A stretch of DNA of 64,000 bases, taken from the NCBI GenBank assembly GCA_017619375.1, contig JAFZSL010000068.1:1-64000 (forward strand), read 5' to 3'. Numbering within the stretch: the first letter of the stretch is position 1; each line of letters starts with the position of its first letter. The DNA comes from Prevotella sp. Its GTDB lineage: Bacteria; Bacteroidota; Bacteroidia; Bacteroidales; Bacteroidaceae. Below, piece after piece: positions 1-64,000 of the stretch. A program made the translations under genes and the position numbers. Below the pieces are notes generated by a model, which was given only the letters and a program-made list of their open reading frames with translations, did not search any database and had not been told where the DNA came from.

Positions 1-1
1 A

Positions 2-571
2 GAGGCCGGCACGGCTCCCACCACCAACCTGCTGAAAGGCGCCGACTGGATCGTGAATGAGTCCAAACTGCAGACAGAACAGTTGCATGACATGTTCGAA
101 TTGGTCAAGGAAAAGTTGGGTGAAGACTTCTACAACAACTACCTGGCAGAATACGAACATCTGTTGGCTCTTAATGCCGGCACCATCAACAACAAGTACT
201 TCTTCGGCTTGAAAGCCGAGGTCGCAGAGGATGTGTCCAATCTCCGTCAACTTGGTGTGGATGAGGATGAAAGCGGTGAAATGAAACTCGGTTTCTGGGA
301 GAACTACAACGCCCTGCCAGCAAACAAGGCATTCTTGATTGAGGAGCCGAATCCCGTGCTCATCCCACTCTGGCCTGATATCACTTGCGATGGTATCATC
401 AACGTTGCTGACGTGACAGCACTTATGTCGATTGTCTTGGAGGATGACGTGTATGCTCCTGACTGGAAATATCCCTACTACAATCACTCTATAGCAGATA
501 TCAACCAAGATGGTATCATCAACGTCACTGACGTCACAGTGCTTATGGGCATCGTCTTGAACCTTCAATAA
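2..571 (+). CDS. Secreted protein, C-terminal part, with dockerin-like repeats (5' end outside window)
   Basis: The reading frame is open from the window edge, so the gene starts upstream. The first Met inside (base 53) is in the middle of a conserved-looking stretch (TNLLKG, also present in the next gene) and is not a credible start. The C-terminus holds two 12-residue calcium-loop motifs, DITCDGIINVAD and DINQDGIINVTD, each followed by a hydrophobic helix (ALMSIVL, VLMGIVL). This is the type I dockerin pattern D-x-N-x-D-G-x-x-N-x-x-D. The rest of the visible part is not recognised. It heads a run of exported plus-strand genes. A calcium-binding or assembly role is inferred only from the dockerin-like repeats. 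Confidence 0.75.
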   Translation, partial: EAGTAPTTNLLKGADWIVNESKLQTEQLHDMFELVKEKLGEDFYNNYLAEYEHLLALNAGTINNKYFFGLKAEVAEDVSNLRQLGVDEDESGEMKLGFWENYNALPANKAFLIEEPNPVLIPLWPDITCDGIINVADVTALMSIVLEDDVYAPDWKYPYYNHSIADINQDGIINVTDVTVLMGIVLNLQ

Positions 572-598
572 TAATAAATCTTTGATATGATATTTCAA

Positions 599-1873
599 AT
601 GAAACGATTTTTTATCATCATGCTCGTCGCTTTGAGCTGGCTGCCAATGGCAGCCCAGCTCAATGGCAACGGCTATTATCGCATTCGCAATGTGGCGAAC
701 CCTACGCGCTATATCACCATTACGAATGACAAGTTGAATTATACCACGGCGATATCCACAGCGGCAGGAGGACTGAAGGAACTCAATGGAGGTAGCTTGT
801 TGTTTGGCGACCCCGCCGTGGCAGCTGCCGCGAAAGCCAGAGGTCTGGAGTGCGCCACCAAATACCTGATGACGGACATCAAATTGAAAGAGGACCCGAA
901 CTGCGTGGACGTATCCAGTGTCATCTACCTGAAGAATAGCACAGGAGCGAAATATGACTTGATAGGCCAGTCCACCAGTTTGATACAAATCACCACTGGT
1001 GTTTACCCTGGTACTGCTAGGTTGGAATTCGAAAACATTTACGCTACAATCACCAAAAGCAGTGGCTCTGGTGCAAATAGCAAGTACACGGCGAAAGTCG
1101 ATTTGAAAGCCTCCAATTATTCTTCAGCCAATCTGGGTTCACGGTATTTCATCGACGACAATGGCACCTTCACCATCAGTGAAAGCTCCTCTGGTGATAA
1201 TGCCCTTTGGTATCTGACAAAAATCACCAGTTTCAATGTCGATGCCTCGCTGGAGTACAAAGGGAAGTATTATTGCACGATGTTCACCCCCTTTGCCTAC
1301 AAACTGAGTGGACAGACGTGGAAAGCATGGGTGGTCACCGGCATCAATGCGGATGGAACACTCGAAAAGCAATGCATCGCGGCAAATGTAAGCGTAGATG
1401 ACGAAGATGCCGGTGTCGCCGGTGTCGCCGTTCCTGCCGGCACACCAGTTATTTTAGAGTGCGGCTCTAATGAACCAGGAGCATGCACATTGGAGCCACA
1501 GGGTGAGCCGAAGTACATTTCTTATGATCTTGAAACTCACGAACCCTTGGAATCACTGACTTCCGATTATACTGGTGTCAACCTGCTGAAAGGCACCTGT
1601 TTCTGCAATACGGATGGCAGAATAACCTTTACTACCAAGAGTGGAACCAGTTCTTTCAATGCTGACAACTATACCAAATATGTAGCTGCAAACATGCTGG
1701 TGCTCGGCGTTGCCGAGTCACCCACGGGTGTAAGCCGTCTCGGATTCTTCCCCTACACTGGCGACAAGATGAAGAGCAACAAGGTGTGGCTGGACATTTC
1801 CGGTAGCAGTGCCAACGCGAATTACACTTTCGATACCGACGAACCTAATCAGAAAGGAGTGACAAATGAATAA
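599..1873 (+). CDS. Secreted protein of unknown function with N-terminal GYYRIRN-type domain
   Basis: Begins with a signal peptide (MKRFFIIMLVALSWLPMAAQ, cleavage probably after AAQ). An upstream in-frame ATG at 587 would add four residues; 599 is preferred because it gives the usual MKRFF signal start. The mature N-terminus NGNGYYRIRNVANPTRYITI resembles the opening of lectin-like beta-trefoil domains common in Prevotella exported proteins. The C-terminal third includes TGVNLLKGT, matching the motif of the preceding gene. No catalytic motif was recognised. The stop overlaps the next ATG by 8 nt, so the two are probably translationally coupled. Function unknown; likely surface or extracellular. 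Confidence 0.75.
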   Translation: MKRFFIIMLVALSWLPMAAQLNGNGYYRIRNVANPTRYITITNDKLNYTTAISTAAGGLKELNGGSLLFGDPAVAAAAKARGLECATKYLMTDIKLKEDPNCVDVSSVIYLKNSTGAKYDLIGQSTSLIQITTGVYPGTARLEFENIYATITKSSGSGANSKYTAKVDLKASNYSSANLGSRYFIDDNGTFTISESSSGDNALWYLTKITSFNVDASLEYKGKYYCTMFTPFAYKLSGQTWKAWVVTGINADGTLEKQCIAANVSVDDEDAGVAGVAVPAGTPVILECGSNEPGACTLEPQGEPKYISYDLETHEPLESLTSDYTGVNLLKGTCFCNTDGRITFTTKSGTSSFNADNYTKYVAANMLVLGVAESPTGVSRLGFFPYTGDKMKSNKVWLDISGSSANANYTFDTDEPNQKGVTNE

Positions 1874-2324
1874 ATTTACCTATAGTTTGCTGTCCCTGCT
1901 GCTCTTCCTCCCCTTGGGCATCTCGGCACAGGAGGACATCACCATCATCGTAAACGATGAAAGCCAAATCGTGAAAGGTACGGTGATAACCGTCTCCGAT
2001 ACCGAAGAGTATATCGACACCGAAACCAATCTCTACCAGGTGACTGGCAAGAACACCCTCATGCTGGGTGATGTCGTCAAGGATAATTTCATCAACGTCA
2101 CGGATGTGACAACATTGATGGGAATGGTTTTGGATGACGCAGAATATTCCAAGGTTGCCGATGTGAATGAAGACAATATGGTCAACGTTACAGATGTCAC
2201 CACCGAGGTGTCCGTCGCCCTTGATCAGGGAGTAGGAAAAATTGTCGTGGAAAGCTATGAAGCAGAGGATATCACCAACGTGTGGATCAAGAACAAGACT
2301 GCTGCTGCCGTTGACCAACATTAA
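1866..2324 (+). CDS. Small secreted protein with two dockerin-like repeats
   Basis: 152 residues. The signal peptide MNKFTYSLLSLLLFLPLGISAQ is followed by about 45 unrecognised residues. Two calcium-loop-like motifs come next, DVVKDNFINVTD and DVNEDNMVNVTD, with the first helix TLMGMVL. The Gly of the canonical loop is replaced by Asn in both copies, so calcium affinity may differ from the first gene of the window. The start overlaps the end of the preceding gene, and the next gene encodes a cohesin-like domain. A dockerin partner role is plausible but is inferred from motif and context only. Confidence 0.75.
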   Translation: MNKFTYSLLSLLLFLPLGISAQEDITIIVNDESQIVKGTVITVSDTEEYIDTETNLYQVTGKNTLMLGDVVKDNFINVTDVTTLMGMVLDDAEYSKVADVNEDNMVNVTDVTTEVSVALDQGVGKIVVESYEAEDITNVWIKNKTAAAVDQH

Positions 2325-2371
2325 CACAATGATTTATCAAGAAGAATAACATAAACAAAATATCAAAGAAC

Positions 2372-3613
2372 ATGAAAAGATTTTTATTTACCTTACTTGC
2401 CTTCCTTGCAATAGGAAGTGGCATCCAGGCACAAACCAAGGTGCAGGATGTGATCTATGTGGATGACGTGGTATTCGAACCCGGTGAAACGGAGGCTACC
2501 ATCGAAATCAAATACAACATTGACAACGCTCCTACAACTGGAATCAAAGGTTTGCAGTTTGAGCTTGACCTTCCCGAGGGCTTCACTCTAAAAGAAAATA
2601 GTAGAAAAAGAATCATAGTCAATGATGTACAGGAAGACTTTACAGTTACCACAACGAAGCAAAGTGATGTACACAAAGTAAGATTCATGATGATTTCAAT
2701 GGTGGATAATTATCTGGATTTCGAAGATGGAGTTTTGTTCTCTTTGATTGTTGTTGCTGACGCTAATGTTACTGTCGGTACCTATCCTGCAACTGTAGGT
2801 GGTTATGGACAAATAAACTATATTCAGATGTCTGGTACAACTGACCAAGGCGATCACACCTATTGGCAGGATCCCCTCACCTTCTATCTCAAGATGCCTA
2901 TCGAGTTGAGCGAGGAGAATAGCTATGCAGAAGGCTTCGGCAACTATACTGACGTGATGGTGCTCATGAACAAGCGCACGTTGAAGGCCGGCACCTGGAA
3001 CACCATCTGCTTCCCATTCGATATGGATGAGGATGCCATCAAGGAAGCCTTTGGCAAGGACAACGAGGTCACCATCGCCACCTTGACGGGTAGTGAAACC
3101 AAAAAGAAAAACGGCAAGGTTCATTCCATCATCATCAAGTTCGACACCAAATCTAAGGAGATCTCTGCCAACACACCATACTTGCTCAAGTTGAGTGAGC
3201 CAGTTGATGTATTTGCCGTGGATGGCGTGAGCCTGAGCGACGACCTGAGGCCATCCTCCATGAGCGGTGGCGACTGCACCTTCTATGGCAACTATGACGT
3301 CATCGAGAACCTCGGTGAGGATGAACCTGTGTTGTTCATCTCAGGCAACAAGTTCTACTATGCCACCGGCAACACGAAAATGAAGTCGTTCCGTGGCTAC
3401 TTCACACACACCGACCTCGCCGAGTATATCCAAAATCAATCGGCTGGTGCAAACATCACCCTCTTCGTGGATGACGAGCCTACGGGCATCAGAAACATTG
3501 TTACTAATCAAGGCAGCGAGGATGTATATGACATCTCCGGCCGCAAGGTGAACAACGACAACTTGCAGAAAGGCGTTTATATCGTCAACGGCAAGAAACA
3601 AACAGTTCATTAA
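2372..3613 (+). CDS. Secreted protein with cohesin-like N-terminal domain and C-terminal sorting-type tail
   Basis: 413 residues. Signal peptide MKRFLFTLLAFLAIGSGIQAQ. Residues about 25-160 have the strand pattern of cohesin-like domains: VVFEPGETEATIEIKY, a GLQFELDLPEG strand-turn, and FEDGVLFSLIVVAD near the end. The middle (about 190-370) is a beta-rich region typical of Prevotella exported proteins (GTWNTICFPFD). The end, YDISGRKVNND...KGVYIVNGKK, matches the C-terminal tail often found on large exported Bacteroidetes proteins. Pairing of this cohesin-like domain with the neighbouring dockerin-like repeats is an inference from adjacency. Confidence 0.75.
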   Translation: MKRFLFTLLAFLAIGSGIQAQTKVQDVIYVDDVVFEPGETEATIEIKYNIDNAPTTGIKGLQFELDLPEGFTLKENSRKRIIVNDVQEDFTVTTTKQSDVHKVRFMMISMVDNYLDFEDGVLFSLIVVADANVTVGTYPATVGGYGQINYIQMSGTTDQGDHTYWQDPLTFYLKMPIELSEENSYAEGFGNYTDVMVLMNKRTLKAGTWNTICFPFDMDEDAIKEAFGKDNEVTIATLTGSETKKKNGKVHSIIIKFDTKSKEISANTPYLLKLSEPVDVFAVDGVSLSDDLRPSSMSGGDCTFYGNYDVIENLGEDEPVLFISGNKFYYATGNTKMKSFRGYFTHTDLAEYIQNQSAGANITLFVDDEPTGIRNIVTNQGSEDVYDISGRKVNNDNLQKGVYIVNGKKQTVH

Positions 3614-3640
3614 TAAGTATCACTCATAAAATTAGGAACA

Positions 3641-3826
3641 ATGAAAAAGACATATATCAAGCCTGAGACAGAAATCAATGCACTCACCCTCGAAGCACCC
3701 ATCTTGGGCCTTAGCGGTCAAGACGAGAATGGTAACAACATCATCGGCGATGGTGGCAATGGTGATGACGTAGACCCTGATGCAAACAGGCATTCACTAT
3801 GGGATGAGGTAGAAGAAGATTATTAA
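3641..3826 (+). CDS. Small MKKTYIKP-type peptide of unknown function
   Basis: 61 residues with no signal peptide or membrane segment. The start MKKTYIKPETEI is the conserved opening of small proteins that are frequent in Bacteroidales. A middle ILGLSG is followed by a Gly/Asn/Asp-rich stretch and an acidic C-terminus with NRHSLWDEVEEDY. It lies 27 nt after the cohesin-like gene and before a strong terminator hairpin, so it is probably the last gene of this transcript. The function of such peptides is not known to me; leader-like processing near LSG is a guess. Confidence 0.7.
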   Translation: MKKTYIKPETEINALTLEAPILGLSGQDENGNNIIGDGGNGDDVDPDANRHSLWDEVEEDY

Positions 3827-3849
3827 CCATCCTATATGACATGAAAATA

Positions 3850-3885
3850 GGCAGCCGCACTTGCAAAAGTGCGGCTGCCTTACTT
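3850..3885 (+). terminator. Hairpin terminator after the exported-protein cluster
   Basis: A perfect 13-bp stem (3850-3862 with 3867-3879) closes a GCAA tetraloop and is followed by TTACTTTG. It sits 24 nt after the stop of the small peptide gene. The T tract is weak but the stem is very stable. Confidence 0.7.
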
Positions 3886-3911
3886 TGTTATTGAAGATTG
3901 ACCTATGGTCG

Positions 3912-3972
3912 AAGTTGCTCACGCTCGGCAGACTTCAAGCAAGCTTGGTCTACACTCGCTTAATCGCAACTT
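3912..3972. repeat. Dispersed element with CTCGGCA...CACTCGCT core, copy 1
   Basis: A 61-nt segment bounded by AAGTTGC and its inverse GCAACTT. The core is CTCGGCA, TTCAAGCAAGCTTGG and CACTCGCT. A second copy with the same order of blocks lies at 47163-47208. It does not overlap a gene. The type of element is unknown. Confidence 0.55.
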
Positions 3973-3973
3973 T

Positions 3974-4048
3974 GAAAATTGAAAATTATCGTGTGCAAAA
4001 GGCTGTGCGCACCTAATCTTGAATTTTCAATTTTCAATTTTCAATTTT
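3974..4048. repeat. 7-bp period arrays GAAAATT and inverse AATTTTC
   Basis: Two units of GAAAATT at 3974-3987 and more than three units of the inverse TCAATTT at 4027-4048 (C at 4028, 4035, 4042) flank about 40 nt. The two arms could pair. The spacer lies between convergent transcripts. Confidence 0.6.
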
Positions 4049-4712
4049 ATTGTTTCTTTTTCATCACTCCGAACTCCACCTTGTACTTCCCGACAACAGC
4101 GGATGTTTCGATGTTAGAGGGGCCGGCTTCTTTCACTATGACCGGTGCTGCTACATTCACCCATTTGAAGACGGACACGGGGCGGGAGCGGTTGGACATG
4201 TCGCCATAGACCTTGTCCCGGGAGAGTGGGATGCCCGCTGCGCGGATGTCGTTGAGCAGGTTGTTATAGAACCGATCTGCCTCAGCCTTGGTGTCAAGGT
4301 AGAAATGATACCATGTCCTGTTGTCTAACCAGTCGTAGTAGCACATGCCGATGGGCACGCCACGGAAGGTGAAGTCGAAAGTGCCGCCGTAGTGGAGGCC
4401 AGGACACCCATTGATGTTCTCACAGGCGCCAAAAGTGTCCATCAGTTCTTGTTGGGCTATCTCTTTGGTGGGCATGTAGGCGTTCAGACAACTGAAAGGA
4501 AAATACAGCAAGTCCTTGATGGTGCGCTCCGTGTCGCCGACAGGCGTGGGTGTGGCGGGGGCTTTCAATGTTGTACTACTGTTAGCCGTCGCCTTTCTCG
4601 TGGTGGTCGTGCGCTTCCTGTTCCGGCTCTGTGCGTCGGCAGGAGAAGATGACAAGAGTAGGAAGCCGCCAAGCAGCAACGACCATAATAGGAATGGATA
4701 ATGACGTTTCAT
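4047..4712 (-). CDS. Exported protein of unknown function
   Basis: 221 residues. An N-terminal signal segment (MKRHYPFLLWSLLLGGFLLLSSSPADAQ) is followed by a Ser/Thr/Arg-rich linker (about 29-60). The remaining domain has aromatic-rich stretches (CYYDWLDNRTWYHFYLD) and ends VEFGVMKKKQ. Cysteines at FSCLN, GACEN and NGCPG may form disulfides in the periplasm. No family was recognised. It is the last gene of the minus-strand group following recA, and the spacer between them holds an 11-bp array and a GC-rich palindrome. Confidence 0.65.
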   Translation of the reverse strand: MKRHYPFLLWSLLLGGFLLLSSSPADAQSRNRKRTTTTRKATANSSTTLKAPATPTPVGDTERTIKDLLYFPFSCLNAYMPTKEIAQQELMDTFGACENINGCPGLHYGGTFDFTFRGVPIGMCYYDWLDNRTWYHFYLDTKAEADRFYNNLLNDIRAAGIPLSRDKVYGDMSNRSRPVSVFKWVNVAAPVIVKEAGPSNIETSAVVGKYKVEFGVMKKKQ

Positions 4713-4731
4713 AGAAATACGATTTTTCAGG

Positions 4732-4764
4732 GAAATTAAAGAGGAGTTAAAGAGGAATTAAAGG
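4732..4764. repeat. 11-bp period array (GGAGTTAAAGA units)
   Basis: Three consecutive 11-bp units, 4732-4742, 4743-4753 and 4754-4764, differ only at a few positions (gaaattaaaga, ggagttaaaga, ggaattaaagg). The same unit forms the arrays around the four-helix-bundle gene at 17.2 and 17.7 kb. Confidence 0.65.
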
Positions 4765-4804
4765 GCTATGTGGTTATATAGTGCCATATTGGTGCCATAT
4801 AATA

Positions 4805-4831
4805 TATGGGCGGGCACAAGACCCGCCCATA
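4805..4831. repeat. GC-rich palindrome GGGCGGG-TCTTGTG-CCCGCCC
   Basis: A 10-bp perfect stem around a 7-nt loop, between recA and the exported protein gene. A related imperfect copy lies at 46016-46040. It could act as a transcript end for recA, but no T tract follows on either strand, so a dispersed palindromic repeat is more likely. Confidence 0.5.
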
Positions 4832-4858
4832 CGGTTGCTTCACAATCAACGGACGTGA

Positions 4859-5887
4859 TTACTTATCCTCTGCGATGGCGGCCATGATTTTGGCCTCTAT
4901 CTCTTCGCACAGTTCGGGATTGTCTTGCAGCATCTGTTTGGTGGCATCGCGTCCCTGAGCCAGTTTGGAACCTTCGTAGGAGAACCAGGAGCCGCTCTTC
5001 TGGATGACATCGTGCTCCACGCCCAAGTCCACCAATTCGCCGTATTTCGAGATGCCCTCGCCGAACATGATTTCAAACTCTGCCTTGCGGAAAGGAGGAG
5101 CCACCTTGTTCTTCACCACTTTTACGCGCACCTGATTGCCGATGGCCTGGTCGCCATCCTTGATGGTCGTCACGCGACGGATGTCGAGGCGGACGGAAGC
5201 ATAGAATTTCAGTGCGTTGCCACCGGTGGTGGTTTCGGGGTTGCCGAACATCACGCCGATTTTCTCACGCAACTGGTTGATGAAGATGCAGCAGGTGTTG
5301 GTCTTGGCGATAGTGGAGGTGAGCTTGCGCAGCGCCTGACTCATCAGGCGGGCGTGCAGACCCACCTTGCTGTCGCCCATGTCACCCTCGATTTCCGTCT
5401 TCGGCGTCAGCGCCGCCACGGAGTCGATGACGATGACGTCGATGGCCGACGAGCGGATGAGTTGATCGGCAATCTCCAGTGCTTGCTCGCCATTGTCGGG
5501 TTGCGAGATGAGGAGGTTGTCCACGTCAACACCCAGATGAGCGGCGTAGAAACGGTCGAACGCGTGCTCGGCGTCGATGAAGGCGGCGATGCCGCCAAGT
5601 TTCTGTGCCTCGGCGATGACATGGATGGCGAGGGTGGTCTTGCCTGAGGACTCCGGACCGAAAATCTCGATGATGCGTCCGCGGGGCAGTCCCCCGACAC
5701 CGAGGGCGGCGTTCAAGCCGATGCTCCCCGTGGGGATGACGTCCACGTTCTCCACCTGTTGGTCGCCCATCTTCATGATGGAACCTTTGCCGAAGTCTTT
5801 CTCTATCTTTGCCATGGCGGCTTGAAGGGCCTTCAGCTTGCCCTCCTGTGTGCCATCGTTTTGTGAGATGTTTTCTTTCTTTGCCAT
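4859..5887 (-). CDS. recA: Recombinase RecA
   Basis: 342 residues, normal for RecA. ATP-dependent strand exchange on single-stranded DNA, and co-protease for LexA in species that have it. Walker A GPESSGKT at residues 77-84; Walker [11 protein letters not shown] near 151-160; the L2 DNA-binding loop segment [20 protein letters not shown] is intact. The start [10 protein letters not shown] is the only reasonable Met. It is transcribed alone or with the genes to its right, from which it is separated by a spacer filled with an 8-bp periodic array. No SOS-type operator was recognised. Confidence 0.97.
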
Positions 5888-5891
5888 TGAT

Positions 5892-5962
5892 GTCGTTGTT
5901 TCGTTGTTTCGTGATGTCGTTATTACATTATAACGTTATTACGTGATTTCGTTATAACGAGA
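5892..5962. repeat. 8-bp period array upstream of recA
   Basis: The dinucleotide CG recurs at 5894, 5902, 5910, 5918, 5934, 5942, 5950 and 5958 (CA at 5926), so nine units keep an exact 8-bp register. The unit varies around CGTTRTTT / CGTTATTA. It fills nearly all of the spacer between the dehydrogenase stop and the recA start. Confidence 0.7.
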
Positions 5963-5970
5963 TGTTGTTT

Positions 5971-7209
5971 TTACAATTCGAGGTCTCCGTCGAACACCTC
6001 GTGCCAGGGAAGGCCTTTCTCGTTGAGCAGGGCCATGAAGGGGTCGGGGTCGAATTCCTCCACGTTCCACACGCCGGGCTTGCACCAGATGCCTTTCACC
6101 AGGAGCATGGCGCCGATCATGGCCGGCACGCCGGTGGTGTAACTCACGCCTTGCATTCCGGTTTCCTCATAGGCTGCGCGGTGTGAGCAGTTGTTGTAGA
6201 CGTAGTAGGTGCGCTCCTTGCCGTCCTTGATGCCACGGATGCGGCAGCCGATGCTCGTCTCGCCTTCGTAGTTCTCGCCCAGGTCCTGCGGGTTGGGCAG
6301 CACGGCCTTGAGGAACTGCAGGGGCACGATTTTCACCTTGACGGTGCGTGTGGGGTCATCGGCCAGCGGTGCCTCATAGGTGATTTCGTCGATGCGGCTC
6401 ATGCCGATGTTCTGGATGACGTCGAGGTGTTTGATGTATTGCTCACCGAAGGTCATCCAGAAACGCGCCTGGCGGATGGTGGGGTAGTTCTTCACCAGAC
6501 TCTCCAACTCTTCGTGGTGGAGGAGGTAACTCTCCCTCGGTCCGATGTTGGGGTAGGTGAGAGGCTGGTGTATCTCCAGCGGCTCCGTCTCTATCCACTT
6601 GCCGTCTTTGTAGTAAAGGCCTTTCTGTGTGATTTCGCGGATGTTGATTTCCGGGTTGAAGTTGGTGGCGAAAGCCTTGTGGTGGTCGCCGGCGTTGCAG
6701 TCCACGATGTCGAGGTAGTGCATCTCGTCAAAGTGATGCTTGGCGGCGTAGGCGGTGTAGATGCCGCTGACGCCCGGGTCGAAGCCGCAGCCGAGGATGG
6801 CGCAGAGGCCGGCCTGCTCGAAACGCTCCTTGTAGGCCCATTGCCAGGAATACTCGAAATGCGCCTCGTCCTTAGGTTCGTAGTTCGCGGTGTCGAGGTA
6901 GTGGCAGCCACACGCCAGGCACGCCTCCATGATGGTGAGGTCCTGGTAGGGCAGGGCGAGGTTGATGACCAGTTCGGGCTTGTAGCTGCCCAGCAGCGTC
7001 TTCAACTGTTCCACGTCATCGGCGTCCACCTGTGCGGTCTTGATATCGAGGTCGTAGCCCGCCTTGTGGATGGCGGCGACGATGTTGTCGCATTTCTTCT
7101 TCGTGCGGCTGGCAATCATGAATTCCGTGAACACGTCGGCGTTCTGTGCGATTTTGAACGCGGCAACGGTGGCAACGCCACCCGCACCAATCATCAATAC
7201 TTTGCTCAT
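5971..7209 (-). CDS. Saccharopine dehydrogenase-family protein, probable carboxynorspermidine synthase
   Basis: 412 residues. The N-terminal Rossmann fold has MIGAGGVATVAAFKIA (residues 6-21). The family NAD(P)H-dependently joins an amino acid semialdehyde to an amine; in Bacteroides the homologue makes carboxynorspermidine or carboxyspermidine for polyamine synthesis. Length and the motifs CHYLDTANYEPKDEAHFEYSW and GCGFDPGVSG fit this branch better than lysine-pathway saccharopine dehydrogenases. No decarboxylase partner is next to it. It lies upstream of recA on the same strand. Family is certain; exact substrate is inferred from known Bacteroidetes members. Confidence 0.85.
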   Translation of the reverse strand: MSKVLMIGAGGVATVAAFKIAQNADVFTEFMIASRTKKKCDNIVAAIHKAGYDLDIKTAQVDADDVEQLKTLLGSYKPELVINLALPYQDLTIMEACLACGCHYLDTANYEPKDEAHFEYSWQWAYKERFEQAGLCAILGCGFDPGVSGIYTAYAAKHHFDEMHYLDIVDCNAGDHHKAFATNFNPEINIREITQKGLYYKDGKWIETEPLEIHQPLTYPNIGPRESYLLHHEELESLVKNYPTIRQARFWMTFGEQYIKHLDVIQNIGMSRIDEITYEAPLADDPTRTVKVKIVPLQFLKAVLPNPQDLGENYEGETSIGCRIRGIKDGKERTYYVYNNCSHRAAYEETGMQGVSYTTGVPAMIGAMLLVKGIWCKPGVWNVEEFDPDPFMALLNEKGLPWHEVFDGDLEL

Positions 7210-7249
7210 GTCTTGTGTCTTTTAGTTTGAGGTATTTTTGTTGTAGTTA

Positions 7250-7843
7250 TCATGCCATGGGGATTTCCTCGCTCCTGATGCCCAATGCGTTCATCAGCGA
7301 GTAACCCAGGATTTCGGTCCTGAAGTCGCCGCCGCCGATGGGTTGCATCGACAGCAGGGTGACGCGCTTGTCGTCGTCCACCCTTCGCAGGGCGTGACGC
7401 ACCTGTGAAATGCCATCGTCATCGGGGACGACGACGATGCGCTTGATGTTCTTGGAGGCCAGTGCGACATGGAGCAGGTCGAGCAGTACGTCTTCACGTG
7501 AGACGATGCTCTCCTCGCTGACCGTGTTGAGGACGAATTCGCCGAGTGAGTCGCGGAAGGCTTGTCCGTCGATGTCGTCTTTCAGTCCGCCGGGAGTGAA
7601 ATGCTCCAGTCGTTGCTTGTCGCGGCTGTGGATGAACACCACCTGCGTCACTTCGTCGCCCTCCCTGATGCCGCCGTCGAGCGCCACGCAGTCCAACCAT
7701 CGCGGCAAGTCGGCGTTGGGGATGCGCCGTCCTATCATACGCTCGAAATTGACAATCAGGTCGAATGCCACGCGGTCGATGTGGTCGGCGTCCACGATGA
7801 CCATGTTGTCGCACGTCACCTCGGGGATAGGGAATTGGTTCAT
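7250..7843 (-). CDS. Uncharacterised conserved Bacteroidales protein
   Basis: 197 residues from MNQFPIPEV. An earlier in-frame Met six codons upstream lies inside an inverted repeat and upstream of a TATCTTTG promoter box (7849-7856), so transcription probably starts at or just before the ATG at 7843. Soluble, with no signal peptide. Visible features are CDNMVIVDADHIDRVAFDLIVNFERMIGR, an acidic VVPDDDG segment and MNALGIRSEEIPM at the end. The alternation of strands and helices is NYN/PIN-like in flavour, but I cannot assign a fold. It ends 40 nt before the dehydrogenase start, so the two may be cotranscribed. Confidence 0.7.
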   Translation of the reverse strand: MNQFPIPEVTCDNMVIVDADHIDRVAFDLIVNFERMIGRRIPNADLPRWLDCVALDGGIREGDEVTQVVFIHSRDKQRLEHFTPGGLKDDIDGQAFRDSLGEFVLNTVSEESIVSREDVLLDLLHVALASKNIKRIVVVPDDDGISQVRHALRRVDDDKRVTLLSMQPIGGGDFRTEILGYSLMNALGIRSEEIPMA

Positions 7844-7848
7844 AGGTA

Positions 7849-7883
7849 CAAAGATAAGCATATTTTCGCAAATATGCTTATCT
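7849..7883 (-). promoter_or_regulatory. Candidate operator/promoter: 14-bp inverted repeat overlapping a -7 box
   Basis: Positions 7852-7865 and 7870-7883 form a perfect 14-bp inverted repeat (AGATAAGCATATTT / AAATATGCTTATCT) around TCGC. On the minus strand the left arm contains the TATCTTTG -7 element (7849-7856), which ends five nt before the ATG at 7843. A repressor site over the promoter is the simplest reading. It could instead be a hairpin ending the porin transcript, but the T tract is short. Confidence 0.5.
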
Positions 7884-7942
7884 CCTTCTCTTTTTTAGAT
7901 TTTTTCTATTTTTCTAATAATCCCAGGGCTCCCTGGTCATTC

Positions 7943-9025
7943 TTAGAATCTGAAGTCCAGCTCCACATCGACGAAGTTGTAGTCGTGGTTGTCGGGGGCG
8001 AGCGAGCGGTCGTTCACACGGGCGTATTCTGCGGTGATTTCCAGATTCTTGTTGATGAAATAGTTGGCACCCACCTCGTACATGGTTTTCTGTGTGTCGG
8101 CGTTCTTCTGTGGACGATAGCACTGGTAACGAGCCTTGGCATGCAGTTTCGACTTGATGACGGGCACGATGCCGAAGACATACCAACCGTCGGCCTTGTC
8201 GCCGAGGGAGTAGTCTATGGTGGTGCTGCCGCTTCCCGGACTTGTCACACCCCATCCTTGGCTGTGGACATACTCCGAGCGGAAGGTGTACTCGTCCTTG
8301 TCCCATTCTGCGGAGAGACAGTAGCGGTTGAGGGTGACACTCTCATTGGTGCCCTTCATGGTGGTCATGCCGCCATGGCTGCCGTTCCATCCGAATGCGC
8401 CGATGCGGAGGCCTTTGACGGGAGACACCCAGATGCCGCCGATGATGTCTTTGCGCTCGTCCTTGTCCTTGCGGTTGACGCCCTCGCCGTTGTAGACGCC
8501 TACTTGATAGTGCAGGAAGCGATGGCCGTCGGAGGCGGGGAAGAGGTCGCCTTGCAACTGGATACCGATGTCGCGGCCGCCGGAGGATTTCTCACCAGCA
8601 CGGTCGCCGAATCCGGAGAGGCGGTTGATGACGTCGGCGTAGGCATACCAACCTTGGGTGATGGGGTGTGTGGGGTTCTCAAAAGTGAAGGCGCGCTTGA
8701 ACTGTCCTACTCTCAAGCGGGCTTCCTTGTATTTCACCCATTCGGCGTAAAGGTCGACCAGTTGGACGGTGGGTTCGGACGGACCTTTGGCGTTGGTGCC
8801 CTGGATTTGGGCGCGCCAGTCCCAGTTGCCAATCTTTCCATCGAGAATCAGACGAAGCAGGCGGAGGTTGAACTCGTTGTGTTCGGCGCCCTCCTTGTCG
8901 TCGCCTTGGTACTGCAGCATGCCGTAGCCGCTGAATTTGAAGTTGTCATACCACTTCTTGTCTTGCTGGGCGCTCATGCTCACCGTTATGAGGGTCAGCA
9001 GGCAGGTAATGAATAATTTTTTCAT
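7943..9025 (-). CDS. Outer-membrane porin, phosphate-selective O/P type
   Basis: 360 residues. Signal peptide MKKLFITCLLTLITVSMSAQ, then an all-beta pattern of alternating amphipathic strands that ends with DVELDFRF, the C-terminal aromatic expected of a barrel. Motifs typical of OprO/OprP-like porins are visible: FSGYGMLQYQGD, GNWDWRAQIQGTN, VGQFKRAFTFENP and RDIGIQLQGDLF. It forms a channel in the outer membrane; phosphate selectivity is family naming only and cannot be read from this sequence. It lies downstream of rlmD, separated by a 10-bp periodic array. Confidence 0.85.
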   Translation of the reverse strand: MKKLFITCLLTLITVSMSAQQDKKWYDNFKFSGYGMLQYQGDDKEGAEHNEFNLRLLRLILDGKIGNWDWRAQIQGTNAKGPSEPTVQLVDLYAEWVKYKEARLRVGQFKRAFTFENPTHPITQGWYAYADVINRLSGFGDRAGEKSSGGRDIGIQLQGDLFPASDGHRFLHYQVGVYNGEGVNRKDKDERKDIIGGIWVSPVKGLRIGAFGWNGSHGGMTTMKGTNESVTLNRYCLSAEWDKDEYTFRSEYVHSQGWGVTSPGSGSTTIDYSLGDKADGWYVFGIVPVIKSKLHAKARYQCYRPQKNADTQKTMYEVGANYFINKNLEITAEYARVNDRSLAPDNHDYNFVDVELDFRF

Positions 9026-9070
9026 AGTTGTTTGTTGAGGTTAGTGATAATGGCTTGGGGTTGATTTTCC

Positions 9071-9115
9071 TATGGTCTCCTAAGGTTTCTTAGGGCTCCT
9101 TAGGACTTACTATGT
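9071..9115. repeat. 10-bp period array (NNTCCTAAGG units)
   Basis: TA recurs at 9071, 9081, 9091, 9101 and 9111 in the units tatggtctcc, taaggtttct, tagggctcct, taggacttac. The register is exactly 10 bp. It occupies the spacer between the porin start and the rlmD stop. Confidence 0.6.
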
Positions 9116-10534
9116 GGTTCTTCTTGTGAGAAGCACCACGTTTTCCACGTGGGGGGTGTGGGGGAACATGTCCACTGGTTGGACGGCTTCCACCCGGTAG
9201 GCAGTGTCGAGGTCGGCAAGGTCGCGTGCCTGTGTGGCGGGGTTGCAACTCACATAGACGATGCGGCTTGGCTGTGCGCGGAGGATGGTCTGCACCACGT
9301 CGGGATGCATGCCGGCTCGCGGAGGGTCGGTGATGAGCACGTCGGGACGACCATGCTTGCTGATGAATTCGTCGGTGAGGATGTCTTTCATGTCACCGGC
9401 GTAGAAGAGGGTGTTGTCGATGCCGTTGAGGGCAGAGTTCACCTTCGCGTCCTCGATGGCTTCCGGCACATATTCGATACCGATGACCTGACGGGCTTGG
9501 CGTGCCACGAAGTTGGCTATCGTCCCGGTGCCGGTGTAGAGGTCGTAGACCAGTTCGGTGCCTGTGAGCGCGGCAAACTCCCGTGCCACGGAGTAGAGCA
9601 CATGCGCCTGGTCGGTGTTTGTCTGATAGAAGCTCTTCGGACCCACCTTGAAGCGCAGTTCCTCCATCATCTCGAAGATGTGGTCGGTCCCCTTGTAGGT
9701 CACCACTTCCAGGTCGCCGAAGGTGTCGTTGCATTTCTGGTTGTCCACGTAGAGCAGCGATGTGATTTGCGGGAAGCGTCCGGCCAGGTGGTCGAGCAGC
9801 GCCTCGGCACGTTCCTTGTCGCCTTCTTGCTCGAAATGGAACTGCACGAGCACCATCCACTCCCCTGTGTTGGAGTTGCGTATCATGATGTCGCGGAGCA
9901 GGCCCGCCTGCTGGCGGATGTCGAAATAGGGCATTCCTGTGGCGTCGGCGTAGTCGCGCACGGCATTGCGGATTTGGTTCTGCAGGTTGTCCATCAGCAG
10001 GCATTGCTCTATGGGCAGCACCTTGTCGAAGGCGCCTGTGATGTGCAAGCCTATGGCGTTCATGTTGTCATACACCACGCCGCTGGCCACCTCCTCACGG
10101 GTGAGCCAACGCTTGTTGCAGCATTCGAACTCCATCTTGTTGCGGTATTCGCGTGTCTTGGCAGAACTGAGGATGGGCCGCATTTCGGGCAACTCCACCT
10201 TGCCGATGCGGGTCAACTGGTCGTAGACCTGCTGCTGCTTCATCTTGAGTTGCTCGGGATAGGGGAGGATTTGCCATTTGCAGCCGCCGCAGACTCCGAA
10301 ATGTGGACACATCGGCTCCTGGCGGATGCTGCTCGGCTGGACGAGTCGGACGACCTCGGCCTCGCAGTAACTCTTGCGCTTCTTGCGCACTTGCAGGTCT
10401 ACGATGTCGCCGGGCACCACAAAGGGCACGAAGACGACTTTCTCATCCACATGGGCGATGCACTTGCCTTCTGCGGCGCATGCTTCTATTTCCACATTCT
10501 CGTATAGGGGTAGCGGTTTCTTGTTCTTTGCCAT
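9110..10534 (-). CDS. rlmD: 23S rRNA (uracil-C5)-methyltransferase, RlmD/RumA family
   Basis: 474 residues from MAKNKKPLPLYEN; upstream in-frame Mets would overlap the neighbouring HD gene and give a non-conserved Ser/Pro extension. It uses S-adenosylmethionine to methylate C5 of a uridine in 23S rRNA. An N-terminal TRAM domain (about 5-65) is followed by the 4Fe-4S cysteine set around MCPHFGVCGGCKWQ. The SAM site is LVYDLYTGTGTIANF, the PP motif is VLITDPPRAGMHP, and the catalytic Cys lies in RIVYVSCNPATQARDL. The 22-nt gap to the HD gene suggests one transcript. Which uridine is methylated (RlmD versus RlmCD type) is not resolvable here. Confidence 0.9.
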   Translation of the reverse strand: MAKNKKPLPLYENVEIEACAAEGKCIAHVDEKVVFVPFVVPGDIVDLQVRKKRKSYCEAEVVRLVQPSSIRQEPMCPHFGVCGGCKWQILPYPEQLKMKQQQVYDQLTRIGKVELPEMRPILSSAKTREYRNKMEFECCNKRWLTREEVASGVVYDNMNAIGLHITGAFDKVLPIEQCLLMDNLQNQIRNAVRDYADATGMPYFDIRQQAGLLRDIMIRNSNTGEWMVLVQFHFEQEGDKERAEALLDHLAGRFPQITSLLYVDNQKCNDTFGDLEVVTYKGTDHIFEMMEELRFKVGPKSFYQTNTDQAHVLYSVAREFAALTGTELVYDLYTGTGTIANFVARQARQVIGIEYVPEAIEDAKVNSALNGIDNTLFYAGDMKDILTDEFISKHGRPDVLITDPPRAGMHPDVVQTILRAQPSRIVYVSCNPATQARDLADLDTAYRVEAVQPVDMFPHTPHVENVVLLTRRTT

Positions 10535-10556
10535 GGCTTCTTTCTTGCAGTGACGG

Positions 10557-11189
10557 TCAGAGTTCGTCGATTTCTTCGCCGGTGCGTTCCATGATGCCTG
10601 CGGCGATGGCGTCGGCGGCTTGTATGATGGAGACGAGGGGATAAAGCTTGCGGGCGACATCATAGTTGCGCGTATCCTCGAGGCTTGTCATGTTGACACC
10701 CCAGGCACCCATGTGCCAACGGATGGCGAGCATCTCGTCGTCGCTGAGGATGAGGCCGCTGCAAAGGAGGAGCACGAGCGACTTCTCTCCGTGGCCCATG
10801 GGGAATTTCTTGTAGGTCACCTTGTAGCCCTCGCAGTCTTCCCATGTGCCGATGGAGGTCTTGCGGCGTTTCACCGTGGGTTTGTAGATGTCGCTCTTGC
10901 ACACGTCATGCAACAGACTCGCGAGGATGATGCTGTCTCGCCGCACCTCGGAGGCAAGAGAAGGCTCCAGCACCTTCATCGCATCGAAAATGGCAAGGGC
11001 GGCCTTGCAAGTGTTCAAGGAATGGAGCACCAACCCTCCTTTCTTGTTGAGGTGGTGTCCGGCGGAGGCTGGAGCTTCAAAGAATCCCAGATTCTCCAAG
11101 TCCTCTATCGTCTCTTCCACGCCTTCCCGCTTGGTGGAGAGGAGGAGTTCAAGAAACTCTGTCTTTTGCTTTTCTATGTTGATGCTCAT
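10557..11189 (-). CDS. HD-domain phosphohydrolase-like protein
   Basis: 210 residues from MSINIEKQK; the longer reading frame begins with a non-conserved hydrophobic stretch in the spacer. HD-superfamily metal ligands are visible: the His of GLVLHSLNTCKAAL, the HD pair in ASLLHDVCKSD, the later His of IRWHMGAW and Asp of IIQAADAIA. The family hydrolyses phosphomonoesters or nucleotides; the substrate is unknown. Soluble. It lies immediately upstream of rlmD in the same direction and downstream of the rpiB terminator, so it likely has its own promoter in 11190-11278. Confidence 0.8.
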   Translation of the reverse strand: MSINIEKQKTEFLELLLSTKREGVEETIEDLENLGFFEAPASAGHHLNKKGGLVLHSLNTCKAALAIFDAMKVLEPSLASEVRRDSIILASLLHDVCKSDIYKPTVKRRKTSIGTWEDCEGYKVTYKKFPMGHGEKSLVLLLCSGLILSDDEMLAIRWHMGAWGVNMTSLEDTRNYDVARKLYPLVSIIQAADAIAAGIMERTGEEIDEL

Positions 11190-11278
11190 GGTGAATCGTT
11201 CCTGGCTAACATGGGTTGTGAGTGCAAATATAGGAAAAAATAGCGAACCAACCAAAAATGTGATACTATTTTCTGCCC

Positions 11279-11314
11279 TAAAAAACAGCCGCGCCCCATA
11301 AGACGGAGCGCGGC
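11279..11314 (-). terminator. Rho-independent terminator after rpiB
   Basis: On the minus strand GCCGCGC...GCGCGGC (arms 11288-11294 and 11308-11314) is followed by TGTTTTTTA. It lies 23 nt past the rpiB stop and ends the arabinose/pentose unit. Confidence 0.85.
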
Positions 11315-11336
11315 GTTTCGTGTAGTTGGTTGTTCG

Positions 11337-11792
11337 TCAGCAGACTGACGGCTTTTCCAATGGAATCTTGTCGATGCGGGCCTGATGACGTCCCCCCTCG
11401 AACTCGGTGGCGAAGAACTCGTCCATGATGAGTGATGCGGTGTCCTCATCGATGAAGCGTCCGGGCATCACCAGCACGTTGGCGTTGTTGTGCTGACGGA
11501 TGAGGTGAGCAATCTCGGGAATCCAGCACAGTCCGGCGCGGATGCTCTGATGCTTGTTGAGCGTCATGCTGATGCCCTCGCCGCTGCCGCAGATGGCGAT
11601 GCCGGGAAAGACCTCGCCCTTCTCGATGCCCTCGGCCAGTGCATGGCCGAAGTCGCTGTAGTCGCAAGAGGCCTCGGAGTAGGTGCCGTAGTCCTTGTAA
11701 GAGTAACCGTTCTCGTCAAGGTATTTCTTGACAAACTGCTTGAGAGCGTAGCCGGCGTGGTCGCTGGCTATTCCTATGGTCTTCACTTCCAT
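11337..11792 (-). CDS. rpiB: Ribose-5-phosphate isomerase B
   Basis: 151 residues, normal for RpiB. Interconverts ribose 5-phosphate and ribulose 5-phosphate in the pentose phosphate pathway. The N-terminal IGIASDHAGYALK motif and the active-site Cys in AICGSGEGISMTLNKH are intact, with VLVMPGRFID toward the C-terminus. The start MEVKTIGIASDH is 21 nt from the tkt stop, so the two are cotranscribed. Its place at the end of the arabinose unit fits disposal of xylulose 5-phosphate carbon through the non-oxidative pentose pathway. Confidence 0.95.
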   Translation of the reverse strand: MEVKTIGIASDHAGYALKQFVKKYLDENGYSYKDYGTYSEASCDYSDFGHALAEGIEKGEVFPGIAICGSGEGISMTLNKHQSIRAGLCWIPEIAHLIRQHNNANVLVMPGRFIDEDTASLIMDEFFATEFEGGRHQARIDKIPLEKPSVC

Positions 11793-11813
11793 GGCAGTCT
11801 CTTTTGAGGTCGT

Positions 11814-13829
11814 TTACTCGCTCAGCAGTTTCTTCACCTGCTCGTAGACGTTCTGGCCGTTGTAGCCCAGTTTCTCGTCGAGCACCTTGTAGGGAGCGGA
11901 GAAGCCGAAGCTCTGCAAGCCCCATACCACGCCGTCGCCTCCGACAAGTCCCTCGAGGGTGACGGGGAGTCCGGCGGTGAGACCGAATTTCTTCTTTCCT
12001 GCGGGGAGCACGCTCTGCTGGTACTCCTTCGGCTGTGAGCGGAAGAGTCCCTCGGAAGGCACGCTCACCACGCGCAGCTTCACACCGTCGGCGCGCAGCA
12101 GGGCGGCACCGGCTTCCAGTGTGGAAACCTCTGAACCGGAGGCCAGGAGGATGACGTCGTAGTCTTCGTCGGAACCTGCCACCACGTAGGCGCCCTTCGT
12201 AGCCTGGTTGTAGTCGTTGCCTTCAGGCAGCATGTCGATGTTCTGACGGGAGAAGATGAGAGCGGTAGGTGTCTCGGTGTTCTCCATGGCCATGCGCCAG
12301 CAGACGGTGGTCTCCTCGGCGTCGGCGGGACGGACGACGAGCATGGAGTTCTTCCCACTGTGGTTCTTCAGTTTCTCCATCAGGCGGATTTGTGCCTCTT
12401 GCTCCACAGGCTCGTGGGTGGGGCCGTCCTCGCCTACACGGAAGGCGTCGTGGGTCCAGATGAACTTCACTGGCAGTTCCATCAAGGCAGCCATGCGTAC
12501 GGCGGGTTTCATATAGTCGGAGAACACGAAGAAGGTGCCGCAGGCGGGGATGACGCCGCCATGGAGTGCCATGCCGATGCAGCAGCAAGCCATGGTCAAC
12601 TCGGCGACACCGGCCTGGAAGAAGGCACCGGTGAAGTCACCGCGCACGATGTCGTGGGTCTTCTTCAGGAAGCCGTCGGTCTTGTCGGAGTTGGAGAGGT
12701 CGGCAGAGGCGCAAATCATGTTGGGCACTTGCTCGGCAAGGGCGCTTAAAACAGTGGCGGAGGCACCACGGGTGGCGGCACCGGCCTTCTGCTGAACCTT
12801 GCTCCAGTCGATGACGGGAGCCTTGCCGCTGAACCATTCCTCAAGCTGCTTGGCCTGCACGGGATGTCCGGCAGCCCACTCGGCCTTCTCTGCATAGCGC
12901 TGGGCGCAAATCTTCTTCAACTCTTCGGCGCGGCGGGCATACAGTTCCTTCACCTCGGGGAAGATCTGGAAGGGGTCGGCGGGGTCGGCACCCAGGTTCT
13001 CCATCGTCTTGACGAAGTTGTCGCCTCCAAGAGGTGCACCATGGGTGGCGCAGTTGCTCTCATAGCTCGAGCCGTCAGCCTTGCGGGCGCCCTTGCCCAT
13101 CACGCAGTGGCCGATGATGAGGCTGGGACGCTCCTTCTCGGATTGTGCCTTCTTGATGGCCTCGCGGATTTGGTCCACATCGTTGCCGTCGATTTTCTGT
13201 ACGAACCAGCCCCATGCCTCGTATTTCTTGGCGGTGTCCTCACAGGTCACCACCTCGGTCTTCGTGGAGAGCTGGATGTCGTTGGCATCGTAGAACATGA
13301 TGAGGTTGTCGAGACCCAGGTTGCCGGCGATGCGGCCAGCGCCTTGAGAAATCTCCTCTTGCACGCCACCATCGGAGATGTAGGCGTAGATGGTCTGGTT
13401 CATCACATTGCCTAAACGGGCCTTGAGGAACTTGGCAGCGATGGCGGCACCCACAGCGAAGGTATGGCCTTGGCCGAGCGGGCCGGAGGTGTTCTCGATG
13501 CCGCGAGCGATTTCACGCTCCGGGTGACCGGGAGTCACCGACCCCCATTGGCGGAGGTTCTTCAGGTCCTCGAGGTCATATTTGCCGATGAGGCAGAGCT
13601 GTGAGTAGAGCATCGGAGCCATGTGGCCGGGGTCGAGGAAGAAACGGTCGCGACCTTCCCACTCGGGATTCTCCGGGTCGTAGACGAGGAACTCGCTGTA
13701 AAGGGTGTTGATGAAATCGGCTCCACCCATGGCACCGCCCGGGTGACCCGACTTGGCTTTTTCTACCATTGCGGCAGCCAGGATGCGGATGTTGTCGGCT
13801 GCCCTGTTCATTACTTTGTTGTCGTTCAT
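11814..13829 (-). CDS. tkt: Transketolase
   Basis: 671 residues, full length. Thiamine-diphosphate enzyme that transfers two-carbon units between xylulose 5-phosphate and aldose phosphates. The cofactor-binding GDG-type motif appears as SDGGVQEEISQGAGRIAG...LIMFYDAND, with GHPGGAMGGAD near residue 30. The Pyr domain carries FTGAFFQAGVAEL and FIWTHDAFRVGEDGPTHEPVEQ. The arabinose isomerase-kinase-epimerase route produces xylulose 5-phosphate, the substrate of this enzyme. A 10-bp CTAGG array separates it from the upstream GH51 gene. Confidence 0.95.
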   Translation of the reverse strand: MNDNKVMNRAADNIRILAAAMVEKAKSGHPGGAMGGADFINTLYSEFLVYDPENPEWEGRDRFFLDPGHMAPMLYSQLCLIGKYDLEDLKNLRQWGSVTPGHPEREIARGIENTSGPLGQGHTFAVGAAIAAKFLKARLGNVMNQTIYAYISDGGVQEEISQGAGRIAGNLGLDNLIMFYDANDIQLSTKTEVVTCEDTAKKYEAWGWFVQKIDGNDVDQIREAIKKAQSEKERPSLIIGHCVMGKGARKADGSSYESNCATHGAPLGGDNFVKTMENLGADPADPFQIFPEVKELYARRAEELKKICAQRYAEKAEWAAGHPVQAKQLEEWFSGKAPVIDWSKVQQKAGAATRGASATVLSALAEQVPNMICASADLSNSDKTDGFLKKTHDIVRGDFTGAFFQAGVAELTMACCCIGMALHGGVIPACGTFFVFSDYMKPAVRMAALMELPVKFIWTHDAFRVGEDGPTHEPVEQEAQIRLMEKLKNHSGKNSMLVVRPADAEETTVCWRMAMENTETPTALIFSRQNIDMLPEGNDYNQATKGAYVVAGSDEDYDVILLASGSEVSTLEAGAALLRADGVKLRVVSVPSEGLFRSQPKEYQQSVLPAGKKKFGLTAGLPVTLEGLVGGDGVVWGLQSFGFSAPYKVLDEKLGYNGQNVYEQVKKLLSE

Positions 13830-13850
13830 GTTTTTGTTTTTGATTTTTTG

Positions 13851-13905
13851 CTAGGAAGTCCTAGGATGTACTAGGTAGTCCTAGGTATATCTAGGTCTTT
13901 CCAGG
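13851..13905. repeat. 10-bp period CTAGG array
   Basis: CTAGG occurs at 13851, 13861, 13871, 13881 and 13891, with CCAGG at 13901, an exact 10-bp register. The bases between vary (aagtc, atgta, tagtc, tatat, tcttt). It lies between the tkt start and the GH51 stop. Confidence 0.75.
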
Positions 13906-13929
13906 GCTTATAATGATTGTAATATCTTA

Positions 13930-15525
13930 TTATTTTATTTCCAATACGACGAGACTCTTGGCGGGGAGCTGCACGGTGAGTTGGTCTTTCTTCAACTTGG
14001 CGTCTTTGAAAGGCACGGGCTTCACGCGGTAGGGATGCTCGAAGTCGTTGTAGTCGGCCACGCTCTTGCTCGTGAGGATGCGTCCTTCGACGGTCTTGGC
14101 ATTGAAACCAGCAAGGTTGACATTGATTTCGCTGGCCTTGTCAAGGCTGACGTTGGTCAGCGAGACGACGATGCTGCCGGAAGGAGTGCGTGCCGCCGAT
14201 GCGCTCACCAAGGGGAGCGTGCGGTAGCCGTCGCTCTTTGTTGCGTCCATGGCGGTGTTCATGTCATGGCGTACCCTCATCTGTCCGCACTGCAGCACGG
14301 AGGGGAGGAAGGTGGCCTCCTGGAAGGGCTTGTACATCTCGAACACGTGGTAGGTGGGGGTGAGGACCATATGGCCGGGGCCTTTGGTGTCGGTGAGGAT
14401 CATCGACTGCAACACGTTGACCACTTGTGCGATGTTGGCCATCCTGACACGGTCTGTGTACTTGTGGAAGACGTTGAGGGTGAGAGAGGCGACAAAGGCG
14501 TCGCGAAGAGCGTTCTGCTGGTAGAGGTGGCCGCTGATGGTGCCCGGCTCCTCATCCCACCATGTGCCCCATTCGTCGACGAGCAGACCGATGGTCTTGC
14601 CGGGGTCTTTCTCGTCCATGATGGCGCAGTGCTTCTTGATGACGTCCTCGATTTCCAGGCATTTGCCCAAAGTCCAGTAATACTGGTCGTTATCAAACTT
14701 CGTGGCGGAGCCTTTCGAGCCTTCCCATCCGGAGACGGTGTAGTAGTGGAGGGATACGCCGTCCATCTGCGAGCCGATGTTGTCCATCAGCACCTTCGTC
14801 CAGTTGTAGTCATAGTCGGTGGCGCCGCTGGCAATCTTGTACAGTTTGTTGCTGTCGTAGTTGCGGCAGTAGATGGCGTAGCGGCGGTAGAGGTCGCTGT
14901 AATACTCCGGCCGCATGTTGCCACCGCAGCCCCAACTCTCGTTGCCCACGCCGAGGAATTTCACCTTCCATGGCTTCTCGCGGCCGTTCTCCTTGCGGAG
15001 TTTTGCCATCGGCGTGCCATCCTCGCTCGTCATGTACTCCACCCATTTCGCCAGTTCCTCCACGGTGCCGCTGCCCACGTTGCCGCTGATGTAGGGTTCG
15101 CAACCGAGCATTTCGCAGAGGTTGAGGAACTCATGTGTGCCGAAGGAGTTGTCCTCTATGGTGCCTCCCCAGTTGTTGTTCTTCAGGGACGGGCGTTGCG
15201 AGCGTGGCCCGACGCCGTCGCGCCAGTGGTATTCGTCGGCGAAGCAGCCGCCAGGCCAGCGCAGCACGGGCACCTTGAGGTCCTTGAGGGCTTGCAGCAC
15301 GTCGTTGCGGTAACCGTTGGTGTTGGCGATGGATGACTCGGGACCCACCCACAGGCCGCCGTAGATGCAGGTGCCGAGGTGCTCGGCAAATTGTCCGTAG
15401 ATTTCCTTGTGAATCTTCTGGCTGCCGTTGGTGCCCATCAGGGTCAGCGTGGCGTCTTGTGCGAGAGAGGGCAGTGTGACGACCATCCCGATGGCCACGG
15501 CCAGGTGTCTTGCAAATATTCTCAT
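13930..15525 (-). CDS. Secreted alpha-L-arabinofuranosidase, GH51
   Basis: 531 residues from MRIFARHLAVAIGMVV; the longer frame upstream overlaps the terminator hairpin and araB and is not credible. The signal peptide ends near LPSLAQ. Releases arabinofuranosyl residues from arabinan or arabinoxylan outside the cytoplasm. GH51 acid/base is Glu196 in GVGNESWG and the nucleophile is Glu318 in LLVDEWGTWW; LRWPGGCFADEYHW at 88-101 is also typical. It sits between araB and tkt in the arabinose unit, so expression should follow arabinose. A hairpin at 15556-15591 may reduce read-through into it. Confidence 0.92.
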   Translation of the reverse strand: MRIFARHLAVAIGMVVTLPSLAQDATLTLMGTNGSQKIHKEIYGQFAEHLGTCIYGGLWVGPESSIANTNGYRNDVLQALKDLKVPVLRWPGGCFADEYHWRDGVGPRSQRPSLKNNNWGGTIEDNSFGTHEFLNLCEMLGCEPYISGNVGSGTVEELAKWVEYMTSEDGTPMAKLRKENGREKPWKVKFLGVGNESWGCGGNMRPEYYSDLYRRYAIYCRNYDSNKLYKIASGATDYDYNWTKVLMDNIGSQMDGVSLHYYTVSGWEGSKGSATKFDNDQYYWTLGKCLEIEDVIKKHCAIMDEKDPGKTIGLLVDEWGTWWDEEPGTISGHLYQQNALRDAFVASLTLNVFHKYTDRVRMANIAQVVNVLQSMILTDTKGPGHMVLTPTYHVFEMYKPFQEATFLPSVLQCGQMRVRHDMNTAMDATKSDGYRTLPLVSASAARTPSGSIVVSLTNVSLDKASEINVNLAGFNAKTVEGRILTSKSVADYNDFEHPYRVKPVPFKDAKLKKDQLTVQLPAKSLVVLEIK

Positions 15526-15546
15526 GGGTTGTTTTTTCTTGCTTTT

Positions 15547-15591
15547 CAAAAACGACCTCTCACTTCCCGCCAGACGACGGGAAGTGAGAGG
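15547..15591 (-). terminator. Terminator or attenuator between araB and GH51
   Basis: A perfect 14-bp stem, 15556-15569 with 15578-15591, closes an 8-nt loop and on the minus strand is followed by TCGTTTTTG. It sits 9 nt past the araB stop, inside an otherwise co-directional run, so it may end the ara transcript or lower downstream expression. Confidence 0.75.
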
Positions 15592-15599
15592 CGAAATGG

Positions 15600-17192
15600 C
15601 TATTTCTTGCATGTCACGGCCGCCTGTTCGATGCCCAGGCAAGCCTTGTAGTTTACGATGTACTTGTTGAAGCCTTCCACATCCTCTGGTGTCGGGGCGA
15701 TTTCCACGCCCGTGTTGCCGGCGAACACCACCTCTTCGAGGAAGTCGGCAAGGGAGAGGTTCTTGGGATTGTTCACCAGGAAGGAGCCGAGGAGCGCCAT
15801 ACCCCATGGGCCGCCTTCACCAGCTGTCTCCATCACGGAGATGGGGGAGTCGATGGCAGCAGCGAGGATGCGCTGTCCCACACCCTTGGTCTTGAACAAA
15901 CCGCCGTGTCCCGTGATGCGGTCCACCTTGACATTCTCCTTCTTGAAGAGGATGTCGTTGCCGATCTTCAGCACGCCGACGGAAGCGTATAGGTGTGCAC
16001 GCATGAAGTTGGCCAGGTTGAAACGGTCGTTGGCGGAGCGGACGAAGAGCGGGCGCCCTTCTTCCATACCGGTGACAGGCTCGCCAGATATGTAGTTGTA
16101 GGAGATGAGGCCGCCGCAGTCGGTGTCGCCATTGAGGGCGTTGTTGTACAGCTTGCCATACACCTCGTTCATGTCGACGGGGATTCCCAACAGCTGCTGG
16201 TACTCCTTGAACAGGTTCACCCAGGCGTTGAGGTCGCTGGTGCAGTTGTTGCAGTGCACCATGGCCACGAGGCTGCCGTCGGGCGTGGTCACCATGTCGA
16301 TCATCTCATAGGGTTGCGACAGGTCTTTCTCGAGGACGATCATCGAGAACGACGATGTGCCTGCGGAGACGTTGCCGGTGCGCTGCTTCACGGCGTTGGT
16401 GGCTACCATGCCCGTGCCAGCGTCGCCCTCGGGAGGACAGACGGGGATGCCGGGTTTCAGGTGGCCGGAGACGTCGAGGCGCTTGGCTCCTTCGGGAGAG
16501 AGGAAGCCTGCGCCCTCGCCTGCGTTGAGCGACTTGGGCAGGATGTCAAGAAGCTTCCATCCGAATCCCTTCGGGGCAACGAGTTCGTCGAACTTGCGCA
16601 CCATCTCTTCGTCGTAGGTCTTGGTCTTCGGGTCGACGGGAATCATGCCGGAGGCATCGCCCACGCCGAGGACGAATTCACCAGTCACCTGCCAATGGAC
16701 GTATCCGGCAAGGGTGGTGAGGAACTTGATGTCGGCGACGTGCTCTTCGTTGTCGAGGATGCATTGGTAGAGATGTGAGATGCTCCAACGGAGCGGGATG
16801 TTGTAGTTGAACAGCTTGGACAGTTCGGCGGCTGCCTTGCCTGTGTTCGTGTTGCGCCATGTGCGGAATGGCACCAGTATCTCATGCTTCTCGTTGAATG
16901 CCATGTAGCCGTGCATCATGGCGCTGAAGCCGATGGCGGCGAGGGTTTCAATCTCGCAGTCATACTGTTTGAGGACATCGGCACGCAGGTTGGCGTAGCA
17001 GTCTTGGAGTCCATACCAGATGGCTTCCACGCTGTAGGTCCACAGGCCGTCCACCAATTGGTTCTCCCACTCGTGGCTGCCTTGTGCGATGGGCTTGTTC
17101 TCTTGGTCGATGAGGACAGCCTTGATGCGGGTGGAGCCAAACTCAATGCCGAGGATGGCTTTTCCGGTTTCTATCGTTTGTTTTGCGGTCAT
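15600..17192 (-). CDS. araB: FGGY-family carbohydrate kinase, probable L-ribulokinase
   Basis: 530 residues. ATP-dependent phosphorylation of L-ribulose to L-ribulose 5-phosphate. The N-terminal phosphate motif [19 protein letters not shown] and the later [15 protein letters not shown] and [22 protein letters not shown] are FGGY features. The protein is not close to the enterobacterial AraB type; assignment rests on its place between araA and the GH51 gene and on the same arrangement in Bacteroides arabinose loci. A xylulokinase activity is the main alternative. An 11-bp array and a four-helix-bundle gene separate it from araA. Confidence 0.85.
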
Positions 17193-17207
17193 AGTTATTA
17201 TTTATTT

Positions 17208-17251
17208 GGAGTTAAAGGGAAGTTAAAAGGAAGTTAAAGAGGAGTTAAAGG
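17208..17251. repeat. 11-bp period array, left of the four-helix-bundle gene
   Basis: Four 11-bp units at 17208-17218, 17219-17229, 17230-17240 and 17241-17251 (ggagttaaagg, gaagttaaaag, gaagttaaaga, ggagttaaagg). The same unit occurs inverted at 17732-17775 on the other side of the gene. Confidence 0.8.
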
Positions 17252-17264
17252 GACAATAGTACAT

Positions 17265-17639
17265 TTAGCTTTGCAATCCATTGTTTTCGATGATACCTTT
17301 GCAATAAGCATTTAAATAGAAACTTGTTCCTTCAATGCTATAAACCATAGTGTTGTATGTTTCTTCAGAGACATAACCTAAATCTTTGGATAGCATAATG
17401 TAACATCTGCATTCCTCAAGACTGCCTTGTGCAATATTCAGCATCCGCAACTTGTCTGCTTTGCTCAGTTTTTTATATCCTTCCGCAATGTTGGCTACGA
17501 TGGAAACCGCTGCTCTCTGAAATTGGGAGGATAAACCAAATTTCTCAAATTCAGGGAAATTAGCAGTGACTTTGTATGTCATCAGCACAAATTCAAATGC
17601 TTTCTGCCAAGCGACGATGTCCTTAAAGCTGAACGTCAT
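17265..17639 (-). CDS. Four-helix-bundle protein (23S rRNA intervening-sequence protein family)
   Basis: 124 residues. Matches the S23 / four-helix-bundle family: MTFSFKDIVAWQKAFEFV at the start, FGLSSQFQRAAVSIVANIAEGY in the middle and SLEECRCYIMLSKDLGYV later. The family is found in rRNA intervening sequences, where its role is unclear, and free in genomes, often near mobile DNA. Its base composition is more AT-rich than araA and araB, which it splits. It is flanked by inverted 11-bp arrays. I infer an insertion into the ara unit; any function in arabinose use is doubtful. Confidence 0.85.
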   Translation of the reverse strand: MTFSFKDIVAWQKAFEFVLMTYKVTANFPEFEKFGLSSQFQRAAVSIVANIAEGYKKLSKADKLRMLNIAQGSLEECRCYIMLSKDLGYVSEETYNTMVYSIEGTSFYLNAYCKGIIENNGLQS

Positions 17640-17731
17640 TAATATTGTTGTACTATGTTATGTAAGATGAACATTAGTCCATGAATGACCTCTGTTGGTA
17701 TGTGTAGAGATCTGTTAGGAGGAGTAATGTC

Positions 17732-17775
17732 CCTTTTACTCCCTTTTAACTCCCCTATAACTCCTTTTTAACTCC
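17732..17775. repeat. 11-bp period array, inverted copy right of the four-helix-bundle gene
   Basis: Four 11-bp units ending at 17742, 17753, 17764 and 17775 (ccttttactcc, cttttaactcc, cctataactcc, tttttaactcc). They are the inverse of the units at 17208-17251, so the two arrays could pair as a long stem around the gene. Confidence 0.8.
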
Positions 17776-17781
17776 TTTTCC

Positions 17782-19320
17782 TTATTTCAAAGATTTATTA
17801 AGCATGTAATACACCTCGTTCATCTGGAGCTCATGCTTGAACTCGCTGGTCTTGGTGGCCTTGTTGATGCGGACATACTCGATGCCGAGCATCTCGGCGA
17901 AGTCTTCCCAGTACTCCTCGGTGATGTCGTATGAGAATGCGCTGTGGTGAGTGCCACCAGCGAGAATCCATGCACCGGCGCCGATTTCGAATGTGGGCTG
18001 CGGCACCCAGAGTGCGGAAGCGACGGGCAGGTTGGGCATGGGCTTCGGCTCGATGCACTCCACCTCTTGTGAGATGAGGCGGAAGCGGTTGCCGAGGTCG
18101 ACGACGGTGGCCTTGATGCCACGTCCCACCTTGGATGTGAACACGAGGCGTGCGGTCTGCTGCTTGCGGATGCCGATGCCGAGGAAGTGAACCTCAAGCT
18201 TGGGTTTGTCGGAAGCAATCAGCGGACAAATCTCGAGCATGTGGCTCTGGAGGCAAGAGCTGTGGTCGCCGGCGAAGTTGAGGGTGTAGTCCTCGAGGAA
18301 GGAGCAGCCGGTGGGCATGCCTTGCTGGATGACCCAAAGCGTGCGATAGAGGCAGGCGGTCTTCCAGTCGCCCTCTGCGCCAAAGCCGTAGCCTTCTTCC
18401 ATCAGGCGCTGTGAGGCAAGACCTGGAATCTGGTCGAAACCAACGAAGTTCGGGTCGTCGATGTCGGCGTCGCCGAGGTCGTCGAAGTTGGTGGTGAAGG
18501 CGGTGGCTCCCTCGTCCTTCAGGACGTGGCGGAGTGCAATCTCTGCCTTGGCGGAGTTCTTCACTTTCTCCCAGTAAACTTCTTCGCCACTCTCGTCAAT
18601 CTTGATGGTGTAAAGTTTCTTGTACTCCTCTACGAGGGCGTCGGCCTCTGCGTCGGTCACTTTCTTGTAGTACTCCATCAGGGAGGAGACGGGATAGTAG
18701 TCCACATGGTAGCCCATGCGCTGCTCGAACTCCACACGGTCGCCGTCGGTGACGGCCACGTTGTTCATGTTCATGCCGAACATCAGGCAGCGTACGTTCT
18801 TGGCATCGGCTACACCAGCAGCGACGCGTGCCCATACGGCAATCTTCTTCTGTGCCTCTTCGCTCTTCCAGTAGCCGCAAACCACCTTGCGGGGAACACG
18901 CATGCGGGTGCAGATATGACCGAACTCGATGTCACCGTGAGCACTCTGGTTCAGGTTCATGAAGTCCATGTCGATTGTCTCCCAAGGAATCTCAGCGTTG
19001 TATTGTGTGTGGAAATGGAGGAGAGGCTTCTGGAGTGCCTGCAAACCCTTGATCCACATCTTGGCGGGAGAGAAGGTGTGCATCCAGGTGATGATGCCTA
19101 CGCACTTCTCGTCGTTGTTGGCGGCTTTCATCACGTCTTCCACTTCCTTGCTGCTGTTGGCAGTGCCTTTGTAGACCACCTTGATGGGGAGGTTGCCACT
19201 GGCGTTGAGGCCTTCCACCATCTCCTTGGAGTGTCCGTCTACTTGTACCACGGCGTCGCCTCCGTAAAGAAGTTGTGCACCTGTTACCCACCAAATCTCA
19301 TAATTCTCGAATGCTTTCAT
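17782..19320 (-). CDS. araA: L-arabinose isomerase
   Basis: 512 residues, close to the usual 500. Converts L-arabinose to L-ribulose with a divalent metal. Family motifs are present: WVTGAQLLYGGDAV at the start, WMHTFSPAKMWIKGLQ, LFGMNMNNVAVTDGDRVEFE, ERGYGFGAEGDWKT-like LMEEGYGFGAEGDWKT with a metal Glu, GDHSSCLQSHMLEICP with a metal His and GGTHHSAFSYD near the end. The start MKAFENYEIW is supported by conservation. It follows araD across a strict 9-bp CTAG array and precedes the four-helix-bundle gene. Confidence 0.96.
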   Translation of the reverse strand: MKAFENYEIWWVTGAQLLYGGDAVVQVDGHSKEMVEGLNASGNLPIKVVYKGTANSSKEVEDVMKAANNDEKCVGIITWMHTFSPAKMWIKGLQALQKPLLHFHTQYNAEIPWETIDMDFMNLNQSAHGDIEFGHICTRMRVPRKVVCGYWKSEEAQKKIAVWARVAAGVADAKNVRCLMFGMNMNNVAVTDGDRVEFEQRMGYHVDYYPVSSLMEYYKKVTDAEADALVEEYKKLYTIKIDESGEEVYWEKVKNSAKAEIALRHVLKDEGATAFTTNFDDLGDADIDDPNFVGFDQIPGLASQRLMEEGYGFGAEGDWKTACLYRTLWVIQQGMPTGCSFLEDYTLNFAGDHSSCLQSHMLEICPLIASDKPKLEVHFLGIGIRKQQTARLVFTSKVGRGIKATVVDLGNRFRLISQEVECIEPKPMPNLPVASALWVPQPTFEIGAGAWILAGGTHHSAFSYDITEEYWEDFAEMLGIEYVRINKATKTSEFKHELQMNEVYYMLNKSLK

Positions 19321-19362
19321 AATGTCTTTTTATTGTTATTGATGATAGTTGTGATAGATTTT

Positions 19363-19444
19363 TTTCCTAGGGGGCCTAGTAATCCTAGTTTTCCTAGTAG
19401 TCCTAGTATTTCTAGGGATTTTAGTGATCCTAGTGATTCTAGGA
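19363..19444. repeat. 9-bp period CTAG array between araA and araD
   Basis: CTAG begins at 19367, 19376, 19385, 19394, 19403, 19412, 19430 and 19439, with TTAG at 19421. All lie on one 9-bp register over nine units. The surrounding bases vary. It runs right up to the araD stop codon. Confidence 0.85.
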
Positions 19445-19446
19445 TT

Positions 19447-20145
19447 TTAGTGTTTTTTCTGGCCGTAGTAGGCGTTGGGGCCATGCTTGCGGCTGAAGTG
19501 TTTCTCGATGAGGAGCGGGTTCATCGTCGTTGAGGGGTTGACGCAGAAGGAAACGAAAGCCATCTTGGCCACCTGCTCCATCACCACTGCGTTGTATACG
19601 GCTTTGTCGGCGTCCTTGCCCCATGAGAATGGACCATGGTTCTTCACCAGTACGCCGGGGGTATGGACGGGGTTGATGTTGCCAGCCTTGATGCGGTCGA
19701 CAATCACCACGCCGGTCTCTTTCTCATATTCTGCCATCTGGCTCTCCACCATGTCGTCCGTGCAAGGGATGGCATCGTGGAAGTAGTCGGCATGTGTGGT
19801 GCCGATGTTGGGGATGTCCTTTCCTGCTTGCGCCCACGCGGTGGCATAGGTGGAATGGGTGTGCACGATTCCGCCCAGTTCAGGGAAGGCGCGATAAAGG
19901 ACGAGGTGCGTGGGTGTGTCGGAGGATGGGTTGAGGTCGCCCTCCACCACCTTGCCAGTCTCCAGGTCGACGACCACCATGTCGGATGCTTTCATCACGT
20001 CGTAGTCCACGCCGGAGGGTTTGATGACGACGAGGCCTTTCTCACGGTCGATGTCCGACACGTTGCCCCAGGTGAAAATCACCAAGTTGTGTTTGACCAA
20101 GTCGAGGTTGGCTTTGAATACTTTTTCTTTCAGTTCTTCTAACAT
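19447..20145 (-). CDS. araD: L-ribulose-5-phosphate 4-epimerase
   Basis: 232 residues. Class II aldolase-fold zinc enzyme that converts L-ribulose 5-phosphate to D-xylulose 5-phosphate. Zinc ligands are visible in [18 protein letters not shown] and downstream, with [27 protein letters not shown] at the N-terminus and [16 protein letters not shown] toward the end. The C-terminus [22 protein letters not shown] is typical of AraD. It lies between araR and araA, with a 9-bp array in each adjoining spacer. Confidence 0.96.
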
Positions 20146-20172
20146 GTTGTCTTTCCTTTGTGTTTTTGTGGC

Positions 20173-20272
20173 TTTTTCTAGTTTTTCTAGTTTTTCTAGT
20201 GTTCCTAGTATTCCTAGTATTCCTAGTATTCCTAGTATTCCTAGTATTTATAGTATTTCTATTAATCCTATA
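20173..20272. repeat. 9-bp period CTAG array between araD and araR
   Basis: Three exact copies of TTTTTCTAG (20173-20199) run in register into five exact copies of CCTAGTATT (20204-20248), then decaying units (ATAG at 20250, CTAT at 20259, CTA at 20268). The CTAG register is exactly 9 bp over 11 units. This is the cleanest array of the window. Confidence 0.9.
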
Positions 20273-20282
20273 TTCCTATGGA

Positions 20283-20960
20283 TTATAATTTGAAAGTGGG
20301 TTCCTGGTCGTATGCATTTTTGTTGAAGCGGTAGAGCATGGCGCCTCGCTTGGAGGTGAGCTTGTCGATGTGCTCGGTCTTCTCGATGAAGTCGATGCTC
20401 TTGATGCGCTTGCGGAAGTTTCGCTTGTCGATTTGCTCACCAAGGATGGCTTCGTAGACATGTTGCAGCTGGGTGAGTGTGAACAACTCGGGCAAGAGGT
20501 TGAAACTCAGCGGCTCGGTGCTGATGCGGCGGCGAAGGAGGGTGACAGCCTTGCGCACCATCTCGTTGTGGTCGGAATAGAGATGTGGGAGTTCGTTGAT
20601 GCTCACCCATTCCACCCCATGCTCCTTGCGCAGTTCATCATCGTAGTCCTTTACGTTGATGAGTGCACAATAGGCGACGGTGATGACACGCTCGCCTGGG
20701 TCGCGGTCGATGGCGCCGAACGCACCCACTTGCTTCATATAGATGTCTTTTAATCCTGTGAGAGTGAACAATACGCGGTTGGCGGCTTCCACAAGACTCT
20801 CGTCTTCGCGGACGAAACCTCCGTAGAGCGACCACTCGCCACGGCCTGGGTCCATCTGACGGCGGCCGATCAACAATTTCAACTTGTCGTGGTCGAATCC
20901 GAAGACGATGCAGTCTACCGATACAAAAACTTTGGAATGCTCACCATAGAATCCTGTCAT
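20283..20960 (-). CDS. araR: Nudix-domain transcriptional regulator of arabinose use (AraR, NrtR-like)
   Basis: 225 residues. N-terminal Nudix fold (about 10-140) and C-terminal winged-helix domain (about 150-225; LPELFTLTQLQHVYEAIL, DKRNFRKRIKSIDFI). The Nudix box region GGFVREDESLVEAANRVLF (47-65) keeps the Gly and first Glu, but the catalytic REUxEE is RVLFTL (62-67), so it should bind a ligand without hydrolysis. This matches the Bacteroides AraR family, which senses arabinose and controls ara operons. It lies within the regulated unit between the symporter and araD. Confidence 0.92.
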   Translation of the reverse strand: MTGFYGEHSKVFVSVDCIVFGFDHDKLKLLIGRRQMDPGRGEWSLYGGFVREDESLVEAANRVLFTLTGLKDIYMKQVGAFGAIDRDPGERVITVAYCALINVKDYDDELRKEHGVEWVSINELPHLYSDHNEMVRKAVTLLRRRISTEPLSFNLLPELFTLTQLQHVYEAILGEQIDKRNFRKRIKSIDFIEKTEHIDKLTSKRGAMLYRFNKNAYDQEPTFKL

Positions 20961-21045
20961 AACGGGTATATATTCTGTTGTATTATATTAAAAAAGGTGT
21001 GCTTTGAAAAGCAACAAATGCTGATATGGATGATTGATTGAGGTG

Positions 21046-21078
21046 AAAGGGTGGGGGAGAAGACTCCCCCAACCCTTT
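21046..21078 (-). terminator. Hairpin after the symporter gene
   Basis: Arms 21046-21059 and 21064-21078 pair over 14 bp with one bulged A around a 4-nt loop. It lies 22 nt past the symporter stop. No clear T tract follows, so it may act as an attenuator or RNA-stability element before araR. Confidence 0.5.
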
Positions 21079-21099
21079 TATGATTGTCTGATTGGTTGT

Positions 21100-22863
21100 T
21101 TACCAGAAGTACCAGTAGAAGCAGCCGCAGAGGAAGATCACGCCAAGAGTGGCGACGATGTCCCAGATGTTCCAACTGTCGCTAATCTGCTTCCTATAAC
21201 TTTCGTTGAAGGTGATGGCTTCCACCTGTGCTTTCGAAGGTGCGGGAGTGAAGAACGACACCACCACCATCAGCACAATGATGAATACCAAAAGCCAGCA
21301 CTCGAACACCAGCCAGTTGGTCTGCCAGAACCAAGTCGTGTTCTCCCAGAAGGAACCTGTCATCACTTTGTTGCCTGTGTCGGTGAAGATGTTGGTCAAC
21401 AGGCGCAACATTCCGATGACGAAACCACCGATGAGACCCCATTCACCAGCTTTCGGCGTGATTTTCTTGGAGAAGATACCCAAGGTGAACACGGCCACCA
21501 TGGCAGGTGCCAACAACGACTGGATGCCTTGCAGATAGGAGTAGAGGTTGCCCATTCCCATCATCACGGGAAGCCAAAGCAGGCCGAGGACCACCACCAC
21601 CACCGTGGCGATGCGACCCACGAGTACGTAATGTTCTTCGCTCTTGCCTTTCTTCATCGGCTTGTAGAAGTCCTCGGTGAAGAGGGTGGCGCAACTGTTG
21701 AAGAAAGCAGCAAGGGAGGTGACAAGGGCGCAGATGAAGCCGATGGTCACAAAACCTTTCGCTCCGGCAGGAAGGATGTTCTTCACCATCATGGCAAAGG
21801 CACCATCGGTTTGGTCATGGTTGGTGATATCCATTTGGATTCCACTGGTGGGGTCGTTGGACAGTGCGATGGCCACCATGCCGGGGATAAGGAACATGAA
21901 CACGGGGAGCAGTTTGAAATAGCCGGCGCAGATGGAACCGCGGCGTGCGCGCTTCATCACCACGCTGTTGTCTTCACCCTTGGTCTGGCCAAGCACACGT
22001 TGCACGATGTGCTGGTCGGTACACCAGTACCAGAAACCGATGATGGATGCTCCGATGAACACCACGAAGCCGGGATACTCATGATACAGCGGGTCGGGGT
22101 TGCCGGAGGCGTTGATGTCCGACCAGTGGAACATATGTGTGGTGCCATAGCCGTCGTGCAGGCTGCGGCAATACTCCATCATCGTGCTCCATCCCTCGGT
22201 GATGCTGCCATGACCCAAGGCGTTGAGGCCGAGGAACAGCACGAGGAACGAACCGATGACAAGGATGGGGGTCTGAATGGTGGACATCGTCATCACACCC
22301 TTCATGCCACCGATGACGGTGAAGATGGCGGTGATGGCAATCAAGCCCAAGGCTCCCACCCAGAAATTCAAGCCGAGCAGGTATTTGAAGAAAATGCCAC
22401 CTGTGAACGCTGTCACGCTGACCTTGGTCAGGATGTAGGCCACAAGGGTGATGATGCTCAGCCAAGAGCCTGTGCGCGGTGTGTAGCGGAACTTGAGGAA
22501 GTCGGGCATGGTGATGATCTTGCCCATCTTGTTGTTCAACAGTTGATAGAAGGGTACGAAGAGCCAGCCAAGGATGAGGATCATCCAGCCTTGCATCTCC
22601 CAGTGGGCCATGCCCACGCCGTCCTTGGCACCTGTTCCTGCGAGGCCTACAAGGTGCTCAGACCCGATGTTGGCGGCGAAGATGGCCATACCGATCACAT
22701 ACCAGGGCTCGCCTTTTCCAAACAGGTAGTCCTGTGAGTCTGCACCGGCCATTTTCTCTTTGTCTTTCTTGATGGAGCGGTATACCAGCCATACCACGGC
22801 CAAGATGCCGATGGCCATAACAGCCCAGTCAATCCAAATAAAATCTTTAGCGTTCCAGTTCAT
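21100..22863 (-). CDS. Sodium/solute symporter (SSS family), probable arabinose transporter
   Basis: 587 residues with about 14 hydrophobic segments. SSS/SGLT features include ANIGSEHLVGLAGTGAKDGVG near residue 60, PFYQLLNNKMGKIITMPDFLKFRY, and GGMKGVMTMSTIQTPIL. It moves sugar into the cytoplasm with sodium across the inner membrane. In Bacteroides the arabinose locus carries an SSS transporter (AraP) in the same position beside araR and a mutarotase, which supports arabinose as substrate; the sequence alone does not fix specificity. It is 43 nt from the mutarotase gene and likely cotranscribed. Confidence 0.88.
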   Translation of the reverse strand: MNWNAKDFIWIDWAVMAIGILAVVWLVYRSIKKDKEKMAGADSQDYLFGKGEPWYVIGMAIFAANIGSEHLVGLAGTGAKDGVGMAHWEMQGWMILILGWLFVPFYQLLNNKMGKIITMPDFLKFRYTPRTGSWLSIITLVAYILTKVSVTAFTGGIFFKYLLGLNFWVGALGLIAITAIFTVIGGMKGVMTMSTIQTPILVIGSFLVLFLGLNALGHGSITEGWSTMMEYCRSLHDGYGTTHMFHWSDINASGNPDPLYHEYPGFVVFIGASIIGFWYWCTDQHIVQRVLGQTKGEDNSVVMKRARRGSICAGYFKLLPVFMFLIPGMVAIALSNDPTSGIQMDITNHDQTDGAFAMMVKNILPAGAKGFVTIGFICALVTSLAAFFNSCATLFTEDFYKPMKKGKSEEHYVLVGRIATVVVVVLGLLWLPVMMGMGNLYSYLQGIQSLLAPAMVAVFTLGIFSKKITPKAGEWGLIGGFVIGMLRLLTNIFTDTGNKVMTGSFWENTTWFWQTNWLVFECWLLVFIIVLMVVVSFFTPAPSKAQVEAITFNESYRKQISDSWNIWDIVATLGVIFLCGCFYWYFW

Positions 22864-22906
22864 ATCTTCATTGTTTGTTTTTAGTTATTGTTCAAGATGT
22901 GGTCTA

Positions 22907-24139
22907 TTATTTCTCAGCTTCCTTTTCTTCTGCCGGTGCTGCCTCGGGAGCGGGTTCGTCTGCTTTCACTGAGAATCTGTACACTGCGTGGCTGTAGTAT
23001 TTCTCGCCGGGTTTCAGTGTGGGTTGCACCCAGTCCTTCTTGTTAGGTGAGTCGGGATATTTCTGGCTCTCGAGGCAGACGCTCACTTGCTTGGGATATA
23101 GCACGCCGAACTTGCCGGGCACGCCGTTGCCTTGGAAATTGCCAGTGTAGACTTGCACGCCGGGTTCGTTGGTGTACATCTCCAGGAAGATGCCGGTCTT
23201 GGGTGAGTAGAGGGAGGCGCATACCGTGTTGTCGTCGCCTTTGCCGTCCTTGTAGGTGTTCAGGCACCAGTTGTGGTCATAACCGGTGGCGTTCTTGATA
23301 TAAATATAAGAGGTGTCCATCTTCTCCTTGATGACGGTGGGCACACGGAAATCCATCGGGGTGCCTTCCACTGACTCGATCTTGCCAGTAGTCATGTAAG
23401 AGGCGTCGGAAGGAGTGAATTTGTCGGCGTTCACATACAGCACCATGTCCATGCCCTCTTTCGAGAAGTCGCCGTTGAGGTTGTAGTAGTTGTGGTTGGT
23501 CATGTTGACGATGGTCTCCTTGTCGGTGGTGGCTTCGAAGGTGATGTCGAGGCAGTTGTCATCGGTCACCTTGTAAGTCGTCGTGGCGGTCACCGTGCCG
23601 GGGAAGCCGTTCTCACCGTCGGGTGCGACAAGCGTCAACTTCAGCGTGCTCTCGTCCACTTGCTCGGCATCATACACCTTGTTCATCCAACCGGTGTTGC
23701 CACCGCCGTGGAGACAGTGCTTGGCGCCGTTGCCGGTGTCGTTCTGACGCAACTGGTATTCCTTGCCGTCGACGGTGATCTTGCCGTCGTTGATGCGGTT
23801 GGCATAGCGGCCTACGGATGAGCCGTAGTCACTGGGACTGTTCAGCGTGTCGGCGTATTGGGCGATGTTGTCATAGCCAAGCACCACGTCGGTGGGGACG
23901 CTGTCCTTGTCCATCACCACCAGGGATACCACGCGGCCGCCATAATTGGTCACGCATACCTCCATGCCGTTGTTGTTCTTCAGCACGTAGAGTTTCACCG
24001 GTTTGTTGTCGATGATGGTGTCGAACTTTGCCGGGTCGAGTTTGGATACTGTAAGATTGTTTTCTTGGCTTGCCGTGCAAGCGGAGAGCATGGCAATGGC
24101 CAGTCCTGCTCCCAAAATCATTCCTTTAAAATTTTTCAT
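22907..24139 (-). CDS. Aldose 1-epimerase, lipoprotein form
   Basis: 410 residues from MKNFKGMILGAGLAIAML; the longer frame runs back over the promoter. The lipobox LSAC puts it in the periplasm on a membrane anchor. Interconverts alpha and beta anomers. Mutarotase features are present: VTNYGGRVVSLVV, the substrate-facing Arg in VGRYANRI, GGNTGWMNKVYD and MTNHNYYNLNGDF with the catalytic His. It has an acidic Ala/Glu/Pro C-terminal tail (about 392-410). First gene of the ara unit, presumably supplying the symporter with the right anomer. Confidence 0.9.
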   Translation of the reverse strand: MKNFKGMILGAGLAIAMLSACTASQENNLTVSKLDPAKFDTIIDNKPVKLYVLKNNNGMEVCVTNYGGRVVSLVVMDKDSVPTDVVLGYDNIAQYADTLNSPSDYGSSVGRYANRINDGKITVDGKEYQLRQNDTGNGAKHCLHGGGNTGWMNKVYDAEQVDESTLKLTLVAPDGENGFPGTVTATTTYKVTDDNCLDITFEATTDKETIVNMTNHNYYNLNGDFSKEGMDMVLYVNADKFTPSDASYMTTGKIESVEGTPMDFRVPTVIKEKMDTSYIYIKNATGYDHNWCLNTYKDGKGDDNTVCASLYSPKTGIFLEMYTNEPGVQVYTGNFQGNGVPGKFGVLYPKQVSVCLESQKYPDSPNKKDWVQPTLKPGEKYYSHAVYRFSVKADEPAPEAAPAEEKEAEK

Positions 24140-24176
24140 AAAATCGTTGGTTTTTCGTGATGTTGCGTTTTGGGTG

Positions 24177-24206
24177 TAAAAATACAATTTATTTTTCAAA
24201 CCACAA
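24177..24206 (-). promoter_or_regulatory. Promoter of the arabinose unit
   Basis: On the minus strand TTG (24204-24206), 19 nt, then TATTTTTA (24177-24184), close to the Bacteroidetes TAnnTTTG box. It lies 38 nt before the lipoprotein mutarotase ATG and downstream of the candidate operator at 24233-24251. Confidence 0.55.
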
Positions 24207-24232
24207 GCAATTTTTTTATGTTTTACAGCATG

Positions 24233-24251
24233 AAAGTGTATTTATAACACT
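24233..24251. promoter_or_regulatory. Candidate AraR operator upstream of the ara unit
   Basis: AGTGTATTTATAACACT (24235-24251) has matching 5-bp ends AGTGT/ACACT. The 11-mer AAAGTGTATTT (24233-24243) is repeated exactly at 28226-28236 upstream of galM. It lies about 27 nt upstream of the proposed -33 element. Assignment to AraR is an inference. Confidence 0.45.
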
Positions 24252-24347
24252 TTTTAAGGATTGCTCGTGTGCTTGGCTAGAATTTGGCCGTCAACATTTG
24301 TTCGTTGAGTGGCAATATTGTGTTTTTCCGCCTTTTGGGGATGAAAT

Positions 24348-24380
24348 GAAAAATCGGCGGGAAAGCACTTTCCCGCCGAT
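24348..24380 (-). terminator. Rho-independent terminator after galK
   Basis: A perfect 13-bp stem (24353-24365 with 24368-24380) is followed on the minus strand by TTTTTCATTTC. It lies 16 nt past the galK stop and separates the galactose unit from the arabinose unit. Confidence 0.85.
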
Positions 24381-24395
24381 GATTCCATAAGGTGT

Positions 24396-25559
24396 TTAGC
24401 AAATCTTGCGAGAGCCGTCTCCGATGACCACATCGATGACTTTCAACTCCTTGCCGAATTTCTCAGCATACCTCTTCTTCGCGTCGGCGATGAATTGGTC
24501 ATAAAGTTCGTCTTTCACCAGGTTGATGGTGCATCCACCGAAGCCGCCACCCATGATGCGGCTGCCAGTGACGCCGTCCTCCTTGGCGATGTCGTTGAGG
24601 AAGTCGAGTTCTTCGCAGCTCACCTCATACTCCTTGCTCAGGCCATAGTGGGTCTCGTACATCTTCTTTCCTACGGTCTCGTAGTCGCCGGCGACAAGGG
24701 CGTCGCAGACGGCGAGCACGCGGTCCTTCTCTCCGAGGACGAAATGTGCGCGGGTGTAGTCTTCCTCGCCCACTTCGGCACGCACTTCCTCGAGTTGCTC
24801 CCAAGTGCAGTCGCGGAGGGTCTCAAACTTTCCTTCCGGATGCTTGGCAGCGATGTGTTTCACCACGTTCTCGCAGGAATTGCGGCGGTCGTTGTAGGGA
24901 GAACCCACCAACTCGTGCTTCACGCAGGAGTTGAGCAGCACCACTTTGTATCCCACGGGGTTGAAGGGGAAGTACTCGAATTCGCGTGAGCGGCAGTCGA
25001 GGCGCATGAGGTTGCCTGCCTTGCCGAAGACGCTGGCGAACTGGTCCATGATGCCGCAGTTGACGCCGATGTATTTGTGTTCGGTGGCTTGTCCTGCGAG
25101 GGCGATGTCCCATTTCGACACCTTGTTGTCACCAAAGAGGTCGTTCAGGCCGCAGCCGAAGCAACTCTCCATAGCAGCGGAAGAGGACATGCCGGCGCCA
25201 AGAGGCACGTCGCCGGCGAAGGCGATGTTGAATCCCTTCACGGGTACGCCGAGGGCTTCCATCTCCAGGGCCATGCCGTAGATGAAGCGTGCCCAGGTGG
25301 CACGGGGGCCTTGTCCGTCATGGAAGTCAAAGTCCACGCGGTCTTTCAGGTCGATGGAGTAGGCACGGATGGTGCTCTCTGTGCCGTTGGGGCGCATCTC
25401 TGCCATGATGCCGAGGTTAACGGCTCCTGGGAAGACGAAGCCACCGTTGTAGTCGGTGTGCTCGCCAATGAGGTTGATACGTCCGGGAGAATGATAAATG
25501 TTGCCGGTCTGACCGTCAAAATGCTTGATGAAGCGACTTCTTACAAATTCGATGTCCAT
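24396..25559 (-). CDS. galK: Galactokinase
   Basis: 387 residues, normal for GalK. Phosphorylates alpha-D-galactose at C1 with ATP in the Leloir pathway. The galactokinase signature GRINLIGEHTDYNGGFVFPGA is at residues 24-44, the GHMP ATP motif is DVPLGAGMSSSAAMES, and the C-terminal GSRIMGGGFGGCTINLV is intact. It is the last gene of the galM-gluP-galK group, the order known from Bacteroides. A 7-bp array fills the spacer to gluP. Confidence 0.97.
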   Translation of the reverse strand: MDIEFVRSRFIKHFDGQTGNIYHSPGRINLIGEHTDYNGGFVFPGAVNLGIMAEMRPNGTESTIRAYSIDLKDRVDFDFHDGQGPRATWARFIYGMALEMEALGVPVKGFNIAFAGDVPLGAGMSSSAAMESCFGCGLNDLFGDNKVSKWDIALAGQATEHKYIGVNCGIMDQFASVFGKAGNLMRLDCRSREFEYFPFNPVGYKVVLLNSCVKHELVGSPYNDRRNSCENVVKHIAAKHPEGKFETLRDCTWEQLEEVRAEVGEEDYTRAHFVLGEKDRVLAVCDALVAGDYETVGKKMYETHYGLSKEYEVSCEELDFLNDIAKEDGVTGSRIMGGGFGGCTINLVKDELYDQFIADAKKRYAEKFGKELKVIDVVIGDGSRKIC

Positions 25560-25561
25560 GT

Positions 25562-25603
25562 TATTTAGTTTTGAGAATTTAGTTTTGAGAATTGAGATTT
25601 CAA
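25562..25603. repeat. 7-bp period array between galK and gluP
   Basis: AG recurs at 25567, 25574, 25581, 25588 and 25595, an exact 7-bp register. Units alternate TTTTGAG, AATTTAG, TTTTGAG, AATTGAG. It lies between the gluP stop and the galK start. Confidence 0.7.
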
Positions 25604-25610
25604 ATCTATT

Positions 25611-26939
25611 TCAGTCCACTGGGATGTCCTTGTTGACGTTCTTGCAGCCGATGAGGGCGTAGTAGAGGATATAGGCGAGCATGGCGATGACCAGCCAGTA
25701 ACTGGCGATGGGGCCTGCGCTCTTTGCGATTGCTTCCTGGATGAGAGGCATGATGCCACCGCCCACGACCATCATCATGAAAATACCTGAAGCAGCCTCG
25801 GTGTATTTGCCGAGTCCCTCGACGGAAAGATTGAAGATGCCTCCCCACATGATGGAGGTGCAAAGACCGCAGAGTGCGATGAAGATGGCTTTTGTGGGAA
25901 CTTCAAATACGCCCGTTTCAGGAAGTTTGAAGAAACTCCTCACCCAACCGGGGAAAGACGCTGTGTTCAATGACATCGTGTTGGTTTCTGGCATGAAGAT
26001 AGCAATCAGAAGCAATATGATGGCTACTGAGGATACCACGGTCAACTGCAGTTTGGTTGACACTTTACCAGAGAGGTAGCTTGAACTTGCCCTGCCGACA
26101 AGCATCATCAACCAGTAGGAGGCAGCCAAAGCACCACCGATGGCGGCCGAACCCTCGAAGCCAAGGTCTGTGATATAGAAGTTAAGCTCCATGGGGATAC
26201 CGATTTCTATGCCTACATAGAAGAAGATGGCAATCACTCCCAAAAGACAGTGACGGAAGGCGATGGGGCTGTGCTCATATTTTGGCCTTTCCTTTCCAAG
26301 GGTGGGCTCGGGAATGTCAACACGGCTGATGATGATGAAAGCAAGTGCGAAGACTGCCATTCCAATGAACAATAGTGGAGATACGTCAGTCATACTTGTC
26401 TTATCGGTCACCGTACCCACGAGTACACCTGTCAACAGCGGGGTGAGCGTGGCGGTGAGTGAGTTCATGGTGCCGCCGATCTGGATGAACTGGTTGCCCC
26501 TGTTGCCACCACCACCAAGGATGTTGAGCATCGGGTTGACAACGGTGTTCAGCATACAGACGCAGAAACCGCAGATGAATGCTCCGAGGAGATAGATGAT
26601 GAGATTCAGGGCGACAGGTATTCCGTCGTATTTGAACACAAAAGTACCAGCTCCTGCAATGCTGGAAAGGTATTGCAGTGCAAGACCCACGATGCCCACC
26701 ACAAGGGCGATAAGGGCAGTCTTTTTGTAGCCGTACTTGATAAGCATCTTACCGGCAGGTATGCCCATGAACAGATAAGCGGCGAAGTTCATCAGGTTAC
26801 CCCACGCCTTTGCAAAAGGATAAGTGAATCCCCAGATGTTGCCGAAAGGTGCACCCATATTGGTAACGAAACTGATCATCGCGAAGATGAAGCACATGGT
26901 GACAATGGCAACAATGTTGGTTTTCTTTTCTTGACTCAT
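25611..26939 (-). CDS. gluP: Sugar:proton MFS transporter, GluP/FucP type (glucose/galactose)
   Basis: 442 residues with about 12 membrane segments. FucP/GluP-family features include FVTNMGAPFGNIWGFTYPFAKAWGNLMNFAAYLFMGIPAG at the N-terminus (rather than the usual multi-sugar MFS start) and GGGNRGNQFIQIGGTMNSL near the middle. It imports galactose or glucose across the inner membrane. It stands between galM and galK, which supports galactose. The hairpin at 27004-27041 lies in the spacer from galM. Confidence 0.88.
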   Translation of the reverse strand: MSQEKKTNIVAIVTMCFIFAMISFVTNMGAPFGNIWGFTYPFAKAWGNLMNFAAYLFMGIPAGKMLIKYGYKKTALIALVVGIVGLALQYLSSIAGAGTFVFKYDGIPVALNLIIYLLGAFICGFCVCMLNTVVNPMLNILGGGGNRGNQFIQIGGTMNSLTATLTPLLTGVLVGTVTDKTSMTDVSPLLFIGMAVFALAFIIISRVDIPEPTLGKERPKYEHSPIAFRHCLLGVIAIFFYVGIEIGIPMELNFYITDLGFEGSAAIGGALAASYWLMMLVGRASSSYLSGKVSTKLQLTVVSSVAIILLLIAIFMPETNTMSLNTASFPGWVRSFFKLPETGVFEVPTKAIFIALCGLCTSIMWGGIFNLSVEGLGKYTEAASGIFMMMVVGGGIMPLIQEAIAKSAGPIASYWLVIAMLAYILYYALIGCKNVNKDIPVD

Positions 26940-27003
26940 GTTGTCTTTTTAAATTTGATGGTTGTTATTGGTTAGATTTGTTTTTTCGGTAAAGCCCTTA
27001 TGC

Positions 27004-27041
27004 TGTTGGTCATTTGGACAATGGTTCTAATGACCAACAGC
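27004..27041 (-). terminator. Hairpin between galM and gluP
   Basis: A 12-bp perfect stem (27004-27015 with 27030-27041), extended by CCCTT/AAGGG outside a mismatch. No T tract follows at once on the minus strand, so it is more likely an attenuator or mRNA 3' end than a full terminator. Confidence 0.5.
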
Positions 27042-27059
27042 CAAGGGTGTCATTCTTCC

Positions 27060-28148
27060 TTATTTCCTCACGCCGAATTGGTAGATGGTCTTTTGCTTGT
27101 AGCGACGGCCGGGTTTCAGCACTACAGAGGGGAAATAGGGATGGTTGGGGGTGTCGGGGAAGTGCTGTGCCTCGAAGCAGACAGCACTACGGCGTGGGAA
27201 GGTGGCACCATTCTGTCCCTTCTCGCCTTGACCATAGTTGTCGGTGTAGAATTGCACGCCGGGCTCGGTGGTGTAGACGTCCATCGTGCGACCGCTCTTC
27301 GGTTCGTAGATACGTGCTGCGAAACTCAGTTCGCCTTCCTCACGCTTGTTGAGCACATAGCAGTGGTCGTAGCCCGAGCCGTTGCGGATTTGCTCGTTGT
27401 CGGCGTCGATGTCCTGACCGATGGGTTTTGGTGTGCGGAAGTCGAAAGGTGTGTCCTTGACGAAGCGGATTTCGCCGGTGGGGATGGAAGTCTCGTCGAT
27501 GGGGATGTAGTAGTCGGCGTTGATCTCGCACTCCAGGTCCTCGATGGTCGGTGTCGGGTCGGCGATGCCGGTGAGGCTGAAGAAGCCATGGTTCGTCAGG
27601 TTGATGATGGTCATCTTGTTTGTCGTGGCCAGGTATTCAATCATCAACTCGTTCTCGTTGGTCCAAGTATAGACCACCGTCACTTTCACCTCGCCGGTGT
27701 AGCCTTCCTCACCATAGGCGGAGATGAGTTCGAGCACCAGCGACTGGTCGTTCATCTGGACAGCATCCCACACACGGGCGTGGAAGCCTTTCGGACCGCC
27801 ATGGAGGGCGTTGACACCGTTGTTGATGGCCAACTGGTAGTCCTTGCCGCGCAGGCGGAATTGTCCGCGGCAGATGCGGTTGCCGTAACGGCCGATGAGG
27901 GTGGACAAATAAGGTTGTGGTGATTCTAAGGCTTCTTTAATGCTGTTGTAACCTTGGATGACATTGGCGTAGTTGCCGTCCCGGTCGGGTACCATGATGC
28001 CTACGATGGCGCCGCCATAATTGGTGATGGCTACTTCATTGCCAAGGCTGTTCTTGAGAATATACAAATCGGTCTGTTTGCCGTTGATGGTGGTCTGGAA
28101 ATTCTCTCTTTTCAGGCCACAAAGATTTTCTGTTTCGGTTGTCTTCAT
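27060..28148 (-). CDS. galM: Aldose 1-epimerase (galactose mutarotase), cytoplasmic
   Basis: 362 residues from MKTTETENLCGLKRE; the 12-residue upstream extension is not conserved-looking. Interconverts galactose anomers so that galK receives the alpha form. Mutarotase features are VAITNYGGAIVGIMV, the Arg in IGRYGNRICRGQF, NLTNHGFFSLTG with the catalytic His, and the late catalytic Glu of TTEPGVQFYTDNY. There is no signal peptide, unlike the paralogue at 22.9-24.1 kb. First gene of the galactose unit. Confidence 0.94.
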   Translation of the reverse strand: MKTTETENLCGLKRENFQTTINGKQTDLYILKNSLGNEVAITNYGGAIVGIMVPDRDGNYANVIQGYNSIKEALESPQPYLSTLIGRYGNRICRGQFRLRGKDYQLAINNGVNALHGGPKGFHARVWDAVQMNDQSLVLELISAYGEEGYTGEVKVTVVYTWTNENELMIEYLATTNKMTIINLTNHGFFSLTGIADPTPTIEDLECEINADYYIPIDETSIPTGEIRFVKDTPFDFRTPKPIGQDIDADNEQIRNGSGYDHCYVLNKREEGELSFAARIYEPKSGRTMDVYTTEPGVQFYTDNYGQGEKGQNGATFPRRSAVCFEAQHFPDTPNHPYFPSVVLKPGRRYKQKTIYQFGVRK

Positions 28149-28225
28149 AATACTTAGCGTTGTTAGTAATATAGTAGTCCGCAAAATAAGTAAAAAAAAA
28201 CGAGAACCGCAAACGAAACAAAAAA

Positions 28226-28236
28226 AAAGTGTATTT
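28226..28236. promoter_or_regulatory. Candidate operator upstream of galM
   Basis: AAAGTGTATTT is identical to 24233-24243 upstream of the ara unit. A possible promoter lies downstream on the minus strand (TTTG, 20 nt, TTATTTTG). Shared control of the two sugar units is inferred from this 11-nt identity only. Confidence 0.4.
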
Positions 28237-28266
28237 CTACAACTGTTAAAAACTCTTAAAAGAGAT

Positions 28267-28360
28267 TGTAGGTGGTTATAGGTAGTCTTAGGTAGTCCTA
28301 GGTAGCCCTAGGAAGTCCTAGAGGGTCCTAGGATCCTAGGAAAGTCTAGGATATCCTATA
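28267..28360. repeat. 10-bp period CTAGG array between galM and folC
   Basis: TAGG-type cores have TA at 28269, 28279, 28289, 28299, 28309, 28319 and 28329, an exact 10-bp register, then 28337, 28347 and 28357 after one 8-bp step. The last units overlap the folC stop region (28346 onward). Confidence 0.75.
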
Positions 28361-29638
28361 AAATCCCAAAAAATCTGCCACCACGTAGCTGCTGCCGCCG
28401 ACAAAGATGAAATCCTCTGGTGCGGCGTCGCGTCGTGCAGCCTCGAAAGCTTCCTTCACGGTGTGGAAGGCTTGGCCGTGCAGCCCTTTTTGCTCTCCCG
28501 TTTCACGCACCTTCTCTTCGTCGATGGCTCGGTGGCTGCTGGCCCGGGTGAAATAGTAGTCGGCGTCGGGTGGCAAGAGACCCATCACGGTGTCGAGGTC
28601 CTTGTCGTCCACCATGCCGAAGACGATGCGCATGCGGCGGCATTCCACCTCGCGCAGTTGTCGTGCCAGCCACTGCCAGCCACCCACGTTGTGTCCAGTG
28701 TCCAATACCACGGTCGGCCGTTCGCCCACTTGTTGCCATCGACCCATCAGCCCAGTATTCCTGCAAACCTTGCCGAGTCCTTGTCGGATGTCCTCGGTGG
28801 TGATGGGATAGTCCATGTCCTGTAAAAGGGAAATGGCGTGGAGGATGGTGTCGGTGTTGCGGGTCTGGTAGTGCCCGCCGAGGTCGCTGTCAAAGTCGCC
28901 AAAGGGTTGGGTGAGGTAGTGGCGCGTGTAATGTGGTCCGTCGGTGGCGGCGATGACAAAGGGATGGTCCTCGGCAAAGGTGATAGGGGCTCCCGCTTCG
29001 GCGGCTTTCGCCTCGAATACGGGACGCGTCTCCTCGGTGGCCTCGCCGATGACCACGGGGATGCCGGGCTTGATGATGCCGGCTTTCTCTGCGGCGATTT
29101 TGGCGACGGTGTCGCCTAAGAACTGCGTGTGGTCCAGACTGATGTTGGTGATGACGCAGAGGTCGGGAGTGATGATATTGGTGCAGTCGAGGCGTCCGCC
29201 AAGGCCCACTTCCACGACGGCTACGTCGACCGCTTGCTTGGCGAAATAGTCGAAGGCCATCGCAGTGGTCAACTCGAAGAAAGACGGGTGGAGGGGCTCG
29301 AAGAAGTCGCGGTGGTGCGCCACGAAGTCGACCACGTATTCCTCGCTGATGCATACGCCGTTGATGCGGATACGTTCGCGGAAGTCGACGAGGTGCGGAG
29401 AGGTGTACAACCCCACGCGGAGGCCAGCCTCTTGCAGGATAGAGGCGATGGAATGCGAGACGGACCCCTTGCCGTTTGTGCCTGCCACATGGATGGTCTT
29501 GAAAAGGCGGTGGGGATGGCCGAGGCGGGTGTCGAGGGCGTGGGTGTTGGAAAGGCCCTCCTTATATGCACCAGCCCCGATCTTCTCAAAGACCGGGGTG
29601 CAGTTGTAAAGGTATTCCACCGTTTCCTTGTAGGTCAT
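28346..29638 (-). CDS. folC: Folylpolyglutamate synthase / dihydrofolate synthase
   Basis: 430 residues from MTYKETVEYLYNCTPVFEKIG. Adds glutamate to dihydropteroate and folates with ATP. The Mur-ligase P-loop is VAGTNGKGSVSHSIASIL; SPHLVDFRERIRING follows, and FEVGLGGRLD-type VVEVGLGGRLDCTN is present. An upstream Met would add 32 residues encoded by a 9-bp periodic array (repeating YSD), which is clearly spacer rather than protein. The 3' end coincides with the CTAGG array after galM. Confidence 0.94.
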   Translation of the reverse strand: MTYKETVEYLYNCTPVFEKIGAGAYKEGLSNTHALDTRLGHPHRLFKTIHVAGTNGKGSVSHSIASILQEAGLRVGLYTSPHLVDFRERIRINGVCISEEYVVDFVAHHRDFFEPLHPSFFELTTAMAFDYFAKQAVDVAVVEVGLGGRLDCTNIITPDLCVITNISLDHTQFLGDTVAKIAAEKAGIIKPGIPVVIGEATEETRPVFEAKAAEAGAPITFAEDHPFVIAATDGPHYTRHYLTQPFGDFDSDLGGHYQTRNTDTILHAISLLQDMDYPITTEDIRQGLGKVCRNTGLMGRWQQVGERPTVVLDTGHNVGGWQWLARQLREVECRRMRIVFGMVDDKDLDTVMGLLPPDADYYFTRASSHRAIDEEKVRETGEQKGLHGQAFHTVKEAFEAARRDAAPEDFIFVGGSSYVVADFLGFYRIS

Positions 29639-29651
29639 GGGCAAGGATTTG

Positions 29652-29696
29652 TCGAAGTAGTCGGAGTAATCGGAATTGTCGGAGTAATAGGAGTTA
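29652..29696. repeat. 9-bp period array upstream of folC (TCGGAGTAA units)
   Basis: TCG cores at 29652, 29661, 29670 and 29679, and TAG at 29688, keep a 9-bp register. Because 9 is a multiple of three the array stays open on the minus strand and mimics an N-terminal extension of FolC. Confidence 0.65.
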
Positions 29697-29749
29697 ACGA
29701 AAATAGTGTTGTCATTCGCGGGGTTTTGTCGCAAACTTCGAGCGTATCG

Positions 29750-29808
29750 ATAACTTCTCTAACTTCTTTAACTTCGAAATTTTAAAACTTCTCTAACTTC
29801 TCTAATTG
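29750..29808. repeat. 9-bp period array between folC and dnaJ (AACTTCTCT units)
   Basis: AACT begins at 29752, 29761 and 29770, then at 29786 and 29795 with AATT at 29804. Each block is in 9-bp register with one offset between them. It ends just before the dnaJ stop. Confidence 0.6.
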
Positions 29809-30965
29809 TTGAAATAATTCTTGAAACGTTGGAAGATGCTTTGTTTCGTGGCTTTGTCGCTCTTGAAATTGTCGCTCTTCTGCATCTTCTCCAAAGCTTC
29901 GCGTTCTTCACGCGTGAGCGTCTTCGGCACATAGATGCTGATGTTGACGATGATGTCGCCCGTCCCATGGCCATAGCCTTGAACGGCGGGAAGGCCCTTG
30001 CCGCGGAGTCGCTTGGTGGTGCCGGGTTGGATGCCAGGCTCGAGGTTGATTTTGACGTTCTTGCCATCCACGGTGGGGATTTTCACCTCGCCGCCGAGAG
30101 CAGCGGTGGGGAAATCGAGCAATAGGTTGTATATCAAGTCGTTGTCCTGACGCACAAAGGTGTTGTTTTCTTCCTCGGAAATGAACACCTGGATGTCGCC
30201 TGCCACACCATTGTGGATGCCAGCATTGCCTTTCCCTTGCACGGTGAGTACCATGCCGTCGGCCACGCCGGCGGGGATTTTGATTTCCACCACTTCCTCG
30301 CCTTTCACCACACCGTCGCCGGCACAGTGTTGGCACTTGTTCTTGATGACCGTGCCTTCTCCGTGGCAGGTGGGGCAGGGACCTTGCGACTGCATGATGC
30401 CGAAGAGCGTCTGCTTCGTCTGCACCGTGTAGCCGCTGCCGTGGCAAGTGGGGCAGGATTCGGGGGCGCTGCCGCCCTCGCAGCCCGTGCCGTGGCAGTC
30501 GGGGCAGGTGATGTCCTTCTTCACGCGGAATTTCTTCGTCACGCCGCTGGCCACCTCCTGTAGGCTCAACTTCACCTTCAGGCGAAGGTCGCCGCCGCGG
30601 TATTTGCGCTGGCTGCTCCTTTGCTGGCCACCACCAAATCCGCCGAATCCGCCGAAACCACCGAATCCGCCTTCGAAAACGCTGCCGAACATCGAGAAGA
30701 TGTCGTCCATGGAGAAACCGGCACCGCCGAAGCCGGCACCGGGAGCGTTGAAGCCGAACTGGTCGTATTGTTGGCGTTTCTGGGGGTCGTGAAGCACGTC
30801 GTAAGCCTCGGCGGCTTCCTTGAACTTCTCCTCGGCCACCTTGTCGCCAGGGTTGCGGTCGGGGTGGTATTTGATGGCTATCCTGCGATAGGCTTTCTTG
30901 ATGTCATCTTCATTGGCGTCTTTCGACACGCCAAGCACCTCGTAGTAGTCTCTCTTCTCTGCCAT
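29802..30965 (-). CDS. dnaJ: Chaperone DnaJ
   Basis: 387 residues. Co-chaperone that delivers unfolded protein to DnaK and stimulates its ATPase. The J domain (about 4-70) has the HPD motif in [12 protein letters not shown]. The Gly/Phe region (about 75-115) contains [15 protein letters not shown]. Four zinc-binding repeats are present: [24 protein letters not shown] and CQHCAGDG. The C-terminal substrate domain follows. The gap to grpE is 9 nt, so the pair is cotranscribed. No CIRCE element was seen; dnaK is not in the window. Confidence 0.97.
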
Positions 30966-30974
30966 TGTGCTTGC

Positions 30975-31601
30975 TTATTGTCCTACTGCCACTTTGGCAT
31001 AGCGGATAACCTTGCCGTTGAGTGTATAGCCTGTCTGAACACAGTCGATTACCTTGCCTTTCTTGTCGTCGCCCATGCCAGGGACCATGGCGATGGCCTC
31101 GTGGTAGTCGGTGTTGAAATCCTCGCCCACGGTGGCGATGAGTTCTACGCCTTCACCTTCGAGGATTTTCAAGAATTTCTTGTAAATCAGGTCCATGCCT
31201 TCACGAAGGGTGGCTACGTCATCGGTCTTTTCGCCATTGGCGATGGCCCGCTCCATGTCGTCGATGATGGGAAGGATTTTCGTGATGGTCTTCTCACCAC
31301 CATTGAGGATGAGTTCGGTTTTTTCCTTGAGCGTGCGCTTGCGGTAGTTGTCGAATTCAGCCACCTTGCGTATGTATTTGTCATTCAATTCGGCGATTTT
31401 CTCCTTGGCCACCTCCAAGGGGTCGCGCTCCTCCTCTTCAGCAGGGGCGTCGGCAGCGTCTTGCTTGCCTTCTTCCTCATTTTCTTCAGCGGAGGCACTT
31501 TCTTGCTCCTGCTCTTGTTCTTGTTCTTGTTCTCGTTGTTCCTCTTGTGGAGTCAACTCCTCTTCCAGCTCTTCAGCCTTTTTATCTTTATTTTCGTCCA
31601 T
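30975..31601 (-). CDS. grpE: Nucleotide exchange factor GrpE
   Basis: 208 residues from MDENKDKKAEELEEELT; the 24-residue upstream extension starts inside the end of the ABC-F gene and is Arg/Lys-rich, unlike GrpE. Promotes ADP release from DnaK. An acidic Glu/Gln-rich N-terminal tail (about 10-60) precedes the long dimerising coiled coil (about 65-120; KIAELNDKYIRKVAEFDNYRKRT) and the C-terminal beta domain ending VQTGYTLNGKVIRYAKVAVGQ. Directly upstream of dnaJ. Confidence 0.95.
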   Translation of the reverse strand: MDENKDKKAEELEEELTPQEEQREQEQEQEQEQESASAEENEEEGKQDAADAPAEEEERDPLEVAKEKIAELNDKYIRKVAEFDNYRKRTLKEKTELILNGGEKTITKILPIIDDMERAIANGEKTDDVATLREGMDLIYKKFLKILEGEGVELIATVGEDFNTDYHEAIAMVPGMGDDKKGKVIDCVQTGYTLNGKVIRYAKVAVGQ

Positions 31602-31669
31602 GATGTTGTTGTTTTTGGTCTTTTCCTTTCTTCTAGCAAAAACCTTGCCAAAATGCCGATTCCGTTTGC

Positions 31670-33490
<1,821 letters not shown>

Positions 33491-33539
33491 TTATCAGCCC
33501 ATTTGTCGTAACCATTTCAGTGAAAAAAGATGATAATTG

Positions 33540-33570
33540 TTGTTTTCACTTGATAACCATCGTAATTTTG
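33540..33570 (+). promoter_or_regulatory. Bacteroidetes-type promoter of the outer-membrane protein gene
   Basis: TTG (33540-33542), 20 nt, TAATTTTG (33563-33570). The transcript would have a roughly 45-nt AT-rich leader before the ATG at 33621. Confidence 0.75.
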
Positions 33571-33620
33571 CATCGTCAAAAGAAAAAAATAACAATTAAA
33601 AAATAAAAATAATTACAATT

Positions 33621-34220
33621 ATGAAAAAGATGATGATGATGGTCGCAGTCGCCTTAATGACAGCAATGAGTGTTAACGCACAGAGTGAGAACTTGAAGAA
33701 TGAGTTAAGCCTGTCGTATGGCTTTGGTAGCACATCTCAAATGGGAGACGGTCTCGGCGAAGGACTCAGTTCGATCTTCTCAGACACCGAGTATGATGAC
33801 GGTGCAATTCTTGGCCCCATTTCCGTAGAGTATTTCCGCCATCTCAATAATCCCAGACTGGCCGTCGGTGGTTTCGTGTCGTATTCAAAGTGGGATAGCG
33901 ACATCCAAAAGAAAGGTGGAAATCATGAGAAAGTAGGAGAGCGCAATCGTAGTTACATCGCTGTGATGCCGGCCATCAAGTGGTACTGGATCAACAAGAA
34001 CAGTTTCGGTCTCTATTCTAAGGGTGCTGTTGGTGTTGCATTCCTGAATAGCACGGAGAAAGACCTCGCCACCAATACATCGAAAGACGAAAACAGTACC
34101 CACTTCATGTACCAAGCCTCATTCCTCGGTGTGGAGTTCGGTAATAAGTTCCGCGGATTTGCCGAAGCAGGTGTCGGTGAGCAGGGCTTCCTTCTGGCAG
34201 GTATTCGCTATAAGTTCTAA
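33621..34220 (+). CDS. Small outer-membrane beta-barrel protein
   Basis: 199 residues. Signal peptide MKKMMMMVAVALMTAMSVNAQ. The mature part alternates short amphipathic strands (LSLSYGFGSTSQ, AVGGFVSYSKWD, AVMPAIKWYWINK, FGLYSKGAVGVAFL, GFAEAGVGEQGFLLAGIRYKF) and ends in Phe, as expected of an 8-stranded barrel in the outer membrane. Ligand and function are unknown. It is a single-gene transcript with its own promoter and a strong terminator. Confidence 0.8.
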   Translation: MKKMMMMVAVALMTAMSVNAQSENLKNELSLSYGFGSTSQMGDGLGEGLSSIFSDTEYDDGAILGPISVEYFRHLNNPRLAVGGFVSYSKWDSDIQKKGGNHEKVGERNRSYIAVMPAIKWYWINKNSFGLYSKGAVGVAFLNSTEKDLATNTSKDENSTHFMYQASFLGVEFGNKFRGFAEAGVGEQGFLLAGIRYKF

Positions 34221-34287
34221 AAAACCAAATGGTATTGGATAACAAGAATCAAGTTGAAATAAAACTCGTTGATAAAGAATAATTTGT

Positions 34288-34329
34288 ACTTTTGCATACC
34301 CTGGTTTTGGGGTGTGCAAAAGTTTTTTT
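34288..34329 (+). terminator. Rho-independent terminator after the outer-membrane protein
   Basis: A 14-bp stem with one wobble pair (34288-34301 with 34309-34322) around TGGTTTT is followed by TTTTTTT. It lies 68 nt past the stop. Confidence 0.9.
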
Positions 34330-34344
34330 AGATATTATTCACGT

Positions 34345-34380
34345 GAAAATCGGCAACAAATCACATTCATTGCCGATTTC
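34345..34380 (-). terminator. Hairpin after the minus-strand lipoprotein gene
   Basis: AAATCGGCAA (34347-34356) pairs with TTGCCGATTT (34370-34379). On the minus strand it follows the lipoprotein stop by 33 nt and continues into TTTTCACG. Confidence 0.6.
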
Positions 34381-34412
34381 ATATACAATTTCCAAACAAT
34401 AACAAACCTCAG

Positions 34413-34925
34413 TTATTCGTTCCAAATTATATATCTTACAGTGTCAGACGCTGCTTTATATTTTACCTTGATGGAGTCTGTAATTGCATAATCATTTATG
34501 TTGAAATCATAGAATCCCCCTCTACACTTATAAGGCAGGGCGTAATGTAGCCTGTATATGTCCTCAGATATGCTGTCAATCTGGATGAATTCCAGAAACC
34601 AGCACTTGCGCAGCCTGGCTTCTATGCTTTGTTCAAGAGAATCACAGTCGTCAGAAAGATAATACCTCTGGCTTGTGATTTGCACGTTGTACTTTTTAAT
34701 GAAATCATTCCTGTAGATGGCAAATCTTCCGTCTTCATCAAAGCCATACAAACGCGCTATATCAGTACTGTCGAGCACCTTGTTGACAATACGGGTGGCA
34801 TCGAATTTGCAGGCCACATCTTGTTTTTCCTGTGATTTCCCCTTGACATCTGTATTCGAATGGCATCCAAGGAATTGGATAACCAAGGCACAAAAGATGA
34901 AGACAGGGATGACTCTATTTCTCAT
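34413..34925 (-). CDS. Lipoprotein of unknown function
   Basis: 170 residues. The signal MRNRVIPVFIFCALVIQFLGC gives a lipobox FLGC, so the mature protein starts at Cys21 and is membrane-anchored in the periplasm or on the surface. The body is mostly polar with no recognised domain; segments such as DSTDIARLYGFDEDGRFAIYRNDFIKKY and SISEDIYRLHYALPYKC are visible. Its base composition is more AT-rich than the hemicellulase genes next to it. It lies 29 nt before the GH43 stop side but downstream of nothing obvious, so its regulation is unclear. Confidence 0.65.
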   Translation of the reverse strand: MRNRVIPVFIFCALVIQFLGCHSNTDVKGKSQEKQDVACKFDATRIVNKVLDSTDIARLYGFDEDGRFAIYRNDFIKKYNVQITSQRYYLSDDCDSLEQSIEARLRKCWFLEFIQIDSISEDIYRLHYALPYKCRGGFYDFNINDYAITDSIKVKYKAASDTVRYIIWNE

Positions 34926-34954
34926 TTGACTTTTTTCTTAAAGTTACATTTTCC

Positions 34955-37102
34955 TTACTTAAGCATTCCGAAGGATGCTTCTTCCCATTGTAACACTGCT
35001 CCGTTTCTGCGGGCGGGGTCGGGTCCGGTGAAGTCCATGGAGTAGGAACTGCCGGTGGTGGGACTCTTGCCGATGTATCGGTGGTTGTGCAGGGAGAAGA
35101 GCATGAAGTCGTGATCCAAGTAGTCTTGCCAGAGGAAAGTTTCGGCTTCCATGATGTCGGTGGTGAGGCGCACGTCGCCCGGGAGTCCGTCGCCAAAGAC
35201 CTTGACGTAGCGGCCATCAGCGCATTGCAGGGAGACGATGCCGCAACCTCGGTCGTCGATGGTGAACTTTGTCTGCTCGCTCTTGTCGCCGGGATGTGTG
35301 TCGTGGAGCAAACCGTGTTTGAGGGCGATGGCGGGACGTCCCGTGGCCTTGTTGATGATGCGGAAGGTCTTGCCGTAGGGGATGTTGCCGCTACGGTCGG
35401 CACAAGGTTCATCTACCGTGAAATTGTCAAACTCCGCATAGCCACCGTTCCTGCCCTTCACGTTGAAGGCGAAGAGGGCGTGGCGCGAACCTTGGAAGGT
35501 GATGAGTTGATAGGTGAGGGGCATCATGCGGCCGAGGGTTTGGAATGTCTTGCCGTCAGTGGAGTAGGCATACTGTGCCTGGTTGTCATCATACTCTCCG
35601 ATGCAGCGCAGCCAAATCTTGTTTTGCGGCAATGTCACGGGCACGTCCACGGTGTCGTTGGTGAGTTGTTCGAAGCAGCGGAGAATGAGTCTGTTGCCTT
35701 CTTTCACTATGCCTATCCACGAACAAGGCACGTTGATGTTGCCCAAGCCGCAGACGTCGCCGTCTTTCATCCCCTTGACATAGAGTTCCACGGTTGTGAT
35801 GGACTTGGGACCGATGACACGCTGGGTGAGCGTGTTGCGAGCCCACATCAGTTGGTCGGATGGCAGGGTGTTCAACCTCAGTTTCCCTCCTTTCAGACTC
35901 CACATCTTGTCATCGGGGTTGTGGTTCCACTGCCAGACGCGGCCCAATGCCTTCCCGTCGAAGTTTTCGTTGCGCTCATAGGGAGCACTGATGGGCTGTG
36001 GCCCATCGCCGCCGTAAAGGCTCCAAGAGGTGCCGTAGCATTTCATGGATGCATCGGGCTTGAACCAGGTGCGGGGGGCGCGGCCAAGGTTACCCTCCAA
36101 TCCCACCATCGGCCAGCCATCAACCCATGTCATCGGCATGAGGCACACGGTGCGACCGATGGAGTGGAAGTCCTGCATGAGGAGCGCCCACCATTTGCCG
36201 TCCTTGGCCTGCACGATGCCGCCTTGATGGGCATTGTCACACCCCGTGGCGTCTGGGCTGGCAGGTGCGATGCTGAATTTCGTGCCGTCGCCGCCGATGC
36301 GGAACTGCTCTCCCCGTGGCACCTGTGTGCGTCCCACGCCGTGATAGCCGTAGGTCTCGTCGGCAGAGATGACGCGGGTCTCATAGGGTCCCCAGATGTT
36401 TTTCGAACGGGAGCATAAGGTGCGTCCGTTGGGGCTGTAGTCGGTGGAGATGAGATAGTACATCCCATCAATCTTGTACATGTGGTGTCCTTCGCCCACG
36501 CCGTTGCCTTCAGGGATGATAACCCGGTCGGTCTCTTCTATCGGGCCGCTCATGTCTGCTTTCAGTTCGGTGCAGTGCACCTCGCCGTAGCCATGGATGG
36601 CATAGATTTTCCCGTCGTCGTCGAAGAGAACGCCGAGGTCGTAGATGCGCCCTTGCATGTTGTGATGCTTCCATGGGCCGTGGATGTCTTTCGACGTGTA
36701 GCATTGCAACCCCTTGCCATTGATGTTGGAGAAGACATAGAACTGTCCGTTGGCGTAGCGTATGCAAGGTGCCCAGATGCCTTGTCCATAGATTTCTTTC
36801 TTGTCTTTCAGCGAGAAGGCGTCGTCGTCGAAGTCGAAGCGGTCGAAACAATAGGAGATGTTCTCCCAGTTCACCAAGTCCTTGGAATGGAGGATGACGA
36901 GTCCCGGCACGCTGTGCATGGTGGTGCCGGCGAGGTAGTAGTCATCGCCCACACGGATGATGTCGGGGTCGCTGAACTCGTCATAGAACAATGGGTTGGT
37001 GAACGTTCCGTTGCCGTTGTCGGCGGTCCACGATGTGGGTTGTGCTTGGATGTAAAGGCTGGCGAAGGCCAATGCCACTGTGAGGATTGTTATTCTTTTC
37101 AT
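34955..37102 (-). CDS. Secreted GH43 glycosidase (beta-xylosidase / arabinofuranosidase type)
   Basis: 715 residues. Signal peptide MKRITILTVALAFASLYIQAQ. The N-terminal five-bladed propeller (about 32-330) carries the GH43 triad: Asp45 in FSDPDIIRV, Asp155 in IYDLGVLFDDDG and Glu204 in GVGEGHHMY. A C-terminal beta-sandwich (about 370-560) of the kind found in GH43 xylosidases and a further C-terminal module (about 590-715) follow. It probably removes xylose or arabinose from arabinoxylan outside the cytoplasm. It ends a minus-strand run with the DUF5703 protein and the SGNH esterase. Confidence 0.88.
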   Translation of the reverse strand: MKRITILTVALAFASLYIQAQPTSWTADNGNGTFTNPLFYDEFSDPDIIRVGDDYYLAGTTMHSVPGLVILHSKDLVNWENISYCFDRFDFDDDAFSLKDKKEIYGQGIWAPCIRYANGQFYVFSNINGKGLQCYTSKDIHGPWKHHNMQGRIYDLGVLFDDDGKIYAIHGYGEVHCTELKADMSGPIEETDRVIIPEGNGVGEGHHMYKIDGMYYLISTDYSPNGRTLCSRSKNIWGPYETRVISADETYGYHGVGRTQVPRGEQFRIGGDGTKFSIAPASPDATGCDNAHQGGIVQAKDGKWWALLMQDFHSIGRTVCLMPMTWVDGWPMVGLEGNLGRAPRTWFKPDASMKCYGTSWSLYGGDGPQPISAPYERNENFDGKALGRVWQWNHNPDDKMWSLKGGKLRLNTLPSDQLMWARNTLTQRVIGPKSITTVELYVKGMKDGDVCGLGNINVPCSWIGIVKEGNRLILRCFEQLTNDTVDVPVTLPQNKIWLRCIGEYDDNQAQYAYSTDGKTFQTLGRMMPLTYQLITFQGSRHALFAFNVKGRNGGYAEFDNFTVDEPCADRSGNIPYGKTFRIINKATGRPAIALKHGLLHDTHPGDKSEQTKFTIDDRGCGIVSLQCADGRYVKVFGDGLPGDVRLTTDIMEAETFLWQDYLDHDFMLFSLHNHRYIGKSPTTGSSYSMDFTGPDPARRNGAVLQWEEASFGMLK

Positions 37103-37126
37103 ATCGGAAAGGTGATTTTGTCGTGC

Positions 37127-39319
37127 TTATGGGAGGACGGTCCACGTGGCGTTGCCGTCCCTCATCTCGCCTTCCACCACGCGATGGCCAGTGGCATGGA
37201 GGCGGAAATGGACGTTCCACTCCTTCGGCCATGCGGGGAAGGGGAGGAGGGTGCCGTCGGGAGCCTCTTGCAAGAGCATTTCCTGCAGGCCGGTCATCGC
37301 CGCACCGCCGCGGTTGAGGTCGGGAGCCCAGTCGAAGCCGGCATCCCAGAAGGCAGGATAACGATAAGGGCCGTCGGCAAGTTTCTCGTTATTCAACCGT
37401 CGGGCTTCATCAACGAGTCCGAGGCAAGCCGCCCAGATGTTGTCTTGTTTCCATCCCTTTGTGTCGCGCATGGCCACGGCGTGCGGGTCCTTCAGGTAGG
37501 TGTTGCGGGAGATTTCCAACCCCTCGCGCCCCATGCCGTAGAGGCGCCAGGGGAAGACGGGGTAGAGTTGGGGAGTCTCTGTGTTCTGAATGCGAGCCCA
37601 TGTCACGGCGGGGGAGATGCAGGTGTCGCCGTCGATGACTCGCAGAGGGATGTCGGGGATGCGTTCCATGGGCAGCGGCCCCTCTTTCCGCCAGGATGTC
37701 ACGGCTCGCAGGGCGGCGATGGTGCTGGAGGGGTTGTAAGCCATCTTGTAGGTCTCGCAACCCGAACCAGGATAGATGACGAGGCGGCCGTGTTCGTCGA
37801 GGGATTTCGCGCCAAGGCGAAGGGCCTGGTACTGGTAGTGCTCGTCGAAGAAACGTAGGCATTCGTCCACCAACGGGGCGTATCTTGTGACGAAACTGCT
37901 GTCGCCGGAATGGCTGGCGGCCTGGAGGGCCATCATGCCGAACTCCAATGCCGTGTCCCACTCATATTCCAGCCAGGCGTTGTTCTCCACGCCAGGGTCG
38001 CTGCCCTCAGGGTGCTTGCCGTATTCGGCGGGATTGGGCAGGCCGAAATTCTCCATCTGTTCGGTGAATGATGCGCCACCGTGCCCCCAGTAATGGCGGG
38101 TGCGTGCCACGGCTGTGGGCAGCAGGCGCAGGTAAGTGTCCAACTGCACGCTCAGCAGGTCGTAGTCGCCACTCTTCACCATGGGCCAGTAGACCAGGCG
38201 CTGGTTCTGCGCCGTCATCGTCCCGCCGCCCCATTTGCGGTAGTCGGGGGTGAAGGGGTTGGAGGGCGTGCCGTCCCCCTTGGGTGGCTCCACATATTCG
38301 GGGTCGAAGGTGAAGAGGCCGCCGTTGTATTTCGTCGGCCATTGCCCATGGGCGTTGCAACCTAAGAGGTAACGCATCAACTCGTAGTTGCGCACCATCC
38401 GGGCGGCATCGGCGTTGCTGCCGTCGGTCGTTATCCAACTGCGTTGCCAGAAATCGTGCCACCAACGGGCACTGGCACGGCGGGAGATACGGGCGTCTTT
38501 CCGAATGGGCGGGGTGGGGTTGTCGCCGTTGTCCAGTGTGATGGTGATGGTGGCGTGGCGCAGGCGAGGGTGGAGGTATTGCCAGGCATGATGGTCGGTG
38601 GAGGCGTAAGAACCCTCGCTGCTGCTTGAAAAGCGGAAGTGGGGTGCGAACATCGTCCCTCGCATCTCCTTGTTGCCGATGGGATTGTAGAGGCCGTCCT
38701 TGATGGCTTCAAGTCCCTCGCGGGCTACGGTGTAGTCAAAAACGGTCTGGGCGAGGTTCTTGTGGATGAAGGTCAATTGACTCTCTTCTGCGATGATGCT
38801 GTCGGCACGGGTGACGCAGTCGGAGGGCACTTGCCACTTGTAGGAGCATTGCTGGCACTCCGCCTTGCTCACGGGGCGGTCGCGGTGGCGCCAACTCTCA
38901 TAACTCAGGGTGGTGGCAGTGGCACGGCGGGAGGTGATGTCCACGAAGACGTTGGGGCTGGAAGTGTCTGCCCATATGCTGACTTCCACACCGCCGCCTT
39001 TCACGCCAACCCATCCCTCGTCGAGGCATAGCCGCTGCTCGAAGTCGGCACCTCCGAAAGGGTCGCCTTCGAAATGCAGACGCCAGCGTCCGGCTTTCAG
39101 CAGCGTGTTGTTCTCGTCAAACCACCCGCTTTGGGAAATGTAAAAAAGCAGGTCGCCATCTTCCACCCAGATGTTCATCCCGATGTCGTGCCCGCCACAG
39201 GGCATCGACTCGCTGGAATTCTTGCTCGGAGTGGTCCACACCAGGTCACGAGGAGTGTAATCGCCGGCGTGGAGCACTAACGACAACGTCAGGGTGATGG
39301 CTAACAGGGCTTTTCTCAT
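37127..39319 (-). CDS. DUF5703-type protein, glycosidase-like
   Basis: 730 residues. Signal peptide ends near LVLHAGD. The N-terminal region has the DUF5703 pattern: DLVWTTPSKNSSESMPCGGHDIGMNIWVEDGDLLFYISQSGWFDENN. The C-terminal half is helical with aromatic and acidic residues (WPMVKSGDYDLLSVQLDTYLRLLP, HWGHGG-like RHYWGHGGASFTEQMENFG, WLEYEWDTALEFGMMALQA), resembling the (alpha/alpha)6 barrel of GH95 and relatives. Its catalytic activity is not established to my knowledge. It lies 25 nt upstream of GH43, so joint action on hemicellulose side chains is likely. Confidence 0.8.
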   Translation of the reverse strand: MRKALLAITLTLSLVLHAGDYTPRDLVWTTPSKNSSESMPCGGHDIGMNIWVEDGDLLFYISQSGWFDENNTLLKAGRWRLHFEGDPFGGADFEQRLCLDEGWVGVKGGGVEVSIWADTSSPNVFVDITSRRATATTLSYESWRHRDRPVSKAECQQCSYKWQVPSDCVTRADSIIAEESQLTFIHKNLAQTVFDYTVAREGLEAIKDGLYNPIGNKEMRGTMFAPHFRFSSSSEGSYASTDHHAWQYLHPRLRHATITITLDNGDNPTPPIRKDARISRRASARWWHDFWQRSWITTDGSNADAARMVRNYELMRYLLGCNAHGQWPTKYNGGLFTFDPEYVEPPKGDGTPSNPFTPDYRKWGGGTMTAQNQRLVYWPMVKSGDYDLLSVQLDTYLRLLPTAVARTRHYWGHGGASFTEQMENFGLPNPAEYGKHPEGSDPGVENNAWLEYEWDTALEFGMMALQAASHSGDSSFVTRYAPLVDECLRFFDEHYQYQALRLGAKSLDEHGRLVIYPGSGCETYKMAYNPSSTIAALRAVTSWRKEGPLPMERIPDIPLRVIDGDTCISPAVTWARIQNTETPQLYPVFPWRLYGMGREGLEISRNTYLKDPHAVAMRDTKGWKQDNIWAACLGLVDEARRLNNEKLADGPYRYPAFWDAGFDWAPDLNRGGAAMTGLQEMLLQEAPDGTLLPFPAWPKEWNVHFRLHATGHRVVEGEMRDGNATWTVLP

Positions 39320-39332
39320 TAGGTGTTTTTTT

Positions 39333-39366
39333 TTCTAATATTCCTAAAGGTCCTAATATTCCTATT
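39333..39366. repeat. 9-bp period CTAAT array upstream of the DUF5703 gene
   Basis: CTA occurs at 39335, 39344, 39353 and 39362, exactly 9 bp apart (ctaatattc, ctaaaggtc, ctaatattc, ctatttttt). It lies in the spacer between the esterase stop and the DUF5703 start. Confidence 0.65.
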
Positions 39367-39382
39367 TTTTCTCTCTGTTTTT

Positions 39383-40789
39383 TTATTCCTCCCAGTCGTC
39401 GCTGCGGAAGGAGCTGACGGGGAGGCCGTCGCAGAAGAGGTCGCCGTCGGCCCAGTTGCGGAAGGCGTATCTCACCGCAACGGGGTGTGGTACATCATCG
39501 CTACGGAGGTAGACACGGTTGCGGTTGATCCAGGCCTTAGCGGGATGGAACACCTTGTCGGCACCGGCGATTTCAAACAGGTCGCTCGTCGTGCCACGAT
39601 TGAAGTACACCCACTCGCGGGAACGGTCGAAACGCACCACGGCGGTGTCGCCTTGGAACTCGACCCCTTCGTAGCGGGCGAACACCGGTATGCCTGCCAC
39701 ATCATAAGTCTTTCCCAAGGCAAGGAGGGCGAGGCGCTCGCCTGCCTCACGTTTCTTGCGTGGATGGATGCCGTATTCCAAACCGGCATCCATCAGCACG
39801 GCCATGCTGGTGTTGGGTACTTGGTGCTCTACGAGGGCCTGCTGCTCGCGTAGCAGGGCGCTGTTCACATTCCAGTCGATGAGGCTGTAGTCATAGGGTG
39901 CGATTTGGCAATAGTAGAAAGGGAAGTCGCCCTGCTGCCACAAGGCGCGCCATCCGTTCACCATCGCTCCGAGCATGGCGGCATAGGTGGGATGACGTGG
40001 CACGTTGTCCTCGCCTTGATACCAGATGACACCGCGCATGGTGAAGCCTATCAACGGGTGCAGCATGCCGTTGAAGAGTACCGTGGGGGTGCGGTTGGGT
40101 GACTTGATGTCGCTTGCGCTTTGAGGCACCTTGGCGTCGGGGAAGGCACGAAGCCAGTCGGCGGTCATCCATGCCTCGCATGCAGAACCGCCCCACGAGG
40201 TGACAATCAAACCAACGGGGACGTGCAGCACCTGACGCAACTCCCGACCGAAATAATAGGCGGTGGCACTGAAGTCGCGCGTGTGTGACGGACTGGCAGA
40301 GAGCCAACAGCCGCTGACGGTGTCGACGGGAGCAAACTGACTGTTGCGTTTCACGGTGAACATTCGGAGCAGGGGGTCATCGCTGTGGAGGCAGTCGATG
40401 ACGGCGCCTTCCACCGGCTGCCCCTTGAAGCCTTTCATCGGCATCTCCATATTGCTCTGGCCGCTGCAAACCCACACCTCGCCGATGAGAATGTCGCCAA
40501 GGGTGGTCTTCTCGCCGTCGTCGAAGGTGATGACATGGGGACCGCCGGCGGAAGGGGTGTCGATGGACAGCCGCCACCGACCGGCACCGTCGCTGTGGGT
40601 GGTGTATGTGCGGTCGTCCCAAGAGGTGGTGACCTTCACCGTGGCGGATTTGCGGGCCTCACCCCAGAGATTGGCTTTCGTTGACTGCTGGAGCACCATT
40701 CCCTCCCCAAAGATTTTCGGGAGGGTCACCCTCGCACCGGACACCAATGCCGTGAGGGAACAGATGGCCAAAAGAATCGTTCTCTTCAT
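39383..40789 (-). CDS. Secreted sialate O-acetylesterase-type SGNH esterase
   Basis: 468 residues. Signal peptide MKRTILLAICSLTALVSGA. The nucleophile is Ser112 in VWVCSGQSNMEMPM; GVIWYQGEDN and the C-terminal IHPRKKREAGERLAL supply the other SGNH residues. Proteins of this family remove acetyl groups from sialic acids or from xylan; beside GH43 and a DUF5703 protein, an acetyl-hemicellulose substrate is more likely than sialate. It is the first gene of this minus-strand group, preceded by a 181-nt divergent spacer shared with the CE1-type esterase. Confidence 0.87.
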   Translation of the reverse strand: MKRTILLAICSLTALVSGARVTLPKIFGEGMVLQQSTKANLWGEARKSATVKVTTSWDDRTYTTHSDGAGRWRLSIDTPSAGGPHVITFDDGEKTTLGDILIGEVWVCSGQSNMEMPMKGFKGQPVEGAVIDCLHSDDPLLRMFTVKRNSQFAPVDTVSGCWLSASPSHTRDFSATAYYFGRELRQVLHVPVGLIVTSWGGSACEAWMTADWLRAFPDAKVPQSASDIKSPNRTPTVLFNGMLHPLIGFTMRGVIWYQGEDNVPRHPTYAAMLGAMVNGWRALWQQGDFPFYYCQIAPYDYSLIDWNVNSALLREQQALVEHQVPNTSMAVLMDAGLEYGIHPRKKREAGERLALLALGKTYDVAGIPVFARYEGVEFQGDTAVVRFDRSREWVYFNRGTTSDLFEIAGADKVFHPAKAWINRNRVYLRSDDVPHPVAVRYAFRNWADGDLFCDGLPVSSFRSDDWEE

Positions 40790-40955
40790 TTTTCCGTATT
40801 TTCTGCAAATGTAACAAAAAAATATGAATTGCCGGCTTGCCGATGAAAGAAATGTTAATCTTTCACAAAATAACGGTGTTCTTTTTACCTTTTTTACGAT
40901 TTTGCGTCTAAAGGTTAGTCAAGAGGAACTAACTGATTATCTATCATATTTGTAA

Positions 40956-42278
<1,323 letters not shown>

Positions 42279-42290
42279 TTTCTGGGATTT

Positions 42291-42358
42291 TCTAATATTC
42301 TTAGTGCCCCCAATATTCCTAGTGTCCCTAGAGCCTCTGGTACTCCTGGAGCCTATAG
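42291..42358. repeat. 9-bp period CTAG-like array after the CE1 esterase
   Basis: Cores at 42293 (CTAA), 42302 (TTAG), 42311 (CCAA), 42320 (CTAG), 42329 (CTAG), 42338 (CTGG) and 42347 (CTGG) share one 9-bp register. It begins 13 nt past the esterase stop on the plus strand, so such arrays are not limited to minus-strand genes. Confidence 0.65.
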
Positions 42359-42423
42359 GGACACAGGCTTTTGAAAGGCTTTTTTGCGTTTATGTGAGCA
42401 AAGTGGAAAAAATAATGTCAAAA

Positions 42424-42456
42424 TTGCAGTTTTTCGGGTGAAAAGTTGTAATTTTG
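42424..42456 (+). promoter_or_regulatory. Probable asd promoter
   Basis: TAATTTTG at 42449-42456 matches the -7 box. A TTG lies 22 nt upstream (42424-42426), slightly far for a -33 element. Confidence 0.5.
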
Positions 42457-42498
42457 CCACCCAAACAATTTCGATTATTATAAATAAAAAGAAAAAAG

Positions 42499-43509
42499 AT
42501 GAAAGTAGCGATTGTTGGTGCAAGTGGCGCCGTGGGGCAGGAGTTCCTCAGAGTGCTCGAAGAGCGTGATTTCCCCGTCGACGAATTGGTGTTGTTTGGC
42601 TCGACGCGTAGCGCGGGCAGGAAGTATGTGTTCAAAGGCAAGGAACACGAAGTGAAACTCTTGCAACACAACGATGACTTCAAGGATGTGGACATCGCCT
42701 TCACATCGGCAGGAGCCGGAACTTCCAAGGAATTTGCCGACACCATCACCCGCCATGGTGCTGTGATGATCGATAACTCCAGCGCCTTTCGCATGGACGA
42801 AGACGTTCCTCTCGTGGTGCCGGAGTGCAATGCCGCCGACGCCCTCGACAGGCCCAGAGGCATCATCGCCAACCCCAACTGCACCACTATCATGATGGTT
42901 GTGGTTTTGCAACCATTGGAACAACTCTCGCACATCAAGCGCATACATGTCTCCAGCTATCAGAGTGCCAGCGGAGCAGGTGCCGCCGCCATGGCTGAAC
43001 TCGAACAGCAATACCGCGAACTTGTGGAGCAGAAACCTGTCACCGTAAAGAAATTCCCCTACCAACTCGCCTATAACGTCATCCCGCAAATCGACGTGTT
43101 CCAACCCAACGGATACACCAAGGAGGAGATGAAGATGTATAACGAGACACGGAAGATCATGCATTCCGACGTGAAATGCTCCGCCACTTGCGTGCGTGTG
43201 TCATCGTTGCGCTCACATTCCGAGAGCGTGTGGATTGAGACGGAAAGTCCCATTACCGTGGAGCAGGCACAGGCCGCCATCGCCGCAGCACCGGGGTGCA
43301 CCCTCTGCGACGACCCCGCCAATCTTGTCTACCCCATGCCGCTCGACACCGCAGGGCACGACGACATCTATGTGGGACGCGTGCGCAAGGACCTTTCCGA
43401 CGATTGTGGACTCACGCTTTGGCTCAGTGGCGACCAAATCCGAAAAGGGGCTGCACTCAATGCCGTGCAAATCGCCGAATATCTCATCAAGGTGGGTGAC
43501 GTGAAATAG
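42499..43509 (+). CDS. asd: Aspartate-semialdehyde dehydrogenase
   Basis: 336 residues. NADPH-dependent reduction of aspartyl phosphate to the semialdehyde, for lysine, threonine and methionine synthesis. The dinucleotide motif [20 protein letters not shown] starts at residue 6, the catalytic Cys is in [14 protein letters not shown], and the catalytic His in [12 protein letters not shown]. Length and [13 protein letters not shown] fit the bacterial family. Monocistronic by spacing: 117 nt separate it from the VTC gene, which has its own promoter box. Confidence 0.96.
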
Positions 43510-43574
43510 GAAATGTTTTGCTGAATGAAAGCAGGTGTTCGTAGATTTATCTTTCTCCAGACACTTTTTCGACT

Positions 43575-43582
43575 TACTTTTG
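43575..43582 (+). promoter_or_regulatory. Probable -7 box for the VTC-DUF4956-DUF2490 unit
   Basis: TACTTTTG fits TAnnTTTG and lies 45 nt before the VTC-domain ATG. The sequence 20 nt upstream is TTT, a weak -33 element. Confidence 0.45.
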
Positions 43583-43626
43583 CGTCATCTTCTCAGTAAA
43601 GTATTGAAATACTCCCTCATCGCCCC

Positions 43627-44382
43627 ATGGAAAAAATCCTCGCCAAATACGACCCCATCTCCTTGGACGAGATGAGCGGTATCAGGTTGATGAACCGCAT
43701 CGACACCAAATTCGTCACCACCATGCCGGTGCTCGAGACCTTGCTCGGCATGGCCTTGGAGGACTATATGGTGCAGGAAATCGATGGGCAGCGCAACATG
43801 CGGTATAGCACCACATATTACGACACTGTGGACTACGACATGTTCTACACTCATCAGCATGGTCACGCTGGAAGGCAGAAGATACGCTTCCGCACTTATG
43901 TGAGCAGCAACCTTCAGTTCATGGAGGTAAAGACCAAGAACAACCATGGGAGGACGAAGAAAAAGCGCATGCAGGTGGACGGGATGGATTTCGACGAGGA
44001 GAAACTGCAATTCCTGGCAAAACATCTCAAATATGATGCCGGCACGCTCATGCCTGCCATACACAACGATTTCGACCGCATCACATTGGTCAACAAGGCC
44101 AGGACGGAGCGACTCACCATCGACACCAACTTGCAGTTTCACAACCTTGTCACAGGAAAGGACAAGGCCATGTTCCCGTTGGTCATCGTCGAACTCAAGC
44201 GCGACGGACTGTGTTACTCTCCGGTTCTCGAGATGCTGCGCACGCTACGAGTCTTCCCGCACGGTTTCAGCAAATACTGCATGGGGTCGGCACTCACCAA
44301 CCATCACCTCAAGGTGAACAGGTTCAAGCCCAAACTCGTTGACATCAGGAAAATCGCAGAAACTGCCACAAAGGCCGATTAG
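43627..44382 (+). CDS. VTC-domain protein, putative polyphosphate polymerase
   Basis: 251 residues. The VTC domain of yeast makes polyphosphate from ATP inside a basic tunnel. Tunnel and metal motifs are seen: LMNRIDTKFVTTM, STTYYDTVDYDMF, KIRFRTYVSSNLQFMEVKTKNNHGRTKKKR, TERLTIDTNLQF and PLVIVELKRDG. No membrane segment. The next two genes encode a DUF4956 membrane protein and a DUF2490 outer-membrane protein, a trio that recurs in Bacteroidetes. Whether this protein makes polyphosphate or another anionic polymer is not known. Confidence 0.85.
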   Translation: MEKILAKYDPISLDEMSGIRLMNRIDTKFVTTMPVLETLLGMALEDYMVQEIDGQRNMRYSTTYYDTVDYDMFYTHQHGHAGRQKIRFRTYVSSNLQFMEVKTKNNHGRTKKKRMQVDGMDFDEEKLQFLAKHLKYDAGTLMPAIHNDFDRITLVNKARTERLTIDTNLQFHNLVTGKDKAMFPLVIVELKRDGLCYSPVLEMLRTLRVFPHGFSKYCMGSALTNHHLKVNRFKPKLVDIRKIAETATKAD

Positions 44383-44434
44383 TCTGATTACGCCGACAAA
44401 AATCAAGAAATAAAAATCATAACATAATCATTAA

Positions 44435-45106
44435 ATGAAAGAAATTCTCAGTTACGTCTCGGATGCCTATAAGCTCATGATGGTGAGGTTCGCCATCTGC
44501 ATGATAGTCAACTGGATCATCGTCCATTTGCTCTATTACCCGAAGAGTAGAAGGCGTGACTTCTACTTCACCTTCATCCTCATCGGAGTGTCCATCTTCT
44601 TCATCGTCTTCTTCATGATATTCGTATTGGAGGATATGAAAGGGAAGACCGGCATCGGTGTCGGCATCGGCATGTTCGGCATCTTCAGCATCATGAGATA
44701 CAGGACGGATGCCATGCCCGTCAGGGAGATGACTTACCTGTTCATCGTGCTCTGTCTTTCCGTGGTCAACGCGCTGGCATCAACCATGCCGATTGCCGAA
44801 CTGATAGTCACCAACGTGCTCATCGTCCTCGTCGTGTGGATGTGCGAGCATTTCCTAAAGGTGGAGCCTTGCAAACTCATACAGTATGACCGCATCGAAC
44901 TCATCAAGCCTGAGAGGAAAGAGGACCTCATCGCCGACCTCAAGGAGAGAACTGGATTGGAGATCATCAAGGTGGAGGTGGGAGGCATCGACATGCTTCG
45001 CGACATGGCCGTGCTGAAAGTCTATTATAGGAATCCCAACAAATCGGGCACCAATCCCGTCGATGGAAAGGTGAAATTGCGCAACTCGGAAATGCAGGAC
45101 ATATAA
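44435..45106 (+). CDS. DUF4956 membrane protein
   Basis: 223 residues. Four or five membrane segments (about 17-35, 45-65, 73-92, 100-120, 122-140), then a soluble C-terminal domain (about 150-223) with LIADLKERTGLEIIKVEVGGIDML. The conserved DUF4956 segment GMFGIFSIMRYRTDAMPVREMTYLF is between helices. The protein is commonly encoded beside VTC-domain proteins, as here (52 nt downstream), and may serve as the membrane partner for polymer transfer. Function inferred from context. Confidence 0.85.
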   Translation: MKEILSYVSDAYKLMMVRFAICMIVNWIIVHLLYYPKSRRRDFYFTFILIGVSIFFIVFFMIFVLEDMKGKTGIGVGIGMFGIFSIMRYRTDAMPVREMTYLFIVLCLSVVNALASTMPIAELIVTNVLIVLVVWMCEHFLKVEPCKLIQYDRIELIKPERKEDLIADLKERTGLEIIKVEVGGIDMLRDMAVLKVYYRNPNKSGTNPVDGKVKLRNSEMQDI

Positions 45107-45190
45107 ATGCTCGCCTCTTCTTCGTAAATGCCGGTTCCGGTACGTGAGAAGTCTGCCAAACACCTCAAATACATCACCCCAAAAACAAGG

Positions 45191-45976
45191 ATGACCATGA
45201 TGAAAAAAATGATGACTCTACTGGCCATCGTGCTACTGCCGATGGCGGGGATGGCCCAAAGTGACGACTTTGGCACGATGCTTTCCATTGAAGCCACGAA
45301 GAAGATAGACAAGAAACTCTCCGTGGGAGCAGAGGTGGAAATGCGCACACGCGACAATGTGAAGACCGTCGACAGATGGTCGGCTACCGCCGGGGCAAGC
45401 TATAAACTCCTCTCATGGCTCAAGGTCGCTGCACGATACACCTTCCTCTATGACAACAACGAGCGCATCTCCTATTTCGATAGCGAGGACGGAAAGGTGC
45501 AAAGAGGTCTTGTGAATATCGGCGACCCCAAGAAATGTGCTCAGTATTGGGGAACGAGACATCGTTTCGACATATCCCTCACTGGCAGCCACAAGATAGG
45601 AAGGGTGGAACTATCGCTGCGTGAAAGGTGGCAATACACCTATCGCCCGGAATATACGGTCGATGAGCGGTGGAGCTACTATGAGCAGGGATGGGACGGC
45701 GAGGAGCATGTCTATAGCGGAAAGGGCAAGAACGTGCTGAGAAGCCGCTTGATGGCGGAATACAAGACCAAGGGATTCCCCATCACTCCCTATGTCAGCG
45801 CCGAGGCTTTCAATGCGTGGAAATTGGAAAAGATGCGATTCTATGTCGGTGCTGACTATAAAATCAACAAGCAGAACGAATTAGGCCTCTTTTATGGCTA
45901 CCAGACCGTGCACGACGACTCCGACCTCGAACCTGACCGCCATTACGTCGGACTCGCCTACAAGGTGAAGTTCTGA
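45191..45976 (+). CDS. DUF2490 outer-membrane protein
   Basis: 261 residues from MTMMKKMMTLLAIVLLPMAGMAQ, which gives a clean signal peptide; an upstream Met at 45128 would put 21 polar residues before it. The mature part has repeated beta strands (LSVGAEVEMRTRDNV, LKVAARYTFLYDNNE, RVELSLRERWQYTYRP, GLFYGYQTVHDD) and ends VGLAYKVKF, consistent with a barrel of about 12 strands. It completes the VTC-DUF4956-DUF2490 unit, so a transport step at the outer membrane is plausible. Confidence 0.85.
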   Translation: MTMMKKMMTLLAIVLLPMAGMAQSDDFGTMLSIEATKKIDKKLSVGAEVEMRTRDNVKTVDRWSATAGASYKLLSWLKVAARYTFLYDNNERISYFDSEDGKVQRGLVNIGDPKKCAQYWGTRHRFDISLTGSHKIGRVELSLRERWQYTYRPEYTVDERWSYYEQGWDGEEHVYSGKGKNVLRSRLMAEYKTKGFPITPYVSAEAFNAWKLEKMRFYVGADYKINKQNELGLFYGYQTVHDDSDLEPDRHYVGLAYKVKF

Positions 45977-46015
45977 GAAGATTGAAGATTATGCCAAGAA
46001 TGGCGGTAAGTTTTA

Positions 46016-46040
46016 GGGACGGGTCTTTTGCCCGCCCGTA
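46016..46040. repeat. GC-rich palindrome related to 4805-4831
   Basis: GGGACGGGTCTTTTGCCCGCCCG shares GGGTCTTKTGCCCGCCC with the minus-strand reading of 4805-4831. The stem has two mismatches. It lies between the DUF2490 gene and the next plus-strand gene. Confidence 0.45.
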
Positions 46041-46086
46041 AAAAGAACCGCCCGCTAAAAATCATTGAGGATACCTTTTTTTTCCT

Positions 46087-46515
46087 ATGAAAATCTATGT
46101 GGCAAGTAGTTGGAGAAACACCTATTTCCCCGAAGTGGTAACCGCCTTGAGAAAGGCCGGCCATGACGTTTATGACTTCCGTAATCCGCCAAGTGGAGGC
46201 AACGGCTTCAGGTGGTCGGACATCGGAGAGGACTGGATGGAATGGTCGCCGGAAGAATACCGCGACCAACTCTCACATCCCAAAGCCGAAAAGCAGTTTG
46301 CCAACGACATCGAGGCGATGCGTTCTTGCGACGGATGTGTATTGTTGCTCCCTTGCGGCAGGTCGGCTCACACCGAGGCGGGATGGTTTGCCGGACAGGG
46401 CAAACCGGTTTTCTTGCTTATTCCCGAGCGTCAGGAACCAGAACTGATGTACAAACTTTTCCATAGTGTCTGCTGTTCCACGGAGGAACTGATAGAGAAA
46501 TTACAAGAAGGATAG
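46087..46515 (+). CDS. Nucleoside 2-deoxyribosyltransferase-like protein
   Basis: 142 residues. Resembles the nucleoside 2-deoxyribosyltransferase / DUF4406 fold: MKIYVASSWRNTYFPEVVTALRKAGHDVYDFRNP at the N-terminus, a middle DIEAMRSCDGCVLLLPCGRSAHTEAGWFAGQGKPVFLL with the acidic catalytic-type Glu in TEAGW. Such proteins cleave or transfer nucleobases from deoxynucleosides or their phosphates. The substrate is not identifiable. Single gene with a short spacer after the DUF2490 gene. Confidence 0.75.
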   Translation: MKIYVASSWRNTYFPEVVTALRKAGHDVYDFRNPPSGGNGFRWSDIGEDWMEWSPEEYRDQLSHPKAEKQFANDIEAMRSCDGCVLLLPCGRSAHTEAGWFAGQGKPVFLLIPERQEPELMYKLFHSVCCSTEELIEKLQEG

Positions 46516-46545
46516 TCTTGGTCTTCCTCTAAACCCTATTTCATC

Positions 46546-46992
46546 CTAAAAATATAGTCTTGCCAGAACTACTGTGACGAGGATGTGCAGCAGTTGGTCA
46601 AATCCATACACCATCCAGTTGGGCTTGCGCCTGGTGTCTCTCAACGCTTCATACATGACGGAGAGTTTGCTCTTGATGGTGTCGATGACGAAATGCGAAC
46701 CCAACTCGATGAGGAAGGCCGCCACGCAGCCTTGCAGTGACACGCTAAACAGTGCCAGAACCATCGTCATCAGCACGGCATGCACGCCGGCGTGAAGGAG
46801 TATCGGCAAGTATTCCTTACCACTCGACTTCGCCCGTATCATCGACTTGGTGGTGAGACAAAAGTCGCCAAGGTAATGACACAGCAACAATGCCGACAAA
46901 ACCAGGCTCCATTGATGTTGCTCGCTGCCTAAATGTTGACAGGAAGTCAATAAAAGGAAAAGGGGTAAAAACCTAACACCGTTTCTCGTCAT
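46546..46992 (-). CDS. DUF3307 membrane protein
   Basis: 148 residues with four hydrophobic segments. The DUF3307 pattern is present: LLLCHYLGDFCLTTKSM in helix one, LLHAGVHAVLMTMVLALF in helix two, ELGSHFVIDTIKS and the C-terminal DQLLHILVTVVLARLYF. The conserved His and Asp residues lie within or at the edge of the membrane. Function unknown. The N-terminal 20 residues include TSC, but a lipoprotein is unlikely in this family; an internal start is possible. Confidence 0.75.
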   Translation of the reverse strand: MTRNGVRFLPLFLLLTSCQHLGSEQHQWSLVLSALLLCHYLGDFCLTTKSMIRAKSSGKEYLPILLHAGVHAVLMTMVLALFSVSLQGCVAAFLIELGSHFVIDTIKSKLSVMYEALRDTRRKPNWMVYGFDQLLHILVTVVLARLYF

Positions 46993-47162
46993 TGAAAATG
47001 TCCGTCATTTTGATATTAAGCTTCCGCTCGGATTTGCCGCTTGGCTTGTCCAAGAATCTTCAAAATCACATTTTTTCGTGGTTGGCTTAGTAGAGACGGG
47101 AAGAATCCCGCCTCCACAGTGCGCTCAGCCCGGATGGTTAATCTCAGCCTCGCTGTTTTTTG

Positions 47163-47208
47163 TTGCGACTCGGCATAGTTCAAACAAGTTTGACTCTGCA
47201 CTCGCTGC
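47163..47208. repeat. Dispersed element with CTCGGCA...CACTCGCT core, copy 2
   Basis: GTTGCGACTCGGCATAGTTC, then AAACAAGTTTGACTCTG and CACTCGCT, in the same order and spacing as 3915-3960. It ends just before the stop of the following minus-strand lipoprotein gene. Confidence 0.5.
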
Positions 47209-47217
47209 TTTAAAAAT

Positions 47218-47982
47218 TCACTTCTTTACGGTGAAAGTTTGTCCATCCCAAATCATCTGGAACGATGTGGTGTCGTAGGAGTCCATATCGTTTTCGGTGA
47301 AGGTCATGACTTCGATGTTCTTGCCTTTGTCGGGAAGGACAACAGAATAGTTTGCAAATGATGCTACGTTCTTTTCCACCAAATCCGTCAACTGTGGTTC
47401 CGGGGTCAGCATGTCGGTCTCGGGGTCATAGTCATAGAACAGCACCAGTTTCGCATCATCCTCCACATTCTCATGCCCCTCTGTCAGCCAGACAGCAAGC
47501 AGTTTATGACCATTTTTGCGGTTCCAGTAGCAGCAGTCGGTGTTCCAGTCGAATTGCGACATGGCGCGGCAGGTGACATAGCCGTTGCGCTCCTCGAGGT
47601 TGACATGGCAACCCGTTTTTTCCTCGTTGTAATTCTGGGGTTGGGTGAGGTATTCATACAAAGCAGCATTCGGCTTGTAGTCCTTGAATTCTCCACAGAA
47701 AGCAAAGGCTAACTGCATGATTCCGACGGGACCGTCGCCAGATCCCACATCGATTTTTTTTGTTTTCCATTCCTTCCTGATTTGGTTGATGACACTCCCG
47801 TCATCATTGCGCTCGTCGATGGACGCTTTCTCATCAACAGTTTTATTCTCACTCTTGGAAGTTGTCTCTGCAATCTGGTCTTTTACGATTTCCTCAGACG
47901 CTTTCTCTCCGCTTTTGTTGCCGCAAGCCCAAATGGCGAGTGCCATGGCCAGGAATGCGATGGTCAATGTGTTCTTTTTCAT
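47218..47982 (-). CDS. Lipoprotein of unknown function
   Basis: 254 residues from MKKNTLTIAFLAMALAIWACG. The signal ends in a lipobox (IWAC), so the mature protein begins with Cys20. A Glu/Lys/Ser-rich linker (about 21-70) is followed by a compact domain with GPVGIMQLAFAFCGEF, MSQFDWNTDCCYWNRKNGHKLLAVWLTEG and FYDYDPETDMLTPEP. No family was recognised; cysteine pairs suggest disulfides. It is divergent from the kinase gene 158 nt away. Confidence 0.7.
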   Translation of the reverse strand: MKKNTLTIAFLAMALAIWACGNKSGEKASEEIVKDQIAETTSKSENKTVDEKASIDERNDDGSVINQIRKEWKTKKIDVGSGDGPVGIMQLAFAFCGEFKDYKPNAALYEYLTQPQNYNEEKTGCHVNLEERNGYVTCRAMSQFDWNTDCCYWNRKNGHKLLAVWLTEGHENVEDDAKLVLFYDYDPETDMLTPEPQLTDLVEKNVASFANYSVVLPDKGKNIEVMTFTENDMDSYDTTSFQMIWDGQTFTVKK

Positions 47983-48090
47983 TTCTCTCTTATTTGGTTT
48001 GGAAATGCAAATGTAGTGAAAAAATGACATAATGCAATAGGTTTCTCCAAAAACAAGTTTGAAAATGGAAAAAGAAAAACCTCCTCATTC

Positions 48091-48121
48091 TTGGACATTT
48101 CGCATAATTGCCTTATTTTTG
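48091..48121 (+). promoter_or_regulatory. Bacteroidetes-type promoter of the kinase gene
   Basis: TTG (48091-48093), 20 nt, TATTTTTG (48114-48121). It places the transcript start after the Met at 48108 and therefore supports the ATG at 48141. Confidence 0.75.
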
Positions 48122-48140
48122 TGCCAAAATAGTTAAATCC

Positions 48141-49949
48141 ATGCAACATCTTCAGTTAGGCGCCTTTTTGCAAAACGGGAAATACAGGATAGTGAAAGTG
48201 CTTGGCCAAGGTGGTTTCGGCATCACCTACATGGCGGAGCAATACCCGTTGAAGAAAAAGGTTGCCATCAAGGAGTTCTTCATACAAGACTTGTGTTTCC
48301 GCGACAACACGGCGAACGTGCGCACCCTAACGCAGTCCGACATGGTGGACCGATACCGCCAGAAATTCTTCAAGGAAGCGCAGATCCAGGCACAATTCAA
48401 CCACCCAAACATTGTCCGGGTGATCGACTTTTTCAAGGAAAACGGCACGGGGTATTATGTGATGGATTATCTGGAAGGGGAGAACCTGGCAGAAATCATT
48501 GCGAAAAACGGACCTTTGTCTGAATCGACTGCGCTGCGATACATCAGGAAGGTGGCTGACGCGCTGGACTACATCCACCAGGCCAAAGTCAATCATCTCG
48601 ACATCAAGCCTGCCAACATCGTGGTGTGTCGTGATAATGACGAGCCGGTCATCATCGATTTCGGCGTGTCGAAACAGTATGACGAGCAGAAAGACCAGTC
48701 TACAACCACGCCGCCGGGTGTGAGCAATGGCTATTCGCCCATAGAGCAGTATGAATCGGGAGGTGTCAGCAAGTTCTCACCCCAAGCCGACATCTATGCC
48801 TTGGGGGCGACGCTTTACAAACTGCTGACAGGGAACACGCCCCCGAAAGCATCCTGTCTGCTCAATGAAGGCCTGCCACCATTACCAAGCCATATCTCCA
48901 CACAAGTATGTTGGGCGATAGAGAATGCCATGCAACCCCGCCGATATGACCGCCCCGGGAGCATCAGGGAATTGATGGCGATGCTGCCTGCTGCCGATAC
49001 GGAAGAAACAGAAGCGGTTTCTCCAACAATCGACAACGTATATGAAACGCCCATCCCAGTATCAGACGAACCGGAAGAGGTGGTGTATCCCTATGAAGAG
49101 ATATCCTATGAAAGGAAACGTCCCTTCCCCTATTTTTGGTTGATTTTCCCGTTGGCGGGCCTTCTCTTGGGAGGATTGGTGATGTATTTTGTCCTGAAAA
49201 GCAACTCGTCTGCTGCAGGGAATGACGGCGATGGCATGGAAAATACTCTTGAGGATGTAAAAGAGGTGGGTAATCCCATTATCGACAACCTTGTCAAGAA
49301 CATGGTCAAGGTGGAAGGAGGCACGTTCACCATGGGCGACACTTCGGGGGCTTATGTGGAAAACAATGAATATCCCTTGCATCAAGTGACTCTTTCCTCG
49401 TTCCATATCGGCCGTTACGAAGTGACACAGGAGGAATGGCAAGCGGTGATGGGCAACAATCCCGCCAGTTTCAGTGACCCCAAGCGTCCAGTGGAATTCG
49501 TTAGTTGGGATGACTGCCAATTGTTTATAAGAAAACTAAACACCTTGACAGGAAAGAAATTCCGTCTGCCTACAGAGGCGGAGTGGGAGTTTGCTGCTAG
49601 AGGTGGTGTGGAAAGTCATGGATACATCTATTCGGGAAACAATGACCTCGGTACCGTGGCATGGTATTCGGCAAATAGTGGCAGCTCCACCCAGGCCGTC
49701 GGTCAGAAACAACCCAATGAATTGGGGCTGTATGACATGACGGGCAATTTATGGGAATGGTGCAGCGACTGGTATGGAGGGTATGATTCCAACAAGCAGG
49801 ATAATCCCACGGGACCCTCGTCGGGTTCGCAGCGCGTGCTCAGAGGCGGGGGATGGAACGGGGGCGCCAAGAACTGTCGTGTTTCCAATCGTGATAGCCG
49901 GTTTCCCGATTACAGCAGCGACCGTCTTGGATTGCGCCTTGCACATTAG
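48141..49949 (+). CDS. Ser/Thr protein kinase fused through a membrane helix to an FGE-like domain
   Basis: 602 residues from MQHLQLGAFLQNGKY. Kinase domain at about 10-275: Gly loop GQGGFGITYMAE, Lys in VAIKEFF, catalytic loop HLDIKPANI (Leu replaces the HRD Arg), metal motif IDFGVSK. A membrane segment at about 328-351 (YFWLIFPLAGLLLGGLVMYF) puts the kinase inside and the C-terminal domain (about 389-600) in the periplasm. The latter matches formylglycine-generating-enzyme-like domains (GGTFTMGD, RLPTEAEWEFAARGG, GLYDMTGNLWEW, RVLRGGGW) but has only one Cys where the enzyme needs two. No sulfatase is nearby. Confidence 0.9.
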   Translation: MQHLQLGAFLQNGKYRIVKVLGQGGFGITYMAEQYPLKKKVAIKEFFIQDLCFRDNTANVRTLTQSDMVDRYRQKFFKEAQIQAQFNHPNIVRVIDFFKENGTGYYVMDYLEGENLAEIIAKNGPLSESTALRYIRKVADALDYIHQAKVNHLDIKPANIVVCRDNDEPVIIDFGVSKQYDEQKDQSTTTPPGVSNGYSPIEQYESGGVSKFSPQADIYALGATLYKLLTGNTPPKASCLLNEGLPPLPSHISTQVCWAIENAMQPRRYDRPGSIRELMAMLPAADTEETEAVSPTIDNVYETPIPVSDEPEEVVYPYEEISYERKRPFPYFWLIFPLAGLLLGGLVMYFVLKSNSSAAGNDGDGMENTLEDVKEVGNPIIDNLVKNMVKVEGGTFTMGDTSGAYVENNEYPLHQVTLSSFHIGRYEVTQEEWQAVMGNNPASFSDPKRPVEFVSWDDCQLFIRKLNTLTGKKFRLPTEAEWEFAARGGVESHGYIYSGNNDLGTVAWYSANSGSSTQAVGQKQPNELGLYDMTGNLWEWCSDWYGGYDSNKQDNPTGPSSGSQRVLRGGGWNGGAKNCRVSNRDSRFPDYSSDRLGLRLAH

Positions 49950-50016
49950 CCACCTGCTATAGATAGTAAGAACATTCTTAATCAATTATCATCAACCTTA
50001 TAAAAAATGTAAAACT

Positions 50017-51651
50017 ATGACTGTTTTCAATCGATTCTTGATTTTACTGGGCCTGTTCCTGTCTTTCCATCTCAATGCCTTTTGTCAGAATGATGATGAG
50101 GAGGATGAAGATGTGAACGCCAAGATTGTCGAGCAACTTCGCCAGAAGTATGATGATGCTGAGTATTTCGAAGATGGCTTCTTTGTGAAGCAAAACGGGC
50201 GATGGGAATTTGCCGATGAAAACGGCAAGGTTCTCACCAATATGCACATAGAGAATGTCGAGAACTATTATTTTTCTGCAGAATTGACCATCAAGGGCAA
50301 TAAATACGAAGTCAGTGCCCCATTCGAAGATGGTAAGGTGCTGGTAGGAAGATATGAGCATTTCGCATATATGGACAGTGATGGCGATTTAATCACGCGA
50401 TTCATCTATGATAGATATGGCGAGGAAGTCGATGGCGATCCGGCGGAGATAGAAGCCATCATCAACATCAGCGACCAGATCCTTCGGGTTTACAAAGAGG
50501 TGGAACAAGGCAGTTATTCCTCTGTGAAATCGCTTGAGAAGAGCATAGGTTTCGAACAAGCAGAAAAATTGAGTTCAGAGATAGCAGACTCCTTGTTGGT
50601 GCTTTTGTGCAAGACCTACGACAACAGCCCCAAGAACATCGATATGAAAATCGCCGAGGACTTGTTTGAGGCAACCATAGCGCCTTGTGGACAAGTCGGT
50701 TGCGAGGCTGTGCTTGCCTATTACAAGTCCAATGGTTTGGACCAGAAGAAAAGGCTTGGGTATGTGAGACAATTGGCTGATGACTATGGCCAATACCATG
50801 CCTATGAGATGATGGGTGATTTTTTTGTCGAGGGTGCCCTTTGCCCTAAAGACATTCAAGGAGCCATCAATTATTATAAGAAGGTGATTGAGGTTGATGC
50901 CCAGGATTTTGGGGAGAGTTCGCGCAAGAAACTGGCAGACCTTTGGAACAAATATGGCACTCAATACGAGAATCTTTTGGGAAAACTCTGTGCGGAAAAC
51001 GAGTTGGTGGAATATTTCAATGATGATTATTTCATGTTGACGAATGGCACACAGAAAATGTTGGTGGACACGCTGTGCCAAGAAGTCCTGCCCAAGGGCG
51101 AATATGACATCTATGGCGTTGTATCGGACTTTTTCATCATTGGTGGCGAGATGTCAGGAGTTCAATTGGTGAAGAAGGGTGGGGTGCCTGTCATCAATCA
51201 GAAATTTGAAGATATCAAGTCAATCAGCGATGATGATGACTTGCAATTTGTGATGAAGAAAGATGAGAAATGGGGATTTTTTGACAAGGATGGCAAGCCC
51301 ATCACATCGATGATCTTCGATGATTATTCATCAGGCTATTCCTCCAATCCTTTTGTTGAACTTAACAAGGAGGAATATTCCATCAACTCGTTGTTTGACC
51401 ATGGGATGATGATTCTGGGCAAGGATGACAAGATGGGATGTATCGACACCAATGGAAATGTCGTCATTCCTTTTGTCTATGAGGGCTTGGCGTTCACACC
51501 CAAGGGAAATATCTTGGTCAAGAAAGGTGAGAAAATTGGCGCCATCGATAGAAATGGCAAGGAAATCCTGCCTTGCCAATATGACGACATCGATTTTGAC
51601 ACGGAAGAAGGGAAATTCAAACTGAAAAAAGTGGAATTCTTCGACTTGTAA
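50017..51651 (+). CDS. Secreted WG-repeat protein, first of a tandem pair
   Basis: 544 residues. Signal peptide MTVFNRFLILLGLFLSFHLNAFCQ. An N-terminal WG-type unit (about 60-130: FFVKQNGRWEFADENGK) is followed by a helical middle (about 150-330) with a SEL1-like FFVEGALCPKDIQGAINYYKKV, and C-terminal WG-type units (about 360-540: KKDEKWGFFDKDGKPI, GCIDTNGNVVIPFVYEG, GAIDRNGKEILPCQYDD). WG repeats form beta-propeller-like or solenoid surfaces of unknown role. It follows the kinase-FGE gene by 67 nt and may be cotranscribed. Confidence 0.85.
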   Translation: MTVFNRFLILLGLFLSFHLNAFCQNDDEEDEDVNAKIVEQLRQKYDDAEYFEDGFFVKQNGRWEFADENGKVLTNMHIENVENYYFSAELTIKGNKYEVSAPFEDGKVLVGRYEHFAYMDSDGDLITRFIYDRYGEEVDGDPAEIEAIINISDQILRVYKEVEQGSYSSVKSLEKSIGFEQAEKLSSEIADSLLVLLCKTYDNSPKNIDMKIAEDLFEATIAPCGQVGCEAVLAYYKSNGLDQKKRLGYVRQLADDYGQYHAYEMMGDFFVEGALCPKDIQGAINYYKKVIEVDAQDFGESSRKKLADLWNKYGTQYENLLGKLCAENELVEYFNDDYFMLTNGTQKMLVDTLCQEVLPKGEYDIYGVVSDFFIIGGEMSGVQLVKKGGVPVINQKFEDIKSISDDDDLQFVMKKDEKWGFFDKDGKPITSMIFDDYSSGYSSNPFVELNKEEYSINSLFDHGMMILGKDDKMGCIDTNGNVVIPFVYEGLAFTPKGNILVKKGEKIGAIDRNGKEILPCQYDDIDFDTEEGKFKLKKVEFFDL

Positions 51652-51715
51652 CAATAGTAAACACTTTATGCTAAATATTATACAACAAATCCAAACCTTG
51701 AAATATTGTAAGACC

Positions 51716-53344
51716 ATGACTATTTTCAATCGTTTCTTAATCATATTGGGGCTCTTCATGTCATTCCATCTCAATGCCTTCTGCCAGGAAGATGACGAAG
51801 AGGATATGAACGACAAAATTGCCGAACAACTTCGCCTGATGTATGATGATGTAGCCCATTTCAATGATGTCTTCTTCGTGAAGCAAAACGGGGTGTGGGA
51901 ATTTGCCAATGAGTATGGCAAGAAGCTCACCAACATGCGCATTGAGAACGTGGAGGCTGCGTATGTTTCTGCAGAATTGACCATCAAGGGCAAGAAATAC
52001 ACTGTCTACAGTCCGTTCGAAGATGACAGGGTGCTTGTGGGAAGATACGGGTATTTTGCCGCAATGGACAAGAATGGCAATGTGGTCACACCCTTCATGT
52101 ATGATGGCGATGGAGACAAGATTGACATCGACCCGGAGGAGGCTGCTGCCATCATCAGCGTCAGCGACCAGGTATTGCAGGTCTACCAAGAAGTGGAGCA
52201 AGGCCGATACGCCTCGGTGAAGGCCCTTGAAAAGAGCATCAGCCTTGAACAAGCTGAAAAATTCACTTCCGAAGTGGCAGATTCCTTGTTGACGCTCTTG
52301 TGCAAGACGTATGAAAAAAGCCCCAAGCATGTTGATATGAAAATCGCAGAGAACCTGTTCGAGGCGACCTTGGTTAATTGTGGAGTCCTCGGCAACGATG
52401 TCGTGCTTGACTATTATGAGACGCATGGCTTGGACAAACAAAAAAGGTTTGATTATGTGAGGGATTTGGTTGACAATTACCCTACGACACGTAGCTATAT
52501 AATGATGGGTGATTTCTTGGTCGAGGGTGCCCTTTGTCCCAAAGACATTCAAGGAGCTATCAATAGTTACAAGGCCGTGGTCATGGACGGTTCAGATGAA
52601 GGTGGTGTCGCCCACGACAAATTGGCAGAGTTATGGAAGAAATATGGAACCCAATACGACAATCTGGTGGGAAAACTCTGTGCGGAAAACGAACAGGTGG
52701 AATATTTCGATGATGAAAACATCATGCTGACCAATGGCAAACAGAGGATGGTGGTCGATGCGCAGCAACAAGTAGTCCTGCCTAAGGGCGATTATGAAAT
52801 TGCCGGCTATAATGGCGACCTTTTCTTCCTTTTGGATGATTCCTCACAATATCAATTGGTTAAGAAGGGGGGCGAACCATTGGTGAATGGGAAGTTTGAC
52901 GATTATTTCATCCTTTCCATGGAGATGGACGAGGCTCAATATGTTTTGAAGAAGAATGGGAAATGGGGCTTCTATGGAACGGATGGAAAGCCTGTCACAT
53001 CGATGGTCTTTGATGATTATGAACCTGAAATGTGGGAAGAGCCAAGTCTTGAAATCAATGGGGAGAAATACACCGTCCATTCTTTGTTCAACAGCGGGAT
53101 GATGATTGTGGACAAGGAAGATGCATATGGCTGTATCGACACTAATGGGAAAGTGGTTGTTCCCCTTGTCTATGACCAGATGACGTTTACTCCCAAAGGC
53201 AACCTTGTGGTGCTTAAAGGTGGAAAATATGGTGTCATTGACAGAAACGGCAACGAACTCCTGCCTTGCAAATATGACAACATCGAATATGATGAGGATG
53301 AAGGAAGGTTGAAAGCAATCGTGGAAGAATCCATCGACATTTAG
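51716..53344 (+). CDS. Secreted WG-repeat protein, second of a tandem pair
   Basis: 542 residues from MTIFNRFLIILGLFMSFHLNAFCQ; the ATG at 51668 adds 16 residues before a clean signal peptide and is less likely. It is a paralogue of the preceding gene throughout: same order of an N-terminal WG unit, helical middle with FLVEGALCPKDIQGAINSYK, and C-terminal WG units (KKNGKWGFYGTDGKPV, GCIDTNGKVVVPLVYD, GVIDRNGNELLPCKYDN). A local tandem duplication is clear from the conserved signal peptide and gene order. Divergence is spread along the length. Confidence 0.85.
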   Translation: MTIFNRFLIILGLFMSFHLNAFCQEDDEEDMNDKIAEQLRLMYDDVAHFNDVFFVKQNGVWEFANEYGKKLTNMRIENVEAAYVSAELTIKGKKYTVYSPFEDDRVLVGRYGYFAAMDKNGNVVTPFMYDGDGDKIDIDPEEAAAIISVSDQVLQVYQEVEQGRYASVKALEKSISLEQAEKFTSEVADSLLTLLCKTYEKSPKHVDMKIAENLFEATLVNCGVLGNDVVLDYYETHGLDKQKRFDYVRDLVDNYPTTRSYIMMGDFLVEGALCPKDIQGAINSYKAVVMDGSDEGGVAHDKLAELWKKYGTQYDNLVGKLCAENEQVEYFDDENIMLTNGKQRMVVDAQQQVVLPKGDYEIAGYNGDLFFLLDDSSQYQLVKKGGEPLVNGKFDDYFILSMEMDEAQYVLKKNGKWGFYGTDGKPVTSMVFDDYEPEMWEEPSLEINGEKYTVHSLFNSGMMIVDKEDAYGCIDTNGKVVVPLVYDQMTFTPKGNLVVLKGGKYGVIDRNGNELLPCKYDNIEYDEDEGRLKAIVEESIDI

Positions 53345-53374
53345 TCGACGATACAGACAAAAGGACGTGATGTA

Positions 53375-53414
53375 AAAAATTCACTCCGTGCAGGCCAATG
53401 GCTTGCACGGAGTG
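53375..53414 (-). terminator. Terminator between convergent WG-repeat and epimerase genes
   Basis: Arms CACTCCGTGCA (53382-53392) and TGCACGGAGTG (53404-53414) with inner GCC/GGC pairs. On the minus strand the stem is followed by AATTTTTT, so it serves the epimerase transcript best. Confidence 0.8.
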
Positions 53415-53471
53415 TTTGGTGAATGGTCATCCGCGTTCTTGGAATCAACGGTCTGGCCCTTTTGTTATCTT

Positions 53472-54344
53472 CTATTCGCCAATGGTGATGACATACTCGC
53501 TCATGAACGATGCACCGGGCATCAGGTGGTTGATGACGGGCTTGTCTTTGAACTCTCCCTCGTAGCCTCGAGGGTCGCCCACGCCATACCATGGCTCCAG
53601 GCAGACGAAGGGGGCGTTTTTCTGGTATGGACTCCAGAAAGCAATGATCGGACACTTATAACTGAGCCGCACGGCCACGCTGCCGTCGGGATTGAGTAGT
53701 TCCACGCTGCTCGTCTGGCTGTCGTGCAACTTCACTGAGTCATGGGCGAAGAACTCATCGTCGAAACAGATCAGGCCGTCTTGAGAGGCAATCTCAATCT
53801 CTTCCATCTCCACCGAACCATCGATGTGGCTTTTCAATCCCTTCAGCGCCCCCTTGTTGTCAACACGGAGCACGCCTTTCAAAGGCTTGCCTGCCTCGCA
53901 GCCAGGGGCAAGGAAGGCAGGATGGCCGCCAATCTGGAAATGCATCTCCTTTTTGCCTGTATTCTCTACGTGCCAGACCACGTGGATCTTGTTGCCATCG
54001 AGTTTGTAGCTCACTGCAAGGTTGAACGGGAAGGGGAAGACCTTCAATGTCTCCTCGTTTTCATGAAGGGCGAAGACCGCCTTGTTGTCCGACTGGGCCA
54101 CAAGGTTGAACTCGGTGTCGCGGGCAAAGCCATGGCGTGGAAGATGGTATTCTTGGCCATCCACGATATAGGTGTCGTTTTCCACGCTGCATACGATGGG
54201 GAAAAGGATGGGTGAATGGCGTGGCCAATACTGCGGGTCGGCTTGCCAAAGATACTCTTGCCCGTTGCTATCGATAATACTCTGGAGCTCGGCTCCCATT
54301 TCTGCGACCTTGATGGTCAGTTGTTCATTGCTGAGTTCAATCAT
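53472..54344 (-). CDS. Aldose 1-epimerase-family protein, LacX type
   Basis: 290 residues, no signal peptide. Mutarotase fold of the LacX/YeaD side: MIELSNEQLTIKVAEMGAELQSI, WQADPQYWPRHSPILFPIV, HLPRHGFARDTEF with the His of the active site, HFQIGGHPAFLAP and the late Glu in FVCLEPWYGVGDP. Substrate unknown, probably a free or phosphorylated hexose or disaccharide. It lies 48 nt after the cellobiose 2-epimerase gene, suggesting joint handling of a disaccharide. Confidence 0.85.
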   Translation of the reverse strand: MIELSNEQLTIKVAEMGAELQSIIDSNGQEYLWQADPQYWPRHSPILFPIVCSVENDTYIVDGQEYHLPRHGFARDTEFNLVAQSDNKAVFALHENEETLKVFPFPFNLAVSYKLDGNKIHVVWHVENTGKKEMHFQIGGHPAFLAPGCEAGKPLKGVLRVDNKGALKGLKSHIDGSVEMEEIEIASQDGLICFDDEFFAHDSVKLHDSQTSSVELLNPDGSVAVRLSYKCPIIAFWSPYQKNAPFVCLEPWYGVGDPRGYEGEFKDKPVINHLMPGASFMSEYVITIGE

Positions 54345-54392
54345 AAGTCAGGTTGTTAGGGTTGGATATGGTATGATGATTAATGAATAGGA

Positions 54393-55664
54393 TTACTCTC
54401 TTTCGATGATTTCCAGACACATGCGTGAGTTGTGGTAGGGGCATTTCCAAAAACCGGCCTTGTCGTCTCGATGGTTGATGTTCCCTTCCTGGTCGCAACT
54501 CCACCACCATTCGCCACCATCCCGGTCGATGAGGTGGTCCTTGATGTATTGCCAGCAACGAATGGCTTTCTGCAAGGCTTCCTCGTCGCCGAAATACTGA
54601 TAGAGATTGTAGAATCCCACCACCGTCTCTGCCTGCACCCACCAGTGACGGTCGGCGTCGACATGGCCCGTGTCGAGGTTGGCTTCGTGCACCATCGAGC
54701 CATCGGCATTGAGACCTTTCTCCGAAGCCTTGGCCACCATCCTGACCACTTTTTCCACCTTCTGCAACACGACCCTGTCGCCAAGCACCAACGCGGCCTC
54801 ATGCATCAGCCAGGAACACTCGATGTCGTGTCCGTAGCTCTCGAGCCGTCCGCCCCCGCGCTTCCAGTCCATGCCGAAGAAAAGGTCGAGATGATGGGTT
54901 TTGGGGTTGAGGATGCGGTCGGTGAAGATGTCGATGAGGTTGCGCAGCGCCACTGCGACACGTTCGAAGGTCTCTTGCGGCACGGTGATGTCCACTGGCA
55001 TCACGGCCCCGATGGAGGGCACGTAGTTGCACAGGTTGGACTCGCGCATCTCCCTCAGGCAGCGGAAGAGGTTGGTGTAGGGTTCGATGATATGCAGATG
55101 CGTGTTCTGCGACTTGGGATAGTTGGCGTCCAAGTCGGACAGCCGCATGTCGGCCATCTCCCCCCATTCGCGGGTGCAAGCCTCTATGTATCCATTGTGC
55201 TCGTGGTCGAACGCATGCTCCTCGATGCAGTCAAAGAGTTCCAAGGCATAGTCGAGGGCCTCGGGGTCGCTGGTGGCACGGGCATACTCCGACAAGCCGT
55301 AAACGGCGAAGCCTATGGCATAGAACTGCTTCTTGGTGTCTTTGGGTTGCCCTGTACTGTCAAGGCTCCAAAACACGCCGCCATATTCCGGGTCGTAGAA
55401 ATGGTCGATGACATAGCGCTTTGCCCGTGTGGCGGCCTCCAGGTATTCCGGCTTTCTCAGTACGCGGTAGGCGGCGGAGAAGGCCCACAGGATGCGGGCG
55501 TTGAGGACGGCGCCCTTTTCTGCGTCTGGATGAATCACGCCATTGCCGTCCATGCGGCCAAGGAAACCGCCGTTTTTCTCGTCTGTCATCTTGCCGATCC
55601 AAAAGGGCAGGATGTTCTTTTCGAGAACATCACGCATTTCTTTTTTTAGTGAAGAGATGTTCAT
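54393..55664 (-). CDS. N-acylglucosamine 2-epimerase-family protein, probable cellobiose 2-epimerase
   Basis: 423 residues. The (alpha/alpha)6 barrel of the AGE family: KGAVLNARILWAFSAAYR, YDPEYGGVFWSLDSTG, NTHLHIIEPYTNLFR with the catalytic-type His, ESYGHDIECSWLMHEAA, and HWWVQAETVVGFYNLYQ. Length and these motifs fit Bacteroidetes cellobiose 2-epimerases, which convert cellobiose to glucosyl-mannose in mannan use. No signal peptide. It precedes the LacX-type epimerase, and a TATCTTTG box lies about 150 nt upstream. Confidence 0.87.
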   Translation of the reverse strand: MNISSLKKEMRDVLEKNILPFWIGKMTDEKNGGFLGRMDGNGVIHPDAEKGAVLNARILWAFSAAYRVLRKPEYLEAATRAKRYVIDHFYDPEYGGVFWSLDSTGQPKDTKKQFYAIGFAVYGLSEYARATSDPEALDYALELFDCIEEHAFDHEHNGYIEACTREWGEMADMRLSDLDANYPKSQNTHLHIIEPYTNLFRCLREMRESNLCNYVPSIGAVMPVDITVPQETFERVAVALRNLIDIFTDRILNPKTHHLDLFFGMDWKRGGGRLESYGHDIECSWLMHEAALVLGDRVVLQKVEKVVRMVAKASEKGLNADGSMVHEANLDTGHVDADRHWWVQAETVVGFYNLYQYFGDEEALQKAIRCWQYIKDHLIDRDGGEWWWSCDQEGNINHRDDKAGFWKCPYHNSRMCLEIIERE

Positions 55665-55810
55665 AGTTTACCTGTTTTTGCGCCATTTAGATTGGGTGTG
55701 ATTGGCAAATTCTTGATTGTCAAGTAGTTGGTGGGTTTTATGTTTTGTCGGAAATCTCGATGGCCTTTGATGGCGCAATTCAAGGACATGCAAAATATCG
55801 ACTAACGTGG

Positions 55811-55818
55811 CAAAGATA
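55811..55818 (-). promoter_or_regulatory. Probable -7 box for the cellobiose 2-epimerase unit
   Basis: The minus strand reads TATCTTTG, an exact TAnnTTTG match. It would give a leader of roughly 140 nt. No clear -33 TTTG was found. Confidence 0.45.
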
Positions 55819-55895
55819 ATACATAAAAACGAGATAATGACCGCTTTTGGTGGAAATACATTTCGTACCCTCATCGGCGGCCTCCTTGTTGGATG

Positions 55896-58493
55896 TCAAG
55901 GGGTCTTGGTGATGGTCAACACTCCGGCGGCCAGGGCGGGAACAGGGAGCAGGACATCGTTTCCATCGGTCTTCGCGGTTGCCTTCTTGAGCGAGACGGC
56001 ACTCTTGTCCTCCATGCTGTTGGCCACCAAGAGCGAGCCAGGGGCGTAATATTCGAACTCCGCAGCCGACACCCCCTTCCAGTCTCCCTTGATGCGCAAG
56101 GTGGCTGGCGTGTCGGTGGGGTTCACCACCTTGACAATTACGGCGGCGCCGTTTTCCGACAAGGTGGTGCTCACGCTGACATCGCCGGTGTCGCCGCTGA
56201 ATGCCAGGCGATATTTGGAGAAATGGTCGTACCAAAGTTCGGTGACTTGGCAGTTGGGAGCCTTGAACAAATCCTTGTAGTCAAAGTTAATGAAAGCGTT
56301 GTTCCAGTCGGGAGCATCGGTGCGGCGTATGAACAGGGCCGCAGCCCCCATGGCCACCACGTCGCGGGATTCGCACATGTTGAGGAATCCGCCGGCAAAC
56401 AAGCCCGTGCGCCAGTCGATGCTGTTCAGGTTCCATTCCGATATGAACAGCTTGATGTTAGGATTGGGGCCATCGGCAATCATCTTGGCGTAGCGGTCAT
56501 ACTGTTGTCCCAAACGCAGCGGCCCGGTGGCGTAGCCGCCCTGTTGCTCATAGTGGTGCAGGCTCAGGTAGTCGAAATAACTGCCGCTGCGGTGGATGAA
56601 CTGCTCGTCCTCACGGAATCCGCCGCAGGCGATGATTTTGATCGATGGGTCGATCTTGCGCATCGCGGTGCTGAAGTCTCGGACGCACTTCTCATAACGG
56701 TCGATGCCCATCTCCCACATCTCATTGTCTATCTCCCAATATTTCACATTATACGGTTCGGGATGCCCGTTGGCGGCGCGTTTTGCACCCCATTCGTCGG
56801 TGGCGGGGGCGTTGCAGTAGCGAAGCCAGTTCACCGCATCTTGAAGGATGCGGTCATACTCGTCGGCGGGGCGTTCAAACTTGACGCTCACGACGATGAT
56901 GGGTTCTGAGCCCACCTCGCGGCAGAAGCGGATGAACTCATCGGTGCCGAAGCAGTTCTGGTCGTAGTCCATCCACATCCAGTGTGCCCAGCGTTCGCGC
57001 TGTTCCTGAGGGCCGATGCCCCATTTCCAGTCATATTGGGCGACGTATCCGCCACCCGGCCACCGCATGCAGGTGGGATGCAATTCCTTCACGGCCTGCA
57101 GGATGTCGGGACGGAACCCGCCCAGGTCGAGGCCGGTCTGGGTGGTCATGGTAGCCATGTCCACCTGCACCGTTCCGTTCTTGACCATGATGACGAAATC
57201 GCCGTCACAGCTATTCTTGGTTATCGCCTTTGGTGTTTGGCTTTCATCCCTGGAGAGTCTGAGATCACCTTCGATTTTCTGGAGTTCCAGCGTGAATTCA
57301 TATTTCTTCCAATTCTTGCTCACCTTGCCCAATGACTGGCGGGCGATAATATTGCCTTTCTTGTTGCGAAGTCCCACAATCAGTTCGCCCTTGCCTTTGG
57401 CATAAATCGAGCCTACATATTTCTCACCTGCGATGATGTTCTGGGGACCTTGGAAGATGCCTGCCTCAGTCTTGCCCGCAGTAATCTCCTGCGAATAGCG
57501 CATGTTCACGGCATCGTCCTTGACCAGACGGTACTTGCCGCCTTCGCCGAAAGCCGTCCACTGTTGTGCCACTGCAGGGATTTGTACGTCTCCGGGTGTG
57601 CCCTCGAACAGCACTTTGCCGTCAGGAGTCGTCAACTTGATATTGCGGTAGGTGGCCTCGGTGTAATTGACCCAGAATGTCAGATGGTTGCGGTCGGCCT
57701 TCTCAAGACCATCATAACTGACCACCTCCTTGCCGTCCCAGTAGACGGTCGCCTTGCAGCCACGACTCACCACGCGCAGTTTGTGCCACTGCTGCTCTTC
57801 GTTCACCTGCTCCTTCGTGGCCGGAGCCGATGCCAGTGGGACCAGCATGTTCATGCGGCGGCCGGGACGCCCTCCGAAGCCGGTCGACTCACGCTCTTCC
57901 ATTGTGCAGATGGAGAAATCGGCCGTGGTACTCTGCTGCTGAAGCGCAGCGCGTGCTGCTGCCTCGTTTGCCGCGTCGATTTGCGACTGGGTCTGCGCCG
58001 GGGTGAATGTGCGGCTCTCATAATACGGGTCGTGTATGCGGACGAAATAGGGCGTTCCATCGGTCTTGTTACGGAAGGCGAAACGGATGTCCATCAGCCC
58101 GCCGCTCCATGCGCGTCGCGCCAACTTGTATGAACGCCAGTTGACGTCCATGGTCAGGTCGAAGTCGCAAGTCTCCATGCTGTCGATCTTGAGCGGCTGC
58201 TCATAGCGGGTGGGGGAGTGCAGCACCATGTCGTCCTCCATGAACCAGCCGTCAAAGTATCCGTCACGTGGATGGATGCCAGGAAACTGTTCCGGTTCGA
58301 ATGAACGTTCTTGGATGAGTTCCTGCCACACACCGTTGTTGGCACTGAAATAGATGTGCTCGAAAAGTTGGCCGTAAAGCATCTCGTCAATGACTCCCGA
58401 GGGCTGTTTGCTCTCCACCGTGATCTCATACTCGCTTTGGGCCCTGGCAATCATTCCAATCACCAAAAAAGCCAACAACAGGTGTTTTCTCAT
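55896..58493 (-). CDS. Large secreted alpha-L-arabinofuranosidase, GH51, with inserted carbohydrate-binding-like region
   Basis: 865 residues. The signal peptide ends near IARAQ. The N-terminal GVIDEMLYGQLFEHIYFSANNG strand belongs to GH51. A beta-sandwich region with a Gln/Ala-rich linker (about 170-320; GCKATVYWDGKEVVSYDG) resembles LamG/DUF1080-type modules, followed by a CBM4-like part (about 320-440). The GH51 barrel carries Glu591 (WEIDNEMWEMG, acid/base) and Glu686 (FISEWNLNS, nucleophile). It hydrolyses arabinofuranosyl side chains outside the cell. It is not linked to the ara operon and lies upstream of the AGE gene with a 231-nt gap. Confidence 0.9.
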   Translation of the reverse strand: MRKHLLLAFLVIGMIARAQSEYEITVESKQPSGVIDEMLYGQLFEHIYFSANNGVWQELIQERSFEPEQFPGIHPRDGYFDGWFMEDDMVLHSPTRYEQPLKIDSMETCDFDLTMDVNWRSYKLARRAWSGGLMDIRFAFRNKTDGTPYFVRIHDPYYESRTFTPAQTQSQIDAANEAAARAALQQQSTTADFSICTMEERESTGFGGRPGRRMNMLVPLASAPATKEQVNEEQQWHKLRVVSRGCKATVYWDGKEVVSYDGLEKADRNHLTFWVNYTEATYRNIKLTTPDGKVLFEGTPGDVQIPAVAQQWTAFGEGGKYRLVKDDAVNMRYSQEITAGKTEAGIFQGPQNIIAGEKYVGSIYAKGKGELIVGLRNKKGNIIARQSLGKVSKNWKKYEFTLELQKIEGDLRLSRDESQTPKAITKNSCDGDFVIMVKNGTVQVDMATMTTQTGLDLGGFRPDILQAVKELHPTCMRWPGGGYVAQYDWKWGIGPQEQRERWAHWMWMDYDQNCFGTDEFIRFCREVGSEPIIVVSVKFERPADEYDRILQDAVNWLRYCNAPATDEWGAKRAANGHPEPYNVKYWEIDNEMWEMGIDRYEKCVRDFSTAMRKIDPSIKIIACGGFREDEQFIHRSGSYFDYLSLHHYEQQGGYATGPLRLGQQYDRYAKMIADGPNPNIKLFISEWNLNSIDWRTGLFAGGFLNMCESRDVVAMGAAALFIRRTDAPDWNNAFINFDYKDLFKAPNCQVTELWYDHFSKYRLAFSGDTGDVSVSTTLSENGAAVIVKVVNPTDTPATLRIKGDWKGVSAAEFEYYAPGSLLVANSMEDKSAVSLKKATAKTDGNDVLLPVPALAAGVLTITKTP

Positions 58494-58657
58494 TATCGTG
58501 TTTTTTATGCTGTAACCTTTTTCGTTTCACCGTCCGATGGATGCTTGTCCCGCCTGGGTGCTTCCTTCCATAAGACAGAGGAACTGTTTGCGGCTGTAAA
58601 ATTACAAATTGTTTTGCATATTTTATAACAAATGGCGTGGATATGTTTCTTTTTTTC

Positions 58658-58665
58658 TATCTTTG
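58658..58665 (+). promoter_or_regulatory. Probable -7 box for the HD hydrolase gene
   Basis: TATCTTTG, an exact TAnnTTTG match, 27 nt before the ATG at 58693. It argues against the more upstream ATG at 58609. Confidence 0.55.
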
Positions 58666-58692
58666 CCATGCCGCCCGATAAGGACACCTGGA

Positions 58693-59214
58693 ATGATGGC
58701 GTACCCAAGGGGATTCAACACAACACCCATACCAACGAATGCTGAACGAATGCAGGAAATAGTAAGACAAATACGTGAACTTGTCCTTTCCCGATGGACA
58801 AACGGTGAAGTGCATGGCGTCAGCCACTGGGACAGGGTCTATGGCTACGGTATGCGACTCATTGCTCCTGGGGTAGACCCTCTTGTAGTGGCTTTGTTCG
58901 CCTACCTCCACGACTCATGCCGGATGAATGATGGATACGACACGTACCACGGGCCGATGGCCGCAGTGTGGATGGACAGCCTCAGGGATACCTATCTGAA
59001 GCCTTTGTCTGATGAGCAGATGAGACTGCTCAAAGAGGCCTGTCGGCTCCATACCACCACTCACAAAACAGGGAATCCCACCATCGATGCGTGCTTTGAT
59101 GCCGACCGCCTGGATCTCTGGCGCGTCGGCATCAAACCCGACCCGAAAAGGATGGCCACGGCAAAGGGCAGGAAGATTGCACAAGAGACGGACTACAATG
59201 CCATGAGGGATTAA
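58693..59214 (+). CDS. HD-domain phosphohydrolase-like protein
   Basis: 173 residues from MMAYPRGFNTTPIPTN; MQEIVRQ at 58750 is an alternative start. HD-superfamily ligands are seen: EVHGVSHWDRVYGYG with the first His, ALFAYLHDSCRMND with the HD pair, and CFDADRLDLWRVG with the final Asp. A short protein of this type probably acts on a nucleotide or phosphomonoester; the substrate is unknown. Soluble. Its stop overlaps by 4 nt the end of the convergent DUF1232 remnant. Confidence 0.8.
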   Translation: MMAYPRGFNTTPIPTNAERMQEIVRQIRELVLSRWTNGEVHGVSHWDRVYGYGMRLIAPGVDPLVVALFAYLHDSCRMNDGYDTYHGPMAAVWMDSLRDTYLKPLSDEQMRLLKEACRLHTTTHKTGNPTIDACFDADRLDLWRVGIKPDPKRMATAKGRKIAQETDYNAMRD

Positions 59215-59528
59215 GGCTTTTCCTCCTTTTCGGTTGGCTGATTGGATGTTGGTGTTTGGCAATGGAGAAGATTTAATGCATAGTCCAGCACCACCAGGTC
59301 ATCTACAAATCCCATCCCATGGATGTCGTCATGAATGACATCTTCGTCGTCAAAGAAATAAGTCAGTGCCCATTGGGCAATCAATTTCCTGTCGCTGTCA
59401 TTTTCGTTTTTGAGGAAGGCATATAATGCCAATACCCTTTTCTTCTGTTCGGAAAAGGATGGGTCGTCGTCCGGGCTGTTGATGATTTCATGGACCAGTA
59501 TGCCCTACGGATTTTTTCGGGCAATCAT
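59211..59528 (-). pseudogene. DUF1232 (YkvA-like) gene interrupted by an in-frame TAG
   Basis: The C-terminal DUF1232 segment is clear: ALYAFLKNENDSDRKLIAQW, then DVIHDDIHGMGFVDDLVVLD. The frame is open back to a TAG at 59505-59507. Beyond that stop the same frame continues for seven codons (MIARKNP) to an ATG at 59528. Either a nonsense mutation disabled the gene, or translation starts inside at a non-ATG codon such as TTG at 59432. No candidate ATG exists between the TAG and the domain. The usual family length is longer at the N-terminus. Confidence 0.55.
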
Positions 59529-59552
59529 GAAAAAAAATTACCCGTGCTGTGA

Positions 59553-59560
59553 TATTTTTG
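59553..59560 (+). promoter_or_regulatory. Probable -7 box for the third WG-repeat gene
   Basis: TATTTTTG fits TAnnTTTG and lies 58 nt before the ATG at 59619. No TTTG was found at the -33 position. Confidence 0.4.
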
Positions 59561-59618
59561 CTTTTCATTGCCTCTATATAAGATGAAAGTTATTGTCTTA
59601 TTCTAAATCATTGTAATC

Positions 59619-60761
59619 ATGGGTTCTGAAAAGTGTTCAAGAATGCGTAAACTGCGCATGTATGTGAAATTGAAAAAATGTCTTGTGAAAGTGTTGGCGG
59701 CTGCTATCATGTTTTTCATTTGCGTGATGGTCTACTTTGTCGGTCATTGGGGGTATTATGGCATCAGTCAAATCTACCATGTCTACATCAAGGATGATGC
59801 GAATGATGCTTTCAATAGCAGCAAGGCGCTCAATGCGAATTATCGTTTCTATGAAAACGGGGGGCATAGCTATGTGCGGGATGTCCAGACAAGGAAGAAA
59901 GTGCTGAAGAATATTTGCTGGATGGCAGGTGCGGACAACCTGGAGGATTCGCTCTTATGTTTCGCCAGTGATGGCTATCGGGGCTTTTTCAATAGGAATT
60001 CGGGCGAAGTGTCAATCCCTGCCGACCGATATAGGAAAGCCTGGCTGTTTTCCGACGGGGTGGCGGTTGTCATGGAAAGTGACAGCACGTTGAAATTCAT
60101 CAATCCGGCGGGAAAGGTCGTTGCCGACCCGAAGGTCAAGTATGCAACGCTTTCAGCCAATCGTGGATATCTTTTCAAGAATGGCAACTGTCCAGCAAAA
60201 GGGGAAAACCAACTGTGGGGACTGTTGGACAAGAAGGGCGGATGGAGTGTCACTCCTGAATACGATGACATCGTGTTCACAAGAAACAATTGCTTGATAT
60301 GCTATAAGAATGGCAAACAAGGATTGCTGGACGACAAACTGCAACTCGTGGTGAAGCCTGACTACAGAGAGGTCCTGGTCACAGACAAAGGGATAGAGGT
60401 GTTGTTGGAGGACTACACTCGGCAACTGCTTGATTTCAACGGGGAAATCCTGGAACACCACATTTACACGAATATCAGGGAACTTTCCTACAAGTCATCT
60501 GTCGACGATGATACGTCTGATGGATATGGATACGAACTGTCTCCCTATCTGGAATACCAAACGACCTACACGTCGAGGATGCCTGCCCGGGTGGGACTGA
60601 TGGACCCCAACGGCAACCCCGTGACACCTCCATTGTACACCTCGATAGAGGCTGTCAACGCCAATTGCTTCAGATGTTTCTTCGCCGACATGGACCAAGA
60701 CTCTGCTGATGATGAGGTGGCGTCAATACTCATCAACCAGAAAGGCCAACGGATTGAATAG
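59619..60761 (+). CDS. Membrane-anchored WG-repeat protein
   Basis: 380 residues. A basic N-terminus is followed by a membrane segment at about 27-49 (LAAAIMFFICVMVYFVGHWGYY), which anchors the rest in the periplasm. WG-type units are visible from about 100 on: YRGFFNRNSGEVSIPADRY, LWGLLDKKGGWSVTPEYDDI, QGLLDDKLQLVVKPDY and RVGLMDPNGNPVTPPLYTSI. It is related in repeat type to the tandem pair at 50-53 kb but has a different N-terminus and no SEL1-like middle. Role unknown. Confidence 0.82.
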   Translation: MGSEKCSRMRKLRMYVKLKKCLVKVLAAAIMFFICVMVYFVGHWGYYGISQIYHVYIKDDANDAFNSSKALNANYRFYENGGHSYVRDVQTRKKVLKNICWMAGADNLEDSLLCFASDGYRGFFNRNSGEVSIPADRYRKAWLFSDGVAVVMESDSTLKFINPAGKVVADPKVKYATLSANRGYLFKNGNCPAKGENQLWGLLDKKGGWSVTPEYDDIVFTRNNCLICYKNGKQGLLDDKLQLVVKPDYREVLVTDKGIEVLLEDYTRQLLDFNGEILEHHIYTNIRELSYKSSVDDDTSDGYGYELSPYLEYQTTYTSRMPARVGLMDPNGNPVTPPLYTSIEAVNANCFRCFFADMDQDSADDEVASILINQKGQRIE

Positions 60762-61201
60762 CTAAATCCGATTCCTGTCGTGCGACGTAGGGGGACCATT
60801 TCAACCACAACAAGGATGGCAGTGCAGTAAACCGTGCCCCTGCGGAAAGTCGTTCTCAATAGGTCTACGGACTTTTAGGACTAAAAGGACTTTATGCGCC
60901 AGAGGCGCCTTGTGATTGTCTACGGAGTCAAGGAGTTGGGGAGTTTTCATGCGCCATGGCGTATTCTCCTTTCCTCCTCAACTCCGTAGATATTTTTCAA
61001 GAATGATCATAACTGTGCGCACTGTAGAGACGTGATTCTTCTCGCCTCCCTGCGGAAAGCCGTTCTCAGATGGCTTGAGGAGGTGGGAAATCCTGTCTAT
61101 ACTTTGCGTAAAAACGGAGAGGCGTGGAGATTTTTTTGCGAGTGATGCAGAGAAGATTCATTGAAAATGTGTTATCTTTGCACGTGTTTTTCAATGAGCC
61201 C
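60762..61201. other. Gene-free region with repeats and a long hairpin
   Basis: A 440-nt stretch without a credible gene. It holds two copies of a 21-nt repeat, CCCTGCGGAAAGYCGTTCTCA, at 60838-60858 and 61048-61068 (one difference). It also holds a long imperfect hairpin at 60919-60990 whose arms are TCTACGGAGT and ACTCCGTAGA with CTCC-rich inner parts and a CGCCATGGCG palindrome in the loop. The promoter box of the acetyltransferase gene is at its right end. Confidence 0.6.
61173..61180 (+). promoter_or_regulatory. Probable -7 box for the acetyltransferase-esterase pair
   Basis: TATCTTTG, an exact TAnnTTTG match, 21 nt before the ATG at 61202. It supports that start over the more upstream ATG. 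Confidence 0.55.
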
Positions 61202-61648
61202 ATGCCACCTGTATTGCACATCAAAACATTCAAGGAGTTGACGACGGATGAACTGTATGAACTTCTGAGAATAAGAAGCGAGGTGTTCGTCGTCGAGCAG
61301 AATTGCGTCTATCAGGACTTGGACGGCGATGACCAGAAGTCCATCCATCTCTGGCTGACGGTGGATGAGAGGGTGGTGGCCCTGGCTCGCGTATGCCCTG
61401 CTGGTACTCATATGAAGGAGATATCCATCGGCAGGGTTGTCACCACTGAACGAGGCAAGGGATATGGCAAGCAGGTGATGCTTCATGCCATTGATGCGGC
61501 GATTGAACATTTCCGTGCCGCACGCATCGATATCGAAGCGCAGGAGTATGCCAGGGGCTTTTATGAGGAAGTAGGATTCAAACAGTCGTCGGACACCTTC
61601 ATGCTCGATGGCATCCCCCACATCAAAATGACATGGACGAAAGGATGA
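61202..61648 (+). CDS. GNAT-family acetyltransferase, ElaA type
   Basis: 148 residues from MPPVLHIKTFKELTTDELYE. ElaA-like features: LRIRSEVFVVEQNCVYQDLDGDDQ, the acetyl-CoA loop IGRVVTTERGKGYGKQVM, and EAQEYARGFYEEVGFKQ. It transfers acetyl from acetyl-CoA to an unknown amine. The stop overlaps the next start by 4 nt (ATGA), so translation of the esterase is coupled. Confidence 0.87.
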   Translation: MPPVLHIKTFKELTTDELYELLRIRSEVFVVEQNCVYQDLDGDDQKSIHLWLTVDERVVALARVCPAGTHMKEISIGRVVTTERGKGYGKQVMLHAIDAAIEHFRAARIDIEAQEYARGFYEEVGFKQSSDTFMLDGIPHIKMTWTKG

Positions 61649-62232
61649 AAAAGATCGTGTTCCTTCACGGCTTCTATGCCAGTGGACAGTGCATTCCCGC
61701 CTTGTCTTTGCGGAACGCGTTTGAGGGTAAGGCGCTGGTGCTGACACCTGACTTGCCGACGTATCCGCGGTTGGCGTTGGAACAAGCAAGGAGTCTTTGC
61801 GACAAGGAGAAGCCCGACCTCCTTGTGGGCAACAGTTGCGGCTCTTTCTATGCCCAGATGCTTGCACCTGTTGTCGGCATACCTGCCTTGTTGGGCAATC
61901 CACATTTCAAAATGACGGAGTTCCTGAAGCCACGCATCGGCGAACATGAGTACAAGTCGCCACGCAAGGACGGCAACCAGCAGTTTGTCATCGACGAGGC
62001 CTTGATTAAGGAGTTCGAAGAACTGGAGGTCATCCAGTTCGATTCCTGCCACGCCGAAGACAAAGACCGCGTCTGGGGCTTGTTCGGAGAACAGGACACA
62101 TTGGCGCATTTCGAACCGTTGTTCTTGGAACATTACAGCCATTCTTTCCACTTCCCCGGCGGCCATACCCCTACAGCTGATGAAGTCCGCACATGGTACG
62201 TGCCGCTGATAGAGAAACTGCTGATGGTGTGA
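61645..62232 (+). CDS. YqiA-like alpha/beta hydrolase
   Basis: 195 residues from MKKIVFLHGFYASGQCI; the ATGA overlap with the acetyltransferase gene favours this ATG over 61633. Small esterase of the YqiA/UPF0227 type: FLHGFYASG near the oxyanion hole, nucleophile Ser in LLVGNSCGSFYAQM, Asp in GLFGEQDTL and His in FPGGHTPTADEV. Soluble, lacks a lid domain. Substrate unknown; short-chain acyl esters are typical for the family. Confidence 0.85.
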   Translation: MKKIVFLHGFYASGQCIPALSLRNAFEGKALVLTPDLPTYPRLALEQARSLCDKEKPDLLVGNSCGSFYAQMLAPVVGIPALLGNPHFKMTEFLKPRIGEHEYKSPRKDGNQQFVIDEALIKEFEELEVIQFDSCHAEDKDRVWGLFGEQDTLAHFEPLFLEHYSHSFHFPGGHTPTADEVRTWYVPLIEKLLMV

Positions 62233-62301
62233 AGATGGTGAAATTGCAATCGTTTGAGTGAAAAAAATGCGCCAATCGTATGTTTTTCGCAATATGTGTC
62301 T

Positions 62302-62309
62302 TACCTTTG
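62302..62309 (+). promoter_or_regulatory. Probable -7 box for nhaD
   Basis: TACCTTTG, an exact TAnnTTTG match, 37 nt before the nhaD ATG. The -33 region is T-rich without a clear TTTG. Confidence 0.5.
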
Positions 62310-62346
62310 CATACAAATTCGAAAAACAACAAAATCTTGAAGTGAT

Positions 62347-63675
62347 ATGACATCATTGACCACGGCGATAGTAATCGTCTTTATTGTGGGCTACCTGTGC
62401 ATAGCCCTGGAGAGTGTGACAAAGATCAACAAGGCGGCGATAGCCTTGCTGATGTGTGTGGGATGCTGGACCTTGCTGATGTTTGCGCCAGGTACTTACT
62501 ACCCGGATGTGCCGGCTGCCGATGTGGTGCACAAGGTTGCCGAGGTGATAGAGCATCATCTGGGTGATGCCGCCGGGACGCTGTTCTTCCTCATGGGCGC
62601 CATGACCATCGTCGAGATTGTTGACTCCAACGGCGGGTTCAACTTTGTCCGCGATGCCATCAAGACACGTTCGAAGAGGAAACTGATGTGGCGCATGGCA
62701 TTCATGACGTTCTTCCTCTCCGCCATCCTCGACAATCTCACCACCTCCATCGTGATGATCATGGTGCTTCGCAAACTGGTGCAGGAGCGGAAGGAGCGAC
62801 TTGTCTATGCCGCCATGGTGATTATTGCCGCCAACTCGGGTGGTGCCTTCTCGCCCATTGGCGATGTGACCACCATCATGCTGTGGATCAAGGGGGTCAT
62901 CACCACCCAGGGTGTGTTGTCGGAGATTTTCATCCCCTCGCTCGTTTCCATGCTCGTGCCTGCGATCATCTTGCAATATATGCTCAAGGGGAAGTTTGAC
63001 AAGTCCCAAAACCTGCCTGCGGCTGCCGTGAGCCAGTTCACCAAGACGCAGCGCAATATCATCTTCTGGCTTGGTGTCGGAGGTCTGGTTTTCGTGCCTA
63101 TTTTCAAGACGTTGACGCACCTGCCGCCGTTCATGGGCATCCTGTTGGTGCTGGGACTGCTGTGGACCACCACCGAGATTTTCCATCATAACACCGACGA
63201 GGACGACACCATGGCCAAGCGTGTGAGCGACTTGCTTTCGCGCATCGACCTTTCCACCATCATGTTCTTCCTGGGCATCCTCATGGCTGTCGCTGTCTTG
63301 CAGGAAGTGGGTGTGCTCACGGCTCTCGGGCAGTCATTGGACGAGATGTCGGGTGGCAACCATTACCTGGTGACGGGTGTCATCGGCGTGCTCTCATCGA
63401 TAGTGGACAATGTGCCGTTGGTTGCAGGATGCATGGGTATGTATCCGGTGGCTCCCTCTGGCGACTTGGCCGTGGATGGCATCTTCTGGCAATTGTTGGC
63501 CTATTGTGCCGGCGTGGGTGGTTCCATCCTGATTATCGGCAGCGCCGCCGGCGTCGTGGTGATGGGTCTCGAGAAAATCACCTTCGGGTGGTATATGAAG
63601 CGCATTTCATGGATTGTACTCATTGGCTATCTTGTCGGCATGTTCTCCTATTGGCTGATGAAGATGGTCGTATGA
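62347..63675 (+). CDS. nhaD: Sodium/proton antiporter NhaD
   Basis: 442 residues with about 12 membrane segments. Exports sodium or lithium in exchange for protons across the inner membrane. The NhaD/ion-transporter pattern is present: FFLMGAMTIVEIVDSNGGF, TFFLSAILDNLTTSIVMIMVL, IIAANSGGAFSPIGDVTTIMLW, SSIVDNVPLVAGCMGMY and GGSILIIGSAAGVVVMG. The paired DN motifs in the two inverted repeats are intact. Monocistronic, with a 7-bp array in the downstream spacer. Confidence 0.93.
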   Translation: MTSLTTAIVIVFIVGYLCIALESVTKINKAAIALLMCVGCWTLLMFAPGTYYPDVPAADVVHKVAEVIEHHLGDAAGTLFFLMGAMTIVEIVDSNGGFNFVRDAIKTRSKRKLMWRMAFMTFFLSAILDNLTTSIVMIMVLRKLVQERKERLVYAAMVIIAANSGGAFSPIGDVTTIMLWIKGVITTQGVLSEIFIPSLVSMLVPAIILQYMLKGKFDKSQNLPAAAVSQFTKTQRNIIFWLGVGGLVFVPIFKTLTHLPPFMGILLVLGLLWTTTEIFHHNTDEDDTMAKRVSDLLSRIDLSTIMFFLGILMAVAVLQEVGVLTALGQSLDEMSGGNHYLVTGVIGVLSSIVDNVPLVAGCMGMYPVAPSGDLAVDGIFWQLLAYCAGVGGSILIIGSAAGVVVMGLEKITFGWYMKRISWIVLIGYLVGMFSYWLMKMVV

Positions 63676-63767
63676 AGAATTGAGAATTGAGATTTGAGCC
63701 TACTTGAAAAAGCGGGCTCAATTGCTAATTATTAATTATTAATTGTTAATTATAAATTATTAATTTT
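63676..63767. repeat. 7-bp period arrays between nhaD and the alkD-like gene
   Basis: GAATTGA units at 63677, 63684 and 63691 keep a 7-bp register. After a short unique stretch AATT recurs at 63727, 63734, 63741, 63748, 63755 and 63762, again exactly 7 bp apart, and runs into the stop codon of the convergent gene. Confidence 0.7.
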
Positions 63768-64000
63768 TCTCCATCCATTCTTTGCGCTCTTTCTCGTCCA
63801 TTTTCTCAATGGCGTAACGCAGGGTGGTGCGGTGCATTTCGTGAGCGTGTTTCCGGAGGAATTCGCGCAGCAGGTCCATGCTGACGCGCTTGCCCATTTC
63901 GCGGAGCATCCATCCCACCGCCTTGTGCATCAAGTCGTGGGGATGATGCAGATGGAATTCGGCATAGCGGAGGCACCATGAAGGGTCGCCCTGCTGCGAA
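63760..64000 (-). CDS. DNA alkylation repair protein, AlkD-like, C-terminal part (5' end outside window)
   Basis: About 80 residues to the window edge, ending at a TAA at 63760-63762. The visible sequence is the HEAT-repeat C-terminus of the AlkD family: CLRYAEFHLHHPHDLMHKAV, GWMLREMGKRVSMDLLREFL, then HAHEMHRTTLRYAIEKMDEK and a final EKN. The family removes alkylated bases such as 7-methylguanine from DNA. The active-site Asp region should lie just upstream, outside the window or at its edge, so activity cannot be judged. Confidence 0.85.
   Translation of the reverse strand, partial: SQQGDPSWCLRYAEFHLHHPHDLMHKAVGWMLREMGKRVSMDLLREFLRKHAHEMHRTTLRYAIEKMDEKERKEWMEKN

Follow-up and report, generated by a model that had tools for sequence, protein, structure and literature searches.

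Two spacers between the arabinose genes of a Prevotella genome carry arrays in which CTAG recurs every 9 bp, and we found both to be one piece of a family-wide phenomenon: short-period arrays stand beside genes of the TIGR04258 type of four helix bundle protein, and the core and period of these arrays match the clade of the protein. Such a match of core and period to protein subfamily hints at an undescribed kind of spreading repeat. To summarize its biology, we consider it an even call that the CTAG arrays represent dispersed copies, without the gene, of a repeat family that has a TIGR04258-type protein gene as its cognate, the cis-element being, as part of the same explanation, a short fixed-period array with a fixed core of about 4 bp and otherwise variable bases, with each protein clade having its own core and period.

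The window, by which we mean the whole stretch of 64,000 nucleotides that was analysed, belongs to a genome of 4.26 Mb in 78 contigs (G000), with G442 as its nearest relative (araD 98% identical). Its relevant features are as follows, with arrays given without strand.

13851..13896, no strand: CTAG-10 array (10-bp period) with five CTAG, downstream of the arabinofuranosidase gene
17210..17253, no strand: TTAA-11 array on one side of the small four helix bundle gene
17265..17639, minus strand: small four helix bundle gene (23S_rRNA_IVP, PF05635 / TIGR02436), between araA and a sugar kinase gene
17730..17779, no strand: TTAA-11 array on the other side of that gene, inverted relative to 17210..17253
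17782..19320, minus strand: araA, L-arabinose isomerase
19363..19446, no strand: CTAG-9 array (9-bp period) between the araD stop side and the araA start side
19447..20145, minus strand: araD-like class II aldolase gene
20178..20278, no strand: CTAG-9 array between araR and araD
20283..20960, minus strand: araR-like regulator gene (NUDIX plus NrtR/AraR winged helix)
28279..28349 (CTAG from 28298), no strand: CTAG-10 array with one 8-bp step
42294..42331, no strand: short array with two CTAG 9 bp apart

Both ara-spacer arrays hold their register strictly, with eight CTAG sharing one 9-bp register and one degenerate unit (TTAG) at 19363..19446, and eight CTAG in a single register followed by degenerate units at 20178..20278. 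The CTAG positions given in a preliminary description of this DNA were all exact, that of the TTAG at 19421 included, as were the two units it reported as fused in the second array (TTTTTCTAG x3 and CCTAGTATT x5). It had called the periodicity far from random, a view that equally periodic shuffled spacers would have undone; shuffling the two spacers (19321-19446 and 20146-20282) with dinucleotide content kept did not yield the register, as the observed eight CTAG per 9-bp register were matched in 0 of 2000 shuffles of each spacer (maximum 3), and with any tetramer and any period from 7 to 11 allowed the observed value was reached in 0 of 1000 shuffles of either one. The 9-bp register was thus borne out in both ara spacers but is not the sole one, as two further CTAG arrays of the window run at 10 bp (13851-13894; 28298-28349). 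Similarly, the rarity ascribed to CTAG stood in that the window has fewer CTAG than GATC (33 versus 61), but GATC falls further below its Markov expectation (0.22 versus 0.38); 29 of the 33 CTAG have another within 10 bp. The array at 13851..13896 matches the genome's own TIGR04258 clade in period and in its CTAGG-like core, and the gene at 28346-29734 has its TAG stop within the last CTAG of the 28279..28349 array. A known RNA family was ruled out as the identity of the arrays, with no Rfam family reaching its gathering score anywhere in the window.

Evaluating the anatomy of the 9-bp arrays, we found a unit of CTAG plus five variable bases. Across 146 arrays neighbouring units agreed at 0.99 in CTAG and at 0.57 (0.565) in the other five bases, and in the window's genome (12 arrays) at 0.98 and 0.46, the CTAG agreement being inflated because the arrays were found via their CTAG, with gaps from lost CTAG allowed. 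CTAG is thus kept while the five bases vary, which is not the equal change at all unit bases of a simple minisatellite. The variable bases agreed more between units two apart (0.629) than between adjacent ones (0.565), and only at 0.307 between arrays, from which it follows that blocks of one or two units are copied in register. Turnover is visible between near relatives as well: along 33 kb at ~84-92% nucleotide identity, the window's genome and G442 differ in array length, units and even core at the same sites. These in-register block copies and whole-unit differences fit the copying process adding fixed-length units that had been proposed at the outset, and the other proposal, selection for spacing in the ara spacers, is not supported, since most orthologous spacers are array-free and arrays of other species lie in frame inside unrelated essential genes. 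Among the best 30 of 46 matches to the araR-araD-araA locus in the genus, most spacers were short, only the window's genome and G442 had CTAG-9 arrays in them, and G415 had a 10-bp array with CTAG and CTAA. Related genomes do mostly lack arrays in these two ara spacers, but they show the same register at other sites.

Scanning the whole genome, we counted 72 overlapping windows of CTAG-N5-CTAG-N5-CTAG and 0 for the reversed control (GATC). In a 400-kb sample of this genome, made up of the window and 20 stretches mostly picked for an array on the contig, CTAG was the most regular of the 256 tetramers, with 57 regular triples from 134 sites (51 at 9 bp, 6 at 10 bp and none at any other spacing), followed by TTAA with 26 triples from 532 sites. 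Four CTAG at exactly 9 bp occurred in 107 of the 399 genomes of the family and in 13 of the 33 of the genus, and the reversed control gave one place each in two of the 399 genomes. A broader scan for five CTAG at 9 bp, using one genome per species, returned at least 118 loci with titles nearly all from Bacteroidales or Bacteroidota. Among the loci listed, 10 came from contigs titled Victivallales, Kiritimatiellae, Lentisphaeria or Verrucomicrobia, mostly from rumen (L017, L043, L074, L078, L091, L102, L103, L128, L131 and L055), and a further 7 from Planctomycetes, Achromobacter, Roizmanbacteria, Myxococcota, Thiotrichales, a gammaproteobacterium and Teredinibacter, which may be unrelated repeats. 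Spread through viruses was set aside as an idea, since viral contigs held at least 119 five-CTAG stretches at 9 bp yet at least 120 for the GATC control, which makes the count uninformative; the fetched viral loci contained no TIGR04258-like gene. Arrays of other kinds are also present in the window's genome, for example about 24 units of a 7-bp CCAATCT-type repeat in a spacer flanked by two genes (L178 2965-3129).

Looking at what adjoins the arrays, we found two loci (L052 and L075) in which paired CTAG-9 arrays enclose a four helix bundle gene, of a protein type that NCBIfam names TIGR04258, 'four helix bundle suffix', and that is kin to the 23S rRNA intervening-sequence protein. Four such proteins scanned against NCBIfam matched TIGR04258 and TIGR02436 (three of the four over the TIGR02436 cut-off) and no transposase. 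TIGR04258 genes were present in 6 of the 118 array-picked loci listed, with a scoring array directly adjoining in 5 of the 6, and TIGR04258 matches in 143 of the 399 genomes of the family. After matches below 200 bits in our own profile (fragments, frameshifted copies and L356) had been left out, 80 of 96 distinct TIGR04258 genes had a short-period array within 200 bp on at least one side and 34 on both, compared with 51 and 11, respectively, of 225 control genes from the array-rich genome of the window. Excluding the 6 array-picked loci and 20 genes from array-rich genomes left 58 of 70 (Fisher p 1e-19). The stronger array had a period of 9 at 53 of these genes, 10 at 24, 7 at 2 and 14 at 1; the stop codon was a TAG inside CTAG in 19 of the 96; and among the 45 genes whose flanks shared a word of at least 10 bp the word was direct in 42 and inverted in 3, the other 51 having no such word. 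One such gene has >50 CTAG at 8-bp spacing beside it and a 9-bp CTAG array on the opposite side (L042 3972-4600, with L020 1936). Over the 399 genomes, TIGR04258 and CTAG-9 arrays occurred together in 82, the array only in 25, the gene only in 61 and neither in 231 (p 2e-24, a value inflated by shared ancestry; Mantel-Haenszel odds ratio within genera 4.8). The 61 genomes with the gene and no CTAG-9 match would be expected if they have other clades of the protein.

The clade of the protein and the core and period of its arrays also go together. Protein identity correlated with array 4-mer similarity for pairs below 80% identity (Mantel r 0.70, reached in 0 of 2000 permutations, maximum 0.15), and when the eight array clusters of at least 3 members were mapped on a tree of 76 proteins, matches below 200 bits again being left out, 11 changes were required, compared with a shuffled mean of 34.8 and with 0 of 200 shuffles as low, three small clusters being unclustered or weakly clustered. 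Even among 231 pairs at 60-80% identity with no common neighbour gene, the mean cosine was 0.62 and the period was the same in 84%. A clade of 22 rows that includes the gene of the window's genome pairs with CTAGG-10, another with TAAAG-9 and a third with CTAG-9, and further pairs by clade include CNGAG-9, GTCGGAC-9, CTATAG-9 and others. We fixed one prediction before searching, namely that genomes with a gene of the 10-bp clade have dispersed CTAG-10 arrays, and subtracted triples at the gene itself. Of 24 genomes with a 10-bp-clade gene 20 had such arrays, as did 14 of 56 without a sampled one (Mann-Whitney p 3e-8), the 56 including six genomes without any TIGR04258 match and some with unsampled second genes; G065 (20) and G086 (25) are among the 14. 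The same split of genomes showed no difference in CTAG-9 arrays (p 0.28). The CTAG-9 counterpart was weak, with further arrays in 12 of 12 genomes having a gene of the CTAG-9 group at p 0.03, some of them chosen for their arrays.

Arrays also occur where the matching gene does not, which counts against the explanation offered here. The only TIGR04258 gene of the window's genome (C63:30385-30531) belongs to the 10-bp clade, so that the 9-bp arrays of the ara spacers are without a resident cognate gene. That gene is flanked by ACCTA-10 arrays resembling solo arrays elsewhere in the genome, and between the same host genes in G442 both the gene and its arrays are absent. Among the 107 genomes bearing CTAG-9, 25 gave no TIGR04258 match; two of these array-only genomes (G299 and G281, both ~99% complete) gave no match to TIGR04258, TIGR02436 or PF05635, and a third (G380, 83% complete) none to TIGR04258 or TIGR02436. 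The idea that a different four helix bundle gene serves as partner in array-only genomes was not upheld, TIGR02436 being found in 7 of 10 such genomes and not in these three. The G299 arrays are clustered in sequence of normal GC and have units like those of the window's genome, and a 340-kb sample of G299 was array-free. Array-only genomes may reflect gene loss, import of arrays or another partner.

We then considered where arrays lie relative to genes, which outside the named genes of the window were called with our own dicodon caller. In the window's genome, 102 of 106 arrayed CTAG were intergenic, and 17 of 28 single CTAG were in genes; its arrays comprised 13 in co-directional, 4 in convergent and 1 in divergent spacers, with 2 at edges. 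Of 151 arrays with at least 3 CTAG placed in the 118 listed loci, 28 lay inside called genes and 19 at edges, and the 104 between genes were divided into 82 co-directional, 16 convergent and 6 divergent, against 325, 48 and 62, respectively, for gaps of at least 30 bp in those loci. Co-directional arrays began a median of 15.5 nt behind the upstream stop, and in 15 of the 82 this stop was supplied by the TAG of the array's first CTAG. Two ideas found no support in these data: tandem backup stop codons, given an even TAG phase (20, 18, 20) with arrays starting in the stop set aside, and a purine-strand bias relative to transcription, given a per-array purine fraction spanning 0.12 to 1.0.

Each of the 28 arrays inside genes is translated in one of the two TAG-free frames (9 and 19). 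Family scans named ten array-bearing genes, with alanyl-tRNA ligase (alaS), TruB (truB), carbamoyl-phosphate synthase small subunit (carA), GcvPB (gcvPB), glutamate synthase small subunit (gltD) and a ribosomal-protection-like ABC-F protein over their cut-offs, and IleS (cut by the locus end), a TolC family protein, a MurL-like protein and a joined GGGP-TadA frame below them. Aligning 31 alaS sequences placed the arrays as insertions in two loops, CTAG occurring in 6 of the sequences at the first loop and in 2 at the second; one alaS (L208) carries there a 9-bp array of a different core with no CTAG. The alaS loops that hold CTAG arrays elsewhere hold in-frame GC-rich repeats with inverted ends in three loci (L206, L213 and L217). 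In the joined frame (L079 4894-5746), a CTAG array bridges the last part of a GGGP-synthase-like gene and a TadA-like gene, as though it had taken the place of the stop and start codons that would separate the two.

The smaller kin of these genes have arrays of their own. In the window, the product of 17265..17639 exceeds the PF05635 cut-off, and its gene stands between the inverted TTAA-11 arrays listed above; TTAA-11 arrays occur at ten places of the 400-kb sample (including L168, L169, L170, L179, L180 and L182) and often start with ACATATGTCCC. An array stood on a side of 19 of 20 genes of the small type, mostly at 7 bp or its double, and the longer shared word of the flanks was inverted at 16 of the 20 and direct at 2, with 2 ties. 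At 25559-25610 the window's genome has an array alone; at the same place in G442 (L350), inverted 7-bp arrays enclose a small four helix bundle gene, the gene having been gained or lost inside an array. In another araD-araA spacer (L154), an open frame that we take to encode a GxxExxY protein lies between inverted copies of a CCCTTCGGGCG-type repeat.

How would such arrays arise and spread? In the explanation that we prefer, the TIGR04258 protein, alone or with a host polymerase or nuclease, would recognise the core in DNA or RNA, and this recognition would help units with the core to duplicate and spread. Because a unit that loses the core would not be copied again, the core would be held while the other bases drift, and arrays would settle where they do least harm, that is after stops, in co-directional or convergent spacers and in tolerant protein loops, which can bear them because 9 bp is three codons. 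We infer the protein's causal part in spread or expansion, its activity and its substrate, DNA or RNA, from associations among genomes, and we know of no catalytic site in the four helix bundle fold. Given that period and core follow the protein, we favour a relation like that of REP and RAYT, and homing of the gene into arrays made otherwise would produce these associations too. In such homing, slippage or microhomology-mediated duplication at CTAG would make the arrays and TIGR04258 cassettes would insert into them as safe targets. We regard this as possible but rather unlikely: it is consistent with flanks that are direct (42 versus 3 inverted), as if the gene had landed inside one array, with the TAG stop within CTAG in 19 of 96 genes, with arrays in genomes lacking any such gene and with in-register block copies, which are what slippage gives, but it leaves unexplained why CTAG, among all tetramers, recurs at 9 or 10 bp and, unless the gene persists only where its targets are, why 10-bp spacing goes with a 10-bp-clade gene. 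It is also a less economical account of the same data than protein-promoted copying.

Arrays kept by the host for regulation, either as binding sites or as RNA signals for termination, mRNA ends or translation of the next gene with the four helix bundle protein or some other factor as their reader, seem to us improbable. The position bias (82/16/6 against 325/48/62), the closeness of co-directional arrays to the upstream stop and a constant core amid changing bases, which suggests binding, speak for such a role, but the positions would follow just as well from arrays avoiding promoters and open reading frames, 28 of 151 arrays lie inside called genes (alaS, truB, carA, gcvPB and gltD among them) and the orthologous ara spacers are mostly without arrays. 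Least credible, and already hard to hold, are ordinary minisatellites without a partner, with the TIGR04258 link as mere hitch-hiking in permissive spacers; other short tandem arrays in the genome and the CTAG-free 9-bp array of one alaS accord with this, but it is at odds with the clade-specific core and period and with the period-specific genome test. Returning to protein-promoted copying, we tentatively put forward, with somewhat less than even confidence, a wider reading in which TIGR04258 and IVP proteins would be the active partners of undescribed spreading DNA whose mobile unit is the short-period array and not a two-ended element, each clade writing or selecting its core and period, and in which the CTAG arrays of Bacteroidales, down to those in tRNA synthetase loops, would be its traces. 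If true, this would give a function to the widespread S23p / four helix bundle family, whose role in intervening sequences has been open for decades, would place a second gene-plus-dispersed-repeat system alongside REP/RAYT and would explain one way in which spacers and protein loops change rapidly in abundant bacteria of the gut and rumen; predictions from the clade-period pairing are open to immediate testing in any collection of strains.

In the open-access literature we found neither a paper on Bacteroidales CTAG arrays nor one on repeats adjoining TIGR04258 genes, and no mention of 'four helix bundle suffix', with a combined family query giving the same result. Among known systems, several share some of these traits. 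Intergenic direct repeats of TAACTGA are described from Beggiatoaceae, Cyanobacteria and five Bacteroidetes, and, as in our arrays, short units run head to tail between genes, with many sets per genome and a patchy distribution; they differ in being a single fixed heptamer with no variable part, for which the portions of that report drawn on here propose no cognate gene, and in lying mostly just before start codons in the Beggiatoa genome (PMC4679880). The palindromic elements of Rickettsia are likewise dispersed repeats found in frame in unrelated protein genes, but they are palindromes of ~150 bp rather than short-period arrays, and a four helix bundle partner is not mentioned in the portions used (PMC10969869). 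The small protein of the window weakly resembles the Avd and bAvd proteins of diversity-generating retroelements, below both cut-offs (38 bits against 80 for Avd and 30.6 against 40 for bAvd).

The intervening sequences (IVSs) of 23S rRNA and their S23p proteins come closer. In the portions of PMC4990558 considered, the IVS of Coxiella burnetii is described with inverted ends and, immediately ahead of its S23p gene, a small number of tandem heptamers whose copy number varies among strains; S23p from Xanthomonas campestris forms a pentameric ring, and what IVS-like elements do and where they come from is called unclear. Our proteins belong to the same superfamily, and the window's 17265-17639 gene has inverted TTAA-11 arrays; inverted ends are a trait of the small genes and not of TIGR04258. 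IVSs are known from rRNA genes, whereas the elements described here lie between protein genes, the 17265-17639 gene being between araA and the sugar kinase gene and not in 23S rRNA, and TIGR04258 proteins are larger, with direct 9- or 10-bp arrays and dispersed solo arrays.

The closest parallel in logic is REP/RAYT, where, in the sections of PMC2817692 drawn on here, RAYT genes are flanked by inverted REPs, protein and repeat trees match and repeat number correlates with presence of the gene. Likewise, TIGR04258 genes are flanked by their own repeats (80 of 96 on a side, 34 on both), many dispersed copies are without a gene, and protein and repeat phylogenies match with repeat number following the gene, weakly so for CTAG-9. 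In contrast, REPs are inverted and palindromic while TIGR04258 arrays are direct, with 9- or 10-bp units head to tail, and RAYT is an HUH-type transposase while the proteins here are four helix bundles, the four scanned having no transposase match. What appears to be new is the link between TIGR04258 and the arrays, which resembles REP/RAYT in its logic with a different protein and a different repeat.
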